From Candidatus Didemnitutus sp. (GTDB lineage Bacteria > Verrucomicrobiota > Verrucomicrobiia > Opitutales > Opitutaceae): 64,000 nt of DNA. Positions 1 through 64,000 of the stretch are shown here, piece by piece; position 1 is the stretch's first letter, and each line of letters begins with the position of its first letter. A model generated the notes under the pieces. The model ran no database searches, was not told where the DNA came from, and saw only the letters and a program-made list of their open reading frames with translations. The stretch spans positions 1,240,001 to 1,304,000 of the forward strand of contig JAHCAY010000001.1 in NCBI GenBank assembly GCA_019634575.1, written 5' to 3'. The position numbers and the translations under genes were made by a program.

Positions 1-40
1 TTCACACCTCAGCCATCGTCACGCCGCGCGGGTGTGATAA

Positions 41-67
41 ATCAAAAAGCCCGCCGAAAGGCGGGCT
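41..67 (-). terminator. Intrinsic terminator of aspS
   Basis: Read on the minus strand this is a perfect 8-bp stem (AGCCCGCC / GGCGGGCT, plus-strand 48-55 and 60-67) closed by a 4-base loop and followed directly by TTTTT. It lies 25 bases after the aspS stop codon, so it ends that transcript. Confidence 0.9.
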
Positions 68-92
68 CGAAAGCCAGAACGATCGAAATGGC

Positions 93-1871
93 TTACTTCG
101 CTTCGTCGACCACGCGGATGTGCAGGTCGCGGAGCTGCTTTTCCGTAACGGGCGTCGGGCTCTGGTTCATCAGGTCCTGCGCCTTCTGCGTCTTCGGGAA
201 CGCAATGACGTCGCGGATCGAGTTCGTGCCGCAAAGCAACGCGCACATGCGGTCGAGGCCAAAGGCGATGCCACCATGCGGAGGCGCGCCGTATTTGAAG
301 GCCTTCAGCATGTAGCCGAAGCGGCTCTCGACGACGTCGGCCGGAATCTTGAGCACGTCGGTGAACACCTTTTCCTGCAGCGCCGGCTGGTGAATGCGGA
401 TCGAGCCACCGCCGAGTTCCATGCCGTTCAGCACGACGTCGTAGTGCTGACCACGGACGGCCTTCGGGTCGCTGTCGAGCAGGTGCGCGTCTTCCTGCAC
501 CGGCGCCGTGAATGGGTGGTGCGTGGCCGCGTAGCCGCCGCGCTCCTCGTCGTAGGACATGAGCGGGAAATCGACGACCCAGAGGAAATTCCACTGATCG
601 GGACGCAGCGTCATCTTGCCGCGCTTCACGAGCAGCTGCGCGGCGTCGAGACGGATGCGGCCGAGGATCGCGCAGGCGCGCTCCCACGGTGCAGCGGCGA
701 AGCAGATCAGGTCACCGTCCTGGATGTTGAGGCGCGCGGTGAGGTCGGCCTTCTCGGCGTCCGTGAAGAACTTCACAATCGGCGATTTCCAATCGCCCTT
801 CTCGACCTTGATGTAGGCGAGGCCCTTCGCGCCCATCGCCTTCGCGGAGTCCTCGAGCGAGGTGATCTCGCCCTGCGTGGCGTCGGCGAGGCCCTTGGCG
901 TTGACCGCCTTGATCGAGCCGCCGGCGGCGACGGTGGACTGGAAAACCTTGAACGCGGAGGTGCGGAATGTCTCGGAGAAATCGACTAGCTCAATGCCGA
1001 AGCGCGTGTCGGGCTTGTCGACGCCGAAGCGGTTCATGGCGTCCTTGTAGGCCATGCGCGGGAACGGCGTGGGCAGGTCGTGGTTGAGCACGTCCTTCCA
1101 GACCTTCTTCAACATGCCCTCGAAGAGGGCGTAGATGCCTTCGCGGTCGATGAACGAGACCTCGACGTCGATCTGCGTGAACTCCATCTGGCGGTCGGCG
1201 CGGAGATCCTCGTCGCGGAAGCAGCGGGCGATCTGGAAATACTTTTCCACGCCAGCGACCATGAGGATCTGCTTAAACTGCTGCGGCGACTGCGAGAGCG
1301 CGTAGAACTGGCCGGCGTGGATGCGCGACGGCACGAGGTATTCGCGGGCGCCTTCGGGCGTGCTCTTGAACAGCGCGGGCGTCTCGACCTCGTAGAAGCC
1401 CTGCGAGTCGAAGTAGTCGCGCACGGCCTTGGTGGCCTTGTGGCGCACGGCGAGGTTGCGGCGCATCTTCGGGCGGCGCAGGTCGAGGTAGCGGTAGGTC
1501 AGGCGCAGGTCTTCGTTGACCTTGTCGCCGCCGGCGTCGTCGAGCGGGAACGGCGGGGTCTCGGAAAGGTTGTGGATGATCAGCTCGGTCGCATCGACCT
1601 CGATCTCACCGGTCGGGAGGTTCTTGTTCACCATGTCGGCCGGGCGGTCCTCGACCTTGCCCGTGATGCCGATGACGGACTCGTCCTTGAGCTTGGCGGC
1701 CTGCTCGCGCAGCGCGCTGTCGAACTTCACCTGCGTGATGCCCTGGCGGTCGCGGAGGTCGACGAAGATGATGCCGCCGTGGTCGCGGACGGAATCAACC
1801 CAGCCGGCGAGCGAGACGGTCGCGTGGAGGTCGGCCTTGGTCAGTTGGGCGCAATGGTGCGTGCGTTTCAT
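93..1871 (-). CDS. aspS: Aspartyl-tRNA synthetase
   Basis: Charges tRNA-Asp with aspartate in the cytoplasm. The 592-residue protein has the bacterial layout: N-terminal OB-fold anticodon-binding domain (about 1-110, with the GWVDSVRDHGG stretch), class II catalytic core with motif 2 (FRDEDLRADRQMEFTQID), the bacterial GAD insertion domain, and motif 3 near the C-terminus (GIAFGLDRM). I chose the ATG at 1871 because the family starts at MKRTHHC; the frame stays open 15 codons further up but that part has no family match. It stands alone, with its own terminator. Whether it is discriminating or also charges tRNA-Asn cannot be told from the sequence alone. The tRNA-Asp gene is in the same window at 34979-35055. 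Confidence 0.97.
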   Translation of the reverse strand: MKRTHHCAQLTKADLHATVSLAGWVDSVRDHGGIIFVDLRDRQGITQVKFDSALREQAAKLKDESVIGITGKVEDRPADMVNKNLPTGEIEVDATELIIHNLSETPPFPLDDAGGDKVNEDLRLTYRYLDLRRPKMRRNLAVRHKATKAVRDYFDSQGFYEVETPALFKSTPEGAREYLVPSRIHAGQFYALSQSPQQFKQILMVAGVEKYFQIARCFRDEDLRADRQMEFTQIDVEVSFIDREGIYALFEGMLKKVWKDVLNHDLPTPFPRMAYKDAMNRFGVDKPDTRFGIELVDFSETFRTSAFKVFQSTVAAGGSIKAVNAKGLADATQGEITSLEDSAKAMGAKGLAYIKVEKGDWKSPIVKFFTDAEKADLTARLNIQDGDLICFAAAPWERACAILGRIRLDAAQLLVKRGKMTLRPDQWNFLWVVDFPLMSYDEERGGYAATHHPFTAPVQEDAHLLDSDPKAVRGQHYDVVLNGMELGGGSIRIHQPALQEKVFTDVLKIPADVVESRFGYMLKAFKYGAPPHGGIAFGLDRMCALLCGTNSIRDVIAFPKTQKAQDLMNQSPTPVTEKQLRDLHIRVVDEAK

Positions 1872-1950
1872 AGGACGGAAGGGGTCAACCAAACGGCGCG
1901 CCCGCCGGAGGGGCAAACAGAATTTGGGCCGCGCCGAAACGCTATGACAG

Positions 1951-1970
1951 ACGCCCTGCGGGGGGGGCGT
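1951..1970 (-). repeat. G/C-rich inverted repeat after methyltransferase gene
   Basis: ACGCCC (1951-1956) and GGGCGT (1965-1970) form a short hairpin directly past the methyltransferase stop codon, with a run of eight or nine G on the plus strand. No T-run follows on the minus strand, so it is at best a weak terminator. Confidence 0.35.
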
Positions 1971-2693
1971 TCAGGGTTTCCGCACTTCGACGAATGCCGT
2001 GATCACGGGCCGGTTGCGGCCGTAGCACCAGTTGCGCTCCGCAAAGTCGGGCGCGCGCTTTTCCGAAACGACCGGATAAGGCGCGAACAACCGCTCGAGC
2101 TCCGCCAAAGTGAAATACCGCACGCCGTCCGCGTAGGCTTTGCCATCGCGGTCGCAGTCGGTCGTGATGAACAGGCTGCCGCCGGGCTTCAGGCAGCGAT
2201 ACATCTCCGCGAGCGCCCGCTCGATGGCCGGGATGTGCTCGATGACGGAAATGCTCACGATCGTATCGAGCGAGTTGTCCGCGTAGGGCATCGCCGTGAG
2301 ATCGACGTTGCGGATGTCGAGACCCGGCGCGGCACGCAACATCGCGCGCCGCCAGCTCCAAAACGGCGCCTCGTTCGGCTTCCGTGGCAAAAGGCCGAGC
2401 GCGCGCAGCACGCCCTTGCGCAAACGCGCGCCGTAGACGTCGGACACGACCACGCGTTCGTAGCGTTCCGCGAGCCACAGGCCGAGATACGTGTTGAACG
2501 CGCCCGTATCGAGCACCGCGCCGCTCGGTTGGTCCGCCGATGGGAGTCGACGGAGCACCTGCCACAGTTCCCAGTCGCGCATCCGCAGCGGGTAAGGATA
2601 ACCCTCGCCCACCCGCGCGCGGATGAATGCATCGTAATCGCGCAGTGTCGCGTCGCATGCCCCGAACAGTTCGTCGCGCTCAAAGAACTGCAT
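1971..2693 (-). CDS. Class I SAM-dependent methyltransferase, substrate unknown
   Basis: The 240-residue protein shows the Methyltransf_11/25 pattern: a SAM-binding motif I region (VLDTGAFNTYLGLWLA, about 60-75), an acidic second motif (VVVSDVYG), the post-motif VSISVIEHIP and the loop LKPGGSLFITTD. A long basic stretch lies between motif II and the next motif. Neighbours (aspS upstream in the same direction is a separate unit; a secreted protein gene lies 120 bases further upstream) give no hint of the substrate. Could act on a small molecule, a lipid or a sugar chain; I cannot choose. Confidence 0.8.
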   Translation of the reverse strand: MQFFERDELFGACDATLRDYDAFIRARVGEGYPYPLRMRDWELWQVLRRLPSADQPSGAVLDTGAFNTYLGLWLAERYERVVVSDVYGARLRKGVLRALGLLPRKPNEAPFWSWRRAMLRAAPGLDIRNVDLTAMPYADNSLDTIVSISVIEHIPAIERALAEMYRCLKPGGSLFITTDCDRDGKAYADGVRYFTLAELERLFAPYPVVSEKRAPDFAERNWCYGRNRPVITAFVEVRKP

Positions 2694-2816
2694 GGTGGCG
2701 GAGAGATGGGAAAAACGGCACGGTCACGAGAAAGCCGCGATACGCGCGCAACCGCCCGCGGCAGTCAAGTTTCGAACTGCCGGAAGCGCCAAACCCGGGA
2801 TCAGTCGGTCGCGGCG

Positions 2817-4394
2817 TTACTGCTTCTCGAGTGCGGCGAGGAGCTTTGGCACGAAATACGGCGCCTCGCTCGTTTGGCGGAGCCGGACGGCAATCTGTCG
2901 AGCGCCCTCCCGATCACCGGCACGCAACCGCGCGACCGCCTCGGCCGCAGCGATCTCCGCGGATCCCGCCCGCAGTCCGACATTCGTCCGGAGCATTTCG
3001 AATTTGCCCAGCAATTCCCCCATTGGCGGCCGCGGTCCGAGAGCCCAAGTCCACGCGAGAATCCGGTTCGCCGTGGTCAGGCTCGGTTCGATTTGCAAAG
3101 CCGATTCGCACCAGCCCTGGAGTTGGGCGGCATCTTCCGCAGATAATTCAGACCCGAGTGTCACTTCAGGAAGGAGGCGCGCGAAACGCAATTCCGCCGC
3201 CGCCTCAGCGACAGTGGCGGCTTCGGGACGCCCTTTGAGCTCCGGGAGAATTTCCAACAGCGCACGGTAACCCTCCAATCGCCGGCCGTCAGCCAGATAC
3301 GCCGCCGCCAGCAATACTCGCAGCTCCGGAACGCGCGGCGCACGCACGCGAAATACCTCCAATGCCGCCTCGGTGTCTCCCGGCCGTTGGCTCAGGAGTT
3401 GTGCCAACACGAAGAGCTCCCGCATTTCGCGAGCCGTGACGGAAACCGATTCCACCGCGAAGCGGGCCGATTGCTCCTCGAACTCGACCTTGCGCGCGGA
3501 CAGCCGGTTGACGTGCGTGTGAACCGGATCGGACCCATTCTTTCGTCCGACACCCAGCTCTCCCAGCACCTGGTCGGTGGGCGCTATCCCATGCACCACT
3601 TGATTCCGGCATCGACTCACCCGATCGAGATGATCTCCCTCCCCGCTCCAAAACAGCCAATGGCACAGCACCGCCGCCTGCGCTAGAAAGCGCCGCACCT
3701 TTGCCTCCTCGATAAACTCGTTCGACGCATTCGTCACGTAACCGAACTCGCGCCACGGGAGCCATCCCTGCTCGTTGAGCGTTTCCGCCCAGCGCTCGGG
3801 ATGCGCCAAGTCCATGTTCGCGTTGTTATCGGGACGGAAAACGACGCTTCCCCGACCGACCGCTACTTTCGACCACACCTCCCCTACTCCCATCGTAAAC
3901 CAAAATGGTCCGGCCCAATCAGCGCGCGCCATCAGTGCGCGGACAACGCTTGCGCGGAGCGGCCCGCGATCCCGCTGCCAGTCCGAGCTGATTGTCACCA
4001 TCGTAATTGGCTTCACGTTGCAAACGGCACCGGCCGACAACCACTCCTTCCCGGGCGATGCATCCAATCGGCGCCAGTCCGACGAAGCGATCGGCAGCAC
4101 GACAACAATCCGCGGCAAAGCGACCGGGTGATGACGAAACATCACTTCGAACGCCGCAGCGAGACGCTCCATCTCGAGCGCGACATCCTCCACCGTGCCG
4201 CCGGACGCATCCGAATAGACGGTAAAATTCTTCGTCTGATATTTACCCCAGAACCGAAACTCGCCACTCGCCGCTCGCACATGAAACGGGGAAAGCTGCA
4301 CGACAGATCGCGCCCACTCGCCGTCTGCATTCTCAGCAGCCGCCTCACCCCACAGCCGGCTTACCAGCAAAACGAACAACGCGACATAACGCAT
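2817..4394 (-). CDS. Secreted protein of unknown function with TPR-like C-terminal half
   Basis: About 525 residues. The start at 4394 (MRYVALFVLLVSRLWGEAAA) gives a clear signal peptide with an AAA-type cleavage region; an ATG 15 bases upstream would add five residues. The N-terminal half carries the pattern KYQTKNFTVYSD, followed by a long alternating region, seen in secreted peptidase-like or DUF1570-like proteins of this kind, but I see no HExxH zinc motif. From about residue 330 on, the sequence is Ala/Leu/Arg-rich helical pairs suggestive of TPR-like repeats. Probably periplasmic. I do not recognise the family with confidence and propose no reaction. Confidence 0.7.
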   Translation of the reverse strand: MRYVALFVLLVSRLWGEAAAENADGEWARSVVQLSPFHVRAASGEFRFWGKYQTKNFTVYSDASGGTVEDVALEMERLAAAFEVMFRHHPVALPRIVVVLPIASSDWRRLDASPGKEWLSAGAVCNVKPITMVTISSDWQRDRGPLRASVVRALMARADWAGPFWFTMGVGEVWSKVAVGRGSVVFRPDNNANMDLAHPERWAETLNEQGWLPWREFGYVTNASNEFIEEAKVRRFLAQAAVLCHWLFWSGEGDHLDRVSRCRNQVVHGIAPTDQVLGELGVGRKNGSDPVHTHVNRLSARKVEFEEQSARFAVESVSVTAREMRELFVLAQLLSQRPGDTEAALEVFRVRAPRVPELRVLLAAAYLADGRRLEGYRALLEILPELKGRPEAATVAEAAAELRFARLLPEVTLGSELSAEDAAQLQGWCESALQIEPSLTTANRILAWTWALGPRPPMGELLGKFEMLRTNVGLRAGSAEIAAAEAVARLRAGDREGARQIAVRLRQTSEAPYFVPKLLAALEKQ

Positions 4395-4523
4395 GCGTCC
4401 CACGCTCACGCGCAGTGTCAGCGCTGCGAGCGCAAAGCGACGACTGCGGCGCCTGACGCGACATGCCGCAAACGCGTCAGGCGATACGACCCGGTCTCTG
4501 CGCCGGGGCGGAGCAATCGACGC

Positions 4524-6110
4524 TCAGGCGAGCACGAGACTCTCGCCCGTCATCTCAGCCGGCTTCGGCAGGCCCATCAACGCGAGCACCGTCGGCGCGA
4601 TGTCCGCGAGGCGGCCGCCGGAGCGCATCTGGGTTTTGCCGGCCGCGAAGCCTTCGCCGACGACGAAAACTTCGACGAGGTTCAGCGTGTGCGCGGTGTG
4701 CGGGCCGTTGACGATCGGGTCCCACATTTGCTCGGCGTTGCCGTGGTCGGCGAGGATGACGGCGCGGCCGTCCTTTTGCGCAAGCGCGGCGAGCAATTCG
4801 CCCACGCCAGCGTCGGTTGCCTCGACGGCTTTTTTCGTCGCCTCGAGCGAGCCGGTGTGGCCGACCATGTCGGGGTTCGCGTAGTTCACGACGACGAGGC
4901 CGTATTTGCCGGAGAGGATAGCTTCCTTCGCGAAGCGCGTCACCTCGCTGGCCGACATCTCGGGCTGCAGGTCGTAGGTCGCGACCTTCGGGCTCGGCGG
5001 GCAGGCGCGGTCTTCTCCGGGGAACGGCTCGTTGCGATAGTTGTTGAAGAAGAAAGTCACGTGCGGGTTCTTCTCCGTCTCGGCGCAGCGGAACTGGCGG
5101 ATGCCCGCGTCGCTCACGACCTGGCCGAGGATGTTCTTCAACTTCTCCGGCTTCGGCGAGACGACGTGCACGGGCAGGCCCTTCTCGTATTCGGTCATCG
5201 TCGCGTAGTAGAGGTCCAGCTTCTTCCCGCGATTGAAGCCATCGAACTGATCGAGCACGAACGCCTTCGTGATCTCGCGCGGGCGGTCGCCGCGGTAGTT
5301 GTAGAACAACACGGCGTCGCCGTCCGCGATCGTCGCGACGGGCTTGCCGGCACCGTCGACGATCCACGTCGCGGGCACGAACTCGTCGCCGACCTGCGTC
5401 GCGCTGAGGGGCTTGTCGTAATAGGCCTTCACGGCCGACTCGGCGCTCGGCGCGGTGGCGACGGCGGCCTTGCCGGTGAGCATGTCGTAGGCTTTCTGCA
5501 CGCGCTCCCAGCGGTTGTCGCGGTCCATCGCCCAGAAGCGACCGCACACGCTGGCAATCTGGCCGACGCCGATGGTTTTCATCTGCTGCTCGACCTGCCG
5601 CACATAGCCGAGGCCGCTCGACGGCGGCGTGTCGCGGCCGTCGGTGAAGGCGTGCAGGAACACCTGCGTGACGCCGTCTTCCTTGGCTTGGCGGAGGATG
5701 CCGTAAAGGTGATCGAGCATGCCGTGCACGCCGGCGTCGGACACGATGCCGAAGAGGTGCAGCTTCGCGCCGGGGCTCGCCTTGACGCGCGCGACGACCG
5801 AGTGCCAGACGGCATTGGTCGCGAGGCGCTTTTCGGAAAAGAGCTTGTTCAGGCGCACGAGTTCCTGGTCGACGATGCGGCCGGCACCGATGTTTTCGTG
5901 GCCGACCTCGGAGTTGCCCATCACGCCGTCGGGCAGGCCGACGTCGAGGCCCGAGGCTTTCACGAGCGTGACCGGGAACTTCGCATGCAACATGTCGTCG
6001 CAGGGCTTGTGCGCGAGGACGACGGCGTTGGTCTTATCCTGCGAAGGATCGGGATTCTTGCCCCAGCCATCGCGGATGACCAGGAGGACGGGTTGGCGCG
6101 CTGAATTCAT
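4524..6110 (-). CDS. gpmI: 2,3-bisphosphoglycerate-independent phosphoglycerate mutase
   Basis: Interconverts 3- and 2-phosphoglycerate in glycolysis. 528 residues, the usual length for the cofactor-independent, Mn-dependent alkaline-phosphatase-fold enzyme. Seen: DGWG near residue 14 (metal Asp), the phosphoserine nucleophile in GNSEVGH (Ser67), HAFTDGRDTPP, the family signature CGRFWAMDRDNRWER, NYANPDMVGHTG and ADHGNAEQM. The start is ATG 6110 (MNSARQPVLLVIRDGWG); the frame is open 15 codons upstream without family similarity. Single gene, divergent from the small gene at 6230. Confidence 0.97.
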   Translation of the reverse strand: MNSARQPVLLVIRDGWGKNPDPSQDKTNAVVLAHKPCDDMLHAKFPVTLVKASGLDVGLPDGVMGNSEVGHENIGAGRIVDQELVRLNKLFSEKRLATNAVWHSVVARVKASPGAKLHLFGIVSDAGVHGMLDHLYGILRQAKEDGVTQVFLHAFTDGRDTPPSSGLGYVRQVEQQMKTIGVGQIASVCGRFWAMDRDNRWERVQKAYDMLTGKAAVATAPSAESAVKAYYDKPLSATQVGDEFVPATWIVDGAGKPVATIADGDAVLFYNYRGDRPREITKAFVLDQFDGFNRGKKLDLYYATMTEYEKGLPVHVVSPKPEKLKNILGQVVSDAGIRQFRCAETEKNPHVTFFFNNYRNEPFPGEDRACPPSPKVATYDLQPEMSASEVTRFAKEAILSGKYGLVVVNYANPDMVGHTGSLEATKKAVEATDAGVGELLAALAQKDGRAVILADHGNAEQMWDPIVNGPHTAHTLNLVEVFVVGEGFAAGKTQMRSGGRLADIAPTVLALMGLPKPAEMTGESLVLA

Positions 6111-6229
6111 GGCGAAATTGTGCCGATAAGGTCTCCGTTGCGCCTCCGCGCACAACTTTTAAATCCGTCATCGCAATCCACGCCCACGCCTCGCCAAGAC
6201 TGGCCCACGCCTTGCTGAGAAAGGAAACC

Positions 6230-6541
6230 ATGACGCTGCTCATCCGCGACCAGCTGACCTGCCCGCCCACGTGGTTCCTGAGCTACCGCGACCTGACGCT
6301 CTACTGCGCGGTGATGCTCAAGCTCGACATCGTCCTCGAATCCGACGACCCCGACCTCTACTGGCGCTGGATCCGTCCGCGCGGCGGGATGGATTTCGTG
6401 CAGGACATCGTGCGCCCCGGCAGCGAGCGCGGCGTGCACCTCGACCGGGAGCGCCAATTCGCCAACACGATCGTCACCGACCGCATCGCCCCGGAAAATG
6501 TCCACCGCCTGATCGCCAGCATCCGCACGCTGGCGGCGTGA
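6230..6541 (+). CDS. Small conserved-looking protein of unknown function
   Basis: 103 residues from the ATG at 6230, which has one of the few clear Shine-Dalgarno sites in the window (AGAAAGGA, about 7 bases upstream). The protein is soluble, rich in Trp/Tyr/Asp in its first half (TWFLSYRDLTLY; DPDLYWRWIRPRGGMDF) and ends in a helix (IAPENVHRLIASIRTLAA). No signal peptide or membrane segment. I do not recognise it. It lies upstream of hemH with a 168-base gap, so a shared transcript is possible but not needed. Confidence 0.6.
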   Translation: MTLLIRDQLTCPPTWFLSYRDLTLYCAVMLKLDIVLESDDPDLYWRWIRPRGGMDFVQDIVRPGSERGVHLDRERQFANTIVTDRIAPENVHRLIASIRTLAA

Positions 6542-6709
6542 AAGTCGACGGCGGAGCGGGACCGCAGGGCCCGCCCTGCCTGTTTGGCTTCTGCATCGCG
6601 CGCCTACGCTCCGTCCGCGCGTTCCCGCATCCGTTGCCCGGGCCACCGCACCGGCTGCCGTCCGATTGACTTCGCGGCAGTTTGCGCCACGTCTGGAACG
6701 CCACCCGCC

Positions 6710-7756
6710 ATGTCCAAGACCGCCGTCCTCCTGCTCAACCTCGGTTCGCCCGACTCCACTTCCGTCCCCGACGTGAAACGTTATCTTCAGGAGTTCCTCG
6801 GCGATGAGCGCGTCATCGACAAGCCCGCCAATCCGCTCCTCCGCAAGCTGCTCGTCAACGGCATCATCATCCCGTTCCGCGTGAAGAAATCCGCGCACGC
6901 CTACGAGAGCATCTGGACGCCCGACGGCTCGCCGCTGATCCTCACGAGCAAGAAAACCCAGAGCGCCCTCCAGCAGAAGGTCACGATCCCCGTCGCGCTC
7001 GCGATGAACTACGGCAGCCCGTCCATCCCGGACGTCTTGCGCGAACTCACCACCCAAGGCGTCACGCGCGTCCTGATGTTTCCGCAATACCCGCACTACG
7101 CGATGTCCTCGTGGGAAACCGTCGTCGTGAAGGTCCAGCGCGAAGCCGAGCAGATCGCGCCGCAGATGAAGCTCGACCTCGTCCAGCCCTACTTCGGCGA
7201 CGCCGACTACATCGACGCCCTCGTCGCCAGCGCGCAGCCGTATCTCGCGCAATCCTACGACCACTTCCTCTTCAGCTACCACGGCATCCCGGTGCGCCAC
7301 CTCACCAAGGCCGACAGCTCGCACGCGCACTGCCAGGTCGTCGCGGATTGCTGTAATTCCTGCTCTCCGATCCACCAAACCTGCTACAAGGCCCAAGTCA
7401 CGCGCACCTCGCAGCTCTTCGCGCAGCGCGCCGGGCTCGATCCGCAGAAATGGTCCATTTCCTTCCAATCGCGCCTCGTCGGCGAGCCGTGGCTCTCGCC
7501 CTACACCGACGCCGAGTTCAAGCGCCTCGCGCAAGAGGGCAAGAAACGCATCGTGGTGATCACGCCGGCCTTCGTCACCGACTGCCTCGAGACGCTCGAG
7601 GAAATCCGCGTCGAGGGCGCCGAGGACTTCAAGGCCGCGGGCGGCGAGCAATTCACCCACATCCCGTGTCTCAACGACCAGCCGGTGTGGATCGATTTCC
7701 TCGCCCGCCGCGTGCAACAGTGGCAACCGGCCGGCGCGCCCACAGGCGCGGCGTGA
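6710..7756 (+). CDS. hemH: Ferrochelatase
   Basis: Inserts Fe(II) into protoporphyrin (or coproporphyrin) as the last or next-to-last step of haem synthesis. 348 residues starting at ATG 6710 (MSKTAVLLLNLGSPDS); the open frame extends 42 codons upstream but only this start matches the family. Seen: LLNLGSP, the MNYGSPSI region, YPHYAMSS, the catalytic histidine in FSYHGIPVRH, and the C-terminal VITPAFVTDCLETLEEI with its conserved Glu residues. A cysteine-rich stretch (CCNSCSPIHQTC) sits in the middle, like the metal-binding cysteines of some bacterial ferrochelatases. No other haem gene is near. Confidence 0.96.
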   Translation: MSKTAVLLLNLGSPDSTSVPDVKRYLQEFLGDERVIDKPANPLLRKLLVNGIIIPFRVKKSAHAYESIWTPDGSPLILTSKKTQSALQQKVTIPVALAMNYGSPSIPDVLRELTTQGVTRVLMFPQYPHYAMSSWETVVVKVQREAEQIAPQMKLDLVQPYFGDADYIDALVASAQPYLAQSYDHFLFSYHGIPVRHLTKADSSHAHCQVVADCCNSCSPIHQTCYKAQVTRTSQLFAQRAGLDPQKWSISFQSRLVGEPWLSPYTDAEFKRLAQEGKKRIVVITPAFVTDCLETLEEIRVEGAEDFKAAGGEQFTHIPCLNDQPVWIDFLARRVQQWQPAGAPTGAA

Positions 7757-7853
7757 ATTCGGTAAAACGTCGCTCAAACTTCGCCGCGCCACCGCTGGCA
7801 TCGCTTTCCGCGCTCGGCAACGGCACCCGTTCTGCTACGGATTTCCTCGCGTC

Positions 7854-10562
7854 GTGAGCATCCCCTCGCCCCAGAGTCACACGCAGGCCGCGACTCCCGC
7901 GCTGGGAGCCGCCGTGTTGGTATTGGACGCGCAAGGAAAGATCGAACTCGCCAACGCCGCCGCCGCCGCACTCTGGCAGGCTCGCGCCGCCGAACTCGCA
8001 GGCGATTTCCTGCCCAACCTCTTCGTCTTCGAAGTCACCTCACGCGACCCCGATCTCGTGCAGGCCCAGTGGGAAGTCGTCTCCGCCGCCGCCCTCGCCC
8101 AACCCGTCACGCTGCGCCTGCAACCCAAGGAAGCCGCCGCCTTCGACGTCATCGTCCGCCTCGAGTCAGCCAGCGCCGATCCCGTGCGTTACTTCGCGAC
8201 CGTGACGCGCCCCGCGCCGTCGCCCGCGGCGCTCGCAACCGCTCCGTCCGGCGCCGCCGGCTCGAGCCATGCCGCACCGGGCGGCGAGAATTTCCTCGCC
8301 GTGCTCGCCGAGCGCAGCGCGCTCGGATTCTTCGATCTCAATTTCGTCAAGAACGAGACCTACCTCGCGCCCGCCTGGAAGCGCATGCTCGGCTACACCG
8401 ACACGAGCCTGCCCAACACCTACGAATCCTGGCTCGCGCTCATCCATCCCGACGACTCCGCCGCCGCGCCCGACAAACTCTCCGGCCGCGCCTCCGCCAC
8501 CGGTTCGCGCCCCTTCTCCGTCGAGTATCGCATGAAACACGCCCGCGGCCACTTCGTCTGGCTGCAGGCGGTCGGCGCACAAGTCTTCGCGCCCAACGGT
8601 TCGCTCCAACGCGTCGTCGGCGCCCAGCTCGACATCACCGACCGCAAAGAAACCGAGGAAGCCTCGCTCCGCGCCGAGGAACGCCTCGCCGGCCTCTCCG
8701 ACCGCGGTCGCATCGCCCTCTTCGAACTCGATTTCACCGGCGGCGCCAGCTGGCTCTCGCCGGCCCTGAAAGCGACGCTCGGCTTCAAGGACGACGAGTT
8801 GCCGGACGAACCCGAGTCGTTCCTCCGCGCCCTCCCACCCGACGACAGCGCCGGCGGACTCGCCGCATTTTTCACCGCCAAGCAACCCGGCGCCCCCGTC
8901 TACTTCGACGCGCTCCGCCTGCGCCACCGCAACGGCACCGATCTCTGGGCCTACGCCGGCATCGTCCGCGTCATCTCGCGCAAGCGCGAACTCCAGCGCG
9001 TGCTCGGCTTCATCGCCCCGATGCCCGAGGGCGTCGGCACCGCCGCCAGTCCGGGCGTTTCACCCGAACACTTCTCCGCGCTGCTCGCCGAGCTGCGCGA
9101 AGGCGTGCTGCTCGTCGACGCGCGCGACCGCATCGTCTTTGCCAACGCCGTCGCCGAGCGCCTCCTCGCCCGCACGGCCGAACAGCTCGTCGGCCAGCCC
9201 GGCAGCGAAGTTTTCCGCCTCGTGCACCGCTTCACCGGCGCTCCCGTCGAAAGCCCGCTCGAAAAGGCGCTCACCACCGGCGAGTCGACCGGGCTCAACG
9301 GCGAGTTCGCGCTCTCGCGCGGCGAGCACGCCCACCCCGCCCCCGTCGTCTTCAGCTGCCGCGCCGTCACCGATGCCGGCGGCCAATCCGCCGGCGCGCT
9401 CGTGGTCTTCCGCAACCCCGACGAAATGAGCCTCACGCCCGAGGAGCTCGTGAAAGCCAACCGCTTCGAAGCGCTCGGCCAGCTCGCCAGCGGCATCGCA
9501 CACGACTACAACAATCTCCTCACGACCATCATGGGCGGCCTGTCGCTCGCGCATGATCAGCAGAACTACTCCGGCCTCGAGACGAGCCTGAAGACCTGCG
9601 AGACCGCGAAGGGCCTCAGCCGCCAGTTGCTCACGTTCGCGCGCGGCGGCACCGGCACCCGCCAAACCATCAAGACCGCCGATCTCCTCGCCGACTCCAA
9701 GCGCATCGCCGCCTCCGGCTCGACCGTCGCCGTCGAGATCAACGCCCCCGCCGACCTCGCCACCATCCAGGTCGACCGCGCGCAACTCCTCCAGGTTTTC
9801 CAAAACCTCATCGTCAACGCGATCCAGGCCATGCCCAACGGCAAGGGCAACATCTGGGTCACCGCCGGCAACGTCACCCTCGCACTGAACCAGGTCCCGC
9901 CGCTCCCCGCCGGCCAATACGTCGCCATCGAGGTCCGCGACAACGGCAGCGGCATCAAGCCCGAGCACCTCGAGAAGATCTTCGATCCGTTCTTCACCAC
10001 CAAGAAGACCGGCACCGGCATCGGCCTCTCCACCGTCGTGAAGATCGTCAAGCACCACGGCGGCCAGCTCACCGTCGACACCGAGCTCGGCGTCGGCACG
10101 GCGTTCACCGTTTTCCTCCCGCGCGCCGAGCAGGAGGAAGTCGTCGAGACCCGCACGCGCCCGTCGCTCAACCGCGCTACACGCACCAATCGCGTCCTCT
10201 TCATGGACGACGACCCCGAGATCAGCCTTCTCACCGAGGGCATGCTCAAAGGCATGGGTTACGGCGTCGACCTCGCGAAAAACGGCGAGGAGGCGATCAA
10301 GCTCTACCGCAGCTACCTCAACATCAACCGTCCGCACGACGTCGTCATCATGGACCTCACGGTCATCGGCGGCATGGGCGGCGAAGAGTGTTTCCGCAAG
10401 CTCCTCGAACTCGACCCGAAGGTCCGCGCCATCGTCGCCAGCGGCTACGACAACGACGAGATGAAGCGCCAGTTCCTCGACCTCGGCTTCTGCGGCTACC
10501 TGACGAAACCCTACCGCGTCGGCGACCTCAGCCGCATCCTCAAGCAGGTGCTGGGATCGTGA
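7854..10562 (+). CDS. Multi-PAS hybrid sensor histidine kinase with C-terminal receiver
   Basis: 902 residues from a GTG start. No signal peptide or membrane helix is visible, so it is a cytoplasmic sensor. In order: about four PAS-like units (about 13-110, 150-275, 280-395, 405-525; the second is a PAS_3 type ending in DITDRKE), a HisKA-type dimerisation helix with the phosphoacceptor in SGIAHDYNNLL (near residue 549), the ATPase domain (N box NLIVNAIQAMP; G boxes EVRDNGSGIKPEHLEKIFDPFF and GTGIGLSTVVKIV) and a receiver domain (about 775-900; DDD, phosphoacceptor in VVIMDLTV, TKPY). It resembles PAS-hybrid kinases of the NtrB-like HDxNNLL group. No partner regulator is next to it; its target is unknown. 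The gene is convergent with the Ehr operon. Confidence 0.93.
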   Translation: MSIPSPQSHTQAATPALGAAVLVLDAQGKIELANAAAAALWQARAAELAGDFLPNLFVFEVTSRDPDLVQAQWEVVSAAALAQPVTLRLQPKEAAAFDVIVRLESASADPVRYFATVTRPAPSPAALATAPSGAAGSSHAAPGGENFLAVLAERSALGFFDLNFVKNETYLAPAWKRMLGYTDTSLPNTYESWLALIHPDDSAAAPDKLSGRASATGSRPFSVEYRMKHARGHFVWLQAVGAQVFAPNGSLQRVVGAQLDITDRKETEEASLRAEERLAGLSDRGRIALFELDFTGGASWLSPALKATLGFKDDELPDEPESFLRALPPDDSAGGLAAFFTAKQPGAPVYFDALRLRHRNGTDLWAYAGIVRVISRKRELQRVLGFIAPMPEGVGTAASPGVSPEHFSALLAELREGVLLVDARDRIVFANAVAERLLARTAEQLVGQPGSEVFRLVHRFTGAPVESPLEKALTTGESTGLNGEFALSRGEHAHPAPVVFSCRAVTDAGGQSAGALVVFRNPDEMSLTPEELVKANRFEALGQLASGIAHDYNNLLTTIMGGLSLAHDQQNYSGLETSLKTCETAKGLSRQLLTFARGGTGTRQTIKTADLLADSKRIAASGSTVAVEINAPADLATIQVDRAQLLQVFQNLIVNAIQAMPNGKGNIWVTAGNVTLALNQVPPLPAGQYVAIEVRDNGSGIKPEHLEKIFDPFFTTKKTGTGIGLSTVVKIVKHHGGQLTVDTELGVGTAFTVFLPRAEQEEVVETRTRPSLNRATRTNRVLFMDDDPEISLLTEGMLKGMGYGVDLAKNGEEAIKLYRSYLNINRPHDVVIMDLTVIGGMGGEECFRKLLELDPKVRAIVASGYDNDEMKRQFLDLGFCGYLTKPYRVGDLSRILKQVLGS

Positions 10563-10666
10563 GTGCTTCTGCCGCGCCGAGGAAGCGCGGTTCCGGAAAC
10601 GACGCGCGGAGCGACCAGGTTGCGACCGAACACCGCACGTCTGCTCCCGCCCCGTCGCGCCCCATC

Positions 10667-11458
10667 TCAGGTGCGCTTCTCGTCCAGTCGCCCCAGCAGG
10701 CGCAACATCCCGTCCAAGATCGTGAGCGGGTGCGGCGGACAGCCGGGGATGTAGAGGTCGACCGGCACGACCGACTCCGCTCCGTGCAGGTGCTCGGGAT
10801 TGCCGATAAAGGGCCCGCCGGAAATCGCGCAGGCGCCGACGGCGATGACGAGCTTCGGCTCGGGCACCGCCTCCCAGGTCTTGCGCAGCGCCAGCTCCAT
10901 GCCGCGCGAAACGGGACCGGTGATGAGCAACCCGTCCGCATGGCGCGGCGAGGCGACGAACTGGATGCCGAACCGCCCGAGATCCCAGCCGATGGTGTTG
11001 AGCACGTTCGTGTCGGCCTCGCAGGCGTTGCAGCCGCCCGCACTCACCTGCCGCAACCGCAGCGAGCGGCCGAAGAGTTTCCGCAGTTTCTCGTCGAGCG
11101 CCGCGGCGAGCCGCACCTGCTCCGCGCCGGGCGCCCCGAGCACGAGATCCTCGCGCCGCCGCGCCGCCAGGCGGTGATCGTTCGTGGGCACAATCGCGGC
11201 CGGAGCACACGCCGTCACGCACGCCGCGCAGAAGATGCAGCGGCCGAGGTCGAGCGCCATCGGCTGGCCGGCCGCGCGTGAGATCGCGTCCGTCGGGCAC
11301 ACCGCGGCGCATTCCGCGCAGCCGTCCATGCATTTCGCCGCATCAACGCGCAGCGCCCCGCCATGCCGATCCGGCAGCGCCGGCGCCGGGCCGTCCGGAT
11401 ACGCCATCGTTTCGCAACCGCGCTTCAGGCGATGAGTGAAGATGTTGAAGGCGGGCAT
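10667..11458 (-). CDS. Ehr/group 4 hydrogenase small subunit (NuoB/HyfI-like) fused to 2[4Fe-4S] ferredoxin
   Basis: 263 residues. The N-terminal part (about 35-115) has two iron-sulfur cysteine sets: C-x3-C-x2-C-x3-CP (with one extra residue) and C-x2-C-x2-C-x3-C, as in HyfH/HycF-type ferredoxin subunits. The rest is NuoB/HyfI-like and keeps all four cysteines of the N2-type cluster: SAGGCNACE, GACAISGG and PGCPPHP. So a separate ferredoxin subunit is fused here onto the small subunit. It is the last gene of the operon, 4 bases after the large subunit gene. Role: electron entry from ferredoxin or a similar donor and transfer toward the large subunit at the cytoplasmic face. Confidence 0.9.
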   Translation of the reverse strand: MPAFNIFTHRLKRGCETMAYPDGPAPALPDRHGGALRVDAAKCMDGCAECAAVCPTDAISRAAGQPMALDLGRCIFCAACVTACAPAAIVPTNDHRLAARRREDLVLGAPGAEQVRLAAALDEKLRKLFGRSLRLRQVSAGGCNACEADTNVLNTIGWDLGRFGIQFVASPRHADGLLITGPVSRGMELALRKTWEAVPEPKLVIAVGACAISGGPFIGNPEHLHGAESVVPVDLYIPGCPPHPLTILDGMLRLLGRLDEKRT

Positions 11459-11462
11459 GGCG

Positions 11463-12944
11463 TCAGAGGTCGAAGCCGCAATACGACAGGTTGAAGCTCT
11501 TGTTGCAGATCGGAAAATCCGAGATCGCCTGCCCGCGCAGCGCGAGCGCGAGACCGGTCCAGTTGTGGAACGACGGATCGACGATCTTGTAGCGGCGGAA
11601 CCGCCCTGCGGCGTCCGTCAGCGCGACGTGGCAGACCTCGCCGCGCCAGCCTTCGACGAGCGCCACCGCCAGCGTGTCTGCGGCGGGCGGCGCGACCTCG
11701 CCATGCGGTTCGCCCTCCGGCGGGATCGCAAGCTGCTCGAGGAGATATTGCCCCGACCGCTGGATCTCCAGCCAGCGCACGCGCGCACGCGCCAGCACGT
11801 CGCCGCCCGGCCAGACCGCGACCGGAATCTGCGCGAAGCGGTGCCAGCCGGCCGGATGATCGAAGCGCACGTCGCGCACGATGCCGCACGCGCGCGCCGC
11901 GAGGCCCACGAGGCCGACTTCGGTCGCCTGCACCGTCGAGACCCCGCCGACGTTCTCGAAACGCGCGCGCGCCGACGAGGCGTCCCAGAGCCACGTCGCC
12001 GCCTGCTCGACCTCCGCCAGCGCCGCCGTGAGCAGCGTGCGCATCTTCTCGAGGCGCGCCGCCTCGAGATCGAACGCGCAGCCGCCCGACCGCACGAGGC
12101 GCCGGCCGAAGCGATTGCCGCACAGCAGCGCGGTGAGGTTGAGGAAGTCGCCGCGGATCTTTCCGCACGCCGAGGCCGTGGGCAGGAACGCCACGTCGTT
12201 GGCCAGCGCGCCGAGGTCGCCGGTGTGGTTGGCCAGGCGCTCGAGCTCGAGCGCGAGGGCGCGCAGCCATTGCGCGCGCAGCGGTGCCTCCGTGCCGCCC
12301 AGCGCCTCGAGCAGCGTCGCATAAGCCGTCGCATGGCCGATCGTCGTGTCGCCCGCGACCGCTTCGAGCTGGTGCACCGTCGCGCGATGCGGCCCGCCCG
12401 GCAGGGTGGCCTCGACGCCGCGGTGCTGGTAGCCGAGCGCGATCTCGAGATGGATGACCTCCTCGCCGGCGCACTGGAAACGGAAATGCCCCGGTTCGAT
12501 CACGCCCGCATGCACCGGACCGACGGCGACCTCGTGAACCTCGCTGCCGCCCACGCGGAAAAACTCGCCGTTCGCCGGCGCATCGCCCGCCGTGCGCCGC
12601 ACTGGCTTGAGCCAGGGGTGTCCCTCCGGGACGAGGCCGTGCTGCTCCCACACCTCGCGTTCGAACAGGTGCGCCTGCGCGTGCAGCGGCGTCAGCGCCG
12701 GATAACCGCCCGCGACCGCCGTGCTGCGGCCCACCGCGAGGATGTTGTCCGCATCGAACGCCAGCACCGCCACCAGCCGCGTGCCCGCGTCCTCCGGCAC
12801 GCCGAACCAGGCCACGAGCCGCGCGCCGCGCGCGAGTTCGCCGGCGGTCAGGCGCACGAATTCCCCGACCGGCCACTCCGGCACCGCCGTCCACGAGAGC
12901 GCCGCGGCGTTGGCCAGCAGGGTGAATGGCGTTTGCGAGCTCAT
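11463..12944 (-). CDS. Ehr complex large subunit (NuoCD/HyfG-like) without Ni-Fe ligands
   Basis: 493 residues: a NuoC-like N-terminal domain (about 1-120; FEREVWEQHGL) fused to a NuoD/HycE-like domain, the arrangement of group 4 hydrogenase large subunits. The two cysteine pairs that hold Ni-Fe are missing. Where hydrogenases have C-G-I-C before GxxHSTAY, this protein reads EAVAGDTTIGHATAY; where they end with DPCxxC it reads DPSFHNW. The only late cysteines (PICNKSF, SYCGFDL) are in other positions. Hence no H2 chemistry is expected; the protein should work as in energy-converting hydrogenase-related complexes, whose substrate is not settled. ATG 12944 overlaps the previous stop codon (ATGA). 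Confidence 0.9.
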   Translation of the reverse strand: MSSQTPFTLLANAAALSWTAVPEWPVGEFVRLTAGELARGARLVAWFGVPEDAGTRLVAVLAFDADNILAVGRSTAVAGGYPALTPLHAQAHLFEREVWEQHGLVPEGHPWLKPVRRTAGDAPANGEFFRVGGSEVHEVAVGPVHAGVIEPGHFRFQCAGEEVIHLEIALGYQHRGVEATLPGGPHRATVHQLEAVAGDTTIGHATAYATLLEALGGTEAPLRAQWLRALALELERLANHTGDLGALANDVAFLPTASACGKIRGDFLNLTALLCGNRFGRRLVRSGGCAFDLEAARLEKMRTLLTAALAEVEQAATWLWDASSARARFENVGGVSTVQATEVGLVGLAARACGIVRDVRFDHPAGWHRFAQIPVAVWPGGDVLARARVRWLEIQRSGQYLLEQLAIPPEGEPHGEVAPPAADTLAVALVEGWRGEVCHVALTDAAGRFRRYKIVDPSFHNWTGLALALRGQAISDFPICNKSFNLSYCGFDL

Positions 12945-14383
12945 GGCGAAGGGAAAAGCAGTGCGACCGCCGCGTCCCACGACTCGCGCAGCACGTCCGG
13001 CGTCGCGAGGCCGAGCCACAGCGAGCAGCCGAGCAGCAGCAGCGGCGGCAGGATCAGCCCGGCGGTCTCGCGGAAACGACGGCTGCCCGCCCGCGCCGCC
13101 ACCCGCGGCCGGCCGTCGACGATGCCGAACACGACCCGCGTCAGTCCGAAGAAGGCGAAAAGCAGGCCCGCGAGGAAAACCGCCGCCACGCCGACGCGAT
13201 CGGCGGCGAACGCGGTGCGCACGATCAGCAGTTCGCTGAAGAACGGCCCGAACGGCGGGCACGCCGTGACCGCGAAGAGGCCGGCAACGAAGATCGCGGC
13301 GGACTGCGGGGTCAGCGCCGCCATGCCGCGCACCTCGTCCATCGTGCTCGCGCCGGCCGCCCGCCGGATGTTGCCGGCGCTGAGGAAGAGCGCGCCCTTG
13401 GTCAGGCCGTTGTTCCAGACGTGAAACACCGCCGCCCACACGCCCACGCGCCCGAGCCCGGCCGCGACCGCGAGGATGCCCATGTGCTCCACGCTCGAGT
13501 AGGCGAGCATGCGCTTGAAATCGCGCGTCCCGAGGAGGAAGAGCGCCGCCACGATCAGCGAGAAGAGCCCGATCGCGAGCAGCGTGCGGTCCGCCACCGC
13601 CCCCGCGCCCGCCGCCGCCACGACGGCGCGCACGCGCAGGATCGCCGTGAACGCCACCGTCGTGACGCCGCCCGCCAGCATGGCACCGACGATGCCGGAC
13701 GCCTCGCCGTAGGCGTCGGGCTTCCACGTGTGCATCGGCGCGAGGCCCATCTTCGTGCCGTAGCCGGCGAGCAGTAGCACCCACGCCGCCAGCACCCAGG
13801 GCCGCGAGAGCCCCGCACCTTGCGCCGTCAGCGCGGAGAAAGTCAGGTCGCCGCCGCCGCCCGTGTGCAGCGATGCGTAGCCGAGGCAGAACGATCCGAG
13901 CAGCGAGAGCGCGATGCCGGTGCCGCCGACCAGCAGGTATTTCCACGTCGCCTCGAAGGCGCGCGGCGTGGCGTTGAAGTGCAGCAGCGGCACGGCCGCG
14001 AGCGTGAGTCCTTCGGTCGCGATCCAGAGCACGCCGAGATGCCGCGCCTGGTGCGCCGCGCTCATCAGGCCGAGCATCGCCAGCATCAACGCCACGAACG
14101 TCCGGTTCGGCCGCTCCGCGCGCACGCGCAGGTAGGATACGCCGTAGAACGCGCAGAGCAGGAACAGCAGCGACACCATCGGGAGCAGCGCCCGCGCGAG
14201 CGGGTCGAACGCCAGCCACGCTCCGTCCGCCATCGGCGGTGGCGCGACCAGCAGCCAGAGCGACAGCGCCGCGTGGGCGACGCCGACGACGGGCAGCAGC
14301 CACGGCCGCGTGCGGTCACTTGGCCACACGGCGGCGGCGAGCGCTCCGGCGAAGGGCACAAGGATGAGGAGCAGCGCTTTCAT
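12941..14383 (-). CDS. Ehr complex membrane subunit, HyfF/NuoN-M-like antiporter family
   Basis: 480 residues and about 13-14 membrane helices, with the proton-conducting antiporter-type pattern: conserved Glu in WIATEGLTL, Lys in the KMGLAPMHTWKPDAYGEA segment, and the discontinuous-helix region FHVWNNGLTKGALFL. It matches HyfF (hydrogenase 4 subunit F) in length and in the Trp-Lys-Pro-Asp motif. Start ATG 14383 overlaps the HyfE-like stop by 4 bp. Role: ion translocation coupled to the electron transfer of the peripheral subunits. Confidence 0.9.
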   Translation of the reverse strand: MKALLLILVPFAGALAAAVWPSDRTRPWLLPVVGVAHAALSLWLLVAPPPMADGAWLAFDPLARALLPMVSLLFLLCAFYGVSYLRVRAERPNRTFVALMLAMLGLMSAAHQARHLGVLWIATEGLTLAAVPLLHFNATPRAFEATWKYLLVGGTGIALSLLGSFCLGYASLHTGGGGDLTFSALTAQGAGLSRPWVLAAWVLLLAGYGTKMGLAPMHTWKPDAYGEASGIVGAMLAGGVTTVAFTAILRVRAVVAAAGAGAVADRTLLAIGLFSLIVAALFLLGTRDFKRMLAYSSVEHMGILAVAAGLGRVGVWAAVFHVWNNGLTKGALFLSAGNIRRAAGASTMDEVRGMAALTPQSAAIFVAGLFAVTACPPFGPFFSELLIVRTAFAADRVGVAAVFLAGLLFAFFGLTRVVFGIVDGRPRVAARAGSRRFRETAGLILPPLLLLGCSLWLGLATPDVLRESWDAAVALLFPSP

Positions 14384-15021
14384 TCCCGCAGCACGGTGAG
14401 CTTGCGCGTGTCGAGCGAGTCGAACGCGCGCTGGATGCGATCCACGATGATGCCGATCACGAACACGCCGACTGTCAGGTCGAGCAGGATGCCCGCCTCG
14501 ACCAGCAGCGGCGTGGAGTGGATCAGGAGCAGGCCGAAAAGGTAGATGCCGTTCTCGAGGATCAGGTAGCCGCAGACCTGCGAGATCGCCTTCGCCCGCC
14601 CGATCAGCAGCACGAAGCCCGTCAGCACCGACGCGAGCGATCCGGGCACGAGCAGCGTGCCCGCGTGTTCCGGCAGCAGCGGCAGCGCGCGTGCGAGCGC
14701 CACCGCCGCGATCGTGCCGCCCGCGCCCAGCAGCAGCGAGGGCACGAAGCCGATGAACGGCTCGCGCTCACGGTCGATGTTGGCCGTCCGCAACGCGCGC
14801 GTCAGCAAATTCGGAATCACGAAGCCCTTCACGGAAATCGTTGCGAGCGCCACGAGCGTCACGAGCCAGTTGAAATGCTCCATGAGCAGCGGCATCACGC
14901 CGAGCACGACGCCTTGCACGGCCATCGCGCGGATCACGGCATGCAACCGGCCGCTGCCGAGCGCGAGGAGGTTCAGGCCCATCGCGACGCCGACGAGGAG
15001 GTTGAGCGCGCCGTTGTTCAA
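14380..15021 (-). CDS. Ehr complex small membrane subunit, HyfE-like (NuoK-related)
   Basis: 213 residues, close to the length of E. coli HyfE (about 216). The start is a TTG at 15021 inside a TTGA overlap with the preceding HyfC-like stop; this matches the 4-bp overlaps of the rest of the operon and no ATG exists near the family start. About seven membrane helices; the C-terminal part has the conserved ENGIYLFGLLL helix with a buried Glu, related to NuoK. An acidic-basic loop (RTANIDREREPF) lies in the middle. Confidence 0.88.
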   Translation of the reverse strand: MNNGALNLLVGVAMGLNLLALGSGRLHAVIRAMAVQGVVLGVMPLLMEHFNWLVTLVALATISVKGFVIPNLLTRALRTANIDREREPFIGFVPSLLLGAGGTIAAVALARALPLLPEHAGTLLVPGSLASVLTGFVLLIGRAKAISQVCGYLILENGIYLFGLLLIHSTPLLVEAGILLDLTVGVFVIGIIVDRIQRAFDSLDTRKLTVLRE

Positions 15022-15926
15022 ACCGCGCCTCCCTTCCACGCCGCGAGCAGCGCGAACAGGCAGAGCAAAAACGCCGTCGTGAGCAGCAGCGGCACCCGCT
15101 TGAACGCCAGCCGCGCCATGAACGACTCGGCGAGCCCCACGCCGACCGTCACGACCAGCACGCCCGCGGCGAGCGCGCCCGCCGCCGCCGCCGGCGCCAG
15201 CCGCCCGAGCGGCAACACCGCCTCGCAGAGCAGCAAGGCGAAGAGCAGGAGCTTCATCGACGCGCCATGAAGGATGGCCGCCAGCGGCGGACCGCTGTGG
15301 TCGAGCACCATCACCTCGTGCACCATCGTCAGTTCGAGGTGCGTGTTCGGATCGTCGAACGGCACGCGGCAGTTTTCCGCCAGCAGCACGATGAACAAGC
15401 CCGCCGCCAGCAGCGCCGCGCCCGCACCCGCCGCCGGCGCAAGCATCGTCGTGAGCGTCACGCTGCCCGTGAGCACGCTGAGCGAGAGCACCGCGGTCAT
15501 CACCGCCGCCTCCGCGAGCACGGCGTAACTCACCTCGCGCGCCGCGCCCATGCCCTCGAACGCCGAGCCCGTTTCCAGCGCCGCCCACGCCGTGCAGAAG
15601 CGCGCGACCGCGAGCAGGTAGACCAGCAGCAGGACGTCGCCGCGGAAGCTCAGGGCGCCGCCGGCCGGTCCGAGCGGCAGCAGCATCGCCGCACCCAGAA
15701 TCGCCACCCAGCCGACCGCCGGTCCCGCCACGAAGCCGGGCGAAGCCAGCGTGCTCAGCACGACCCCTTTGCGCCACAGGCGCGCGAGGTCGTAGTAGAG
15801 CTGCAGCACCGGCGGCCCGCGCCGGCCCGCGACCCACGCCTTCACCTTGTTGATGATGCCGGGCAGCAGCGGGGCGAGCACGAGCCAGCCCGCCAAACGC
15901 AGGAAAATTTCCAGGATCAGCATCAT
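15018..15926 (-). CDS. Ehr complex membrane anchor, HyfC/NuoH-like
   Basis: 302 residues with about eight membrane helices. It has NuoH/HyfC hallmarks: GIINKVKAWVAGRRGPPVLQLYYDL near the N-terminus (the RxGPP loop that contacts the peripheral arm) and LLAENCRVPFDDPNTHLELTMVHEVM in the middle (the conserved acidic loop). ATG 15926 overlaps the stop of the second HyfB-like gene by 4 bp. Role: links the soluble redox part to the ion-pumping subunits. Confidence 0.92.
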   Translation of the reverse strand: MMLILEIFLRLAGWLVLAPLLPGIINKVKAWVAGRRGPPVLQLYYDLARLWRKGVVLSTLASPGFVAGPAVGWVAILGAAMLLPLGPAGGALSFRGDVLLLVYLLAVARFCTAWAALETGSAFEGMGAAREVSYAVLAEAAVMTAVLSLSVLTGSVTLTTMLAPAAGAGAALLAAGLFIVLLAENCRVPFDDPNTHLELTMVHEVMVLDHSGPPLAAILHGASMKLLLFALLLCEAVLPLGRLAPAAAAGALAAGVLVVTVGVGLAESFMARLAFKRVPLLLTTAFLLCLFALLAAWKGGAV

Positions 15927-17884
15927 CGCGCACCTCCGACCAGCACCAGCAGGCCCAGCGCGACCACGCCGCCGAGCAGATAGAGAATGTAGGATTGCAG
16001 ATGTCCGTGCTGTAACCGCCGCACCGCCGTCGATACGCGCAGGATCGCCTCGCTTGCCGGTCCGATCACGTGCTCGAGCACGGTTTCCGGCACGCGCTCG
16101 ACGCGCCGCGCCGCGCCGGGAAACGTCCCGCGTGGCTTCAAACTTTTTCGCTCCATTCGCAAGACCCAGAAGAACCAGCCCGCCGCGATCCCCGCGAACG
16201 AGCCGCTCGTGTATTGCATGCGCGCCGTCGGCGCGGCGTAGCCGCAATCCCACGTCAGGCCGCGCCGCAACCCGTTGCCGAGCGCTCGGCGCCACAGCCA
16301 CGCCGCCGCGACGACGAACAGCGCAGCGAGCGCCGCGTTGACCGCGCCGAGCGTGAAAAGGGGCACCGGTGCCGCCGGCGCACCCCACGCGGGATTCCAC
16401 GCGCCCGCCGCCCGCGCCACCGCCGGGAACAACGCGCCCGGCGCGAGCGCCACGATCACGCAACCCGCCGCGAGCACGACCATCGATCCGAGCATCCACG
16501 GCCCGCTCTCGTGCGCGTGCTCCGCCGCCGGAGAGCGCGGCGCGCCCGAGAAGATCATCGCGCCGGCCTTGACGAACGTCGCCAGCGCCAGCGCGCCCGA
16601 TACCGCGAGAAAGATGATCGCGGGCACGGCCGCGCCCGCCGCGGCGCCGCGCCCCGTCGCCGACTCGAACAAACCCAGATAAACGAGCCATTCGCTCACG
16701 AAGCCGTTCAGCGGCGGCAGGCCCGAGATCGCGGCCGCACCGAGGGCGAACAGTCCCGCCGTCCACGGCATCGGCCGCCACAGCCCGCCGAGCCGGCTCA
16801 TCTCCCGCGTCCCCGTCGCGTGCAGCACCGAGCCCGCGCCGAAAAACAGCAGCGACTTGAACAACCCGTGGTTCCACACGTGCAGCAGCGCGCCCGCGAG
16901 CACGAGCCGGCCCCACGGCGCATCGCCCTGCCCGGCCGCGACGAGCGCGAAGCCGAGGCCGACCGCGATGATGCCGACGTTCTCAACCGAGCAGTAGGCG
17001 AGCAGGCGCTTGGAGTCGTTTTGCGCGAGGGAGAACGCCACCCCGAGCAGTGCGCTCACCGCCCCCAGCCCGGCGAGCGTCCAACCCAGGCCCGTCGGCA
17101 CCGGCAGCCAGCCGCTGAAGCGCATGAGACCGTAGACGCCGATCTTCAACGCCACGCCCGAGAGCATCGCCGACACATGGCTCGGCGCGCTCGCATGCGC
17201 CGACGGCAGCCAGACATGCAGCGGAAACAAACCCGCTTTCAGCCCGAAGCCGAACAGCGCCAACCAGAGCAGCGGCGCGAGCTCCGCGTCCCGCGCGCCT
17301 CCCGTCCGCATCGGCCCGAGTTCCCAGCTCCCGGTGCGCGAGGCGAGCAGCGCGAAAAAGGCGAACAGCGCCAGCGTCGCGGCATGCGACGACGCGAGGT
17401 AAAGCCAGCCAGCCGCGCGCACCTCGGGCCGCTGCTTGTCGAGCAGGATGAGGAAAAACGCGCACACCGCGAACAGCTCCCAGGCGATCAGAAAATGCAG
17501 CCCGTTCGACAGCACGAGCACGAGCGCCAGGCTGAGCACGAGCCCGCTCCACCACAGCCGGCCGCGCGCGCCGATCGTGCGCTGTTCCTCGCCGCTCCAG
17601 TAGCCGTGCGCGTAGGCCGCGCCCGCGCCGCCGATCACCGCCAGCAGCACCAGGAAGAACGCGCTCAGCCCGTCGAGGCGCAGATGCACCGGCTCACCCG
17701 CCAGCGGGAAGGCACTGCGCCACTCCCAGTCGGCCCCGCCCGCAAGCACCGTCGCCGCCGCCAGCGCCGCCGCCGCCGAGCCCGCGAGCATCAGGCCCAC
17801 CCACAGACGCGGCCAGCGCGGGCCGGTGAGAACGCCCGTCGCGAGGCCCAGCAGGGCGACGGGCAGCAGCATTCCCGCCGTCAT
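15923..17884 (-). CDS. Ehr complex HyfB-like (NuoL-type) antiporter subunit, copy 2
   Basis: 653 residues. The first 500 residues are a NuoL/MrpA-type antiporter module with ELFAVCAFF, FGFGLKAGLFPLHVWLPSAHASAPSHVSA and LLHVWNHGLFKSLLFFGAGS; the C-terminal part carries the HyfB/HycC signature WDCGYAAPTARMQYTSGSFAGI. ATG 17884 overlaps the stop codon of the EIIA gene (ATGA). It is a close paralogue of the gene at 18653-20617: same length and long identical stretches around GTREMSRLGGLWR and LPPLNGFVSEWLVYLGLF. Two HyfB-like pumps in one complex would give more ion translocation per electron pair, as an inference. Confidence 0.92.
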   Translation of the reverse strand: MTAGMLLPVALLGLATGVLTGPRWPRLWVGLMLAGSAAAALAAATVLAGGADWEWRSAFPLAGEPVHLRLDGLSAFFLVLLAVIGGAGAAYAHGYWSGEEQRTIGARGRLWWSGLVLSLALVLVLSNGLHFLIAWELFAVCAFFLILLDKQRPEVRAAGWLYLASSHAATLALFAFFALLASRTGSWELGPMRTGGARDAELAPLLWLALFGFGLKAGLFPLHVWLPSAHASAPSHVSAMLSGVALKIGVYGLMRFSGWLPVPTGLGWTLAGLGAVSALLGVAFSLAQNDSKRLLAYCSVENVGIIAVGLGFALVAAGQGDAPWGRLVLAGALLHVWNHGLFKSLLFFGAGSVLHATGTREMSRLGGLWRPMPWTAGLFALGAAAISGLPPLNGFVSEWLVYLGLFESATGRGAAAGAAVPAIIFLAVSGALALATFVKAGAMIFSGAPRSPAAEHAHESGPWMLGSMVVLAAGCVIVALAPGALFPAVARAAGAWNPAWGAPAAPVPLFTLGAVNAALAALFVVAAAWLWRRALGNGLRRGLTWDCGYAAPTARMQYTSGSFAGIAAGWFFWVLRMERKSLKPRGTFPGAARRVERVPETVLEHVIGPASEAILRVSTAVRRLQHGHLQSYILYLLGGVVALGLLVLVGGAR

Positions 17885-18573
17885 GCGCCCCCCTCTGTGC
17901 CCGCGGGCACCGCGTCGGCCGTGGCGGCGAGGATCTCCTCGTTGCTCGCGCCGCGTTCGATCAGCCCGCGCAGCGGGCCGCGCGAGATCAGCCGGCTCAA
18001 CCGCGCCAGCAGGTCGAGATGCGCCCGCGCCGACGGCGCGATGAAAAACACCAGCCGCGTCACCGGCACGTCGTCCGCCTTCGGTTCGTCGAACACCAGC
18101 GGATCGCGCAGCAGCAGGAGCGCCACGATGCCCGAGTCGCGCCCGAGCGCGATGCGCGTGGTCGGATGCGGCACGGCATAGCCATGACCGGTCGGGGCGA
18201 TCGTCAGGCCGCCCTTCGCCCGCAGGCGTTGCGCGAGCATCTGCCGCACCGGCGGCGTCGCCCCGGGCAGTGCAGCCACGACGCGATCGATCACGTCCGG
18301 GACTCCGGCGGCGGCCACGTCGCGCCAGATGCCGCCGGCGCGCAGCAACGTTTCGAGCTTCCAGCCGCCCGCGACGGTCGGATGCATCGGGGCGAGGAAA
18401 CCCGCCTGCGCCGCCAGCCCGCGCGACGCGGCCCACGCGGCGACCTGCGCGCGATCGAAAAGCAGACGCCCCCGGTCCTCGGTGTGGGGCAACCCCTCGG
18501 CGCGGACCCAGTCCTCCACCACCTTTTCCGCCACCCCGAACGATTCGGCAATCTGGACGAGGTTTAGATACAT
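17881..18573 (-). CDS. Helix-turn-helix / PTS EIIA fusion protein inside the Ehr operon
   Basis: 230 residues. The start at 18573 (MYLNLVQIAESFGVAE) gives an N-terminal excisionase/MerR-like helix-turn-helix of about 55 residues (LVQIAESFGVAEKVVEDWVRAEGLP, then a wing and DRAQVAAWAASRGL). From about 75 to the end it looks like a PTS fructose/nitrogen-type EIIA domain with the phosphorylatable histidine in GYAVPHPTTRI (His136). No EIIB or EIIC is near, so it is regulatory and not a sugar transporter. It sits between two HyfB-like subunit genes, 79 bases after the first and overlapping the second by 4 bp, so it is made with the complex. Likely job: adjusting activity or expression of the complex in answer to PTS phosphorylation state. 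This is inferred from position only. Confidence 0.85.
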   Translation of the reverse strand: MYLNLVQIAESFGVAEKVVEDWVRAEGLPHTEDRGRLLFDRAQVAAWAASRGLAAQAGFLAPMHPTVAGGWKLETLLRAGGIWRDVAAAGVPDVIDRVVAALPGATPPVRQMLAQRLRAKGGLTIAPTGHGYAVPHPTTRIALGRDSGIVALLLLRDPLVFDEPKADDVPVTRLVFFIAPSARAHLDLLARLSRLISRGPLRGLIERGASNEEILAATADAVPAGTEGGA

Positions 18574-18652
18574 GGCTGGGAAAAACGTATGGCGGCGAAA
18601 CGCGCCGAGCGCACGCCCGATCTTACGCCGAGCCCGCCGGTTCGCTCCGCAT

Positions 18653-20617
18653 TCATTGCCCACCTCCACTCACGACCAGCGCCGCGAGCGCCGCGACGCC
18701 GATCAGGAGATAGAGTAGATACGCCTGCAACCGGCCGTGCTGGAGCCGACGCGCCGACGCCGACACGCGCATCACCACGCCGCCCGCCGGCTCGACCACG
18801 TGTTCGAGCACCGTTTCGGGCGTGTGCTCGGAGCACTCCGCCGCGCGCGGCAGCACGACCTCGGGGCGCGCTCCGTGCCGCACCGGCCGGAGAATCCACT
18901 CGAACCACTCGACGACGATCCCCGCGAAAGAGCCCGCGGTGTATTGCATGCGCGCCGTCGGCGCCGCGTAGCCGCAATCCCACGTCACCGCCCGCCGCGC
19001 GCCGTTCCGCCCCACCTGCCGCCGCAGCATCCACACCACGGCGAGCGCCGCGACCACGAGCCCGGCGTGACAGGCGCCGACGAGCGCGAGCGACGGCGGC
19101 GGCGCGAGATCGTTCCAGGCGGGGTTCCACTCCCCCGCCGCGCGGGCCACCGCCGGCCAGAACAACACCGGCGCCACGCCGATCGCGACACAGGCCGCCG
19201 CGAGCAACAGCATCGGGCCGCGCATCCACGGCCCACATTCGTGCGCGCGCTCCGCCGCCGCGGAACGCGGCGCACCGAGAAATACGACTCCGCACACCTT
19301 GATGAAGCACGCGAGCGCCAGCGCGCCGGTCATCGCCAGCAGCACGACCGCCGGGATCGAGGCGAGCGCGGTGTTGTCGCGCGTGCCGACGGCGTCAAAC
19401 AGCCCGAGATAAACGAGCCACTCGCTCACGAAGCCGTTCAGGGGCGGCAGGCCCGAAATCGCCGCCGCGCCGAGGGCAAACAGCCCCGCCGTCCATGGCA
19501 TCGCCCTCCACAGTCCGCCGAGCCGGCTCATCTCCCGCGTCCCCGTCGCATGCAACACCGAGCCGGCGCCGAAAAACAGCAGCGATTTGAACAGTCCGTG
19601 GTTCCACACGTGCAGCAACCCGCCCGCCAGCGCCAGCCGGCCCCACGCGGTGTTGCCCTGCTGCGCCGCCACGAGCGCAAAGCCCAGCCCGATGAGGATG
19701 ATGCCGATGTTCTCGACGCTGTGATAGGCGAGCAGGCGTTTCAGGTCGTGTTGCCCGAGCGCGAAGGCCACGCCGAGCACCGCGCTCGCCACGCCGAGCA
19801 CCGCCACGACCCAGCCCGCGCTCGCCGGCACCGGCAGCCAGCCGCTGAAGCGCACGAGTCCGTAGATGCCGAGCTTGATGGTCACGCCCGAGAGCACCGC
19901 CGAAACGTGGCTCGGCGCATTCGCGTGCGCCGAGGGCAGCCAGATGTGCAGCGGAAACAGGCCGGCCTTCAGTCCGAAGCCGAACAACGCGAGCCAGAAC
20001 AGCGGCGCGAGTTCCGCGGGCGGCCGGCCCGCGGCAAGCCGCGGCCCGAGTTCCCAGCTCCCCGTGCGCGCCGCGAGGAGCGCGAAGAACGCGAACAGCG
20101 CCAGCACCGCCGCGTGCGACGCACCGAGATAAAGCCAGCCCGCCGCGCGCACCTCCGCCCGCCGCCGATCGAGCGTCACGAGGAAAAACGCCGCGAGCGT
20201 GAACAGTTCCCAACCGATGAGAAACTGCAGCCCGTGGGCCGACACGAGCACGGCAACGAGACTCACGAGCAGCAGGCTCCACCATACTCGTCCGCGTCGC
20301 GCCGAGAGCGGATGCGCGCACTGCGGCCAGTAGCCGTGCGCGTAGGCCGCACCGGCACCGCCGACCACCGCCACCAGCGCAAGAAACAACGCGCTCACCG
20401 CGTCGAAGCGCAGGCACAGCACGTCGCCCGCGACGAGGAACTCGCTGCGCCACGTCCACGCCGGTGCGAAACCGCCGAGGACGCCGACCGCCGCCGCCAG
20501 CGCGAGCGCGCAACCGCCGAGCGTCAGCGCGAGCCAGGTGCGCGGCAGCCAATTCCCGACCATCAGTCCGGCCATGAGGCCGACGACCGCCGCGCCGAGC
20601 ACCGCACCTGAGCTCAT
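18653..20617 (-). CDS. Ehr complex HyfB-like (NuoL-type) antiporter subunit, copy 1
   Basis: 654 residues, first gene of the operon. About 14-16 membrane helices. Antiporter-module residues are present (ELFTLAAFF; GLKAGLFPLHIWLPSAHANAPSH; LLHVWNHGLFKSLLFF), and the C-terminal extension has WDCGYAAPTARMQYTAGSFAGI as in HyfB/HycC. Paralogue of 15923-17884. The ATG at 20617 is the first good start; a promoter should lie in the 112 bases to the SulP gene, but I see no strong one. Confidence 0.92.
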   Translation of the reverse strand: MSSGAVLGAAVVGLMAGLMVGNWLPRTWLALTLGGCALALAAAVGVLGGFAPAWTWRSEFLVAGDVLCLRFDAVSALFLALVAVVGGAGAAYAHGYWPQCAHPLSARRGRVWWSLLLVSLVAVLVSAHGLQFLIGWELFTLAAFFLVTLDRRRAEVRAAGWLYLGASHAAVLALFAFFALLAARTGSWELGPRLAAGRPPAELAPLFWLALFGFGLKAGLFPLHIWLPSAHANAPSHVSAVLSGVTIKLGIYGLVRFSGWLPVPASAGWVVAVLGVASAVLGVAFALGQHDLKRLLAYHSVENIGIILIGLGFALVAAQQGNTAWGRLALAGGLLHVWNHGLFKSLLFFGAGSVLHATGTREMSRLGGLWRAMPWTAGLFALGAAAISGLPPLNGFVSEWLVYLGLFDAVGTRDNTALASIPAVVLLAMTGALALACFIKVCGVVFLGAPRSAAAERAHECGPWMRGPMLLLAAACVAIGVAPVLFWPAVARAAGEWNPAWNDLAPPPSLALVGACHAGLVVAALAVVWMLRRQVGRNGARRAVTWDCGYAAPTARMQYTAGSFAGIVVEWFEWILRPVRHGARPEVVLPRAAECSEHTPETVLEHVVEPAGGVVMRVSASARRLQHGRLQAYLLYLLIGVAALAALVVSGGGQ

Positions 20618-20703
20618 GGCCGTGACGCTGCGCGAAACCGCCCGGGCTGGCCAGCTTCAACGCGGACCGGGCGCGGTTTGAAAAATTCCTGCCGCCGTCA
20701 GTA

Positions 20704-20724
20704 GCGCCGGCTTCCCGCCGGCGC
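20704..20724. repeat. GC-rich perfect inverted repeat between SulP gene end and Ehr operon
   Basis: GCGCCGGC (20704-20711) and GCCGGCGC (20717-20724) form an 8-bp stem with a TTCCC loop just past the SulP stop codon. There is no T-run directly after it on the minus strand (TTTTT follows only about 14-19 bases further), so it may end or protect the SulP transcript but is not a standard intrinsic terminator. Confidence 0.45.
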
Positions 20725-20729
20725 GGGCC

Positions 20730-22544
20730 TCAGGCCTGTGACTTCGGCGTGCTGCCGAGGATGCGGTTCGCGCGTTCCAGCGCCTGGGCGATCTCCTGCC
20801 GTGCGGAAGCGAGCTGTTCTTTTTCCGCGCGCAACGCTTCGGCCGAATCCGGCGGACTCGCCGGCGGCGGCAGGCCGAGGATTTCGCGCGCCCGCGCGAG
20901 CGCGGCGTCGATGTGCGGGCAGACGTTCTCGCGGCCGAGTCGGTCGAGGAAGCCGGCTTTCTCCATCACGAAGAGCGGCTGCGTGTGCGGCGCGCTCAGG
21001 ACGAGATGCTTCCCCTTCGCCCGGAGCTTCGCATGCAAGTCCTCGAGCGCCTGCAGGCCGGTCGCGTCCATGGCGAGGACCTTGCGGATGCGCAGGATCA
21101 GGACGTCCGGCTCGTGCTTCGCGCGCTTCAGCTCATCGTCGAGCTTGTCCACGACGCCGAAGAAGAACGCGCCGAACACGCGGAAGACCAGCACGCCCTC
21201 GGGGATTTCCTTGCCGACGAGCGAGTGATGCGAGCCCTCGGTGTCGGAGCTCTCATCGACCGCGGTGATCTGCGACGTCTCGGAAATGCGCTTCACCATC
21301 AGCAGCGCGGCGAGCACGACGCCCACCTCGACGGCGACGGTCAGGTCGGCGAAAATCGTGAGCGCGAACGTCGTGATGAACACCAGGGCGTCGCTCAGCG
21401 GCCAGCGCCCGAGCCGCAGCAGCTGTTTCCACGCGACCATGCGGAACGCCGCGACGACGAGGATCGCACTGAGGGTGGCGAGCGGGATGTGCACCGCCAG
21501 CGGCGCCGCCGCCACCAGCACGAGCGCGAGCAGCCCCGAGTGCACGAGCCCCGCGACCGGGGTGCGCGCGCCGGCGCGGACGTTGCCGATCGAGCGCGCG
21601 ACGGCACCCGTGACCGGGATCGCGCCGAAGAGCGGACCGACGAAGTTCGCCACCCCCTGCCCGATCAGCTCCTGGTTCGAGTCGTGCCGGTCGTCCAGCA
21701 TGCCATCGGTGACGACCGCGCAGAGCAGCGCCTGCATCGAGACCAGCAGCGCGATCGTGAACGCCGGCTGCACCAACGCGCGCAGCGTGCTCACCTCCGC
21801 GTGCGGAAGGTGAAAGGTCGGCCAGGTCGCGCCGAAGCCGCCGAATTGCGAGCCGATGGTCGCGAGATGCCATTTTTCAGCGAGCCCGAACGCCGCCACG
21901 ACGACCGTCGCCACGAGCAGGCCGACCATGGAGCCGGGCACATAGCGCCCGAGCCGCGAGGGCCACGAGGCGATGACGAGCAGAGACACGACGGCGAAAC
22001 CGACCGTCGGCCAGTGGATCGCGTCGAGGTGCTCGCCGAGCACCTGCATCTTGCCCGCGAAGTCGACCGGGAGCTTGTCGACCTGCAGACCGAGGAAATT
22101 CTTGATCTGGGAACTGAGGATGAGGATCGCGATGCCCTTGGTGAACGCACGCGAGACCGGATACGGGATGAAGCGGATCACCGAGCCAAGCCGGGCGAAG
22201 CCCATGACGCAGAGCATCACGCCGGCGATCATCGTGCACAGGACCAGACCGTCGACGCCGTATTGCGCCACGACGCCGTAGGTGATGACCACGAACGCAC
22301 CGGTCGGTCCGCCGATTTGCACGCGCGAGCCGCCGAGCGCCGCGATGATCGCGCCGCCGATGATCGCCGTGAACAGGCCCTGCTCGGGCTTCACACCCGA
22401 GGCGATCGCGAACGCGATCGAGAGCGGAAACGCCATCACCATGACGTTCAACCCCGCCATGAAGTCGCCGCGCAACCGCTCGGGCGAGTAGCCTTTCAGC
22501 GCGTCGAACAGCCGGGGACGAAAACTGAAAACGGGAGTGCTCAT
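20730..22544 (-). CDS. SulP family anion transporter with STAS domain
   Basis: 604 residues from ATG 22544 (MSTPVFSFRPRLFDAL). A SulP core of about 12-14 membrane helices (MVMAFPLSIAFAIASGVKPEQGLFTAIIGG; GGPTGAFVVITYGVVAQYG; NQELIGQGVANFVGPLFGAIPVTGAVARSIGNVRAG) is followed by a STAS domain (about 440-550; VLVFRVFGAFFFGVVDKL, LAMDATGLQALEDLH) and a charged helical tail. SulP proteins carry sulfate, bicarbonate or dicarboxylates; the substrate cannot be read off. A TauE/SafE-type permease gene is close (23365) but on a separate unit. Confidence 0.92.
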   Translation of the reverse strand: MSTPVFSFRPRLFDALKGYSPERLRGDFMAGLNVMVMAFPLSIAFAIASGVKPEQGLFTAIIGGAIIAALGGSRVQIGGPTGAFVVITYGVVAQYGVDGLVLCTMIAGVMLCVMGFARLGSVIRFIPYPVSRAFTKGIAILILSSQIKNFLGLQVDKLPVDFAGKMQVLGEHLDAIHWPTVGFAVVSLLVIASWPSRLGRYVPGSMVGLLVATVVVAAFGLAEKWHLATIGSQFGGFGATWPTFHLPHAEVSTLRALVQPAFTIALLVSMQALLCAVVTDGMLDDRHDSNQELIGQGVANFVGPLFGAIPVTGAVARSIGNVRAGARTPVAGLVHSGLLALVLVAAAPLAVHIPLATLSAILVVAAFRMVAWKQLLRLGRWPLSDALVFITTFALTIFADLTVAVEVGVVLAALLMVKRISETSQITAVDESSDTEGSHHSLVGKEIPEGVLVFRVFGAFFFGVVDKLDDELKRAKHEPDVLILRIRKVLAMDATGLQALEDLHAKLRAKGKHLVLSAPHTQPLFVMEKAGFLDRLGRENVCPHIDAALARAREILGLPPPASPPDSAEALRAEKEQLASARQEIAQALERANRILGSTPKSQA

Positions 22545-22612
22545 GCACACGTGGATCGAGTCCGGCGATTGCGAGCCTCCATCCTCCGCCACACAAGCCG
22601 ACCGTGAGACAA

Positions 22613-22628
22613 TGCTTAGTTATAAGCA
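22613..22628 (-). promoter_or_regulatory. Palindrome with TATAAC box upstream of the SulP gene
   Basis: TGCTTA (22613-22618) and TAAGCA (22623-22628) form an inverted repeat around a GTTA loop. On the minus strand its centre reads TATAAC, a fair -10 box about 75 bases upstream of the SulP start; no good -35 is visible. It may be an operator over a promoter. Confidence 0.35.
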
Positions 22629-22746
22629 AATCCGCACCGGCCGATTATCCGGGGAAAGACCGATCATTTTCCTGCGACACTGATCGCCATAATCCGCTCC
22701 GAACCTGTTGCAGACGAAGGGCACCGCCACCCGCGCGCCGGCGGCG

Positions 22747-23325
22747 TCACTCGCGCCAGGTGAACGCGTGGCACAACGCCACGCCCGCCGCGTCGGCCTC
22801 GTCGAACGCCAGCGGCCGGCCGTGCCCGAGCAGCGACATCACCGTGCGCGCCATCTGCTCCTTGCTGGCGCGCCCCGCGCCGACCACCGCCTGCTTCACG
22901 CGCAGCGGCGGATACTCGAAGGTCTCGATCTCGCGCAGCGCCGCCGCCGCGATCGCCGCCCCGCGCGCCGCGCCGAGGATCTGCGCCGTCTGGAAATTCT
23001 GCACGTAGATCGTCTGCTCGAGCGCGACATGCCGCGGCACGAAATCCCCGAGGAACCGCGTCACCGCCCGGTGAATTTCGCCGAGACAGAACGCCATCGG
23101 GTGCTTCGCCGGCACGCGCACCGTCTCGCACCGCAACAGCACCGGCTGCCGTCCCGGCGCGAACTCGATCAACGCCAGGCCCGTGCCGCGCAGCGACGGA
23201 TCGATGCCGAGCACGCGGCCGGCGAACGGCGCGCGCGACAACGTCGGCACCGTCGGCCATTCCTTGGGCGCGAGCGTGCCCTCGAGCTTCGCCTTCCAGA
23301 GTTGTCGCACATTCGTCCGGGCCAT
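22747..23325 (-). CDS. ruvC: Crossover junction endodeoxyribonuclease RuvC
   Basis: Resolves Holliday junctions with RuvAB. Taking ATG 23325 ([16 protein letters not shown]) the protein has 192 residues. The RNase H-like catalytic acids are in place: [10 protein letters not shown] (first Asp), VALEQTIY (Glu) and [13 protein letters not shown] (last two Asp). The catalytic core begins about 38 residues later than in textbook RuvC proteins, so this one has an N-terminal extension rich in Lys/Arg. An upstream ATG at 23358 would lengthen it by 11 more. It follows the TauE/SafE-type gene by 39 bases and may be on the recF transcript. Confidence 0.92.
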
Positions 23326-23364
23326 CGCTTCAGAGATGTGGCGCGGGCGCCGCCGCACTCCAAC

Positions 23365-24108
23365 TCAAAAGAACAACAGCTTCGCCGTCGCCAGCGCCGT
23401 GAGGCCCAGCGCCGCCGCCTCGAACGCGCGCTGGTTCACCTTGCCGGCCACAACGCGCCCGATGAGCGCCCCCGCGATCACGGCGGGCACGAGCCAGAGG
23501 TTCAGCGCGAGGCTTTGTCGATTGATCAAACCGAGCTGCGCCATGAACGGCACCTTGAAGAGATTCACCGCCAGGAAAAACACCGCGCTCGTGCCGAGAA
23601 ATTCCAGTTTCGGCAACCGCATCGCGAGCAGGTAGAGCATCATCACCGGCCCCGCGGCGTTCGCCACCTGCGTCGCGAATCCCGCGAACACGCCCGCCAG
23701 CACGCCCAGCCAGAGCGGCGCGTGGCTCGCGGCCTCCGCGCTCTCCGGCCGCGCCTTCCGCAGCAGGTGCACCACCAGCATGATCGCGAGCAACGTCCCC
23801 ACGAGCCGCGTCGTCTGCGCATCGTTCGCCCAGCGCAGCGCCGCCCAGCCGAACACGACACCCACGACCGTCGGCGCGAGCAACCGCCATAAATGTTTCC
23901 ACTGCGCGTGCGCGCGGTAGCTCACGACCGCGAACACGTCGCCGACGAGCAGCAACGGCAGCACCACGCCCGTCGCCTGCCGCGCCGGCATCAAGTTCGA
24001 GAAGATCGCCACGAACATGATCCCGAGCCCGGGAATCCCCGTCTTGGAAAATCCCGCCGTGAACGCGCCTGCGGCGAGCAGCAGCCATTGCCACGCCGCG
24101 AAACTCAC
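23365..24108 (-). CDS. TauE/SafE (TSUP) family membrane permease
   Basis: 247 residues from a GTG at 24108 that overlaps the recF stop (GTGA). About eight membrane helices; typical TSUP motifs are AGFSKTGIPGLGIMFVAIFSNLMPARQATGVVLPLLLVGD in the first half and GFATQVANAAGPVMMLYLLAMRLPKLEFLGTSAVFF in the second. The family exports sulfite, sulfoacetate or related organosulfur anions; here the substrate is not shown by the context. Coupled translationally to recF. Confidence 0.9.
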   Translation of the reverse strand: MSFAAWQWLLLAAGAFTAGFSKTGIPGLGIMFVAIFSNLMPARQATGVVLPLLLVGDVFAVVSYRAHAQWKHLWRLLAPTVVGVVFGWAALRWANDAQTTRLVGTLLAIMLVVHLLRKARPESAEAASHAPLWLGVLAGVFAGFATQVANAAGPVMMLYLLAMRLPKLEFLGTSAVFFLAVNLFKVPFMAQLGLINRQSLALNLWLVPAVIAGALIGRVVAGKVNQRAFEAAALGLTALATAKLLFF

Positions 24109-25190
24109 GCCGCGCCGCCTTCCTCGATGCGTCCGCCCGCGACGCGCAGCACCTGCCACGTGCCCGTCTCCGCCTCCGGCAACGCCGTGCCGGTCGCCAC
24201 CACCTGTGGCTGGCCGTCGAGCGACGCCCAGAACTTCCGCCGGCGCTCCGGATCGAGTTCGCCCAGCACATCGTCGCACAGCAGCACCGGCTCGATCGCG
24301 CTGTGCCGCTTGAAATACGCCGCTTGCGCCAGTCGCAGCGCGATCACGAGGCAGCGCTGCTGGCCCTCCGAGGCGAAATTCTTCGCCGGACGCCCTTGCA
24401 ACAGGAAATCCAAGTCGTCGCGGTGCGGCCCGCGTTCGGTGGACTTCAACAGCGTGTCGCGCGGACGCGCCTTCGCGAGCTGCGCCGCGAATTCCTCCGC
24501 CGTCGTCGCCGCGGTGTCAGGCGCGTAGATCAGTCCCGCCTGTTCGCCTTCGGGCACCAGTCGCGCGTGGGCCACGCGGAACAACTCGCTCAACTCCTCG
24601 ACCCCGCGCGCCCGCGCCGTCACGAGCTGCACCGCATGCTTCGCCGCCTCGTGCTCGAACGCCGTCAGCTGCGCTGCGTCGCGTCCGCCGTGTTTCAGCA
24701 GGATGTTGCGCTCCGCCACGGCGCGCGTGTAACCCTGCAACGCCGCGAGATAGGCGCCATCCATCGCCGCCAGCGTGAGGTCGAGCCAGCGCCGCCGCAG
24801 CGACGGCGAGCCGCGCAACAACTGGTTGTCCTGCGACGAGAAGACGACGCTCGGGAACTTGCCGATGAAGTCGGCGAGGCGCGTCACTTTGCCCTGCTCC
24901 CACTCCACCGTGCGTCCGTCAGCGCCGAAAGTGATCGCCAGCTTCGACTCGCCGAACTGCTCGTGCTCGATCGTGAAGCCGAGCCCTGCCTGCTTCTGCT
25001 CCAGCGCGACGAGCGCGCGCGGCTCCGCGCCGCGGAACGACCGCAGCGCCGTCACGTAGCCGAGCGCCTCGAGGAAGTTCGTTTTCCCCTGCCCGTTCGC
25101 GCCGACGAGGAACGTGTGCCGCCCCACCAGCCGCGCGGAGACGAGCGGCAGGTTGCGGAAGTTTTGCAGCGTGACAGAGGCGAAGCGCAT
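24105..25190 (-). CDS. recF: DNA replication and repair protein RecF
   Basis: 361 residues from ATG 25190 (MRFASVTLQNFRNL). SMC-like ATPase that helps load RecA at gaps. Seen: the QNFRNL start, Walker A in GANGQGKTNFLEAL, GSPSLRRRWLD, ERGPHRDDLDF, the ABC signature region SEGQQR with CLVIALRLAQ, and Walker B/D loop LLCDDVLGELDPERR. It is not beside dnaA/dnaN here, unlike in many bacteria. Confidence 0.95.
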   Translation of the reverse strand: MRFASVTLQNFRNLPLVSARLVGRHTFLVGANGQGKTNFLEALGYVTALRSFRGAEPRALVALEQKQAGLGFTIEHEQFGESKLAITFGADGRTVEWEQGKVTRLADFIGKFPSVVFSSQDNQLLRGSPSLRRRWLDLTLAAMDGAYLAALQGYTRAVAERNILLKHGGRDAAQLTAFEHEAAKHAVQLVTARARGVEELSELFRVAHARLVPEGEQAGLIYAPDTAATTAEEFAAQLAKARPRDTLLKSTERGPHRDDLDFLLQGRPAKNFASEGQQRCLVIALRLAQAAYFKRHSAIEPVLLCDDVLGELDPERRRKFWASLDGQPQVVATGTALPEAETGTWQVLRVAGGRIEEGGAA

Positions 25191-25385
25191 GCGAGGCGAA
25201 ACCGAGGACGGAAGACAGAAAACAGAGGACCGTTGCCAGAAGACAAACCAATCCTCCCGCCCCGCGGCCCGGCGGCGCGTCCTCCGTCGCAGTTTCGGCT
25301 CTCCGACCTCAATCCCCCGTTCTCCATCCTGCGTCCGCGGAAGTTTAGCCTTTGCCGACCTCGACCGCTCTGCAAACTTCGCGGC

Positions 25386-25946
25386 ATGTCTTCCTTCGCC
25401 GCCTCGCAACAAGCGACCATCGCCGCGCTCCAGGGACTCTCCGCGCAACGCGCGCAAATCGACCGCGCCGGCGACCTGATCCTGAACGCACTCCAGGCGG
25501 GCCGGAAGATCATCGCCTGCGGCAACGGCGGCAGCGCGGCCGAGGCGCAGCACCTCACCACCGAGCTCGTCGGACGCTATTTCAAGAACCGCCGCTCGCT
25601 CCCCGCCGTCGCCCTCACCGCCGACGGCACGCTCGTGACCTGCATCGGCAACGACTACGGCTACGACGCGATCTTCGCGCGCCAGATCGAGGGCCTCGCG
25701 CAACCCGGCGACGTCGTCGTGGTGCTCACCTCGAGCGGCAACTCGAAGAACATCCTCCTCGCGCTCGAAGCCGCGAAGAAGCTCGGCCTCGACACCATCG
25801 CGCTCCTCGGCCGCGGCGGCGGCAAAGCCAAGGGCCTGGCCACGGCGGAGATCGTCGTCCCCGGCGACAGCGGCGCCGCGGCGCAGGAATGCCACCTTTT
25901 CCTCATCCACCATTTCTGCGAACGCGTGGACGAGGTCTTCACCTGA
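25386..25946 (+). CDS. gmhA: Phosphoheptose isomerase (SIS domain)
   Basis: 186 residues from ATG 25386. Converts sedoheptulose 7-phosphate to D-glycero-D-manno-heptose 7-phosphate, the first step to the ADP-heptose of lipopolysaccharide core. SIS-domain motifs: IIACGNGGSAAEAQHLTTELVGRY, TCIGNDYGYDAIFARQIEGL, VLTSSGNSKNI, and C-terminal AQECHLFLIHHFCERVDEVF with the metal-binding Glu/His region. A fit to GmhA and not to a generic sugar isomerase is good along the whole length. Points to an LPS-type outer membrane. Divergent from recF. Confidence 0.92.
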   Translation: MSSFAASQQATIAALQGLSAQRAQIDRAGDLILNALQAGRKIIACGNGGSAAEAQHLTTELVGRYFKNRRSLPAVALTADGTLVTCIGNDYGYDAIFARQIEGLAQPGDVVVVLTSSGNSKNILLALEAAKKLGLDTIALLGRGGGKAKGLATAEIVVPGDSGAAAQECHLFLIHHFCERVDEVFT

Positions 25947-25978
25947 TTTGCGCGGCCGGGCCAGCCGCGCACCGCCCC

Positions 25979-27859
25979 ATGAAACGCCTGTTCTGCGCCA
26001 TCCTGGCGTTGGCCGCGTGCGCGCACGCCGGCCACGCCGCCGATTCACCCGCTCCACTGCCGCTCGACTATTTCTTCGCGCCGCCGAGTTTTCGCCTGCC
26101 GCGCCTCGCGCCCGACGGACGCTCCTACAGCGTCGTGATGCTGGTCGGTCAGGAAGAGGTTTTGAGCCTCGTCGACTTCGCCACCAACAAGACCACGCCG
26201 CTCCTGCGCACCGACGCCCGCTTCAGCAACTACTGGTGGAAATCGCCCGACCTCCTGCTCATCCTCGACGAACGCGACGGGCACACCGGATTCGAGACGT
26301 TCAATCTCAAGACCCGGAAGACCGACCAACCCAGCGATCTCCGCTATGCGGGCCTGGCCAATCCGTTGCCGGACGATCCCGAGAACGTGCTGCTCGTTCG
26401 CTATCGGAATTGGGACCTCGATCTTCTGAAATTCAACGTCCGCACCGGCCGCGCCACCCAAGTGCCCGTGCCCTCCGGTTATGTGCGACGCTGGTTGACC
26501 ACCTCGCGCGGCGACGTCGTCGCGGGATTCGGACGCCTGCACGAGAAATGGTTCATGATCCTCCCACAAGGCGCGGGTTGGCGGCGAGTGGAGCTCGGCG
26601 ACCGCCGCCTTCCGGATTTCCAACCCGTGTGGGTTGCCGAGGATCAACGCCGCCTCGTGGGCTTCGACTCCGCCTCGGACGATACGGCGCGCTTGATCGC
26701 GTGGGACCCCGCCACCGATGCCAAGGAACTGCTGTGTGCGGCCGACTCCATCGATGCCGAGTTTCTGTCGGCCTGGGGTGAGGATTGGACCCGCATGCAA
26801 TACGTCGCCTTCGAAACGGACCGACCCAAGTTCCGTTTCCTGAATGCGGACGACCAAGCCATCGCCGACGCCCTCGACGCCGCCTTGCCCCACACGACGA
26901 ACCAAATCGCCAGCGCCACGCCGGATAAGTCGCGGCTCATCGTCTTCAGTTCGAGCGATCGTGTCGCCGGCGACTTCTACCTTTTCGACGTGAAGGCCCG
27001 CAAACTCGTGAAGTTCGGCGCGGTTTTCCCGAAGGCGCAACCGGCCCGTCTGGCGCAAAGCCGGTATTTCGAATTCGCCTCACGCGACGGCCTCACCTTG
27101 CACGGCCGCGTCTATCTGCCCCCGGACAGCAAGGGACCTTGGCCGACCGTCCTGATCGTCGACGGCCCGGAGCGAAGCCATTTCGGATACTCGGCGCGCG
27201 AACAGGCGCTCGCCTGTGCCGGCTACGCCGTCGTGGACATCGACGCGCGGGGCACCGTCGGCTACGGCGAGAAGCTCTGGGCGGCCGGCAACCAGGAACT
27301 TGGCGGCAAAATCGTCGACGATCTCCTCGACGGAATCGATTGGCTCGCGCAGAGGCAAATCGTCGACCCCGCGCGCGTCGCTGTCCTCGGCTATCTCCAA
27401 GGCGGTCTCACGGCCGTGCAAGCGACACACCGGCATCCTGAACGCTTCGCCGCCGTCGTGAATTTCTGGGCTCCGGCCCATTTCGACTATGTGGACTACA
27501 TGGACTTCGTCTATGGCCGCATGAGTCAGGATGAGGTCAAGTCACGCCTCGGCGGCGAGACCGGCGTGCGCCGCTATATGGAAACACTCAATCCGGTTCC
27601 GATTCTCCCCGAGCTGAAGGTGCCATCGTTCCACTACTACCCGCGCGACCCGAAGGCGGGCCTCTATTTCGAAGGCGACCGCGTGCAACGCGCGCTCGCG
27701 CAGAGCAGCGCGCCGCATGTTTTCCTGGAAGGCCTGACGATTCGCGGTCCGGACCAGCTCCTCGGCGACTACAGTCCCGATTTCCCTCGCGAATGGCGGC
27801 GGATCTTTGGCGAACTGCTGCCCTTCCTCGACCGGCACGTGGCGAAAAAATCGAAGTAG
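25979..27859 (+). CDS. Secreted S9 prolyl-oligopeptidase homologue, probably inactive
   Basis: 626 residues: signal peptide (MKRLFCAILALAACAHAGHAA), an N-terminal beta-propeller-like part, and a C-terminal alpha/beta-hydrolase domain (VYLPPDSKGPWPTVLIVDGPE; DIDARGTVGYGEKLW; RVAVLGYLQGGLTAVQATHRHPERFAAVVNF). The catalytic GxSxGG elbow reads GYLQGG: the nucleophile Ser is Leu473, from an unambiguous CTC codon. The usual Asp loop reads FHYYPRDPKAG and the usual GHG/GHx histidine region reads LEGLTIRGPDQLL. So all three catalytic positions look changed. It may bind peptides or glycans without cutting. It lies 32 bases after gmhA and 241 bases before the sugar ABC genes. Confidence 0.88.
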   Translation: MKRLFCAILALAACAHAGHAADSPAPLPLDYFFAPPSFRLPRLAPDGRSYSVVMLVGQEEVLSLVDFATNKTTPLLRTDARFSNYWWKSPDLLLILDERDGHTGFETFNLKTRKTDQPSDLRYAGLANPLPDDPENVLLVRYRNWDLDLLKFNVRTGRATQVPVPSGYVRRWLTTSRGDVVAGFGRLHEKWFMILPQGAGWRRVELGDRRLPDFQPVWVAEDQRRLVGFDSASDDTARLIAWDPATDAKELLCAADSIDAEFLSAWGEDWTRMQYVAFETDRPKFRFLNADDQAIADALDAALPHTTNQIASATPDKSRLIVFSSSDRVAGDFYLFDVKARKLVKFGAVFPKAQPARLAQSRYFEFASRDGLTLHGRVYLPPDSKGPWPTVLIVDGPERSHFGYSAREQALACAGYAVVDIDARGTVGYGEKLWAAGNQELGGKIVDDLLDGIDWLAQRQIVDPARVAVLGYLQGGLTAVQATHRHPERFAAVVNFWAPAHFDYVDYMDFVYGRMSQDEVKSRLGGETGVRRYMETLNPVPILPELKVPSFHYYPRDPKAGLYFEGDRVQRALAQSSAPHVFLEGLTIRGPDQLLGDYSPDFPREWRRIFGELLPFLDRHVAKKSK

Positions 27860-28100
27860 CGTCCGACGCGACGCGGCTCCGCGCTCCCGCTCGTTCCCCA
27901 GCGCCACTTTTCTGTCTTCGAAGCCGGGCGCGCGCCCTCAGGTTTCGTTTTCAGCAACTCTTGCTTTCTGCTGCGCTCGACATCGCGAAATCCCCGCGGC
28001 TCATCGCATCGCGCGCCCTATAAGACGCCCCCTGTTTCGCGCGGGGAACAGGTTTCGGTTGTCAGATGTCGCGAGACGGATTCCGTTGGTCGCCTACCCC
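27860..28100 (+). other. Intergenic leader region before the sugar ABC genes
   Basis: 241 bases without a convincing gene. It should hold the promoter of the sugar-use cluster. I see a TATAAG box (28019-28024) without a clear -35 partner and a short inverted repeat CCTGTT (28031-28036) / AACAGG (28047-28052) that could be an operator. No riboswitch-like structure recognised. Confidence 0.4.
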
Positions 28101-29219
28101 ATGCTTGCTCGCCTACGCCAAGCTTTGTTCATCCCCGAAAGCGGCCTGCTGCTCGTCGTGTTCGTGCTGGGCGCGGCGCTGTGGTTTTTCAGCGGCACGG
28201 TCCGCACACCGCAATTCGAGGTCGGTCCCGACGGTGCGCGCCAGCGCGTCTTCACCACCAACGCCGGCGGCGAACGCGTGCCGGCCTTCGTCGAGCGCAA
28301 CAAATTCCTCAACGCGCAAAACCTCGCGCAGCTCGCCAAGGACACCAGTTTCATCGCCATCATGGCGGTCGGCATGTCGATCGTGATCATCGCCGGCGGC
28401 ATCGATCTGTCCGTCGGCTCGATCTACGCGCTCGCCTCCGTGCTCGGTGCGCTGGCGTTTCAGCAATTCGGTCCCGATGGCGCGCACGCCGGCGCATCGC
28501 CCTTCGCCGGCGTCCTGTTCGGCTCGCTCGCGTGCGTCGGCACTGCGGCGCTGTGCGGACTCGCCAACGGCGGACTGATCGTCGCGCTGCGCGTGCATCC
28601 GTTCATCATCACGCTGGGCGCGATGGCGATTTTGCGCGGCATCGCGTTCGTGGTGACGCGTGGGCAATCCGTCGGCGGATTTCCGCCGGCGTTCCGTGAG
28701 ATCGTGCGCTTCGAGGTCGGCAATGGCCTGAGCTTCGTGCCGCTCGCGGTCATGGTGCTGGTGCTCGTCGCTGGCTGGATATTTCTTGGCCGCCTCGCCG
28801 CCGGCCGTCGCGTCTATGCCGTCGGCGGCAACGAGCTCGCGGCGCGCTTCTCCGGCATCCGCGTCGAGCGCGTGAAACTCGGCGTCTACCTGCTCTCGGG
28901 CCTGTGTGCCGGCATCGCCGCGCTGCTCTCGATCGGCTACTACGGCGCCGCGACCTCGGGCGACGGCCAGGGTTACGAGCTGAACGTCATCGCCGCCGCC
29001 GTCGTCGGCGGCGCCAGCCTCACCGGCGGCAAGGGCACCGCGCTCGGCGCCGTGCTCGGCGCACTCGTCATCCAGATGATTTCCTCCGGCATCGTCATCC
29101 TCAGCATCGACCAGAACTACAGCCAGATCATCATCGGCGTGGTGGTGGTCGCAGCCGTCGTCCTCGACAACGTCAACCACTGGCTCGCCCGCCGCCGGCA
29201 GGCGCGCGCAGCTTCCTGA
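28101..29219 (+). CDS. Sugar ABC transporter permease (RbsC/XylH-like)
   Basis: 372 residues from ATG 28101 (MLARLRQALFIPESG). BPD_transp_2 family permease of the ribose/xylose/galactose class with about 9-10 membrane helices: VGMSIVIIAGGIDLSVGSIYALASVLGAL, HPFIITLGAMAILRGIAFVVTRGQS, and the EAA-like loop ELNVIAAAVVGGASLTGGKGT. A periplasmic insertion of about 60 residues between the first two helices (VRTPQFEVGPDGARQRVF...) is longer than in RbsC. First transporter gene of the cluster; the binding protein gene follows after 7 bases. Which sugar it imports is not visible. Confidence 0.93.
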   Translation: MLARLRQALFIPESGLLLVVFVLGAALWFFSGTVRTPQFEVGPDGARQRVFTTNAGGERVPAFVERNKFLNAQNLAQLAKDTSFIAIMAVGMSIVIIAGGIDLSVGSIYALASVLGALAFQQFGPDGAHAGASPFAGVLFGSLACVGTAALCGLANGGLIVALRVHPFIITLGAMAILRGIAFVVTRGQSVGGFPPAFREIVRFEVGNGLSFVPLAVMVLVLVAGWIFLGRLAAGRRVYAVGGNELAARFSGIRVERVKLGVYLLSGLCAGIAALLSIGYYGAATSGDGQGYELNVIAAAVVGGASLTGGKGTALGAVLGALVIQMISSGIVILSIDQNYSQIIIGVVVVAAVVLDNVNHWLARRRQARAAS

Positions 29220-29226
29220 TTTTTCC

Positions 29227-30177
29227 ATGAAACTACCCTCCACGTTCCTGTTCGCCTCATTGCTCGCGGTCGTCGCGAGCGCCGCCCCGCGCACCATCAC
29301 CCTCGGCCTCGTCGCCAAATCGCAGGGCAATCCGGTCTTCCAGGCCGCCCGCGTCGGCGCCGAGGACGCCGCCGTCGACCTCGGCCAAAAACTCGGCCTC
29401 GCCATCAAGATCGACTGGCGCACACCGAACGAAGAGGACGCCCAGAAGCAGGCCGAGGCCATCGAACAACTCGTCCTCGCCGGCGCCGAAGGCATCGCCG
29501 TTTCCTGCTCCGACGCCAACAAGCTCACCGACGCCATCGACTCCGCGGTGAACAACGGCGTGCCGATCGTCACCTTCGACTCCGACGCGCCCGCCTCGAA
29601 GCGCTTCGCCACCTACGGCATCGACGACCTCGAATGCGGCAAACAGACCATGGAGGAACTCGCCCGCGTCCTCGGCGGCAAGGGCATTGTCGCCGTCCTC
29701 GCCGGCAACCAGAACGCCCCGAACCTCCAGCGCCGCGTCGCCGGCGTCCGCGAAGCCGCGAAGAAGTATCCCGGCATCACGATCCGCGACGTCTATTATC
29801 ACAAGGAAACCCCGCAGGACGCCGCCGCAAAGGTCGAGCAGGTCATGCAGGCCAATCCCGACATCACCGGCTGGGCCATGATCGGCGGCTGGGCGCTGTT
29901 CACCGAGAACGCCCTGAAGTGGCAGCCTGGCACCGTGCAATGCGTCTCGGTCGACGCGCTCCCCGCGCAGCTCAACTACATCCGCTCCGGCCATGTCCCG
30001 GTCCTGCTCGGCCAGCAATGCTACCAATGGGGCTACCGTTCGGTCGGCCTGTTGATCGACAAGATCGTCCTCAAAAAGGGCCCGCCCACCGTGAAAGAGA
30101 TCAGCGCCCTACAGCCAGTCACGAAGGACAACCTCGACGACTACGCAAAGAACTGGGCCAAGTGGCTCCGGAAGTGA
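29227..30177 (+). CDS. Periplasmic sugar-binding protein (RbsB-like)
   Basis: 316 residues with a signal peptide (MKLPSTFLFASLLAVVASAAP) and no lipobox, so a free periplasmic protein. Peripla_BP_4 type: ITLGLVAKSQGNPVFQAARVGAEDAA, QLVLAGAEGIAVSCSDANKLTDAIDSAVNNGVPIVTFDSD, and the hinge-side region VLAGNQNAPNLQRRVAGVREAAKKYPGI. Delivers the sugar to the permease encoded just upstream. The gap after this gene contains a hairpin. Confidence 0.93.
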   Translation: MKLPSTFLFASLLAVVASAAPRTITLGLVAKSQGNPVFQAARVGAEDAAVDLGQKLGLAIKIDWRTPNEEDAQKQAEAIEQLVLAGAEGIAVSCSDANKLTDAIDSAVNNGVPIVTFDSDAPASKRFATYGIDDLECGKQTMEELARVLGGKGIVAVLAGNQNAPNLQRRVAGVREAAKKYPGITIRDVYYHKETPQDAAAKVEQVMQANPDITGWAMIGGWALFTENALKWQPGTVQCVSVDALPAQLNYIRSGHVPVLLGQQCYQWGYRSVGLLIDKIVLKKGPPTVKEISALQPVTKDNLDDYAKNWAKWLRK

Positions 30178-30205
30178 TTTTCCGGGCAACGATCCGCGGC
30201 TGACA

Positions 30206-30234
30206 GGTAGCGCGCCGCACCGCTCCGCGCTACC
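30206..30234 (+). repeat. Hairpin between binding-protein and ATPase genes
   Basis: GGTAGCGC (30206-30213) and GCGCTACC (30227-30234) form an 8-bp stem with a 13-base loop and no T-run. A structure in this place can protect the upstream binding-protein mRNA or slow transcription into the ATPase gene, which would give more binding protein than ATPase. Confidence 0.5.
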
Positions 30235-30253
30235 CTTCCGCCGCCTCACCCCT

Positions 30254-31747
30254 GTGCCCTACCTCGAGTTTCAAGGCCTCACGAAACGCTTCCCCGGCGT
30301 CCGCGCGCTGGATGGCGTGAGCCTCGCCATCGAACGCGGCACATGCCACGCGCTCATCGGCGAAAACGGCGCGGGCAAGAGCACACTCGGGAAGATTCTC
30401 GCCGGCGTTTATACTGCCGACGAAGGTGAAATCCGCCTCGATGGTCGCGTCATCGCACCGGATTCGCCGCTCGCCGCCCGCGCCCTCGGCATCGCGATGG
30501 TGCACCAGGAGCTCGCGTTCTGTCCGAATCTTTCCATCGCGGAAAACCTCTGCCTCGGCGACCTGCCGCGCAACCGCCTCGGCTGGGTCGACCGCGCCGC
30601 CCTGCGCGCCCGTGCCCGCACGATGCTCGAGTCGATCCACGCCGACCTCGATCCCGACCGCCTGATCGGCACGCTCTCGACCGGCCAGGAGCAGCTCGTG
30701 CAGATCGCCGCCGCCGTCGGCACCGGCGCGCAGATCATCGTCATGGACGAGCCGACCAGTTCGCTCTCCGCCGGCGAGACGAAGGAACTCTTCGCCCTCA
30801 TCCGAAAGCTGAAGGCGCGCGGCCTCACGCTCATCTACGTCTCGCACCGCATGGAGGAACTGTTCGCGTTGTGCGACCACATCTCCGTCCTCCGCGACGG
30901 CCGTCACGTCGCCACCGGGCGCATCGCCGACACGACGCCGCACCAAGTCGTCACGCAAATGATCGGCCGCGAACTGCTGGTGCAGGAGCCGAAGCACCTG
31001 CACCGCCCGCGTGGCCCGCGCCGCCTCGCCGTCGAGCGCCTCGCGCATCCGTCGCGCTTCCGCGACGTCAGTTTCGAACTCCACGCCGGCGAGATCGTCG
31101 GCCTCGCCGGCCTCGTCGGCGCCGGCCGCAGCGAGGTCGCCCAGGCGCTCCTCGGCCTCGATCCCGATGCGACGGGCCGCCTGCGCATCGGCGAAAACGA
31201 AATCGAAGTCGGCTCGATCGACGCCTCACTCCGCGCCGGGCTCGGCCTGCTGCCCGAGGACCGCAAGCGGCAGGGGCTCGTGCTCGGCCTGAATTGCCGC
31301 GAAAACAACTCGCTCGCTTCCCTGCCCGCCCTCAGCCGCGCCGGCTGGATGCGCGCAAGCGAGGAGCACAGCGTCGCCCAGCGTTTCGCGAAACGGCTGA
31401 ACCTGAAGGCACCGTCGATTGAGACCGGCGTCGGCACGCTCAGCGGCGGCAACCAGCAGAAGGTCGCGCTCGCGAAGTGGCTGACGCGCGATTGCTCGGT
31501 GCTGATTGTCGACGAGCCCACGCGTGGCATCGACGTCGGCGCGAAGGCGGAAATTTATCAGCTCCTCGACGAACTCGCCGCCGAGGGCAAAGCGATCCTC
31601 ATGATTTCCTCGGAGCTGCCCGAGCTCATCGGCCTTTGCGGCCGCATCCTCGTGATGCGCGACGGCCAGCTCGTCGGCGAAGTGCCGCGTGCGGAGTTCA
31701 GCGAGGCGAGGCTCATGCAGCTGATGGCCGGCGTTGCCGCCGCCTGA
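30254..31747 (+). CDS. Sugar ABC transporter ATPase (RbsA/MglA-like, two ATPase domains)
   Basis: 497 residues from a GTG start. Two fused ABC domains: the first with Walker A GENGAGKST, an STGQEQLVQIAAAVG signature, Walker B IIVMDEPTSSLS; the second with the degenerate GLVGAGRSE loop usual in this family, then LSGGNQQKVALAKWL and VLIVDEPTRGIDVGAK. Powers the permease and binding protein encoded upstream. The last codons overlap the run-in to the dehydrogenase gene. Confidence 0.95.
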   Translation: MPYLEFQGLTKRFPGVRALDGVSLAIERGTCHALIGENGAGKSTLGKILAGVYTADEGEIRLDGRVIAPDSPLAARALGIAMVHQELAFCPNLSIAENLCLGDLPRNRLGWVDRAALRARARTMLESIHADLDPDRLIGTLSTGQEQLVQIAAAVGTGAQIIVMDEPTSSLSAGETKELFALIRKLKARGLTLIYVSHRMEELFALCDHISVLRDGRHVATGRIADTTPHQVVTQMIGRELLVQEPKHLHRPRGPRRLAVERLAHPSRFRDVSFELHAGEIVGLAGLVGAGRSEVAQALLGLDPDATGRLRIGENEIEVGSIDASLRAGLGLLPEDRKRQGLVLGLNCRENNSLASLPALSRAGWMRASEEHSVAQRFAKRLNLKAPSIETGVGTLSGGNQQKVALAKWLTRDCSVLIVDEPTRGIDVGAKAEIYQLLDELAAEGKAILMISSELPELIGLCGRILVMRDGQLVGEVPRAEFSEARLMQLMAGVAAA

Positions 31748-31757
31748 TCTCTCCTCC

Positions 31758-32843
31758 ATGAAAAAACTCGGACTCGGTGTTCTCGGCCTCGGTGAAGGCC
31801 GCAGCATCATTTCGGCGAGCCTGCACAGCGAGTTGTGGGACGTCGTCGCCCTGTGCGACCTGAACGAGACGCTCGGCCGCGAGCGCTGTGCCGAGTTCCA
31901 GCTGCCACTCGAAAAATACACGCGCGACTACACCGCACTGCTGGCGAATCCCGGCATCGATGTCGTCGGCATCTACACGCCGGATCACTTGCACGCCGAC
32001 CACGTCATCGCCGCGTTGCGCGCCGGCAAGCACGTCGTCTGCACGAAGCCGTTTCTCCACGACCTGAGTCGCGCCGCCGAGGTGCGCGCCGCGGCGGCCG
32101 CCTCCGGCAAACGCGTCATGGTCGGTCAGAGCTCGCGCCTCTTCGCGCCGTTCACCCGGCAGCGCGAGCACTTCGAAGAGGGAAAGTTCGGCCCGCTCAA
32201 CTCCGTCGAAGCCTACTACAACGCCGACCACCGCTGGTTCCTCGCCAAGGGCTGGGCCAAAACCGACGCATTCAAGTGGCTCTACGGCGGCCTGAGTCAC
32301 CCGGTCGACTTCATCCGCTGGTATCTGCCCGACATCGAGGAAGTGATGGGCTACTCGCGCCTGAGCGAGAACGGCGCGAAGCTCGGCCTCGTCCACGCGG
32401 ACACGTTTCACTTCATCTACAAGGCCCGCTCCGGTCCGATCGCCCGCGTCAGCGGCACCTACACGAGCCCGGTCACGCCGAACTCGCGCGACAGCAACAT
32501 GAGCTGCGTGCTCCGCGGCGCGCTCGGTGCCGGCCAAGCCGACTACTACGAGCTGCGCTACGCGTGGAAGACCGACACGCAGTCCGTCGTCGAGACATTC
32601 GAGGACCGCGACGACTACTATTTCCGCTTCGGCGGTCACTCGCACCACGCCGGCGAATACCAAAACTACATCGAGTATTTCGCCCGCTGCCTCGCCGACG
32701 GCCGCAAGCCCACGCCGGACGTGGATGAAGGCATCGTCACCGTCGCGCTGATGCAAGCCATGGAAGAATCCTGCGCGAGCGGCCGGCCGGTGAAGCTGCG
32801 CGACGTGCTCGCACGCCACGGCCTCGAGGCACTGACGCCGTAG
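31758..32843 (+). CDS. Gfo/Idh/MocA family NAD(P)-dependent oxidoreductase
   Basis: 361 residues from ATG 31758 (MKKLGLGVLGLGEG). N-terminal Rossmann fold with GLGVLGLGEGRS, then DVVALCDLN, DVVGIYTPDHLHADHVIAALRAGKHVVCTKPF (the cofactor/catalytic Lys-Pro), and a C-terminal substrate domain (HPVDFIRWYLPDIEEVMGYS; YQNYIEYFARCLADGRKPTPDVDEG). Oxidises or reduces a sugar or inositol hydroxyl. Starting 10 bases after the ATPase gene, it likely acts on the imported sugar. Confidence 0.92.
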   Translation: MKKLGLGVLGLGEGRSIISASLHSELWDVVALCDLNETLGRERCAEFQLPLEKYTRDYTALLANPGIDVVGIYTPDHLHADHVIAALRAGKHVVCTKPFLHDLSRAAEVRAAAAASGKRVMVGQSSRLFAPFTRQREHFEEGKFGPLNSVEAYYNADHRWFLAKGWAKTDAFKWLYGGLSHPVDFIRWYLPDIEEVMGYSRLSENGAKLGLVHADTFHFIYKARSGPIARVSGTYTSPVTPNSRDSNMSCVLRGALGAGQADYYELRYAWKTDTQSVVETFEDRDDYYFRFGGHSHHAGEYQNYIEYFARCLADGRKPTPDVDEGIVTVALMQAMEESCASGRPVKLRDVLARHGLEALTP

Positions 32844-32880
32844 CGCGGCGCCCGTTCTTCTCCCCCACCCCTATTACCCC

Positions 32881-34230
32881 TTGATCAAAACCTCCGCCTC
32901 CACGCGGCTCAGCTACGCCGCCAGCGACGTCGCCGGACAGCTGCTGTTCTGCTGGATCATGTGGTATCTGCCGTATTTCTACACGGACACCTACGGCATT
33001 CCGGCAGCGACCGTCGGCACGATCCTCCTCGTCGCGCGCTGGGTCGACGCGATCGACGCGCCGGTCTGGGGAATCATTTTCGATCGCACGAAAAGCCGCT
33101 GGGGCAAGAGCCGGCCGTGGTTTCTCTGGCTGTCGGGTCCGTTCGCCGTGTTCGGCGTGCTGACGTTCCTCACGCCGGAACTGAGCTACGGCGCCAAAGT
33201 CGCCTACGCCGCGATTACCTACATCGCGAGCAACGTCCTCTACACCGGCATCAACACGCCCGTGACATCGATCCTCTCCGCACTCACGCCCGATCCGCAC
33301 GAGCGCGTCACGCTGACGATGTTCCGCATGGTCGGATCCAAGCTCGGCGTGCTGATCGTCAACCTCACCGGCCTCGAACTCGTGCGCCTGCTCGGCGGCG
33401 GCGACGATCGGCGCGGCTACATGCTGGCCGTGCCGGTCTTCGCGGTCGTGTCGCTTGCGCTTTTTCTCACGGCGTTCCGCAATCTCCGCGAAACGGTCCC
33501 GGTGGAATCCACGCCGGTGCCGTTGCGCGGCACCTTCGGTGCGCTGCGCGGGAACTGGCCGTGGTTCATCATTTTCGCGAGCAGCTTCCTGTTCTGGATC
33601 GGCTTCATCTCCCGCGTCACGGTCGCGCCGCACTTCCTCGAATACGTGCTGCACCGCCCCGACCTGCTGAAGCTCGCCAACGGTCTCGACTTCGCCTCGC
33701 TCGGCACGGCGTTGCTGTTGCCGTGGTTTTGCCGGCGCGCCGCGAAGGCGACCGTCTGGGCGCTCGGACTCGCGGGCATGATCGTGGGGCAAATCATCGT
33801 CTATGTCGGTCTGCGCGACGGCGGCTCGATCCCGCTTGTGCTGACGGGCTGGACGATCGGCTTCGTGGCCAGCGGCGCGGCAATGGCGATGCCGTTCTCG
33901 GTGCTCTCGGACAGCGTGGACTACGGCGAATGGAAAACCGGCATCCGCGCCGCGGGTCTGCTCACGGCTGTGGGCGCCGCTTTCTGCCTGAAAGCCGGTG
34001 CCGGCCTCGGCGGCGCGCTCCCGATGTGGTTGCTCGACGCCGCCGGCTACGTCCCGAAAGCCGCGCAAACACCCGCCGCGCAGCGTGCCATCGAGTTTGG
34101 CGTCGTCTGGTTGCCGACGCTGGCCTTCGCCCTCGCGCTCGTGCCGGTGCTTTTCTACGGCCGTTTCGAACGCCTCGAACCCCAGATCGCCGCCGATCTC
34201 GCCTCGCGGCGCGCGAAGCAGCACGAGTAA
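32881..34230 (+). CDS. GPH-family sugar:cation symporter (MelB-like MFS)
   Basis: 449 residues from a TTG start at 32881, 37 bases after the dehydrogenase gene. About 12 membrane helices; typical GPH elements are YAASDVAGQL, the ARWVDAIDAPVWGIIFDRTKSRWGKSRPW loop (Asp residues bind the cation), and VLSDSVDYGEWKTGIRAAGLL. It carries glycosides or sugar acids with Na+ or H+. That the same cluster has both an ABC importer and a symporter suggests two related substrates or one for uptake of a breakdown product. Confidence 0.92.
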   Translation: MIKTSASTRLSYAASDVAGQLLFCWIMWYLPYFYTDTYGIPAATVGTILLVARWVDAIDAPVWGIIFDRTKSRWGKSRPWFLWLSGPFAVFGVLTFLTPELSYGAKVAYAAITYIASNVLYTGINTPVTSILSALTPDPHERVTLTMFRMVGSKLGVLIVNLTGLELVRLLGGGDDRRGYMLAVPVFAVVSLALFLTAFRNLRETVPVESTPVPLRGTFGALRGNWPWFIIFASSFLFWIGFISRVTVAPHFLEYVLHRPDLLKLANGLDFASLGTALLLPWFCRRAAKATVWALGLAGMIVGQIIVYVGLRDGGSIPLVLTGWTIGFVASGAAMAMPFSVLSDSVDYGEWKTGIRAAGLLTAVGAAFCLKAGAGLGGALPMWLLDAAGYVPKAAQTPAAQRAIEFGVVWLPTLAFALALVPVLFYGRFERLEPQIAADLASRRAKQHE

Positions 34231-34237
34231 GCCGGCG

Positions 34238-34822
34238 TCATCGGCCAGCGGCCTTGTCAGGGGGCGCAGGCGGGGCTGCCTTCTCCAGTTCCGCCATTCT
34301 TTCAGCGGTGACGTCTTCGACACGCTTCTCGAGGTATTCGAGTGCGAACTTGTTCTTCCGACTTTGGTCAGGCGAATCCAATGCCTGCTGCCGCCGCTTG
34401 AGCAATTCGCCCAACTTGGCATCGCCGGTGCGCGCGAGTTCCTGCGCGCGAGCGAGTCCCGGCAAGGATCTCAGTAGCGCCAGCTGTTCAACTCGTGCGT
34501 CCTTCACCCGCGCGACGTTCAGCGAGATTTCTACCCGTCGGCCCTCACGACTCAACGTCAGTATCCCAGAGCCCCGGTCGAACGCGTCGAGAAGATAGCC
34601 GTCGAATTTTCCGCCGAGTTCTACCCATCGCGCGTTCGTTCCATCGGCATCGGCGAGCGAGAAAACCGGTTTCGCATCTTCGTAGAAGTATCCCATGAAC
34701 TTTGGCTCGGCCCGCGCCAGCGTGGCTGCGGCCAGAAGACCGAGCAGCAAAAGCTGTCGGACCGATACGTGAACAGGAAACGCTGCACGCGGCAGCACAC
34801 ACGAGATGAACGCGAACGACAT
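34238..34822 (-). CDS. Secreted protein of unknown function
   Basis: 194 residues if started at ATG 34822 (MSFAFISCVLPRAAFPVHVSVRQLLLLGLLAAATLARAEP), which gives a signal peptide with a long n-region; another ATG upstream at 34948 would need a 42-residue lead. The mature part begins MGYFYEDAKPVFSLADADGTNARWVELG and KFDGYLLDAFDRGSGILTLSREGRRVEISL, a beta-strand pattern, followed by a charged helical tail rich in Lys/Glu and Pro. This looks like the small secretion-associated or PilP/GspC-like beta domains found in Verrucomicrobiota, but I do not recognise it firmly. Convergent with the symporter gene, 7 bases apart. Confidence 0.6.
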   Translation of the reverse strand: MSFAFISCVLPRAAFPVHVSVRQLLLLGLLAAATLARAEPKFMGYFYEDAKPVFSLADADGTNARWVELGGKFDGYLLDAFDRGSGILTLSREGRRVEISLNVARVKDARVEQLALLRSLPGLARAQELARTGDAKLGELLKRRQQALDSPDQSRKNKFALEYLEKRVEDVTAERMAELEKAAPPAPPDKAAGR

Positions 34823-34946
34823 GGTGGAAACGAATCGAGTCGGCCCGTGAGAGGAAGAATCTGACCGTTCCGAGCGCACCACCAATCGCGCCCAACGCAA
34901 CGGCATATTTTCGGCCGCGGCCGCGCAGCACGATACTCCCGCCAGC

Positions 34947-34972
34947 AAAAAAAGCCCCGAACAATTCGGGGC
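34947..34972 (-). terminator. Strong intrinsic terminator after tRNA-Asp
   Basis: On the minus strand: a perfect 8-bp stem GCCCCGAA / TTCGGGGC with a 3-base loop, followed at once by seven T. It lies 6 bases past the tRNA-Asp gene. Confidence 0.93.
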
Positions 34973-34978
34973 CTAAAT

Positions 34979-35055
34979 TGGCGGGATGGACGGGACTCGA
35001 ACCCGCGGCCTTCTGCGTGACAGGCAGACGCTCTAACCAGCTGAGCTACCACCCC
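34979..35055 (-). tRNA. tRNA-Asp (anticodon GTC), CCA encoded
   Basis: 77 bases on the minus strand including the encoded CCA. Acceptor stem GGGGTGG / CCATCCC with discriminator G, D-arm TAGCTCAGCTGGTTAGAGC, anticodon loop CTGTCAC (GTC), T-arm with TTCGAGT. Co-directional with ribF, 45 bases downstream of it. Confidence 0.97.
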
Positions 35056-35063
35056 GTGAGGGA

Positions 35064-35091
35064 CGAAAGAGGCCGAAAAGTAGAATCGGCC
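35064..35091 (-). terminator. Possible weak terminator after ribF
   Basis: GGCCGA (35071-35076) and TCGGCC (35086-35091) form a 6-bp stem with a 9-base loop; on the minus strand it is followed by TCTTTCG. It could end the nusA-ribF transcript or mark processing before tRNA-Asp. Confidence 0.45.
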
Positions 35092-35100
35092 CCACCCTAG

Positions 35101-36072
35101 TCAAGCGCCGTTTGGAGTTTCTTCGGCAGAAAGTTTCCGCAGCGCCTCCAATGCCCCCAAACGGTCCATTTCGATCTGCTTTCGCAGCTCGTCGATCCCG
35201 GAAAACTTCCTCTCCGGCCGCAAGAAGCGCAGCCAGCGCACCGTCACGCGGTCGCCATAAGTCAGCGTCGTGGGAGTCAGCACGTGGACTTCCAAGCGGG
35301 GCGCCGTCACGCCGGTCTCGACCGTCGGGCGCAGGCCGTAATTCGCCACGCCGGGCTGCATGCGTCCATCCGGCCCGCTCACGGTGACGAGATAGACGCC
35401 GTAGCGCGGCGCGAGACCGGGTTGCCAGGCAAGGTTGAGCGTCGGAAAGCCCAAGGTGCGCCCGAGGCGTTTGCCCTCGGTGACCGTGCCATCGGAGAAA
35501 TACGAGTAACCGAGCAGCGCGTTCGCCTGCTCGATCTCGCCTCCGGCGATCAATTCGCGAATCCGGCTGCTGCTGATCGGCGCGCCGTTGTGGTTCAGAC
35601 GCGGCGCGCTGTAGACGGCGAAACCCGCGTCGCGCGCCGCGGCGATCAACGTCGCAGTGTCGCCTTCGCGGCCGCGGCCGAAACGGAAATTCTCGCCGAC
35701 GTAAACGGCTTCGAGGTCCGGAAAAGCGCGCTTCAATCGGGCGACGAAGTCGCGCGCCGTCGTCGCGGCAAACTCGAGCGAGAACGGGTGTTCGACCAGA
35801 AAATCCAAGCCGAGCCGGCCCAGCAGCTCGCGCTTCGTTTCCCGCGCGAGAATCAGCGGCGTAGGTTTCTCCGGTCGCAGCACTGCGCTCGGATGCGGCC
35901 AGAAGGTCAGCACGCCCGCGAGTCCGCGGCTACGCCGCGCGGAGTGCACCGCCGCCTCGATCACCGACTGGTGGCCGAGGTGCACGCCGTCGAACATGCC
36001 GATGGCGAGATGAACCGGTCCGGCGGGCAGCGTCACCCGCTCGAGCGAGTCGAACTGCCGCGGCGCGTTCAC
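35101..36072 (-). CDS. ribF: Bifunctional riboflavin kinase / FAD synthetase
   Basis: 323 residues from a GTG at 36072 that overlaps the truB stop (GTGA). Makes FMN and FAD. N-terminal adenylyltransferase domain: [16 protein letters not shown] (nucleotide-binding GxxxGxHxGH type), [20 protein letters not shown], and [24 protein letters not shown]-terminal kinase domain: [35 protein letters not shown]. Last protein gene of the nusA operon; the truB-ribF pair is common. Confidence 0.96.
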
Positions 36073-36800
36073 GTGTAGGCGATGCGGGGTGCGGCCTCGT
36101 GGATCGGGATGAGGCGCTTCTCGAGTTCGGCCATCTCCATTGTCTCGATGTCGGCCAGCGGCGTGCACTGCGCGATGGTGAACTTGCCGCTGCCGGTGCG
36201 CCGCAAGCCGGAGAGGTGCGCACCGCAACCGATCTTCTCGCCGAGATCGCCCGCGATCACGCGCACGTAGGTGCCTTTCGTGCAGGCGAGGCGGAATTGA
36301 ATTTTCGGCGATGCAAACCCGAGCAGGTCGAACGCGGCGACGCGAATGAAGCGCGGCTCGCGCTCCACTTCCTCGCCTTCGCGGGCCTTTTTGTAGAGCG
36401 GCACGCCGCCGATTTTCACGGCGGAGAACATCGGGGGCGTCTGGTATTGATCGCCCATGAAACCCTTCATCGCCTCGCGCACCTGCTCCTCGGTGAGCGG
36501 CGGCACCGGGCGCGTCTCCATGATCTCGCCTTCGGCGTCGAGCGTGTTGGTCTTGGCTCCGAGCGTGATCTCACCCTCGTAAACCTTGTCCTCGCTGATC
36601 AGGTATTGGGAAATCTTGGTCGCCTTGCCGACGAGCATGACGAGCAGGCCGGTCGCGAGCGGGTCGAGCGTGCCGGCGTGGCCGATGCGCTGGATCTGGA
36701 ATTTCCGGCGGAGACGGTAGACGACGTCGTGGGACGTCATGCCGGTGGGTTTGTCGACGAGCAGCACGCCCTCGACTTCTTTGGGAGGACGGAGGCTCAT
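36069..36800 (-). CDS. truB: tRNA pseudouridine-55 synthase
   Basis: 243 residues from ATG 36800. Makes pseudouridine 55 in the T-arm of tRNAs. Seen: [13 protein letters not shown], the catalytic Asp in [53 protein letters not shown], and [33 protein letters not shown] overlaps the stop of the DHH gene (ATGA). A bit short because the C-terminal PUA-like domain is small or missing. Confidence 0.96.
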
Positions 36801-37795
36801 TTCTTGAGGGCGTCGACTTCCTGCAATCGCTGCGCGAACGCGGCGATGAGTTTCGGATAGAACGAGGAAAGCGTGTCGGGGAAATTCAGGCCCGCGGCGC
36901 TGGCGTGGCCGCCGCCGTTGAACTTCGCCGCGATCGAGTCGACGCGATAGACGGCGTGCTGCGCGCGGAGGCTGGCCTTGATCACGCCGGGACGCTCCTC
37001 GATGAGCGCGCCGATCGCGACACCGTCGAGCGAGCGTGCATAGTCGACGAGACCTTCGGTGTCTTCGACCGTCGCACCGGTTTGCTCGAAAATGCCCTGC
37101 GGCAGCACGCCGATGCACACGCGGCCGCCGCACTCGAGCTTCAGCGAGCCGATGAAATGCTGGAGGAGCTTCAACTTGCCGAGCGACTCGCGTTCGTAGA
37201 GTTCCTGGCCGGCCTGCGCGGGATTCGCGCCCCGCGCGAGCAACTCGCCGGCGAGCGTGAAGACGCGTTGCGAGGTCGAGGCGAAGCGGAACTGGCCGGT
37301 ATCGGTCATGATGCCGGTGTAGAGCGCCTGCGCGGACACGGCATCGATCGGCAGCCCGGCGTCGAGGAACAGGCCCGCGAGCACCTCGGCGGTGGCGGCG
37401 CTCTGCGTGTCGACAAAGTTGTGGCGCGCGAAACCGACATTCGAGAGATGGTGGTCGAAGCAGCCGAACGCGTCGGGGTAGAGAGCGCGGGTCTTGTCCC
37501 CGGCGCGATTGTGGTCGGCGCAGTCGGTGAAGACCGCGAGGCGGCCATCGTGCTCGACGTGATCGCGCTGGAAGAACGGCGTGTCGCCGAGGAGGAACTT
37601 GATGCGGCGCGGAACGGGATCGGGATTGATCGCGATCGCGTCGATGCCGCGCGCACGGAGTGCACGGGTCAGTGCGACCTGCGAGCCGATGCAGTCGCCA
37701 TCCGGGCGTTGATGACCGATCACCGCCACGCGTTTCCCGTGCAGGGCGGCGAGAAACTCGGCGAACGCCGTCTGAAATTCAGGATAGTAGCTCAT
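36797..37795 (-). CDS. DHH/DHHA1 phosphoesterase (NrnA-like)
   Basis: 332 residues. Mn-dependent DHH family: [23 protein letters not shown], the DHH-type [26 protein letters not shown], and C-terminal DHHA1 domain with [11 protein letters not shown]. NrnA-type enzymes degrade nanoRNA and pAp; some members cut cyclic dinucleotides. Between rbfA and truB, the usual place for this gene in many bacteria, with 4-bp overlaps at both ends. Confidence 0.93.
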
Positions 37796-38148
37796 TCGGG
37801 CTTCTTGCCTTGCTTGTCGATCTCGTCGAGCAGCGTCTCGATGCGCACGGCGCGCTCGCCGGAGGCGTCGTGGTGGAACGTCAGCGTCGGCACGTGGCGC
37901 ATGACGACGTTCTTTGCGACCATGCCACGGATCTCGGTGAGTTTCGAGCGGAGCCAGCGGCCCATCTTCGCGATCTCGTCCGGATCTGATCCGACAACCG
38001 AGTAGTAGATTTTCGCCTCGCGCAGGTCGCCGGTGACGTCGGCGCCGGAGATCGTCAGGCGCGTGGCCTCGCTGGTGTAGCGCTTGCGCAGGTAGGCGCT
38101 GACCTCGCGCTGGAGGAGCTCGTTGACGCGGAGAAGTCGGTTGCTCAT
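37792..38148 (-). CDS. rbfA: Ribosome-binding factor A
   Basis: 118 residues from ATG 38148 (MSNRLLRVNELLQREVS). Helps 30S maturation at the 16S 5' end. KH-like family pattern: RVNELLQREVSAYLRK, LTISGADVTGDLREAKIYYSVVG, GMVAKNVVMRHVPTLTFHHDAS. Stop overlaps the next start (ATGA). Confidence 0.95.
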   Translation of the reverse strand: MSNRLLRVNELLQREVSAYLRKRYTSEATRLTISGADVTGDLREAKIYYSVVGSDPDEIAKMGRWLRSKLTEIRGMVAKNVVMRHVPTLTFHHDASGERAVRIETLLDEIDKQGKKPE

Positions 38149-38197
38149 GGCAGGCTGGCGGGATGGGACCGAAAGCCGAGAAAGGTGCGGCGTGCGC

Positions 38198-40762
38198 TCA
38201 GAGCGACGCGCGCACCTTCTGGATTTCGAAACACTCGATCTTGTCGCCGGGCTGGTAGCCGTCGTAGCCGTCGAGGCGGATACCGCACTCGAGGCCGGCG
38301 CGGACCTCGTTCGCGTCGTCCTTGAAACGACGGAGCGTGCCGACCTTGCCCTCGAAGACCGACTCCTTGCCGCGGCGGACGCGGGCGGAGATGTTGCGGT
38401 TGATCTTGCCTTCGGTGACGAGGCAGCCGGCGACGAAGCCGTGCGAGATGGGGAACACCTGGCGAACTTCGGCGACACCGAGCTTGTTTTCCTTGAGATC
38501 GGGCTCGAGCAGATCGGCCATCATCTCCTTCACCCGGTCGCCGAGTTCGTAGATGATGTTGAAGTGCTCGATGGTGACGCCGTGGTGCTTGGCGAGCGGC
38601 GTGACGCCGTTCTCCTGCTTGGTGTTGAAACCGATGATGACAGCCTTCGCGGCGCTGGCCATGAGCACGTCGTTCTTGGTGACGATGCCCACGTCGGAAG
38701 CGACGATGTCGAGCTTCACCTTGGCGCTCTTGATGCCTTCGAGGACGTTGCGGACCGCCTCGACGGAGCCGTAGACGTCGGACTTGAGCACGACCTTGAG
38801 CACCTTCTCCTGCGTCGCAGCGATGTTGGCGAAGAGCGCGTCGAGCGACGTGTCCTTCGGTGCGGCGGCGGCGGTGACGGCCTCCTTCTTGAGTTGGTGC
38901 TCGGCGTCCTCGGCCATCTTCTCGGCTTCGCGGGCGTTCTTCACCGCGACGAATTTCGTGCCGGAATCCGGCGTGCCGGACCAGCCGATGACGCGCACGG
39001 GCGCGGACGGCGGGGCTTCCTTCACGTTGGCGCCGGCGTCGTCGAACATCGCGCGGACCTTGCACCAGTGCGGACCGCACACAATGGCGTCGCCGACACG
39101 GAGCGTGCCGCGCTGGACAATGACCGTGGCCACGGGGCCGCGGCCGACTTCGACCTCGGACTCGATGATCACGCCGCTGGCCTCGGCCTTCGGGTTGGCC
39201 TTCAGGTCGAGGACTTCGGCGTTGAGGAGAATGTAGTCGAGGAGCTCGGTGATGCCCTGATTCTTGATCGCCGCCACCGGCACGGTGATGATGTCGCCGC
39301 CCCAATCTTCGGGCGCGATGTTGCGTTCCTGCATCTGCCCTTTCACGCGATCGAGGTTCGCGCCCTTCATGTCCATCTTGTTGACGGCGACCATGAGGGA
39401 AACCTTGGCGTTCTGGGCGTGCTTCAACGCTTCGTCCGTCTGCGGCATGAAGCCGTCATCGGCCGCGACGACGAGCACCGCGATGTCGGTGACATTTGCG
39501 CCGCGCGCGCGCATGGCCGAGAAAGCCGCGTGGCCGGGCGTGTCGAGGAAGGTGATCTTCTTGCCGTTGTGCTCGATCTGGTAGGCACCGATGTGCTGGG
39601 TGATGCCGCCGAACTCGCCGGCGGCGACGTTGGCCTTGCGGATGGCGTCGAGCAGCGAGGTCTTGCCGTGGTCGACGTGGCCCATGATGACCACGACCGG
39701 CGGACGCGGCGCGAGATTCTTGATGTCCTCTTCGCGCGCCTTTTCCTCGCGCGACTTTTTCTCCTCTTCCTTCTTCACCGCCGGGCTGACCTGCGGCTGT
39801 TCGCCGCGGTGCTTGATGTCGAGGAGGAAGCCGTGCTTCTCGGCGAGCTTGTTGGCCACCGCTTCGTCGATCGACTGATTCATCGACGCGAAGATGCTCA
39901 TCTCCATCAGCTCGGAGATCAACTTGAACGGCTTGAGGCCGAGCGCGACCGCGAAGTCGCGCACGATGATCGGCGGCTTGAGATGGATGATCTTCACGCC
40001 GCCCTCTTCGGTCACAGTGACGGACGAGACGGTGGGCGCGGCCGGAGGAGCCGGCGGGGCCTTGAAGGTCGGCGGAGGAGGCGGCATCGCCGGCGAGGAG
40101 ACCGGGCGCGGTGCCGGAGCCGGCGGGGGCGGCGGCATGCTGGGAGCCTTGGCGACCGGCGCAGGCGGAGGCGGCAACGGCGCAGCCTTGGCGACCGGCG
40201 CCGGAACAACCGGCGCGGGCGTCGGAGCGGGCTTGGGCGCGGAGACGGGCGCGGGAGCCGGGGTGTAAGCACGCGGCGCAATCGGCGGCGGCGTGGGTGC
40301 AGCCTTGAAAACTGGCGGGGCGACGACCGGTGGCGGCGCTTTCGGCGCGGGCGCAGCAGGCGCCACGTGCACCGGAGCCGCGACGGGCGCAGGTGCGACC
40401 GGCGGAGGAGGATTGGCTGCGGCGGCGGCGGCAGCCTTCGCGGCGGCGGCGGCTTTGGCGGCCTCTTCCTTTTCGCGTGCGACGTCCTGCGCGGACTTCA
40501 CGAAGACGCCGGCGGGAAGCTTCACTTGCGCGGGAGCATCGGGAGCGGGTGCGGCGTCTTCCGCCGGAGCGGCGGGCGCGGCCTCGGTGGCGGCTTTGTG
40601 ACCGCCCCACACCTTCTCGATCTCGTCGTAGTAGATCTTGCTGACGGTGCTGGAGACCGACTTGGTGTCCGCCGAGACGAAGGCCTGCTCCTTGAGCCAG
40701 GAAAGCATCTCCTTGGGCTCAACTCCGTATTGCTTGGCGATCTCGTGAATGCGGGCGCTCAT
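38198..40762 (-). CDS. infB: Translation initiation factor IF-2
   Basis: 854 residues. The N-terminal 230 or so are a low-complexity Ala/Pro-rich linker (bases about 40020-40610) after a short IF2_N helix domain ([22 protein letters not shown]). Then the GTPase core: G1 [29 protein letters not shown], and the C-terminal domains ([12 protein letters not shown]-like segment [28 protein letters not shown]). The Pro/Ala linker differs much in length between species. 49 bases downstream of nusA. Confidence 0.97.
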
Positions 40763-40811
40763 TAAGTCAGTATGTCAGTAAGAGAGTAACGTTGCTAGGT
40801 GCGGTGAAAAA

Positions 40812-42044
40812 TCAGGCTTGGGCCCCGGAAACCTTGGCGATGACGCCTTGAGCTTCCTCGGCGGAAAAGCCCATGTCGACGAGATCGTTCGCTTCGACGC
40901 CTTCGAAGGCGGCGGGCGAGTTGATGCCGTTGGCGACGAGGCGCTCGGCGATGGAGCTCTCGAAACCGAACGCGCCGACGAGCGCGCTGATGGCTTGGGC
41001 ACGCGGATCGGAAGCGGTGGCCTTCCATTCCTCGATGTCGAGGCGCCAGCCGACGAGGCGCGAGGTGAGGCGCGCGTTCTGGCCCTTGCGGCCGATGGCG
41101 ACGGCGAGGTCCTCGTTCGCGACGCGCACGAGCATGCGCTTGTTCTTTTCGTCGAGGACGATTTCGCGCGGCACGGCGGGCTTGAGGGCCTCGACGAGCA
41201 TTTCCTTCGGGTCGGCGTGGAACGGAATGATGTCGATCTTCTCGCCGCCGAGTTCGCGCACGATGCTCTTCACGCGGGCGCCGCGGGCGCCGACGCACGC
41301 ACCCACCGGGTCGACTTTCGGGTCGGTGCTGGTGACGGCGATCTTGGTGCGGTAACCCGGCTCACGGGCGAACGCCTCGATCTTCACGGTGCCGTCGGCG
41401 ATCTCGGTGACTTCGAGTTCGAAGAGGCGGCGGACAAATTTCGGCGTCGCGCGGCTGAGGATGACCTCGGGACCGCGGCTGGAATTCTCGATCTCGAGCA
41501 GGAAGCAGCGAATGCGCTCGCCCGGGGCGTATTCCTCGCCGGGGACTTGTTCCTTGCCCGGCATGATCGCCTCGGCCTTGCCGAGATCGATGTAGAGATC
41601 GTTGCGCTCGCGACGGCGCACGGTGCCGCTGACGATGTCGCCGACGGAGTCCTTGAAGTCGTCGTAGATGCGCTCCTTCTCGAACTGGCGGAGGCGCTGC
41701 ATGATCGCCTGACGCGCGGTCTGCGCCGCGATGCGGCCGAGATAAGAGGGATCGATTTCCTTCTCGATCATGTCGCCGACGACGGCGCCGGCCTTGAACA
41801 CCTGGGCCTTCTCGATGTGGATCTGCGTCTTCGGATCGGAAACGGAATCCGCCACCTTCATGATCGCCCAAGCCTTCAGTTTTCCGTCCTTGGGATTGAT
41901 CTCGATCTTGAGCTCCTGACCCGAATTCACGCCCTTCAGCGCCGCCGTTTTAATGGCGTTCACAATGGCGGAGATCATATCGGCACGGGGGATGCCTTTC
42001 TCCTTCTCCATGTATTCGAGGACGGACAGGATTTCGCTGCTCAT
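40812..42044 (-). CDS. nusA: Transcription elongation/termination factor NusA
   Basis: 410 residues from ATG 42044 ([18 protein letters not shown]); the frame is open 33 codons upstream but runs through the leader hairpin and has no family match. Domains: N-terminal RNAP-binding domain, S1 domain ([28 protein letters not shown]), two KH domains ([53 protein letters not shown]), and one short C-terminal helix-hairpin repeat ([19 protein letters not shown]). No Shine-Dalgarno site. First gene of nusA-infB-rbfA-DHH-truB-ribF; rimP, usually before nusA, is not here. Its leader has a promoter and a terminator hairpin. Confidence 0.97.
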
Positions 42045-42062
42045 GATGGTTGGTGTGGTGGG

Positions 42063-42091
42063 AAAAAAAAGGCGGGACCCGTAGGCCCGCC
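42063..42091 (-). terminator. Terminator hairpin inside the nusA leader (attenuator candidate)
   Basis: Minus strand: GGCGGG (plus 86-91 reversed) pairs with CCCGCC, an 8-bp stem with one bulge and a 4-base loop, followed directly by eight T. The T-run ends only 18 bases before the nusA ATG. The promoter I see lies upstream of it, so nusA mRNA must pass through this terminator. That makes it an attenuator and not simply the end of the upstream gene. Confidence 0.75.
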
Positions 42092-42123
42092 CACTTGTGG
42101 AAAGTGAACTTGAGTGAGCGCGC

Positions 42124-42153
42124 AAGGTAGCCGCCGCGAACACGCGTTGTCAA
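42124..42153 (-). promoter_or_regulatory. Sigma70-type promoter of the nusA operon
   Basis: Minus strand: consensus -35 TTGACA (42148-42153), an 18-base spacer and -10 TACCTT (42124-42129), 31 bases after the DUF2851 stop codon. Transcription would start near 42117, leaving a leader of about 73 bases that contains the hairpin. Confidence 0.65.
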
Positions 42154-42183
42154 GCGCGCCGCCGGTGTCGAACTGGCAAGCAC

Positions 42184-43395
42184 TTACACGCGGAATTCCC
42201 GCGCGATCAGCCAAGCCAGTAACCCTTGGGCCGCACCGTGGCAAAGCGGCCACTCGCGCGTGCCGGTCACGGTCAAGCTCTTGAGCCCGCGTCGGACCGC
42301 ATCCGGCAGATCGCCCGCAAACCAGTGAAACCAGATTTCATCCAATCCCGGACGCTCACTGGCGGCCGCCAGCAAGGGCAGGAATCCATCGCATGCCAGC
42401 GTGTCGAAACGAGGTCCGCTCACCGCGTCCGCCACGACCTCGCGACTGAGTTGCTCACGCCACCCGGGGAAAGCCCCCGCGCGCCGCGCGTGCGCGGTCG
42501 TGACGTCCGGGCCGAACGCCAGCACCGGCAACGCCTCGCCCCATGCGACCAGCCGGCGCGGCCAATCCGGCGCGCGCGCGACCCACTCGCGATATTGCGC
42601 GAGGCGCGTGCGCGGATGATTCGCCGGTCGCGCGCCATGCGTCTGCCAACCGTGCACCGCCGCCAGCGCCGCGGCCACGCGATCGTCGACCGCACCACGC
42701 CATTCCGCGATGCCCCAACGCTCCGCCGTCGCCAACATCGGCACGCGATTGTGGCGATAGCCGAGAATCTCCAGCGCCGTGTGATGCGCCGCCGCATCAA
42801 AGCCCAGCCGCGCGACTCGCCGGCGCGCGGTGGCGACCTTGGCATTCCAACGTTGGCGCGCGAGTTCACGCAGACGCGCCCGCAACACATCGAGCGGCAG
42901 ATTCGCGAGCTCCTCCAATCGCCGCCACTCGTCGCGCGCCGTCAGCGCCTCGAGCGCGTCGTCCGCGGTGTATTCCTCAAGGTCACGATGCAACAGCGGC
43001 AACAACACCAGCGCCGGGATCTCCGTCCCGTCCGCGCGACACTGCGGCCGCACGCCCGCATCCGGCGGAAACAGGAGCACGTGCAAGACGACCTGCGCAT
43101 ACGCCGCGTCCTCCGCGTGACCGTGCGCCCGCCAATCGCGCGCGTGGAAATGCACTTCGACGTCCCCGCTGACCTCGCGGCCGCCGATCCGCAATTGCGC
43201 GTGTATGAAATCCGGTCCGCCGAGCAGATTCCAGCGACCGGGAAACACGATCTCGAGCGTCCGACCGTCGCTCAGCTGTGCGCGCGTCGCCGCGAAATCC
43301 TGCTGCAACCAGATTTTCTGCACGACGCGCTCGTGCATCGTGAACGGCCCGTAGAGGCCTTGCATCTCGGCGACGGAAGATTCGGGGAAAGCCAT
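42184..43395 (-). CDS. DUF2851 family protein
   Basis: 403 residues from ATG 43395 (MAFPESSVAEMQGLYGPFTMHERVVQKIW). Matches the DUF2851 pattern known from Bacteroidetes and Verrucomicrobiota: ERVVQKIWLQQDF, LEIVFPGRWNLLGGPDFIHAQLRIGG, SGDVEVHFHARDWRAHGHAEDAAYAQVVLHVL, and the late HWFAGDLPDAVRRGLKSL segment. The function of the family is not known. Cytoplasmic, no signal peptide. Divergent from the tRNA-Ser gene. Confidence 0.85.
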   Translation of the reverse strand: MAFPESSVAEMQGLYGPFTMHERVVQKIWLQQDFAATRAQLSDGRTLEIVFPGRWNLLGGPDFIHAQLRIGGREVSGDVEVHFHARDWRAHGHAEDAAYAQVVLHVLLFPPDAGVRPQCRADGTEIPALVLLPLLHRDLEEYTADDALEALTARDEWRRLEELANLPLDVLRARLRELARQRWNAKVATARRRVARLGFDAAAHHTALEILGYRHNRVPMLATAERWGIAEWRGAVDDRVAAALAAVHGWQTHGARPANHPRTRLAQYREWVARAPDWPRRLVAWGEALPVLAFGPDVTTAHARRAGAFPGWREQLSREVVADAVSGPRFDTLACDGFLPLLAAASERPGLDEIWFHWFAGDLPDAVRRGLKSLTVTGTREWPLCHGAAQGLLAWLIAREFRV

Positions 43396-43487
43396 GGCGG
43401 TGAAGGACGCCGCGTGGCCCCGCGAGCGAGTTGCGGGCTGGACACTGCGGAAATTCCGCCAACGCTGCCAGAGCAATCACGCACCCC

Positions 43488-43575
43488 GGAAGGGTGGCAG
43501 AGTGGTCTATTGCGGCGGTCTTGAAAACCGCTGAGGCGCAAGCCTCCGGGGGTTCGAATCCCTCCCCTTCCGCCA
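43488..43575 (+). tRNA. tRNA-Ser (anticodon TGA), CCA encoded; island boundary
   Basis: 88 bases with encoded CCA. Acceptor stem GGAAGGG / CCCTTCC with discriminator G, anticodon loop CTTGAAA (TGA), a long variable arm typical of tRNA-Ser, and a TTCGAAT T-loop. Right after its 3' end begins the island with a serine recombinase. tRNA 3' ends are common integration sites. Confidence 0.97.
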
Positions 43576-43856
43576 CTTTCGGTTAGGTTCGAACCGAGCG
43601 CGATGGCGCTAAAATCGAGTCAACTCGCTGAGAGGCAACATTCGCGAAGAGGAGTGCGTTTTCGGGCCGCAGGATAAGTTCGGAAAATACCCTCGCGCCG
43701 GAGCGAATCCCGGCACCGCCGCAGACGCTTCGCCGAGTGACCTCTAAAATTCCGCGCGTGATTTTTTCGGCGCGTGTGCGATACTGCTCTCAGTCGGAAA
43801 CGACTGGGTGAGGCCAATTGGATCGCCCTCCACATCAACCCTTGGAGGAGTCCAAA
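43576..43856 (+). other. Spacer from tRNA-Ser to recombinase; likely left end of the island
   Basis: 281 bases without a gene. It holds a hairpin directly after the tRNA (TCGGTT 43579-43584 / AACCGA 43592-43597, with the palindrome GGTTCGAACC in its centre), a T6 run near 43762, and a perfect CAGTCG-GAAA-CGACTG hairpin (43791-43806) in the leader of the recombinase gene. The recombinase ATG has a clear GGAGGAG site (43844-43850). The left attachment site should be here or in the tRNA. Confidence 0.5.
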
Positions 43857-45932
43857 ATGTCAGCGATTCAGTCCCTGCCTACCCATGTCCCGACCACCGT
43901 GCCGGTGGCGATCTACACGCGCGTCTCGACCGCCAATCAGGTCGGCGGGCGCTTCGATTCTTGCGAAAGCCAGGCCGTCATCTGCCGCGAGCACATCGCG
44001 AAGCACGCAGCCGACGGCTGGTTCGAGGTCGCATGCTTTTCCGACCCGGCCTACTCGGGCAGTTCGATGAACCGTCCCGGCATCCGAGCGCTCATGCGCC
44101 AGATTGAGGCCGGCGAAGTGAAGGTCGTCCTCATCTTCAAACTCGAGCGTGTCCTGCGCAGCACCGACGAATGGGGGCCGTTCCGCGCTTTCCTCCACAA
44201 GCACCGCTGCAAGCTCGTAAGCCCGACCGAGGACCTGACCGACGAGTCCCCCTCCGGCCGGCTGAAAAACAACCTCCTCATGAGCGTGGCGGAATACGAG
44301 CGACTCAACACGGCTGAGAAGATCCGCATCAAGCTCAACGAGCAGGCCAAACGCGGTTACTGGACCGGTGGCTTGGTGCCCTACGGTTACCGTTACGACG
44401 AAACGCTCCAAGGCTTGAGCCCGGAGCCCGCGGAGGCCGCCGTTATCGTGCGCATCTTCGAGATGGCCGCCCGATTGACGGGTCTCGCGCAGATTGCGAA
44501 CACGCTCAACGACGAGGGCATCCGGACGCGCCCCCGCTACCACCAGCGGCGGAACGGCGAGCGACTGAACATCGGCCAGAAGCGCTTTCGCACCGACATC
44601 CTGCGCCGGCTGATCACGCGCCCGCTCTACGCCGGCAAGGTCCGGATGAACGGAAAGGAATTCCCCGGCCAGCATGCCGCGCTCGTCTCGCCGGAGCTTT
44701 GGGAGCAGGCGAACGCCGCGATCAACAAGCGGATCAACCCGCCCGCGCGGCGCTTTTCCTCCCGCGACAAACACTTCCATGTTCTCAAGGGACTCGCTCA
44801 TTGCGGCTGCTGCGGTCGCGCGCTGATCCCCAACGCCAGCGGCAAACTCGATCCGACCGGCAAGCCCTACCGCTACTACACCTGCGGGAAACTGCACAAG
44901 GAGCGGGGCGATGCGGCCTGCCCGGTGAGGCATGTCGCCGCGGGTCCGCTGGAATTGGCGGTGCTCGGCTTCCTCGGCGAATGCAGCCGGCACCCGGAGG
45001 TGATCGAGGCGACTTTGGAAAGCCTCCGCAGCCGCAGCCAACGCGACCGCACGGTGGTGCGGAATCAACTCACCGAGCTGGAGCAACAACTCGCCGACAA
45101 CGGCACGCAGATCCGCAATTGCGCGAAAGCCATCGCCCAAGGCGGCGTGGCGGCGTTGACCGACGCTCTGCGCGAGGAAGCCGAGAGCCTGCAAGCCACC
45201 CGCCAGCGTCTCATAGTTGATCGTGAGCGCGTTCAGGCCGAACTCTCAGAATGCGAGCAAGGCGGACATGATGCCGAACGCATCCGGCACTCGCTCGCCC
45301 GTTTCGCGGAATTGTTTCCCCAACTTTCCCAGGACCAGCAGCGCGACTTGGTGACGCTCTTTCTGATCCGCGTCGAGGTTCGCCCCGCGAAACCGGCTTC
45401 CGATCAGCCGCCGGGCACGCGGAGCTTGGAATTGCGACTCAAGCTGCGGATCGAGCGCCTCATCGAAGGCATGGAGGAACGGCTCGTGATCGAGCAACGC
45501 GACATGGTGGCGCGTGCTCCGCAGCGCCCGCTTTCCCTCGCTCTCGACGTCGCGCTCGGTTCGGCCGGCAGTGCGGTGCCGGTCCGGATTGTGACGCCCT
45601 TCCCCTGTGAACTCGGTGTGCGCCGCCGCCAACCCGCAGCCCCGATCAAGCCGGCGCAGCACGCGATTCACCGGGCGCGCGCTTGGCAGCGCCGACTGGA
45701 CAACGAACCGGGCCTCAAACGTCTACAATTGGCCAAGGAAGAAAATCTATCCCCGGCCTCGGTCACCCAGCACCTGAAACTCCTTCTGCTCGCCGACGAA
45801 ATCCAAGCTCACCTGCTCAATCTCACTACAGAGCGCGAAGTGCGGCGCTTCAGTCTCAACCAACTGTTGCCGCTCGCCGATCTCCCCTTGGACGAACAGC
45901 GCCGCCGGCTCGATCTGCTCAAAGCCAAATAG
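43857..45932 (+). CDS. Large serine recombinase (integrase)
   Basis: 691 residues from ATG 43857. Resolvase catalytic domain with the nucleophile in YTRVSTANQ (Ser24), LERVLRS and LKNNLLMSVAEYERLNTAEKIR; Recombinase domain (PYGYRYDE; IVRIFEMAARLTGLAQIANTLNDEGIRTR); a zinc ribbon (CGCCGRAL ... YYTCGK ... CPV); a coiled coil (about 415-480); and a C-terminal helix-turn-helix-like stretch (LAKEENLSPASVTQHLKLL). It looks complete. Probably moves this island. It points into the island and lies 281 bases from tRNA-Ser. Confidence 0.94.
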   Translation: MSAIQSLPTHVPTTVPVAIYTRVSTANQVGGRFDSCESQAVICREHIAKHAADGWFEVACFSDPAYSGSSMNRPGIRALMRQIEAGEVKVVLIFKLERVLRSTDEWGPFRAFLHKHRCKLVSPTEDLTDESPSGRLKNNLLMSVAEYERLNTAEKIRIKLNEQAKRGYWTGGLVPYGYRYDETLQGLSPEPAEAAVIVRIFEMAARLTGLAQIANTLNDEGIRTRPRYHQRRNGERLNIGQKRFRTDILRRLITRPLYAGKVRMNGKEFPGQHAALVSPELWEQANAAINKRINPPARRFSSRDKHFHVLKGLAHCGCCGRALIPNASGKLDPTGKPYRYYTCGKLHKERGDAACPVRHVAAGPLELAVLGFLGECSRHPEVIEATLESLRSRSQRDRTVVRNQLTELEQQLADNGTQIRNCAKAIAQGGVAALTDALREEAESLQATRQRLIVDRERVQAELSECEQGGHDAERIRHSLARFAELFPQLSQDQQRDLVTLFLIRVEVRPAKPASDQPPGTRSLELRLKLRIERLIEGMEERLVIEQRDMVARAPQRPLSLALDVALGSAGSAVPVRIVTPFPCELGVRRRQPAAPIKPAQHAIHRARAWQRRLDNEPGLKRLQLAKEENLSPASVTQHLKLLLLADEIQAHLLNLTTEREVRRFSLNQLLPLADLPLDEQRRRLDLLKAK

Positions 45933-45952
45933 GCACAGGGACCAAGGAGTAT

Positions 45953-46315
45953 TCAGTTCCCACTGAAATCCCGCCGCAACCGATAGCGGGCGGCCGATGT
46001 GCGCCCCGTCCGCTCCCCAATTCCCTTCGCTCGCAGGCGAGATAACGCACGGGCGACCTGTGCGGCCGACAGCTCCAGCTCCGACGCCAGCCGCCTCGCG
46101 CCTGTCGCGCCATACCGTGCCAGATACGTTGCGATGGCCCTTTCCGCCGGGTCGGCGATCAAGTCCAGCGTAGTGTGACTGACTGGCGGCGCCGGTGGCG
46201 CCGAACGACGCGGCAGGCACCCGCGCTCCACGATCAGGGCCATGAGTCCGCCGATCCGGCGGAGCACTTCCGATTCAGGCAATCGGTCAAAGCGATTGGG
46301 ATCGAGCATCGTCAT
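45953..46315 (-). CDS. Small winged-helix DNA-binding protein
   Basis: 120 residues from ATG 46315 (MTMLDPNRFDRLPESEVLRRIGGLM); a second ATG lies two codons further. The C-terminal half is a MarR/Lrp-type winged helix: AERAIATYLARYGATGARRLASELELSAAQVARALSRLRAKGIGERTGRTSAARYRL. The N-terminal half is helical with a Pro-rich linker. It converges with the recombinase gene, 20 bases away. A regulator of the island (recombinase or defence genes) is possible but not shown. Confidence 0.7.
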   Translation of the reverse strand: MTMLDPNRFDRLPESEVLRRIGGLMALIVERGCLPRRSAPPAPPVSHTTLDLIADPAERAIATYLARYGATGARRLASELELSAAQVARALSRLRAKGIGERTGRTSAARYRLRRDFSGN

Positions 46316-46600
46316 GATGAACTTCCGGTGGTGGACGCTTGGGGTCCGGGGCGCATCGCGCCCTGGTTAGGCGCGCCGGCGCCCGACGCCGGACGCGTCG
46401 TGGCAAAGCGGCGCAGGGAACGCCGCGCGGAGCTCCGGCGACTCCCTGCCACTCCCGACCCACCCACGCACCAGCCCCGTAACTGCGGTTTGGGAGATCG
46501 GGCGAAGCACTCACCCGGCCGGACTGCAGGTAGCAGTCCCGGAACCAGACAAGGCTCGACCGAGATCTGGGCTTAGTTGAGGTCATCGGGGCAGCGGTCG

Positions 46601-46617
46601 ATGCGGATCATCCGCAT
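46601..46617. promoter_or_regulatory. Perfect 17-bp palindrome, operator-like
   Basis: ATGCGGAT and ATCCGCAT, 8 bp each, around one central C. This size and symmetry fit a binding site for a dimeric regulator such as the winged-helix protein encoded 290 bases away. Confidence 0.4.
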
Positions 46618-47029
46618 TGGACCACGCCCCGGGCCGGACAGGCGAATAGCCAAGACGCGCCGGTTTGCGGCGGGACATGCGGGTAGTTCGCAGCGTGTCG
46701 TCATTGGCAGGTAATTCCGGGAAGGATGACCCAGATCGTCCATTTTGCCAGCCGTTTGGCTGTTCTTTCCTCACCGGCTGACTCGCCGGGCACATCGGCC
46801 CCGGCAGCGCGCGGGCGACCGACGGGAGCCGGGGCGCTGCCACATGACCGGCCCCATCGCGGCCCGCAGTCGTGCTCGGCAACCGGAGGCGCAGGCCGGC
46901 GGCCGAAGCCGACGGTTCCGGGCACGTCTGCGGCTGCCTTGCGACCGTCGCCATCGTTCATCCCGGCCCGTGCATGACCGTGGTGGTGGTCGAGTGGTGG
47001 TGTAGTGGTAGCGTAGTGGTGGTGCCCGA

Positions 47030-47053
47030 CCTTAGGACCTAAGTTTCCTTAGG
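47030..47053. repeat. CCTTAGG repeat cluster
   Basis: CCTTAGG occurs at 47030-47036 and again at 47047-47053; between them CTTAGG-A-CCTAAG (47031-47043) is a perfect palindrome. It lies 163 bases past the hipA stop codon. Function unknown; operator or recombination core are possible. Confidence 0.4.
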
Positions 47054-47215
47054 GGTGGCGTGTCACGCATTCCAGAGGTATTAGGGGCAAGGCGGATGCT
47101 CACCTGGTCGGTGGTAACACAGGTCATCACTTCAAAGCTTCGGAGCAGGTTGTGCTGAGACTTGGTCGAGATCCTTCGCGCCAAACTGTTGATGAAAGCC
47201 AGGAATAGCTTCGGC

Positions 47216-48445
47216 CTATTTCAGGGATTCGATGCCTTCGGACCATGCGTTGCGCATGCGGTCTGCTGTGTCTTTTGCCTGAGGGTCTAGATCGGGCAAA
47301 GTTTCCAACTCCCGGGCAACCTGGGCGACTCCGTCCAAGACCTCGGCCACGATGGTCTTCGCTGCGGCTTCCGTGAGCTGGCACCGCTGCCGGCCGAATC
47401 GCACCAGCCGTTTGGCGTCCGGCCAACGCTTGGTGCCATCCAGCGTCAGCGCCAGACTGTCGTTGGGCAGATAGACGGAGGTCGTGACGATGTCGAAAGC
47501 GGGCGCCAGTGATACCGTGCCGGTCGAGTCGTCGTAGACCACGCCGAAGTTCTTGCGGTGGGCGTCACCGTTGCGCACCACGACAGAAAGGACGAACGAG
47601 CGGAAGAAGCGGGCCAGTTCCGAGGCCGTGCCCTCCGGCCCGCGCAGGCTGCTGGCCAGCGTGGCGGCCAATTGCTCGTAACTGCCCTCATATTTCTCCC
47701 GGGACAACCGGCCGTCGAGCGCGCAGCCGTCCTCGAAGGCGAGGTAGGTGCCGTCAGCCTTGAGGTCGAAGCGCTCCACAATCAACAGATGGCCGCCGGT
47801 CGCGATCTCGACGGGTGGCACCGACAGTCCCGCGCCCTTCGCTGCCTTCAGGCAGAAATACTCGTTGGCCGCCAGCCCCGGATACTTCCCCGCGTCGAAG
47901 GACTTGACGATGTGGGTGGTGCCGTGAGCCGTCACCCGCTCACCCACCGGCACCGGGCTGAACTTGCTGGTCCCCAGACTGCCGTCGTCGCGGATCAGCA
48001 GCTTGGGTTGGACACCCGCGACGCCGGAATACTGGGCGTATCGCTGGAGCAGATCCGCAAACAGTCCATCGGTCCCACGGCTCGCGAGGAGTTCCCGCAG
48101 ATTTTGCGCCGGCACCTGGTCGAGTTCTTCAGGCGACGGTCCGAACCGCAACCGCCCGATCAGGGAGCGGCCGACAATTTCCAACAGGGCGAGGTCATCG
48201 AAAACCGGCAGAGCCTTTGCGAACATGTTGTTGAGCGCTTCCCGGAGGGCTCCTTCCGGCAGGCTCATGTCGAACACCGGATGCAGCACAGAGGCGCGCT
48301 CGGCGTGATACGGTGCGCGGTTGACCGGCATCAGCAACGACACCGCCAACCCTTCGGGCACCCCGTCGTCGTAGACAAAACGGTTCGCCGTGTCCTCGCG
48401 GGTGAGTGCGCCAACGGCGCGCCGGTTGACAAAGACGTTAGCCAC
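47216..48445 (-). CDS. hipA: HipA-type serine/threonine kinase toxin
   Basis: 409 residues from a GTG at 48445 overlapping the antitoxin gene by 8 bp. HipA kinases phosphorylate aminoacyl-tRNA synthetases (GltX in E. coli) and cause dormancy. Seen: N-terminal couple-type domain, SGVAGVQPKLLI (P-loop-like), the ATP-binding Lys in HIVKSF, NEYFCLKAAKGAGL, VERFD, the catalytic loop NGDAHRKNFGV (Asp294), and LAPAFDIVTT (Mg-binding Asp). All active residues are kept. Confidence 0.93.
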   Translation of the reverse strand: MANVFVNRRAVGALTREDTANRFVYDDGVPEGLAVSLLMPVNRAPYHAERASVLHPVFDMSLPEGALREALNNMFAKALPVFDDLALLEIVGRSLIGRLRFGPSPEELDQVPAQNLRELLASRGTDGLFADLLQRYAQYSGVAGVQPKLLIRDDGSLGTSKFSPVPVGERVTAHGTTHIVKSFDAGKYPGLAANEYFCLKAAKGAGLSVPPVEIATGGHLLIVERFDLKADGTYLAFEDGCALDGRLSREKYEGSYEQLAATLASSLRGPEGTASELARFFRSFVLSVVVRNGDAHRKNFGVVYDDSTGTVSLAPAFDIVTTSVYLPNDSLALTLDGTKRWPDAKRLVRFGRQRCQLTEAAAKTIVAEVLDGVAQVARELETLPDLDPQAKDTADRMRNAWSEGIESLK

Positions 48446-48752
48446 CGAGTTTGCCCGGGTTCAGGTTGGCGAGAATGGTGTCGGTCTCGCGGAAGGCCGC
48501 CTGCCGCTCTTCGCGATTGCGGGCGTAGGCCTCGTGCAGCGTCAGCGGTCGACGTGGCCGAACCGCGATTTCCAAACCCAGACGATCCCCGATCTGAGCC
48601 AGCTTTCGGATGCCAAGATCCCCGATGACTCCGTTCTCCAGCTGCGAGATGGTTGCACGGCTCATCCCCAAGCGCCTGGCCAGCTCGGCCTGAGTCAGAC
48701 CTGCTTGCTTTCGTGCGTCTCGAATCATTGTGCCTGTTTGCGCGAAGTCCAT
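48438..48752 (-). CDS. hipB: HipB-type XRE-family antitoxin
   Basis: 104 residues from ATG 48752 (MDFAQTGTMIRDARKQAGLTQ); an ATG at 48770 would add six residues but would lie at the probable transcription start. Helix-turn-helix: RDARKQAGLTQAELARRLGMSRATISQLENG, then a strand region EIAVRPRRPLTL. Binds HipA and represses the operon through the sites at 48753-48768 and 48804-48819. Confidence 0.9.
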   Translation of the reverse strand: MDFAQTGTMIRDARKQAGLTQAELARRLGMSRATISQLENGVIGDLGIRKLAQIGDRLGLEIAVRPRRPLTLHEAYARNREERQAAFRETDTILANLNPGKLGG

Positions 48753-48819
48753 GTATCGTATGCGATGCATTTTCAGGCGATAGGCTGATTCTTCAAGGAA
48801 AATGTATCGCATATGATAC
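48753..48819 (-). promoter_or_regulatory. hipBA promoter flanked by two inverted operators
   Basis: GTATCGCATATGATAC (48804-48819) and, in opposite orientation, GCATCGCATACGATAC (48753-48768 on the minus strand) agree at 14 of 16 positions. They resemble the TATCC-N8-GGATA sites of E. coli HipB. Between them on the minus strand lie TTGAAG and, 17 bases on, AAAATG, a possible promoter. Confidence 0.6.
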
Positions 48820-48877
48820 CCGACGCTCCTTCGCATCCAACTCGGACAATCTTGGCTACGTTCAGACCGGAAGCGAA

Positions 48878-48919
48878 TTGACATTTGCTCATTCGCCGGC
48901 AAACTTGCCGGCGAATGAG
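48878..48919 (+). promoter_or_regulatory. BREX promoter with overlapping 15-bp-arm palindrome
   Basis: A consensus -35 TTGACA (48878-48883) is followed after 17 bases by a weak -10 AAACTT. Over the spacer and -10 lies a perfect inverted repeat: CTCATTCGCCGGCAA (48888-48902), two bases, TTGCCGGCGAATGAG (48905-48919). The first ATG of brxA (48915) is inside its right arm, so the mRNA would be almost leaderless. It is either an operator for a repressor or a hairpin over the start codon. Confidence 0.6.
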
Positions 48920-49709
48920 ACTCGCAACGGGCCAAACCGCTTTTTTCCCTCCTGATCCGCCTCTTGCCACGGCGGGTTTTCGCTTCGGCTCGGTGGGCAC
49001 GCACTCCAGCCGCACGCTGATGTTTTCCGAGTTGGCCGCGGTCTTGGCGCATACCCCGGCGGGGGCTGACCGCGAGGACTACAAGCGCGGAGTGGTCGAG
49101 GACAACTGCCTGGGCAAGTCGACCGCCTCCACCCGCCGCCTGTCGTTTCAGCGCCTCTCTGAACTCTACGCGCTCGATCCTCAGGTGGGCGTGTTCCGCC
49201 TGCTCGTTCGCCTTTGGTTAACGGATGCCGGCTCCCGTCCTCATCTGGCGCTGCTGGTCGCCTTGGCTCGCGACCCGTTGCTCCGCGCGTCGGCCGTTGC
49301 GATCGCTGCCCTCCAGCCAGGAGATGAGTTCAGCCGCTCCGAGGCCGAGGCTGCGGTGCGGGCGGTCACCGAAAATCGCCTTAACGACAACATTTTGGCG
49401 AAGGTCGTCCGGAACTGCGCCAGCTCGTGGGCCCAATCCGGCCACCTTCAGGGGCGCACCTTCAAGGTCCGCCAGCCGGTCCGGCCGCACTACGTCAGCG
49501 TGACCATGGCGCTCGCCCTCGGCTACCTCGCCGGGTTTCGGGGCGAGGCCCTGTTTACGTCTGGCTGGATCGAAATCCTCGACCTCGACCCGGCCGCCGC
49601 CCGCGCCCTCGCGCTTGAGTCCAAGCGAGCCGGCCTGATCGATCTCCGCTTCTCCGACAAAATCGTCGATCTGCGCCTCGAACGCCTCGACCCCAGCTTT
49701 TCCCTCTGA
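48915..49709 (+). CDS. brxA: BREX protein BrxA (DUF1819-like)
   Basis: 264 residues from ATG 48915; a GTG at 48993 just before GTHSSRTLMFSELAAVL is another possible start, as the first 26 residues look unstructured. The rest is helical: SRTLMFSELAAVLAHTP, NCLGKSTASTRRLSFQRLSELYAL, FRLLVRLWLTDAGSRPHLALLVALARDPLLRASA, and DNILAKVVRNCASSWAQSGHLQGR. The Thr-Arg-Arg and Ala-Ser-Ser-Trp motifs and the position directly before brxB fit BrxA, a small DNA-binding BREX component. Assignment rests as much on position as on sequence. Overlaps brxB by one base (TGATG). Confidence 0.8.
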   Translation: MRLATGQTAFFPPDPPLATAGFRFGSVGTHSSRTLMFSELAAVLAHTPAGADREDYKRGVVEDNCLGKSTASTRRLSFQRLSELYALDPQVGVFRLLVRLWLTDAGSRPHLALLVALARDPLLRASAVAIAALQPGDEFSRSEAEAAVRAVTENRLNDNILAKVVRNCASSWAQSGHLQGRTFKVRQPVRPHYVSVTMALALGYLAGFRGEALFTSGWIEILDLDPAAARALALESKRAGLIDLRFSDKIVDLRLERLDPSFSL

Positions 49710-50272
49710 TGTCTCGCATCGAAGAACTCGCCGACCGCTACTCGCGCCATATCTCGACTCCGTGGCAACGCACGGTGTCGGGCGCCCAGCGCGTCATCAT
49801 GGTGGTGTATGAAAAGGAGCTGGAGCGCACCCTGCGCGCGCGGCGAATGCTCTTCGAAAACGCGACCTTGGAGGCCGGCCACACCTGGCATGAGGTCGAT
49901 CTGTCGTCGGTCTTCCCCTCGTGGATGGCGGCGGACGAATACCGGGACGCCTACTTCGCCCAGCCCGAGGACCTCAGCCTGAAGCTCGACTCCGAGTTTC
50001 CCGACCACGTTGCCAGCGAGCTTCGCCGCGCCCTCACCGCTCCGACCGTCACCGACAACACCGTCGTGGCCGTCATGGGCGTCGCGACCTTGTTCGGCTT
50101 GGCTCGTTTCTCCGAGGTGCTCCGCAAAATCGACCGCGACGTCCGCGGTCGCCTTCTCGTGTTTTTTCCCGGTCAGCTCGAAAACAACAACTACCGCCTT
50201 TTGGATGCGCGCGACGGGTGGAACTACCTCGCCATCCCGATCACGCCTTACTCCGACGAATTCACCCCATGA
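49709..50272 (+). CDS. brxB: BREX protein BrxB (DUF1788)
   Basis: 187 residues. Matches DUF1788 along its length, with the family end GRLLVFFPGQLENNNYRLLDARDGWNYLAIPI. A structural BREX part of unknown action, thought to join BrxC and PglZ. Stop overlaps the brxC ATG by 4 bp. Confidence 0.92.
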   Translation: MSRIEELADRYSRHISTPWQRTVSGAQRVIMVVYEKELERTLRARRMLFENATLEAGHTWHEVDLSSVFPSWMAADEYRDAYFAQPEDLSLKLDSEFPDHVASELRRALTAPTVTDNTVVAVMGVATLFGLARFSEVLRKIDRDVRGRLLVFFPGQLENNNYRLLDARDGWNYLAIPITPYSDEFTP

Positions 50273-53200
50273 AGATTCACGACATCCTCCAGCGCGATCC
50301 CGCGGAAAATCCCCTGATCAACCAAGGCCAGGCGCGCATCGCCGACATGGCCGATGCCAAGGCGCGCGAGGAGTTGCGGGGCGAGCTGTCCACCTTCGTC
50401 TGCGAGGGCCAGTTCTCCGACGGCTTGATCCGCATCCTGCGGTCGTTTCTGGAAAACTTCGGCCGCACCAGCCAGAAGGGCGTCTGGGTCAGCGGCTTCT
50501 ACGGCAGCGGCAAATCCCACGCCCTGAAGATGGCGGCCAGCCTGTGGCAGGATACGGCCTTCGACGACGGCGCCACGGCTCGCAGCCTCGTGCCCAACAT
50601 CCCGGATGATCTGCACGCGCTCCTGCGTGAGCTGGAAACCGCCGGCAAGCGCTCCGGCGGCCTGCTCGCCGCTGCCGGCGCTCTGCCCAGCGGCACCACG
50701 GAGAACGTGCGCCTCACGATCCTCTCAATTCTGCTCAAGGCCACCGGCCTGCCGCCGCTCTACCCGCAGGCCAAGTTCTGCCTCTGGCTCGAATCGCAAG
50801 GCTGGTATGCCAAGGTCCAGCAAAGCGTCGCCGCGACCGGCAAGAACTTCACCAGCGAACTCAACAACCTCTACGTCAGCAGCACCCTTGCCCGCGCCAT
50901 TCTCGCCTGCGACGCCAAGTTCGCCGCCTCCGAGGCCGACGTGCTCAAGGCCCTGCGCACCCAGTTCCCGCCGCAGGCCACTGACATCACCACCGAGGCC
51001 TTTCTCCAGACCGCCAAGGAAGCCCTGCTGCGCGTCGGCAAAAACGGGCGCATGCCGTGCACCATCCTGATCCTCGACGAGGTGCAGCAATACATCGGTG
51101 ACTCCCACATCCGCGCTACGCTAGTGACCGAGGTTGCCGAAGCCGTGTCCAAGCAGATGGACAGCCATCTCATCATCGTGGGCGCCGGCCAAAGTGCGCT
51201 CACCGACATGCCGCAGCTCCACAAGCTGCTCGACCGTTTCACCATCCGCGTGCCGCTTTCCGACATCGAGGTCGAAACCGTCACCCGCAAGGTCCTGCTC
51301 CAGAAAAAGCCCACCGGCGTGCCCGAGGTGCGCCGCATTCTCGAAACCCATGCCGGCGAGGTTTCCCGCCACCTCCAGGGCACCCGCTTGGCGGAGCGCA
51401 CCGAGGATCGCCTGACCATCCTCGACGACTACCCGTTGCTCCCGGTCCGTCGCCGTTTCTGGGAACACTGTTTCCGGCAGGTCGATGCCGCCGGCACGCA
51501 GAGCCAGCTCCGCTCCCAGCTGAGCATTATTCACAGTGCGGTCTCCAAGCTCTCGAAGCGCAACCTCGGCGCGGTGGTGCCGGCCGACGAGTTGTTCGAG
51601 TCGCTCGCACCGAGCCTCGTCAACACCGGCGTGCTCCTCCGTGAGAGCAACGAGCGCATCATCAAGGTCGGCAAGGACGAGGGCGATCTCGCCCGCCGGA
51701 TCTGCGGGCTCGTTTTTCTAATCGGCAAGCTGAAGCGCGACGACGGTCTCGATACCGGTGTTCGCGCCAACAAGGACCACATCGCCGACCTCCTTGTGGA
51801 CGACCTGACCGCCGACAACGGCAAGCTGCGCTCGGAGGTCGAATCCACCCTGAAGCGCCTCGCCGACAAGGGTGTCCTGATGGCGGTGGGCGACGAATAT
51901 CGGCTCCAGACCCGCGAGGGCAGCGAGTGGGACCGCGAATTCCGCAATCACCAGACCAAGCTCAACAACAACGACGCCACCATCCAGTTCCGCCGCGACG
52001 AACTCCTCTACGCGGAGGCGGAGCGCGCCATTCGCTCGGTTCGCAAGTTGCAGGGTCTGAGCAAGGAATCGCGCAGCCTGCTCATTGGGCGCGACTCCAC
52101 CGTCCCGGCCGGTGACGGCGTGAGTGTTCCCGTCTGGATTCGTGACGGCTGGTCCTGCTCTGAAAAGGAAGTCGTCGAGACGGTCCGCACCCTCGGTTCG
52201 GACAGCCCCTTGCTCGCCGCGTTCATCCCCCGGCAGTCCGCCCAGGACCTGCAGCGCCTGCTCGTCGAGGCCGACGCCGCCGAACAGACGCTCAACTCGC
52301 GGGGTAATCCCTCCACGCCCGAAGGCCAGGAGGCGAAACAGAGCATGGAGAGCCGCAAGGCCACCGCTGTTGCTGCCCGCGACCGGCTCATCAAGGAAAT
52401 CGTCGCCAACGCCAAGGTTTTCCAAGGCGGCGGCAACGAGGTCATCCGGCTCGCCCTCGAGGACAAGATTCGCGACGCGGCCGACGAGTCGCTCATCCGC
52501 CTCTTCCCTCGCTTCAAGGAAGGCGATTCCAACGCGTGGGAACTCGTGCTCAAGCGCGCCCGCGACGGCGCCGACCACCCGTTTCAGCCCACCGGGCACA
52601 CCGACGCCACCGAGAAACATCCCGTATGCCAGCAAGTCATCACCACCATCGGCGCCGGCAAGACCGGCACTGAGGTTCGCAAGGCGCTCCAAGCCGCGCC
52701 CTTCGGTTGGCCGCAGGATGCCATCGACGCCGCACTCATCGCGCTCCATCGCTCGCAACACCTGAGCGTCACGCTGAACGGCGCCCCCGTCGCGCTGGGC
52801 CAGCTGGCGCAGAACAATATTCCGAAGGCCGCGTTCCGGGTCGAGCAAGCCACCTTGTCGGTGGGTGACCGCCTCGCGCTGCGCAAGCTGTTCGGTCAGG
52901 CCGGCGTGTCCTGCAAGAGCGGCGAAGAAGCCGCGAAGGCCGGCGAATTTCTGCAGACCGTCATCGCGCTTGCCCGCAGCGCGGGCGGCGAGGCGCCGCT
53001 GCCTCCGGTGCCGAGTCTCACGGCCGTCGAAGACCTGCAACGTCTCGCCGGCAACCAGCAGCTCGCCGCCATCCGGGCCGCCGCGACGCCGCTCGAAACC
53101 AACCTCAAGGAATGGACCGCCGCGCGGGACCTGGCTGCGCAACGCGTGCCGGTCTGGCAACTGGTCACCCGCCTGGCCGGTCACGCCACCGCCCTGCCCA

Positions 53201-53718
53201 CAGCGGCCGAGGCCATCGCCCAGATTGAGGCGATTCGCACCCAGCGCTCGCTGCTGCAACCTCAGGACGGCGTCTCGCCTCTTCGCCGCCAGTTGGCCGA
53301 CCTGCTGCGCGCTGCGGTGCAGCAAGCCCAGCAGGCGCTGGAGACCGCCTACACCCAGCACCTCGCTGCGCTCGAAGCTTCGGAAGTCTGGCAGCGCATC
53401 GCTCCTGCCGACCGCACCCGCCTCCTCGCCCACGCCGGCATTGCCAAACCCGCCGCCCCCGACCTCGCTACGGACGACAAGCTGCTCGCCGCCCTCGAAG
53501 CCCTGCCGCTCGCGCAGTGGCACGACCGGATTGCCGCGCTCCCGGCCCGCTTCGCCGCCGTCGCCAAAGCCGCCGCCGAGCTGCTCGAACCCAAGGTCCA
53601 GCACGTGCACCTCGCCAGCACCGTCCTCCGCTCCGAAGCTGACGTGAAGCAATGGCTCGCCGAACAGGAGAAAACGCTCCTTGAGCGCCTCAAGTCCGGT
53701 CCGGTCGTAATTTCGTAA
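50269..53718 (+). CDS. brxC: BREX P-loop ATPase BrxC
   Basis: 1149 residues from ATG 50269 (MKIHDILQRDPAENPLINQGQARI). A large AAA-type ATPase, with Walker A GFYGSGKSH (about 76-84) and Walker B ILILDEVQQYI (about 266-276). The middle part holds winged-helix-like and coiled segments, and the C-terminal third (from about 900) is a long Ala/Leu helix region. It is about the usual length for BrxC (about 1200). Needed for both methylation and phage exclusion in studied BREX systems. Confidence 0.94.
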   Translation: MKIHDILQRDPAENPLINQGQARIADMADAKAREELRGELSTFVCEGQFSDGLIRILRSFLENFGRTSQKGVWVSGFYGSGKSHALKMAASLWQDTAFDDGATARSLVPNIPDDLHALLRELETAGKRSGGLLAAAGALPSGTTENVRLTILSILLKATGLPPLYPQAKFCLWLESQGWYAKVQQSVAATGKNFTSELNNLYVSSTLARAILACDAKFAASEADVLKALRTQFPPQATDITTEAFLQTAKEALLRVGKNGRMPCTILILDEVQQYIGDSHIRATLVTEVAEAVSKQMDSHLIIVGAGQSALTDMPQLHKLLDRFTIRVPLSDIEVETVTRKVLLQKKPTGVPEVRRILETHAGEVSRHLQGTRLAERTEDRLTILDDYPLLPVRRRFWEHCFRQVDAAGTQSQLRSQLSIIHSAVSKLSKRNLGAVVPADELFESLAPSLVNTGVLLRESNERIIKVGKDEGDLARRICGLVFLIGKLKRDDGLDTGVRANKDHIADLLVDDLTADNGKLRSEVESTLKRLADKGVLMAVGDEYRLQTREGSEWDREFRNHQTKLNNNDATIQFRRDELLYAEAERAIRSVRKLQGLSKESRSLLIGRDSTVPAGDGVSVPVWIRDGWSCSEKEVVETVRTLGSDSPLLAAFIPRQSAQDLQRLLVEADAAEQTLNSRGNPSTPEGQEAKQSMESRKATAVAARDRLIKEIVANAKVFQGGGNEVIRLALEDKIRDAADESLIRLFPRFKEGDSNAWELVLKRARDGADHPFQPTGHTDATEKHPVCQQVITTIGAGKTGTEVRKALQAAPFGWPQDAIDAALIALHRSQHLSVTLNGAPVALGQLAQNNIPKAAFRVEQATLSVGDRLALRKLFGQAGVSCKSGEEAAKAGEFLQTVIALARSAGGEAPLPPVPSLTAVEDLQRLAGNQQLAAIRAAATPLETNLKEWTAARDLAAQRVPVWQLVTRLAGHATALPTAAEAIAQIEAIRTQRSLLQPQDGVSPLRRQLADLLRAAVQQAQQALETAYTQHLAALEASEVWQRIAPADRTRLLAHAGIAKPAAPDLATDDKLLAALEALPLAQWHDRIAALPARFAAVAKAAAELLEPKVQHVHLASTVLRSEADVKQWLAEQEKTLLERLKSGPVVIS

Positions 53719-53729
53719 CTCGCCCACCC

Positions 53730-54755
53730 ATGTCGCGCCCGACCATCTTCCTCAGCCATTCCTCTGCCGACGAAAAGCTCGTCGAAGAATTGTCTGATTT
53801 GCTGGCCACGGGGTGCGGCATCCGGGGTGATCAGATCATCATCACCACATTGCCCGGTCAGGGAATTCCCGCCGGCAATCCGAACTATATCGCGTGGCTG
53901 CAAGACCGTCTGGCGGACTCCGCCCTGGTGATTCTGCTGCTGAGTCCGAACTATTTTGAGAGCAAATTCTGTCTCTGCGAGATGGGAGCCGCTTGGGGAC
54001 TCAAGATGCCATGTTTCCCGTTGGTCGTGCCGCCACTCAAAAAGAGTGAAGTCAAAGCCGTGATGGCGGTTAGCCAGAACCTGAACATTGACGACGAGTC
54101 CTGCCTGGACGAGCTGCGCGATCAGGTGCGTGACTTGCTCAAGTCAGAGCTGAAGACGGCTATCTGGACAGTGAAGCGGGACGCGTTTCTCAAGAAACTT
54201 CCCGGCATCCTTAAAAAGCTTCCGCAACCTGATAAGGTGGAGCGCAGCATTCTCGAAGCGGCCGAGGCAAAGTATGCAGCGAGCCTCGAAGAGGTTGCCG
54301 CCAAGGAGAAAGAAATTTCAGACCTCAACGAACAGATCGCTGATTTGGAGAAGCTCAAGGACCGAGCCCAAGTCACTAAAGTCAGGGCCAAATATTCTTC
54401 GCTAGCTGATCAGTTCGAGAGCTTGTGTGAGGCTGCAGGCAAGGCCCTGCGAAACGTCGAGCTTGCGACGTCCGATTTGCTTTTCCACGAGCGGGGCGGC
54501 CCGGGAAAGCCGGTGATGGACGCTGATTGGTATGAGTCGGCCAATAAAGCGGCGGCCAATCAGGAAATTTCGACGGATGACGGATACAGCGTCTGCACTG
54601 ATCACCCGCGGGTGCGAAAGGCGGAAGCAGCACTCGACTCTCTCGGGTCTTTCATAGATCGGCTGCCAGATGGACAGCTTCAGGACGATTTCGAGGACGA
54701 GCACGAGTTTCCGCTGAATCTCTCCAACAAGGAATTCTGGAATTTTCTCCGCTAA
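53730..54755 (+). CDS. TIR-domain protein with coiled coil, embedded in the BREX operon
   Basis: 341 residues. N-terminal TIR_2-type domain (1-150): PTIFLSHSSADEKLVEELSDLL, ALVILLLSPNYFESKFCLCEMGAAWG; the Glu of CLCEMGAAW stands where NADase TIRs have their catalytic Glu. A coiled coil follows (about 170-235; AAKEKEISDLNEQIADLEKLKDRA), then a C-terminal part of about 100 residues I do not recognise. 11 bases after brxC and 8 before pglX, so it is on the operon. The second half of the gene is visibly poorer in GC than brxC and pglX. Probably an NAD-consuming effector or its sensor, by inference. Confidence 0.88.
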   Translation: MSRPTIFLSHSSADEKLVEELSDLLATGCGIRGDQIIITTLPGQGIPAGNPNYIAWLQDRLADSALVILLLSPNYFESKFCLCEMGAAWGLKMPCFPLVVPPLKKSEVKAVMAVSQNLNIDDESCLDELRDQVRDLLKSELKTAIWTVKRDAFLKKLPGILKKLPQPDKVERSILEAAEAKYAASLEEVAAKEKEISDLNEQIADLEKLKDRAQVTKVRAKYSSLADQFESLCEAAGKALRNVELATSDLLFHERGGPGKPVMDADWYESANKAAANQEISTDDGYSVCTDHPRVRKAEAALDSLGSFIDRLPDGQLQDDFEDEHEFPLNLSNKEFWNFLR

Positions 54756-54763
54756 GATCTCCC

Positions 54764-57700
54764 ATGCCCTCCCTCGCTCCCAAACTTCGCAAGGATCTCG
54801 AAAATGCCGTGAAACGGGCGCGCCGTGTCGCGGAGGCGGGCGCGGTGAAGGCGCTCGAACAGCTCGCGGTCGGACACCATGAGCCGTGGGGCAGCATGAA
54901 GGACCCGGCGCTCCGCCGTCTGCGCAACCGGCTGCGCGCGCACGGGCAGCAGCTCGGCGATGCCCGTGATGCCCAGCGGGGCACGCAGTCCATCACCCGG
55001 TTGAAGGGCGAGGTCGCCTACGAGCACTGGCACCGCATGCTCTTCGCTCGCTACCTCGCGGAGAATGATCTCCTGATCGAGCCCGAGTCGGGTCAGGCCA
55101 TGACGATGGACGAGTGCCGCGAACTCGCCCGCGAGCAGGGCAAGGACTGGCTGCCGCTCGCCTGCGGTTTCGCTCAGCAGATGCTGCCCGAGATTTTCCG
55201 GCAGGGTGACCCGGTGCTCGAAGTCGCGCTCCCGCCGGAGACGCGTTCGGAATTGGAGGACGTGCTGAATGAGCTGCCGCGCGAGGTGTTTGTCGCCTCC
55301 GACAGCCTCGGCTGGGTCTATCAATTCTGGCAGGCCGACCAGAAGGAAGCGGTCAACAAGTCGGAGAACAAGATCGGCGCCGATGAGCTGCCGGCCGTCA
55401 CGCAGCTGTTCACCGAGGACTACATGGTGGACTTCCTGCTCGATAACACGCTCGGCGCGTGGTGGGCCGGCAAGATCCTCGCCGCGAATCCCGCGCTGGC
55501 CGAGAACGCCCAGAGCGAAGCCGAACTCCGCGAAGCGTGCGCGCTGCCCGGCTGCCCGTGGACCTACCTCCGCTTCGTCCGGCCTGCCTCCGACCCTCAA
55601 CCCTCAACCCTCAACTCTCAACCAAGCTGGCATCCTGCTGCCGGCACCTTTCCCGGCTGGCCGAAGCTGGCGAAGGAACTGACCTGCCTCGATCCCTGCA
55701 TGGGCAGCGGGCATTTCGTCGTCGCGATGTTCGAGCGCCTGGTCGCGCTGCGGATCGCCGAGGAAGGGCTCGATGAGAAAGCCGCTGTCAGCGCGGTCAT
55801 CCGCGACAACCTGTTCGGACTGGAACTCGACCCGCGGTGCACCCAGATCGCGGCCTTCAATCTCGCGCTCGCAGCGTGGCGGCGCGTGGGACACTGCGCG
55901 TTGCCGCCGATGCATCTCGCGTGCTCCGGCCTCGCGCCCAACGCCCGTGAATCGGATTGGCTGAAACTCGCTGGTGAGAGCGACAAGCTTCAGCGAGGCA
56001 TGGCGCGACTTTATCGCCTGTTTCAAAACGGACCAGTGCTCGGGAGTCTCATCAATCCCCGGGCCGGTGGTGAAGGCAATCTGATCGAGGCGGGATTTCA
56101 GGAGCTACACCCGCTCCTGGCGAAGGCGCTAGCGGAGGAATCGTCGGATGACTCCGCACTGGAGATGGCCGTGACCGCGCAAGGTATTGCCAAGGCCGCG
56201 GAAATTCTTGCCGGTCAGTTCACGCTCGTCGCCACCAACGTGCCTTACCTCGGACGAGGCAATCAGGAGACAATTCTACTGGATTATTGCGAACGAGTTC
56301 ACCCCGAGGGAAGCGCTGACCTCGCTACCTGCTTCGTCGAACGCTGCCATGCGTTCGCACGTGACGGAGGAAGCGCTGCGCTAGTCACTCCACAGAGTTG
56401 GCTATTCTTGGCGGCCTACAAAAAGCTAAGGAAACGGCTGTTGAACTATACCGAGTGGAACGCAGTAGCACGATTGGGCGCTCACGCGTTTGAGACAATT
56501 GGCGGCGAAGTCGTAAACGTGTCATTGATTGTTCACAGTTGCCGAACACCAATGCCCCCTCAGTCCTTCATCGGATTGGATGTAGCCGCGGACGATTCAC
56601 CCGTCGCGAAAGCGAAGTCGCTTCTCGGTGCAGCGGGCTCTTTGACTAGCCAGCGGCAGCAATTGAGTAATCCAGACTGGATTATTCAGTTGGGTGCCGA
56701 ATCCGGGCTCACGCGTGTGAAGGAATTTGCGTTCGTGCGGGGCGGCATAACATCGAGCGATTCACCGTATTTCCGCCGGCACTTCTGGGAGGTGAACACA
56801 CGAGATAGCCGCTGGGCCTTCCAGCAAGGCACCGTCTGGGGAACACACGATTACTCAGGGCGCGAGCTTGTTCTACTCTGGGAAGACGGTGCTGGCGTTT
56901 TGTGCAAACGAGCCGCTGGTAACGGGGCAACCATCGCGGGACGAGATGCGTGGGGCCGATTTGGAGTGGCGATATCAAAAATGAGTGATCTCCATGTGAC
57001 ACTTTATTCTGGGGAGATTTTTGAAAACGTCGCTTTCGTCTTGGTTCCGCGTAATCCGGACGACCTGCCTGCCCTCTGGAGTTTCTGCTCCTCGCAGAAT
57101 TTTAAGCAAGCGGTCCGACAAGTTAACCAGGGACTATGCGTCGACCCGGGTTACTACGAGAAGGCGCCCTTCGACCTACCGCACTGGCAGAAAGTGGCGG
57201 CAGAGAAATTTCCGCACGGGTTGCCGAAGCCGTTTTCCAGCGACCCGACGCAATGGCTCTTCAACAGCCACCCAGCAGGCTCGGACGAGCCGCTGCAGGT
57301 CGCCGCGGCCCGCCTTGTCGGCTATCAGTGGCCGCGCCAGACGGGATCGAGCTTCCCGGATTGTCCGGCCCTCGGTCCGGACGGTTTGGAGAAACTGGCC
57401 GACAAGGACGGCATCGTGTGCCTCTCCGCCACGAAGGGCGAGGCGCCCGCCGCGGATCGGTTGAATGCCGTGCTGGCCGCCGCGTTCGGGGCCGAGTGGT
57501 CCGCCGCCAAGGCCCGTGAACTCATCGCCGCCACCGGCTCCTCGGCCAAGTCCCTTGCGGAGTGGTTGAGCGACGATTTTTTTGCCCAGCACTGCGAGCT
57601 GTTCCACCAGCGTCCCTTCGTCTGGCACATTTGGGACGGCCTGCGCGGCGGCTTCAGCGCGCTCGTCAACTATCATCGCCTAGCGGGACCGGACGGCGCG

Positions 57701-58213
57701 GGCCAGCGCACGCTCGAAAAACTCATCTACACCTACCTCGGCGACTGGATCGACTCCCAGCGCAAGGCCAAGAGCGACGGCGTGGAAGGCGCCGACGCGC
57801 GCCTCACCGCCGCCGAGCACCTGCGGGCACAGCTTGAGCTGATCCTGAAAGGCGAAAAGCCCTTCGACCTCTTCGTCCGCTGGAAACCCCTGCATGCGCA
57901 GCCCATCGGCTGGAATCCCGACATCAACGACGGCGTCCGCCTCAACATCCGTCCGTTCATGACCGCCAAGCCCCTGAGCGCCCGCGGCAAAAACGCCTGC
58001 ATCCTCCGCGTGCCTCCCAAGGGCATCAAGTGGGACAAGGACCGCGGCAAGGAACCCGAGCGCCCCAAGGCCGACTTCCCCTGGTTCTGGTCCTGGGACG
58101 GCACAACCGACGATTTCAAAGGCGGCGCCACCTTCGACGGCAACCGCTGGAACGACTGCCACTACTCCCTCGCCACCAAACAAGCCGCCCGCGAGCGGCG
58201 TGGCACCAAATAA
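54764..58213 (+). CDS. pglX: BREX adenine-specific DNA methyltransferase PglX
   Basis: 1149 residues. Methylates the N6 of adenine in a non-palindromic site to mark self DNA. Motif I DPCMGSGHF (from residue 310), the (N/D)PPY-type motif IV as TNVPYLG (Asn492), VTPQSWLFLAAYKKLRKRLL after it, and a C-terminal conserved end RPFVWHIWDGLRGGFSALVNYHRL ... FPWFWSWDG. Two oddities: a 7-bp tandem repeat at 55594-55621 just before motif I, and a lower-GC stretch (about 56270-57200) covering the likely target recognition domain. Confidence 0.95.
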   Translation: MPSLAPKLRKDLENAVKRARRVAEAGAVKALEQLAVGHHEPWGSMKDPALRRLRNRLRAHGQQLGDARDAQRGTQSITRLKGEVAYEHWHRMLFARYLAENDLLIEPESGQAMTMDECRELAREQGKDWLPLACGFAQQMLPEIFRQGDPVLEVALPPETRSELEDVLNELPREVFVASDSLGWVYQFWQADQKEAVNKSENKIGADELPAVTQLFTEDYMVDFLLDNTLGAWWAGKILAANPALAENAQSEAELREACALPGCPWTYLRFVRPASDPQPSTLNSQPSWHPAAGTFPGWPKLAKELTCLDPCMGSGHFVVAMFERLVALRIAEEGLDEKAAVSAVIRDNLFGLELDPRCTQIAAFNLALAAWRRVGHCALPPMHLACSGLAPNARESDWLKLAGESDKLQRGMARLYRLFQNGPVLGSLINPRAGGEGNLIEAGFQELHPLLAKALAEESSDDSALEMAVTAQGIAKAAEILAGQFTLVATNVPYLGRGNQETILLDYCERVHPEGSADLATCFVERCHAFARDGGSAALVTPQSWLFLAAYKKLRKRLLNYTEWNAVARLGAHAFETIGGEVVNVSLIVHSCRTPMPPQSFIGLDVAADDSPVAKAKSLLGAAGSLTSQRQQLSNPDWIIQLGAESGLTRVKEFAFVRGGITSSDSPYFRRHFWEVNTRDSRWAFQQGTVWGTHDYSGRELVLLWEDGAGVLCKRAAGNGATIAGRDAWGRFGVAISKMSDLHVTLYSGEIFENVAFVLVPRNPDDLPALWSFCSSQNFKQAVRQVNQGLCVDPGYYEKAPFDLPHWQKVAAEKFPHGLPKPFSSDPTQWLFNSHPAGSDEPLQVAAARLVGYQWPRQTGSSFPDCPALGPDGLEKLADKDGIVCLSATKGEAPAADRLNAVLAAAFGAEWSAAKARELIAATGSSAKSLAEWLSDDFFAQHCELFHQRPFVWHIWDGLRGGFSALVNYHRLAGPDGAGQRTLEKLIYTYLGDWIDSQRKAKSDGVEGADARLTAAEHLRAQLELILKGEKPFDLFVRWKPLHAQPIGWNPDINDGVRLNIRPFMTAKPLSARGKNACILRVPPKGIKWDKDRGKEPERPKADFPWFWSWDGTTDDFKGGATFDGNRWNDCHYSLATKQAARERRGTK
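55594..55621 (+). repeat. Heptanucleotide tandem repeat in pglX
   Basis: Three copies of CCCTCAA followed by CTCTCAA, four 7-bp units in a row, coding a Pro/Ser/Asn/Gln-rich linker (about residues 277-286). As 7 is not a multiple of 3, gain or loss of one unit shifts the frame before methyltransferase motif I. Confidence 0.85.
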
Positions 58214-58214
58214 G

Positions 58215-58703
58215 ATGAATCCCACCACCCCAGAATCATCCATCGATCCGCAGGTCCCGGCCTTGCTCGAGAATGAGGCCGTTCATAAGCACCTCGACAT
58301 CCTTCAGGGGATCATCGAGCGCCTCGCCGGCAACGCGAGCAGTTGCAAGAACTGGTGCATCACCTTGGTTTCCGGTGCGGTCGTCCTGTCATTCACTGCT
58401 GATTTGAAGGTGGAGCATAAGGTGATTTACCACCTCGCCTACGCGCTGATCGCCATCTTTCTGCTGCTCGATTCCTATTACCATGCCCTGGAGCGGGCCT
58501 TCCGCAGCCAGTCTAACCAACTCGTTAGGTCCATTCATGCCGGCAACTGTGATCCCGCCAGGATCCTCGTGATCGAATCGCACAAAGGCATTTGGAAGAC
58601 CGTCGGGCTGACGTTGCGCGCCGCGGTCTCTTCTCCCGCCACCGGAGGATTTTATCTCATCCTCGCTGCGGCGGTCTTTCTCACCAGCTGGCTTTGCCAC
58701 TAA
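58215..58703 (+). CDS. Small membrane protein, first gene of the TIR cassette
   Basis: 162 residues from ATG 58215, one base after the pglX stop; an in-frame ATG at 58200 would overlap pglX. Three hydrophobic segments: NWCITLVSGAVVLSFTADL (about 50-68), VIYHLAYALIAIFLLLDSYYHAL (about 74-97) and GGFYLILAAAVFLTSWLCH at the C-terminus. The second ends in DSYYHALERAFRSQ, a pattern I associate with small defence-linked membrane proteins, perhaps related to SLATT-type pore formers. A membrane-damaging or membrane-anchoring partner of the TIR protein next to it is possible. Confidence 0.75.
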   Translation: MNPTTPESSIDPQVPALLENEAVHKHLDILQGIIERLAGNASSCKNWCITLVSGAVVLSFTADLKVEHKVIYHLAYALIAIFLLLDSYYHALERAFRSQSNQLVRSIHAGNCDPARILVIESHKGIWKTVGLTLRAAVSSPATGGFYLILAAAVFLTSWLCH

Positions 58704-58708
58704 TCGCC

Positions 58709-59293
58709 ATGGCCGACAAACGCGTCTACTTCAGTTTTCATTACCAGGATGTCTCCGACTTCCGGGCCAACGTCGTTCGCAATCACAAGATTGTAGGCTC
58801 AGATTCAAAGTCGGCTGGTTACCTCGACGCCTCGATCTGGGAGGAGGCAAAAAAGAAGGGTGACCTTGCGCTCAAGCGGATGATCAACGCGGAACTCGAT
58901 TACACGTCCGTCACGGTCGTGCTGATTGGCTCCGAAACCTATGATCGCCGCTGGGTGCGCTACGAGATCATGAAGAGCCTGGAAAGAGGGAACGGCCTGA
59001 TCGCGATCCACATCAATGCGATCAAGGACAAGTTTGGCTACACCAAGCCGGCCGGTCCCAACCCCTTCGACCATCTGGCGCTGTCGATTAGCGCGGACGG
59101 CAAGCGGGCGAGCCCGATGGAGCATCGTAACCAACAGTGGATCGACTACGCGGACCTCGACGGTTGGGGTGTCAGCGGAGTGCTTCCGTCAGATCAGCAC
59201 GGCAAGGCCTTCAAACTTACCCAGTGGTTTCGGACCTATGACTGGGTCGCCAACGACGGCTACAACAACTTCGCCTCGTGGATTGGCGCCTGA
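58709..59293 (+). CDS. MTH538 TIR-like (DUF1863) protein, ThsB-like
   Basis: 194 residues from ATG 58709, 5 bases after the membrane protein gene. DUF1863 fold: RVYFSFHYQDVSDFRANVVRN, DASIWEEAKKKGDLALKRMINAEL, SVTVVLIGSETYDRRWVRYEIMKSLERGNGLIAIHIN. The Glu of WVRYEI is at the place of the TIR catalytic Glu. Relatives act as the Thoeris sensor ThsB, which makes a cyclic ADP-ribose signal on phage infection. No ThsA (SIR2/SLOG) is in the window. Confidence 0.88.
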   Translation: MADKRVYFSFHYQDVSDFRANVVRNHKIVGSDSKSAGYLDASIWEEAKKKGDLALKRMINAELDYTSVTVVLIGSETYDRRWVRYEIMKSLERGNGLIAIHINAIKDKFGYTKPAGPNPFDHLALSISADGKRASPMEHRNQQWIDYADLDGWGVSGVLPSDQHGKAFKLTQWFRTYDWVANDGYNNFASWIGA

Positions 59294-59308
59294 GTCCACG
59301 CTAACGAC

Positions 59309-59866
59309 ATGAACGCCTATTCTCTCCAAGAACTCCAAAATGCGGCTTACCTGAGCCGCCTACAAAATTTCAGCGCCGGTGGTAGGACGGCTCTCGCCAA
59401 CGAGAGCGTGGCCCGCGCCTTGGGCTACAAGACCATATTCCTTTCCCACTCACACAAAGACCGCGACTACGCGCTCGGCCTGAAGTCGATCATCGAGAGT
59501 CAGGGAGGAAGCCTATACATCGACTGGCTCGATGAAGAGATGCCCGCTGTCACGTCGAAAGAGACTGCGGAGCGTCTCCGGGTGAAAATCGTGCAGTGCT
59601 ACTTGTTCATGTTCCTGGCCACGCCCAACTCGATGGCGTCCCGCTGGTGCCCGTGGGAAATCGGCTACGCAGATGGCAAGAAAGGCCCTGACAACATCGT
59701 TATCGTTCCGACGAAGGACAGCGCTGGCACATTCTACGGCAGTGAATACTTGCAACTCTACCGTCGGCTGGAGCCGTCCGCACTGCGGACATTCTCCAGT
59801 CAGCCCGCCGCCCCGGAAGTGATTCGCCCCGGCCAGCAGACCGGCGTCGGTGTGAAGCAACTCTGA
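59309..59866 (+). CDS. Second TIR-domain protein of the cassette
   Basis: 185 residues. After a 38-residue helical lead, a TIR domain: KTIFLSHSHKDRDYALGLKSIIESQGGSLYIDWLDEEMP, QCYLFMFLATPNSMASRWCPWEIGYADGKKG (Glu of WCPWEIG as catalytic candidate). The Pro-rich C-terminal tail has no fold I recognise. 15 bases after the DUF1863 gene and 8 before pglZ. Confidence 0.88.
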   Translation: MNAYSLQELQNAAYLSRLQNFSAGGRTALANESVARALGYKTIFLSHSHKDRDYALGLKSIIESQGGSLYIDWLDEEMPAVTSKETAERLRVKIVQCYLFMFLATPNSMASRWCPWEIGYADGKKGPDNIVIVPTKDSAGTFYGSEYLQLYRRLEPSALRTFSSQPAAPEVIRPGQQTGVGVKQL

Positions 59867-59874
59867 TCCTTTTT

Positions 59875-62184
59875 GTGAGCACTCTCGCCGAAGCCCTTTG
59901 GAACTCCCTTTCCGCCGCCGCGACCTCGCCCGAGGGCGTGGTGGCGCCGGTCGCCATTCTCTGGACCGATCCGGACGGGCAGTGGCGTCCGCTGGTGGAG
60001 GAAATCCGCCCTTCGCTCCCGGAACTCTACTCCCTGGGCGACTACGCCCCGGACCAGCGCACTGGGCCGGCCATTTGGCTGAAGTGCATCGTGGCGCGCT
60101 CGCTGCCGGAAATCAGCCCGAAGGAAGGACAAATCCCGGTGCTCTATCTGCCAGGGGTCAGCCGCCAGATCCTCCGGGCCGGCTCGGAGTGTCCGGCGCT
60201 GCTCCAGCCCTTGATCGAACTCGAATACCGCGGCGCCATGTGGCACCAGCGCAACGGGCGCGACTGGACGGTGGAGGCGTTCCTCACCTCCGAGCACGGC
60301 ATGGGACTCGACCTGGCGCTCGACGCCCGGACGCGTGAGGCCGTGCAGCGAGCGCTGCCGTCGTTGATCAACGAACCCGTGGCGGGTTTGCAGGGTCGGC
60401 GGCTGGAGGCGGAGGACTTTGACCGGTTGGTGGTGGGCGATCCGGTGCGGGACGTGCTCATGTGGATGAACGACCCCGCGGGGTGTGCGCAACGCTGGTC
60501 GGGGGCTCGCTGGTCCACATTTCGCGATGTTTGCCAGCGGGAGTTCAGCCTCGACCCGGCGGCTGCCGACCCGAAGGAGGCCGGCGCAGCCTTGCTCTCC
60601 GGCGGCTACGGCTGGGACGATGTGTGGCGCCGGTTCTGCGAGGCGCCCAAAGCGTATCCCGGCGTTGCGCGGCTGCTGCGGGAAGTCCCGCCCAAGAATT
60701 TGTTCGTGGAGGAAGGACGCCAACCCTCAGTCAACGAAACCGAGGAGGCCCGGCTGGCGAAGGAGTTGGATGCCCTCACCCAACTCTCGCACGCAGCTGC
60801 GTGCGCGAAGGTGATCGAACTGGAGCGCGAACACGGCAAGCGACGTGAGTGGGTCTGGGCGCAGATCGGACAGAGCGCGTTGGCGATGGCGCTGCGCCCG
60901 CTTGCCCGACTGGCCGATGCGTCCCAGCGCCCGTTGGCTGGTCCGGATCTGACGGCCGTCATCAAGCACTACACGACGGAAGGGTGGTTGTGCGACGGCG
61001 CGGCCATGGAAGCGCTCGCCAGTCCCGGTTCCTCATCGGAGGTGGGCACGATCAACCGGGTGGTGCGGACGCTGCACGAGCCTTGGCTCGATCGGTCGGC
61101 CCGGGCGTTTCAGGCGGTTTATTCGCAGGCGGGCGCGGCGGCTTCTGCCGTCGGTGTCGTCACGACCGAAAAGGATGTCTGCCTGATGTTCGTCGACGGG
61201 CTTCGCTACGACCTCGGCCAGCGCTTGGCGGCGAGCCTGGAAGCACGCGGACTGAAGTATCAGCTCCGGTCGCGACTGACGGCTGTGCCGACGGTGACCG
61301 CCACGGCCAAGCCGGCGGCCACTCCGGTCCGTCACTTGCTGGAAGGCCCGGAAGGGGCGGTGGATTTCCAACCCGTGTTTCGGGAAAGCGGTCAGATTGC
61401 CTTGGCGGGCAAGTTGAGGGATGCCATGGCGCAGGCCGGCATCGAGGTCATGGACGAGGGAGACCTGCGTCTGGCCACCGGAGCGGCGGCGGGAGGCTGG
61501 GTGGAGACCGGGAAGTTCGACAAACTCGGGCACTCGCTCCAAGGCGATCTCCCGCGGCACCTCGAGCACGAGATCGAGGTCGTCGCCGACCGGATCGAAA
61601 CCTTGCTCAACCAAGGCTGGGCTGCGGTCCGCGTGATCACGGACCACGGCTGGCTGCTGCTCCCCGGGGGGCTGCCCAAAGTGACATTGCCCCATTATCT
61701 GGCGGCCTCCCGCTGGGCTAGATGCGCGACGTTGAAAGGCGAGTCGGCCAGCACGGTGCCGGAGTATGCGTGGTATTGGAATCCGCACGTGCGCATCGCC
61801 AGTCCGCACGGCATCGGCGCCTTTCTCGAAGGGCATGAATACTCTCATGGCGGCATCAGCCCGCAGGAATGCATCACCCCGGAAATTCTCGTCGAGCGCA
61901 CCGCTTCCCGGGTGGTCGCCGAAATCAAAACGGTGTCCTGGCGCGGCCTGCGGTGTCGCGTGCAAATCGAAGGCGCGACTGCGGGCCTGAGGGTGGACCT
62001 GCGACCGAATTGGAAGCAGCCCAAATCCATCGCAGCGTCGGCCAAGGAGGTCGATGCGCAGGGTGCGGCCAGCCTGGCGGTCGGTGACGACACGCTGGAA
62101 GGCTCGGCGGCGAGTGTGGTGCTGCTGGATGCCGCCGGACAGATTCTCGATCATCAACTCACGACCGTAGGAGACACTTTATGA
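59875..62184 (+). CDS. pglZ: BREX phosphatase-like protein PglZ (type B-like)
   Basis: 769 residues from a GTG start. Alkaline-phosphatase-superfamily PglZ domain in the C-terminal half: CLMFVDGLRYDLGQRLAA (metal-binding Asp441), VRVITDHGWLLLPGG (Asp590, His591), GIGAFLEGHEYSHGGISPQECITPEI. N-terminal 400 residues are helical and BREX-specific. Recent work on PglZ proteins shows metal-dependent nuclease action. Its length fits the longer PglZ type and not the Pgl one. Stop overlaps brxL by 4 bp. Confidence 0.93.
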   Translation: MSTLAEALWNSLSAAATSPEGVVAPVAILWTDPDGQWRPLVEEIRPSLPELYSLGDYAPDQRTGPAIWLKCIVARSLPEISPKEGQIPVLYLPGVSRQILRAGSECPALLQPLIELEYRGAMWHQRNGRDWTVEAFLTSEHGMGLDLALDARTREAVQRALPSLINEPVAGLQGRRLEAEDFDRLVVGDPVRDVLMWMNDPAGCAQRWSGARWSTFRDVCQREFSLDPAAADPKEAGAALLSGGYGWDDVWRRFCEAPKAYPGVARLLREVPPKNLFVEEGRQPSVNETEEARLAKELDALTQLSHAAACAKVIELEREHGKRREWVWAQIGQSALAMALRPLARLADASQRPLAGPDLTAVIKHYTTEGWLCDGAAMEALASPGSSSEVGTINRVVRTLHEPWLDRSARAFQAVYSQAGAAASAVGVVTTEKDVCLMFVDGLRYDLGQRLAASLEARGLKYQLRSRLTAVPTVTATAKPAATPVRHLLEGPEGAVDFQPVFRESGQIALAGKLRDAMAQAGIEVMDEGDLRLATGAAAGGWVETGKFDKLGHSLQGDLPRHLEHEIEVVADRIETLLNQGWAAVRVITDHGWLLLPGGLPKVTLPHYLAASRWARCATLKGESASTVPEYAWYWNPHVRIASPHGIGAFLEGHEYSHGGISPQECITPEILVERTASRVVAEIKTVSWRGLRCRVQIEGATAGLRVDLRPNWKQPKSIAASAKEVDAQGAASLAVGDDTLEGSAASVVLLDAAGQILDHQLTTVGDTL

Positions 62185-64000
62185 GCATGGCCCTCGACCA
62201 TCTTGATTCACTCGCCGCCAAAACCTATGACGGATTCCTCGTCCGCAAGGATCTCGTGCGGAAATACGCCCGTCAATACCCGGTGCCGACCTACGTGGTG
62301 GAGTTCCTGCTCGGGCGCTACTGCGCCAGCGTCAACGAGGCCGAGATCGCCGAGGGCTTGGCCATCGTGGAACAGCAGTTGAAGGACCGCACGGTGCGGA
62401 CAGGCGAGGAGGAGCTGTTCAAGGCCCGAGCCAAGGAGGACGGCGAAGTCCGGATTATCGACATCGTCAAGGCGCGGCTCGATCCCAAGAACGACTGCTA
62501 CGTCGCCGAGTTACCCAGTCTCGCACTGCGGGATGTGCGGATTTCGAGCCAGCTGGTCACGGACAACGAGCGCATGTTGACGGACGGTTTCTACGCGGAG
62601 GTGACGCTTGGATACGACGGCGTCATCGCGCAGGAGCAGGGCGGCCGGCCCTTCAGTATTCAGAGCCTGCGCCCCATCCAGATGTCGAAGGCTGATGTGC
62701 TCGATGTCTATGGCAAGGGCCGCGCCGAGTTCACGACGCAGGAATGGATCGATTTCCTGATCCGCTCCATCGGCTTGGAACCGACCGCGCTGTCCGACCG
62801 CGCCAAGAAAGTAACTTTGCTGCGCATGGTGCCCTTCGTGGAGCGGAACTATAACTTGGTCGAATTGGGACCGCGGGGCACCGGCAAGAGCCACCTGTTC
62901 CAGCAGATTTCCCCTTACGCCCACCTGATTTCCGGCGGCAAAGCCACGGTTGCCAAGATGTTCGTGAACAACGCCAGCGGTCAGCGCGGTTTGGTCTGCC
63001 AATACGACGTGGTGTGCTTCGACGAAGTCTCCGGCATCTCTTTCGACCAAAAGGACGGCGTGAACATCATGAAGGGCTACATGGCCTCCGGCCAATTCAG
63101 CCGCGGGAAAGAGAACATCCGGGCCGAGGGCAGCATGGTGATGGTCGGCAATCTCGATGTGGACGTGGAGCAGCAGCAGCGCGTCGCCCATTTGCTCAGC
63201 CCACTGCCGCCGGAGATGCGGAATGACACCGCGTTTATGGACCGCCTGCACAGCTACGTGCCCGGCTGGGATTTCCCGAAGCTCAATCCGAACGAACACC
63301 TCACGCAGCACTTTGGCTTCGTCAGCGACTTCCTCAGCGAAGCCTGGACGAGACTCCGGTCAAACAACCGCCTCGCGCAGATTCAAGGGCGGCTGCACCT
63401 CGGTGGCGCCTTGAGCGGTCGCGACATCGAGGCCGTCAACAAGACCATGAACGGTCTGATGAAACTGGTGTTCCCGGCGCCTGACCAGCCGGTCTCCGAC
63501 GAGGATCTGGAGTGGATGGCGAGACTCGCGCTTGAATCACGCCGCCGCGTGAAAGAGCAGCAGAAGCGGGTTTTCAAGAGCGAGTTTAGGAACACCCATT
63601 TCAGCTACATTCTCGGACCCGACGGGGTGGAACAGTTCGTAGCGACGCCTGAATTGCACAGCGACGAAGCCATCGAGACTGATCCGTTGCCGCCCGGCCA
63701 AGTTTGGGCGGCTAGTCCGGGCTCTCCGGAAACGGGGCCGGCGCTCTATCGGCTCGAAGTCACCTGTGGGCCGGGGGCGGGAGTGCGGGTGCTCAATCAA
63801 CCGACGCCCCCGCCGTTCCGGGAGAGTGTAAAAGTCGCGGAGCAAAACCTCTACACCCGGGCCAAGGAACTCGTGGGAGATCGGAATCCGCGAGAGGAGG
63901 AGTTCTCAATTCAGATGCGCGCCATCGACGCGGAGAAGAGCGGTGCCGGCCTGAGCCTACCCGCCCTGATCGCCTTTTGCGGCGCTCTCCTCGGCAAGAA
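62181..64000 (+). CDS. brxL: BREX Lon-like protein BrxL, cut off by the window end
   Basis: 606 residues seen from ATG 62181 (a second ATG is two codons on); the family is about 680 long, so little is missing. N-terminal DNA-binding region, AAA ATPase with Walker A GPRGTGKSH (about 231-239) and Walker B VVCFDEVSGI, then EGSMVMVGNLDVD and DTAFMDRLHSYVPGW; the Lon protease-like domain begins near the end (FSIQMRAIDAEKSGAGLSLPALIAFCGALLG). Its presence with brxA, brxB, brxC, pglX and pglZ makes this a complete type 1-like set. Confidence 0.93.
   Translation, partial: MSMALDHLDSLAAKTYDGFLVRKDLVRKYARQYPVPTYVVEFLLGRYCASVNEAEIAEGLAIVEQQLKDRTVRTGEEELFKARAKEDGEVRIIDIVKARLDPKNDCYVAELPSLALRDVRISSQLVTDNERMLTDGFYAEVTLGYDGVIAQEQGGRPFSIQSLRPIQMSKADVLDVYGKGRAEFTTQEWIDFLIRSIGLEPTALSDRAKKVTLLRMVPFVERNYNLVELGPRGTGKSHLFQQISPYAHLISGGKATVAKMFVNNASGQRGLVCQYDVVCFDEVSGISFDQKDGVNIMKGYMASGQFSRGKENIRAEGSMVMVGNLDVDVEQQQRVAHLLSPLPPEMRNDTAFMDRLHSYVPGWDFPKLNPNEHLTQHFGFVSDFLSEAWTRLRSNNRLAQIQGRLHLGGALSGRDIEAVNKTMNGLMKLVFPAPDQPVSDEDLEWMARLALESRRRVKEQQKRVFKSEFRNTHFSYILGPDGVEQFVATPELHSDEAIETDPLPPGQVWAASPGSPETGPALYRLEVTCGPGAGVRVLNQPTPPPFRESVKVAEQNLYTRAKELVGDRNPREEEFSIQMRAIDAEKSGAGLSLPALIAFCGALLGK

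Follow-up and report, generated by a model that had tools for sequence, protein, structure and literature searches.

An Ehr-type complex with a conserved pocket in place of the Ni-Fe site, and relatives that have lost the proximal cluster ligands

The window, the whole stretch of 64,000 nucleotides that was analysed, carries a complete Ehr-type complex at 10667-20617 on the minus strand (two HyfB-like subunits, HyfD/NuoH-like, HyfE-like, and HyfF-like subunits, a large subunit (LS), and a small subunit (SS)), which is an intact member of an already known kind. Ten relatives keep the LS pocket and the pump without the proximal [4Fe-4S] ligands of SS, and electron delivery to the pocket is therefore not essential in every member of the family. 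These relatives challenge the reading of the Ehr family as redox pumps, and make the assumed mechanism directly testable; redox chemistry is the usual thread in accounts of complex I evolution, and an Ehr-lineage pump running without the final cluster would change those accounts. Ehr is found in many lineages, among them Geobacter, Nitrospira, and ammonia-oxidising archaea. In published descriptions the Ni-Fe ligands are absent and the function is unknown (PMC6349859, PMC10284858, PMC12342949, PMC7894505, PMC8691401, PMC10432482, PMC7304191), and the literature only suspects that ion transport is coupled to a redox reaction in the cytoplasm.

The host genome is 5.25 Mb, with nearest matches to Opitutia/Opitutaceae-type Verrucomicrobiota. 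The genes are transcribed in the order SulP, HyfB1, HTH+EIIA, HyfB2, HyfD/NuoH-like, HyfE-like, HyfF-like, LS, SS. Residues were numbered from the ATG at 12944 for LS, and from 11458 for SS. The features are listed by coordinate:

10667..11458, minus strand: SS, NuoB/HyfI-like, with an N-terminal 2[4Fe-4S] domain (Pfam Oxidored_q6 and Fer4_10; best PDB match HycG, 7z0s; ligand census).
10739..11032, minus strand: SS region with proximal [4Fe-4S] ligands C143, C146, C210, and C240 (alignment to HycG cysteines).
11189..11350, minus strand: fused 2[4Fe-4S] ferredoxin domain of SS, residues 37-90, with C43, C47, C50, C54, C74, C77, C80, and C84 (Pfam Fer4_10; conservation).
11463..12944, minus strand: LS, 493 aa, NuoC/NuoD-like and HycE-like, without Ni-Fe ligands (Pfam Complex1_49kDa and Complex1_30kDa; HycE best match; AF2 and Foldseek).
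11475..11486, minus strand: LS C-terminal motif SYCG, replacing CYSC (alignments); LS stops four codons later.
12345..12356, minus strand: LS L1 motif AGDT, replacing CGIC (alignments).
12941..14383, minus strand: HyfF-like antiporter-type subunit (Pfam Proton_antipo_M; NCBIfam hydrogenase 4 subunit F, below cut-off; pump residues).
14380..15021, minus strand: HyfE-like membrane subunit (NCBIfam hydrogenase 4 membrane subunit, below cut-off); its TTG start overlaps the upstream stop.
15018..15926, minus strand: HyfD/NuoH-like membrane anchor (Pfam NADHdh; conserved acidic residues).
15923..17884, minus strand: HyfB-like antiporter-type subunit, copy 2 (NCBIfam hydrogenase 4 subunit B, 518 bits, below cut-off; pump residues).
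17881..18573, minus strand: HTH_17 and PTS_EIIA_2 protein (Pfam), phospho-His H136 kept, translationally coupled to HyfB2.
18653..20617, minus strand: HyfB-like antiporter-type subunit, copy 1 (NCBIfam hydrogenase 4 subunit B, 521 bits, below cut-off; pump residues).
20730..22592, minus strand: SulP-family transporter (Pfam Sulfate_transp and STAS), upstream of HyfB1 in the same direction.

From the EIIA gene through LS, successive genes overlap by ATGA or TTGA, and SS starts 4 nt past LS, as read at the junctions. The membrane genes found with Pfam and NCBIfam (HyfB twice, and the HyfD/NuoH-, HyfE-, and HyfF-like genes) agree with the claim of the preliminary description that every membrane part is present, and no NADH-oxidising NuoE/F/G was found among the operon ORFs. 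In the neighbourhoods of relatives, only some dozen of the most closely related operons retain the SulP gene that lies just ahead of HyfB1. Just past SS, a convergent plus-strand gene at 7854-10562 encodes a 902 aa product whose sequence resembles PAS, histidine-kinase, and receiver domains; a gene related to this PAS histidine kinase adjoins Ehr in about ten loci, and apart from it no consistently encoded donor or acceptor gene was found near Ehr across the loci.

At least 568 relatives were confirmed, and the 80 loci that were kept span Verrucomicrobiota, Planctomycetota, Myxococcota, Thermodesulfobacteriota (including Geobacter and Desulfomicrobium), Acidobacteriota, Elusimicrobiota, and Binatota. 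Within Verrucomicrobiota, Ehr was detected in 80 of 289 genomes (E 1e-60), with a patchy distribution even inside the family and genus of the window. An LS tree taking in 14 NuoD, HycE, and HyfG sequences (a quick tree with long branches) placed all Ehr in a single clade (SH-aLRT 100), sister to HycE/HyfG and apart from hydrogenases and complex I, with Geobacter sp. MAG L082 as its sole representative of the Geobacter and Nitrospira reference Ehr; the type of the window (Ehr-A) forms one clade (support 99). Gene content, this tree, and published Ehr descriptions uphold the assignment to Ehr made in the preliminary description.

The Geobacter sulfurreducens Ehr (GSU0739-0745), for which the subunit names EhrA, EhrC, EhrL, and EhrS are in use (PMC7894505), has the same subunit set, gene order, and loss of Ni-Fe ligands as the window, and the LS of MAG L082, encoded in an operon of the order PTS-B-B-D-E-F-LS, is 57% identical to that of the window. 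Compared with Geobacter Ehr, HTH-EIIA of the window lies between the HyfB genes instead of first, and SulP lies upstream. In L082, about 3 kb of other sequence (11488-14417) separates the LS and SS genes. E. coli formate hydrogenlyase and hydrogenase-4 (HycE, HyfG; 7z0s) share with the window a fused NuoC-NuoD LS and HyfB/D/E/F-like membrane parts, whereas the window is without the Ni-Fe cysteines and the cleaved tail, has its HyfH-like part fused to SS, and, in our comparison list, has no HyfA, HyfD, or FdhF by its operon.

LS was aligned to HycE by pairwise phmmer against 7z0s, and MAFFT gave the same result. HycE CGIC corresponds to AGDT in LS (A197-T200), with Cys changed to Ala and Thr, and DPCYSC corresponds to NLSYCG (S487, C489, G490), with Cys changed to Ser and Gly; all four Ni-Fe cysteines are thus missing, as had been claimed. 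At C3, LS has Ser, and at C4, Gly, with C489 matching the HycE Ser between C3 and C4. The alignment register is fixed, with no slack, because the C-terminus of a sister Ehr group, SYSGTDR followed by a stop, matches CYSCTDR of HycE/HyfG, which is followed by a cleaved tail. A Ni-Fe site built from the C-terminal cysteines near PICNKSF and SYCGFDL, named beforehand as the alignment that would overturn the assignment, is excluded by this register, since C489 (SYCG) lies one residue before C4, and C480 (PICNKSF) seven before C3. LS terminates at the equivalent of HycE R537, without a C-terminal maturation tail. We take this position to be the HycE cleavage site (HycI processing), and because the LS end coincides with the HycE cut, no maturation step is expected.

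All 156 Ehr-A and Ehr-B sequences have Ser at C3, Gly at C4, the proton-gate Glu (E150), and Arg434, and 154 have Asp199. The Nqo4 quinone ligands Tyr87 and His38 are Gly198 and Ile149 in LS, and Gly/Ile in essentially all Ehr. Within the pocket loops, whose borders were set by hand, 45 of 77 columns were conserved at 95%, compared with 67 of 287 in the remaining domain (p 1e-8), and conservation so far above that of the rest of the domain points to a specific, conserved site in the pocket rather than to decay. An AF2 model of LS has a confident fold (pLDDT 89, pTM 0.90), with HycE as its best solved match (Foldseek, TM 0.87). Six LS cysteines (C158, C260, C275, C438, C480, C489) are near-invariant in 81 closer relatives, and C158, C480, and C489 occur together in 150 of the 163 sequences, including some with as little as about 41% identity; divergent Ehr types are without these three. 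A single three- or six-Cys metal site in LS is unsupported, since C260, C275, and C438 are missing in distant members, and C158, C480, and C489 are each lost singly in some relatives.

SS of the window has all 12 Fe-S cysteines, namely the four proximal ligands, with hydrogenase-like CNAC spacing, and the eight cysteines of the ferredoxin domain. The alignment to HycG bears out that SS keeps its four cluster cysteines; the fused 2[4Fe-4S] part, described earlier as a gain, is present, but the ferredoxin cluster II cysteines occur in 155/163 Ehr loci, and the fused domain is an ordinary family-wide trait with nothing special to the window. All proximal ligands are retained in 146/163 Ehr loci.

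The ten relatives in which the proximal cluster is lost read, at the four ligand positions, DADW (L017), DDGW (L018), CACW (L024), DACW (L025), NDCW (L028), DVCW (L035), CESW (L042), SEEW (L046 and L119), and DACS (L077, Planctomycetota). L009, which has a frameshift, was excluded, and SS was assigned by gene order in L020, L112, and L119 (nested copies). All ten retain the eight ferredoxin cysteines and LS C158, C480, and C489. In a tree built from LS and SS without the ligand columns, nine of them form one clade and L077 stands separately, giving two losses, each forced by strongly supported branches. Assembly error was rejected (nine separate assemblies, including one closed single-contig genome), as was general decay, since the ten keep 39-41 of the 41 near-invariant SS residues outside the ligands. 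When the nine were compared with 56 close relatives, near-invariant columns had changed in 0/222 positions of LS, 0/123 of the NuoH-like subunit, and 8/118 of SS, four of the eight being the ligands. Trp240 and V178 are fixed in SS of the nine-member clade, the other changed positions drifting, and it looks as if the Trp fills the space of the lost cluster. A second Ehr, of B type, is present in two of the ten genomes, and the other eight have a single Ehr; no convincing candidate for a replacement Fe-S protein was found at the cluster-free loci.

With the proximal ligands gone, the usual electron route to the LS pocket is closed in these ten relatives. Their conservation pattern suggests that selection keeps the pocket and the pump even where the usual electron path would be impossible. 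Close relatives with the proximal cluster as almost their sole difference amount to a natural experiment on whether electrons must arrive at the pocket for Ehr to work. No earlier description of the cluster-free clade was found in the literature searched, the founding Ehr papers (Coppi 2005, Marreiros 2013) lying outside its scope.

On the membrane side, the charged residues of the pump are kept across relatives (148-177 sequences per subunit): E137, K217, K293, and K344 in HyfB; E124, K148, K211, K290, and K329 in HyfF; and E139, E184, E198, and E267 in the NuoH-like subunit. Three antiporter-like subunits are encoded in the window, the same number as in complex I. The earlier claim of a working ion pump draws indirect support from the retention of these residues in about 150 relatives, together with the extra conservation of the pocket loops.

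The HTH and PTS-EIIA gene, which the preliminary description had missed, sits inside the operon between the two HyfB copies. Its GxAxPH phospho-acceptor motif is retained, along with a second His, in 60/60 relatives from several phyla, and HPr is encoded in the host genome. EIIA and Ehr are linked in 49/49 loci at an LS identity of at least 65%, 33/46 at 50-65%, 4/29 at 40-50%, and 1/6 of B type. On the simplest reading, HTH-EIIA would regulate either the operon or the pump, and its linkage opens a first way, through regulation, to learn when Ehr is in use; this link, too, was absent from the literature searched, with the same two founding papers outside its scope.

Since the Fe-S chain of the window is full, a ferredoxin-fed pump is its best reading, and we put the chance that the complex is a membrane-bound Ehr-type ion pump, similar to complex I and driven by ferredoxin, with an acceptor to be named, at close to even. 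Low-potential electrons, from reduced ferredoxin or a similar donor, would enter the 2[4Fe-4S] domain fused to SS and pass to the proximal [4Fe-4S] cluster, for which the ligands are observed. At the former Ni-Fe pocket they would reduce a small acceptor, which, to judge from the ligands, would be something other than a proton at Ni-Fe or a quinone bound as in complex I. The beta1-beta2 loop and the NuoH-like subunit would relay the resulting change to the three antiporter-like subunits, which, given their residues, may move protons or sodium. HTH-EIIA, made with the pump, would report the PTS phosphorylation state and adjust expression or activity. A precedent is MBS (Pyrococcus, PDB 6u8y), in which the Ni-Fe site was likewise dismantled and the ion pump kept, and which pumps with ferredoxin as donor (PMC7684303); MBS, however, has two of four Ni-Fe cysteines and an open proximal cluster with three Cys ligands, whereas the window has none of the four cysteines and all four ligands. 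The proposal in the preliminary description that an unknown redox pair drives the complex suits the intact chain of the window, and conflicts with the ten relatives that are missing proximal ligands.

These cluster-less relatives make a non-redox or sensor reading a serious rival, which we consider unlikely but of real weight: Ehr would be driven by ligand binding or another non-redox step coupled to ion flow, instead of by electron transfer to the LS pocket, and its Fe-S clusters would sense or gate. At least two losses of the proximal ligands in an otherwise almost unchanged complex, mostly in genomes without another Ehr and without a replacement Fe-S protein nearby, argue for it, and the conserved EIIA link suggests metabolic gating. 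In DAB2 (DabA-DabB), a complex-I-related machine with a NuoL-like subunit, ion flow is coupled to CO2 hydration, a non-redox task (PMC13144422), whereas the window has a full complex-I-like core; partnership with DabA itself was rejected, as no match to DabA (PF10070) was found in the host genome. Against a non-redox Ehr, the great majority of Ehr, including the window, retain all proximal ligands, and the cluster-less clade may have changed function, hold another metal, or use an unseen electron path. That the pocket is non-redox and ligand-coupled, with the Fe-S chain an optional sensor or gate, the cluster discarded by several lineages with the pump working, and HTH-EIIA as the tie to the PTS, is likewise unlikely.

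A ferredoxin:quinone oxidoreductase pump, in effect a short complex I, would explain an architecture closest to complex I, with NuoB/C/D/H-like parts and three antiporter-like subunits, and the two share a homologous core, the loss of all Ni-Fe cysteines, and the absence of a C-terminal extension. It is nonetheless improbable, since the window has neither the NADH module nor the quinone Tyr/His, its LS falls with hydrogenases in a clade separate from NuoD, and the host genome already has two NuoD-type complexes. A formate-linked Ehr, fed by or feeding a formate dehydrogenase, would fit the greater abundance of Ehr in the proteome of formate-grown Geobacter (PMC7894505) and the FDH-Ehr connection proposed for Margulisbacteria and Saganbacteria (PMC6349859); with no formate dehydrogenase gene found within or adjoining the operon, or conserved among the loci of relatives, it is very improbable here. 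Geobacter Ehr has been treated as non-functional for want of Ni-Fe ligands (PMC13194489), but a decayed relic is hard to reconcile with intact, overlapping frames and with a pocket and pump strongly conserved across phyla, and a true hydrogenase with displaced cysteines is opposed by the absence of any Ni-Fe ligand or maturation extension, and by hydrogenase-type genes elsewhere in the genome; either is scarcely credible.

True hydrogenases appear to exist elsewhere in the host genome, where HypD and a strong NiFe-hydrogenase large-subunit match lie at C4:182252-190500, and a second, weaker NiFe-type large-subunit match at C1:1382114-1383352.

A second, divergent B-type Ehr set was observed nested within the A-type operon (L119, L020, L112) or in tandem to it (L041, L045, L064), as if both complexes were made together. 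At L112:9568-10050 and L102:1878-2324, SS is 178-181 aa long, without the ferredoxin domain, and has one of the four proximal ligands (T, C, D, D); these short proteins are apparently Fe-S-free partners of a second complex, and both genomes also hold a complex with clusters.
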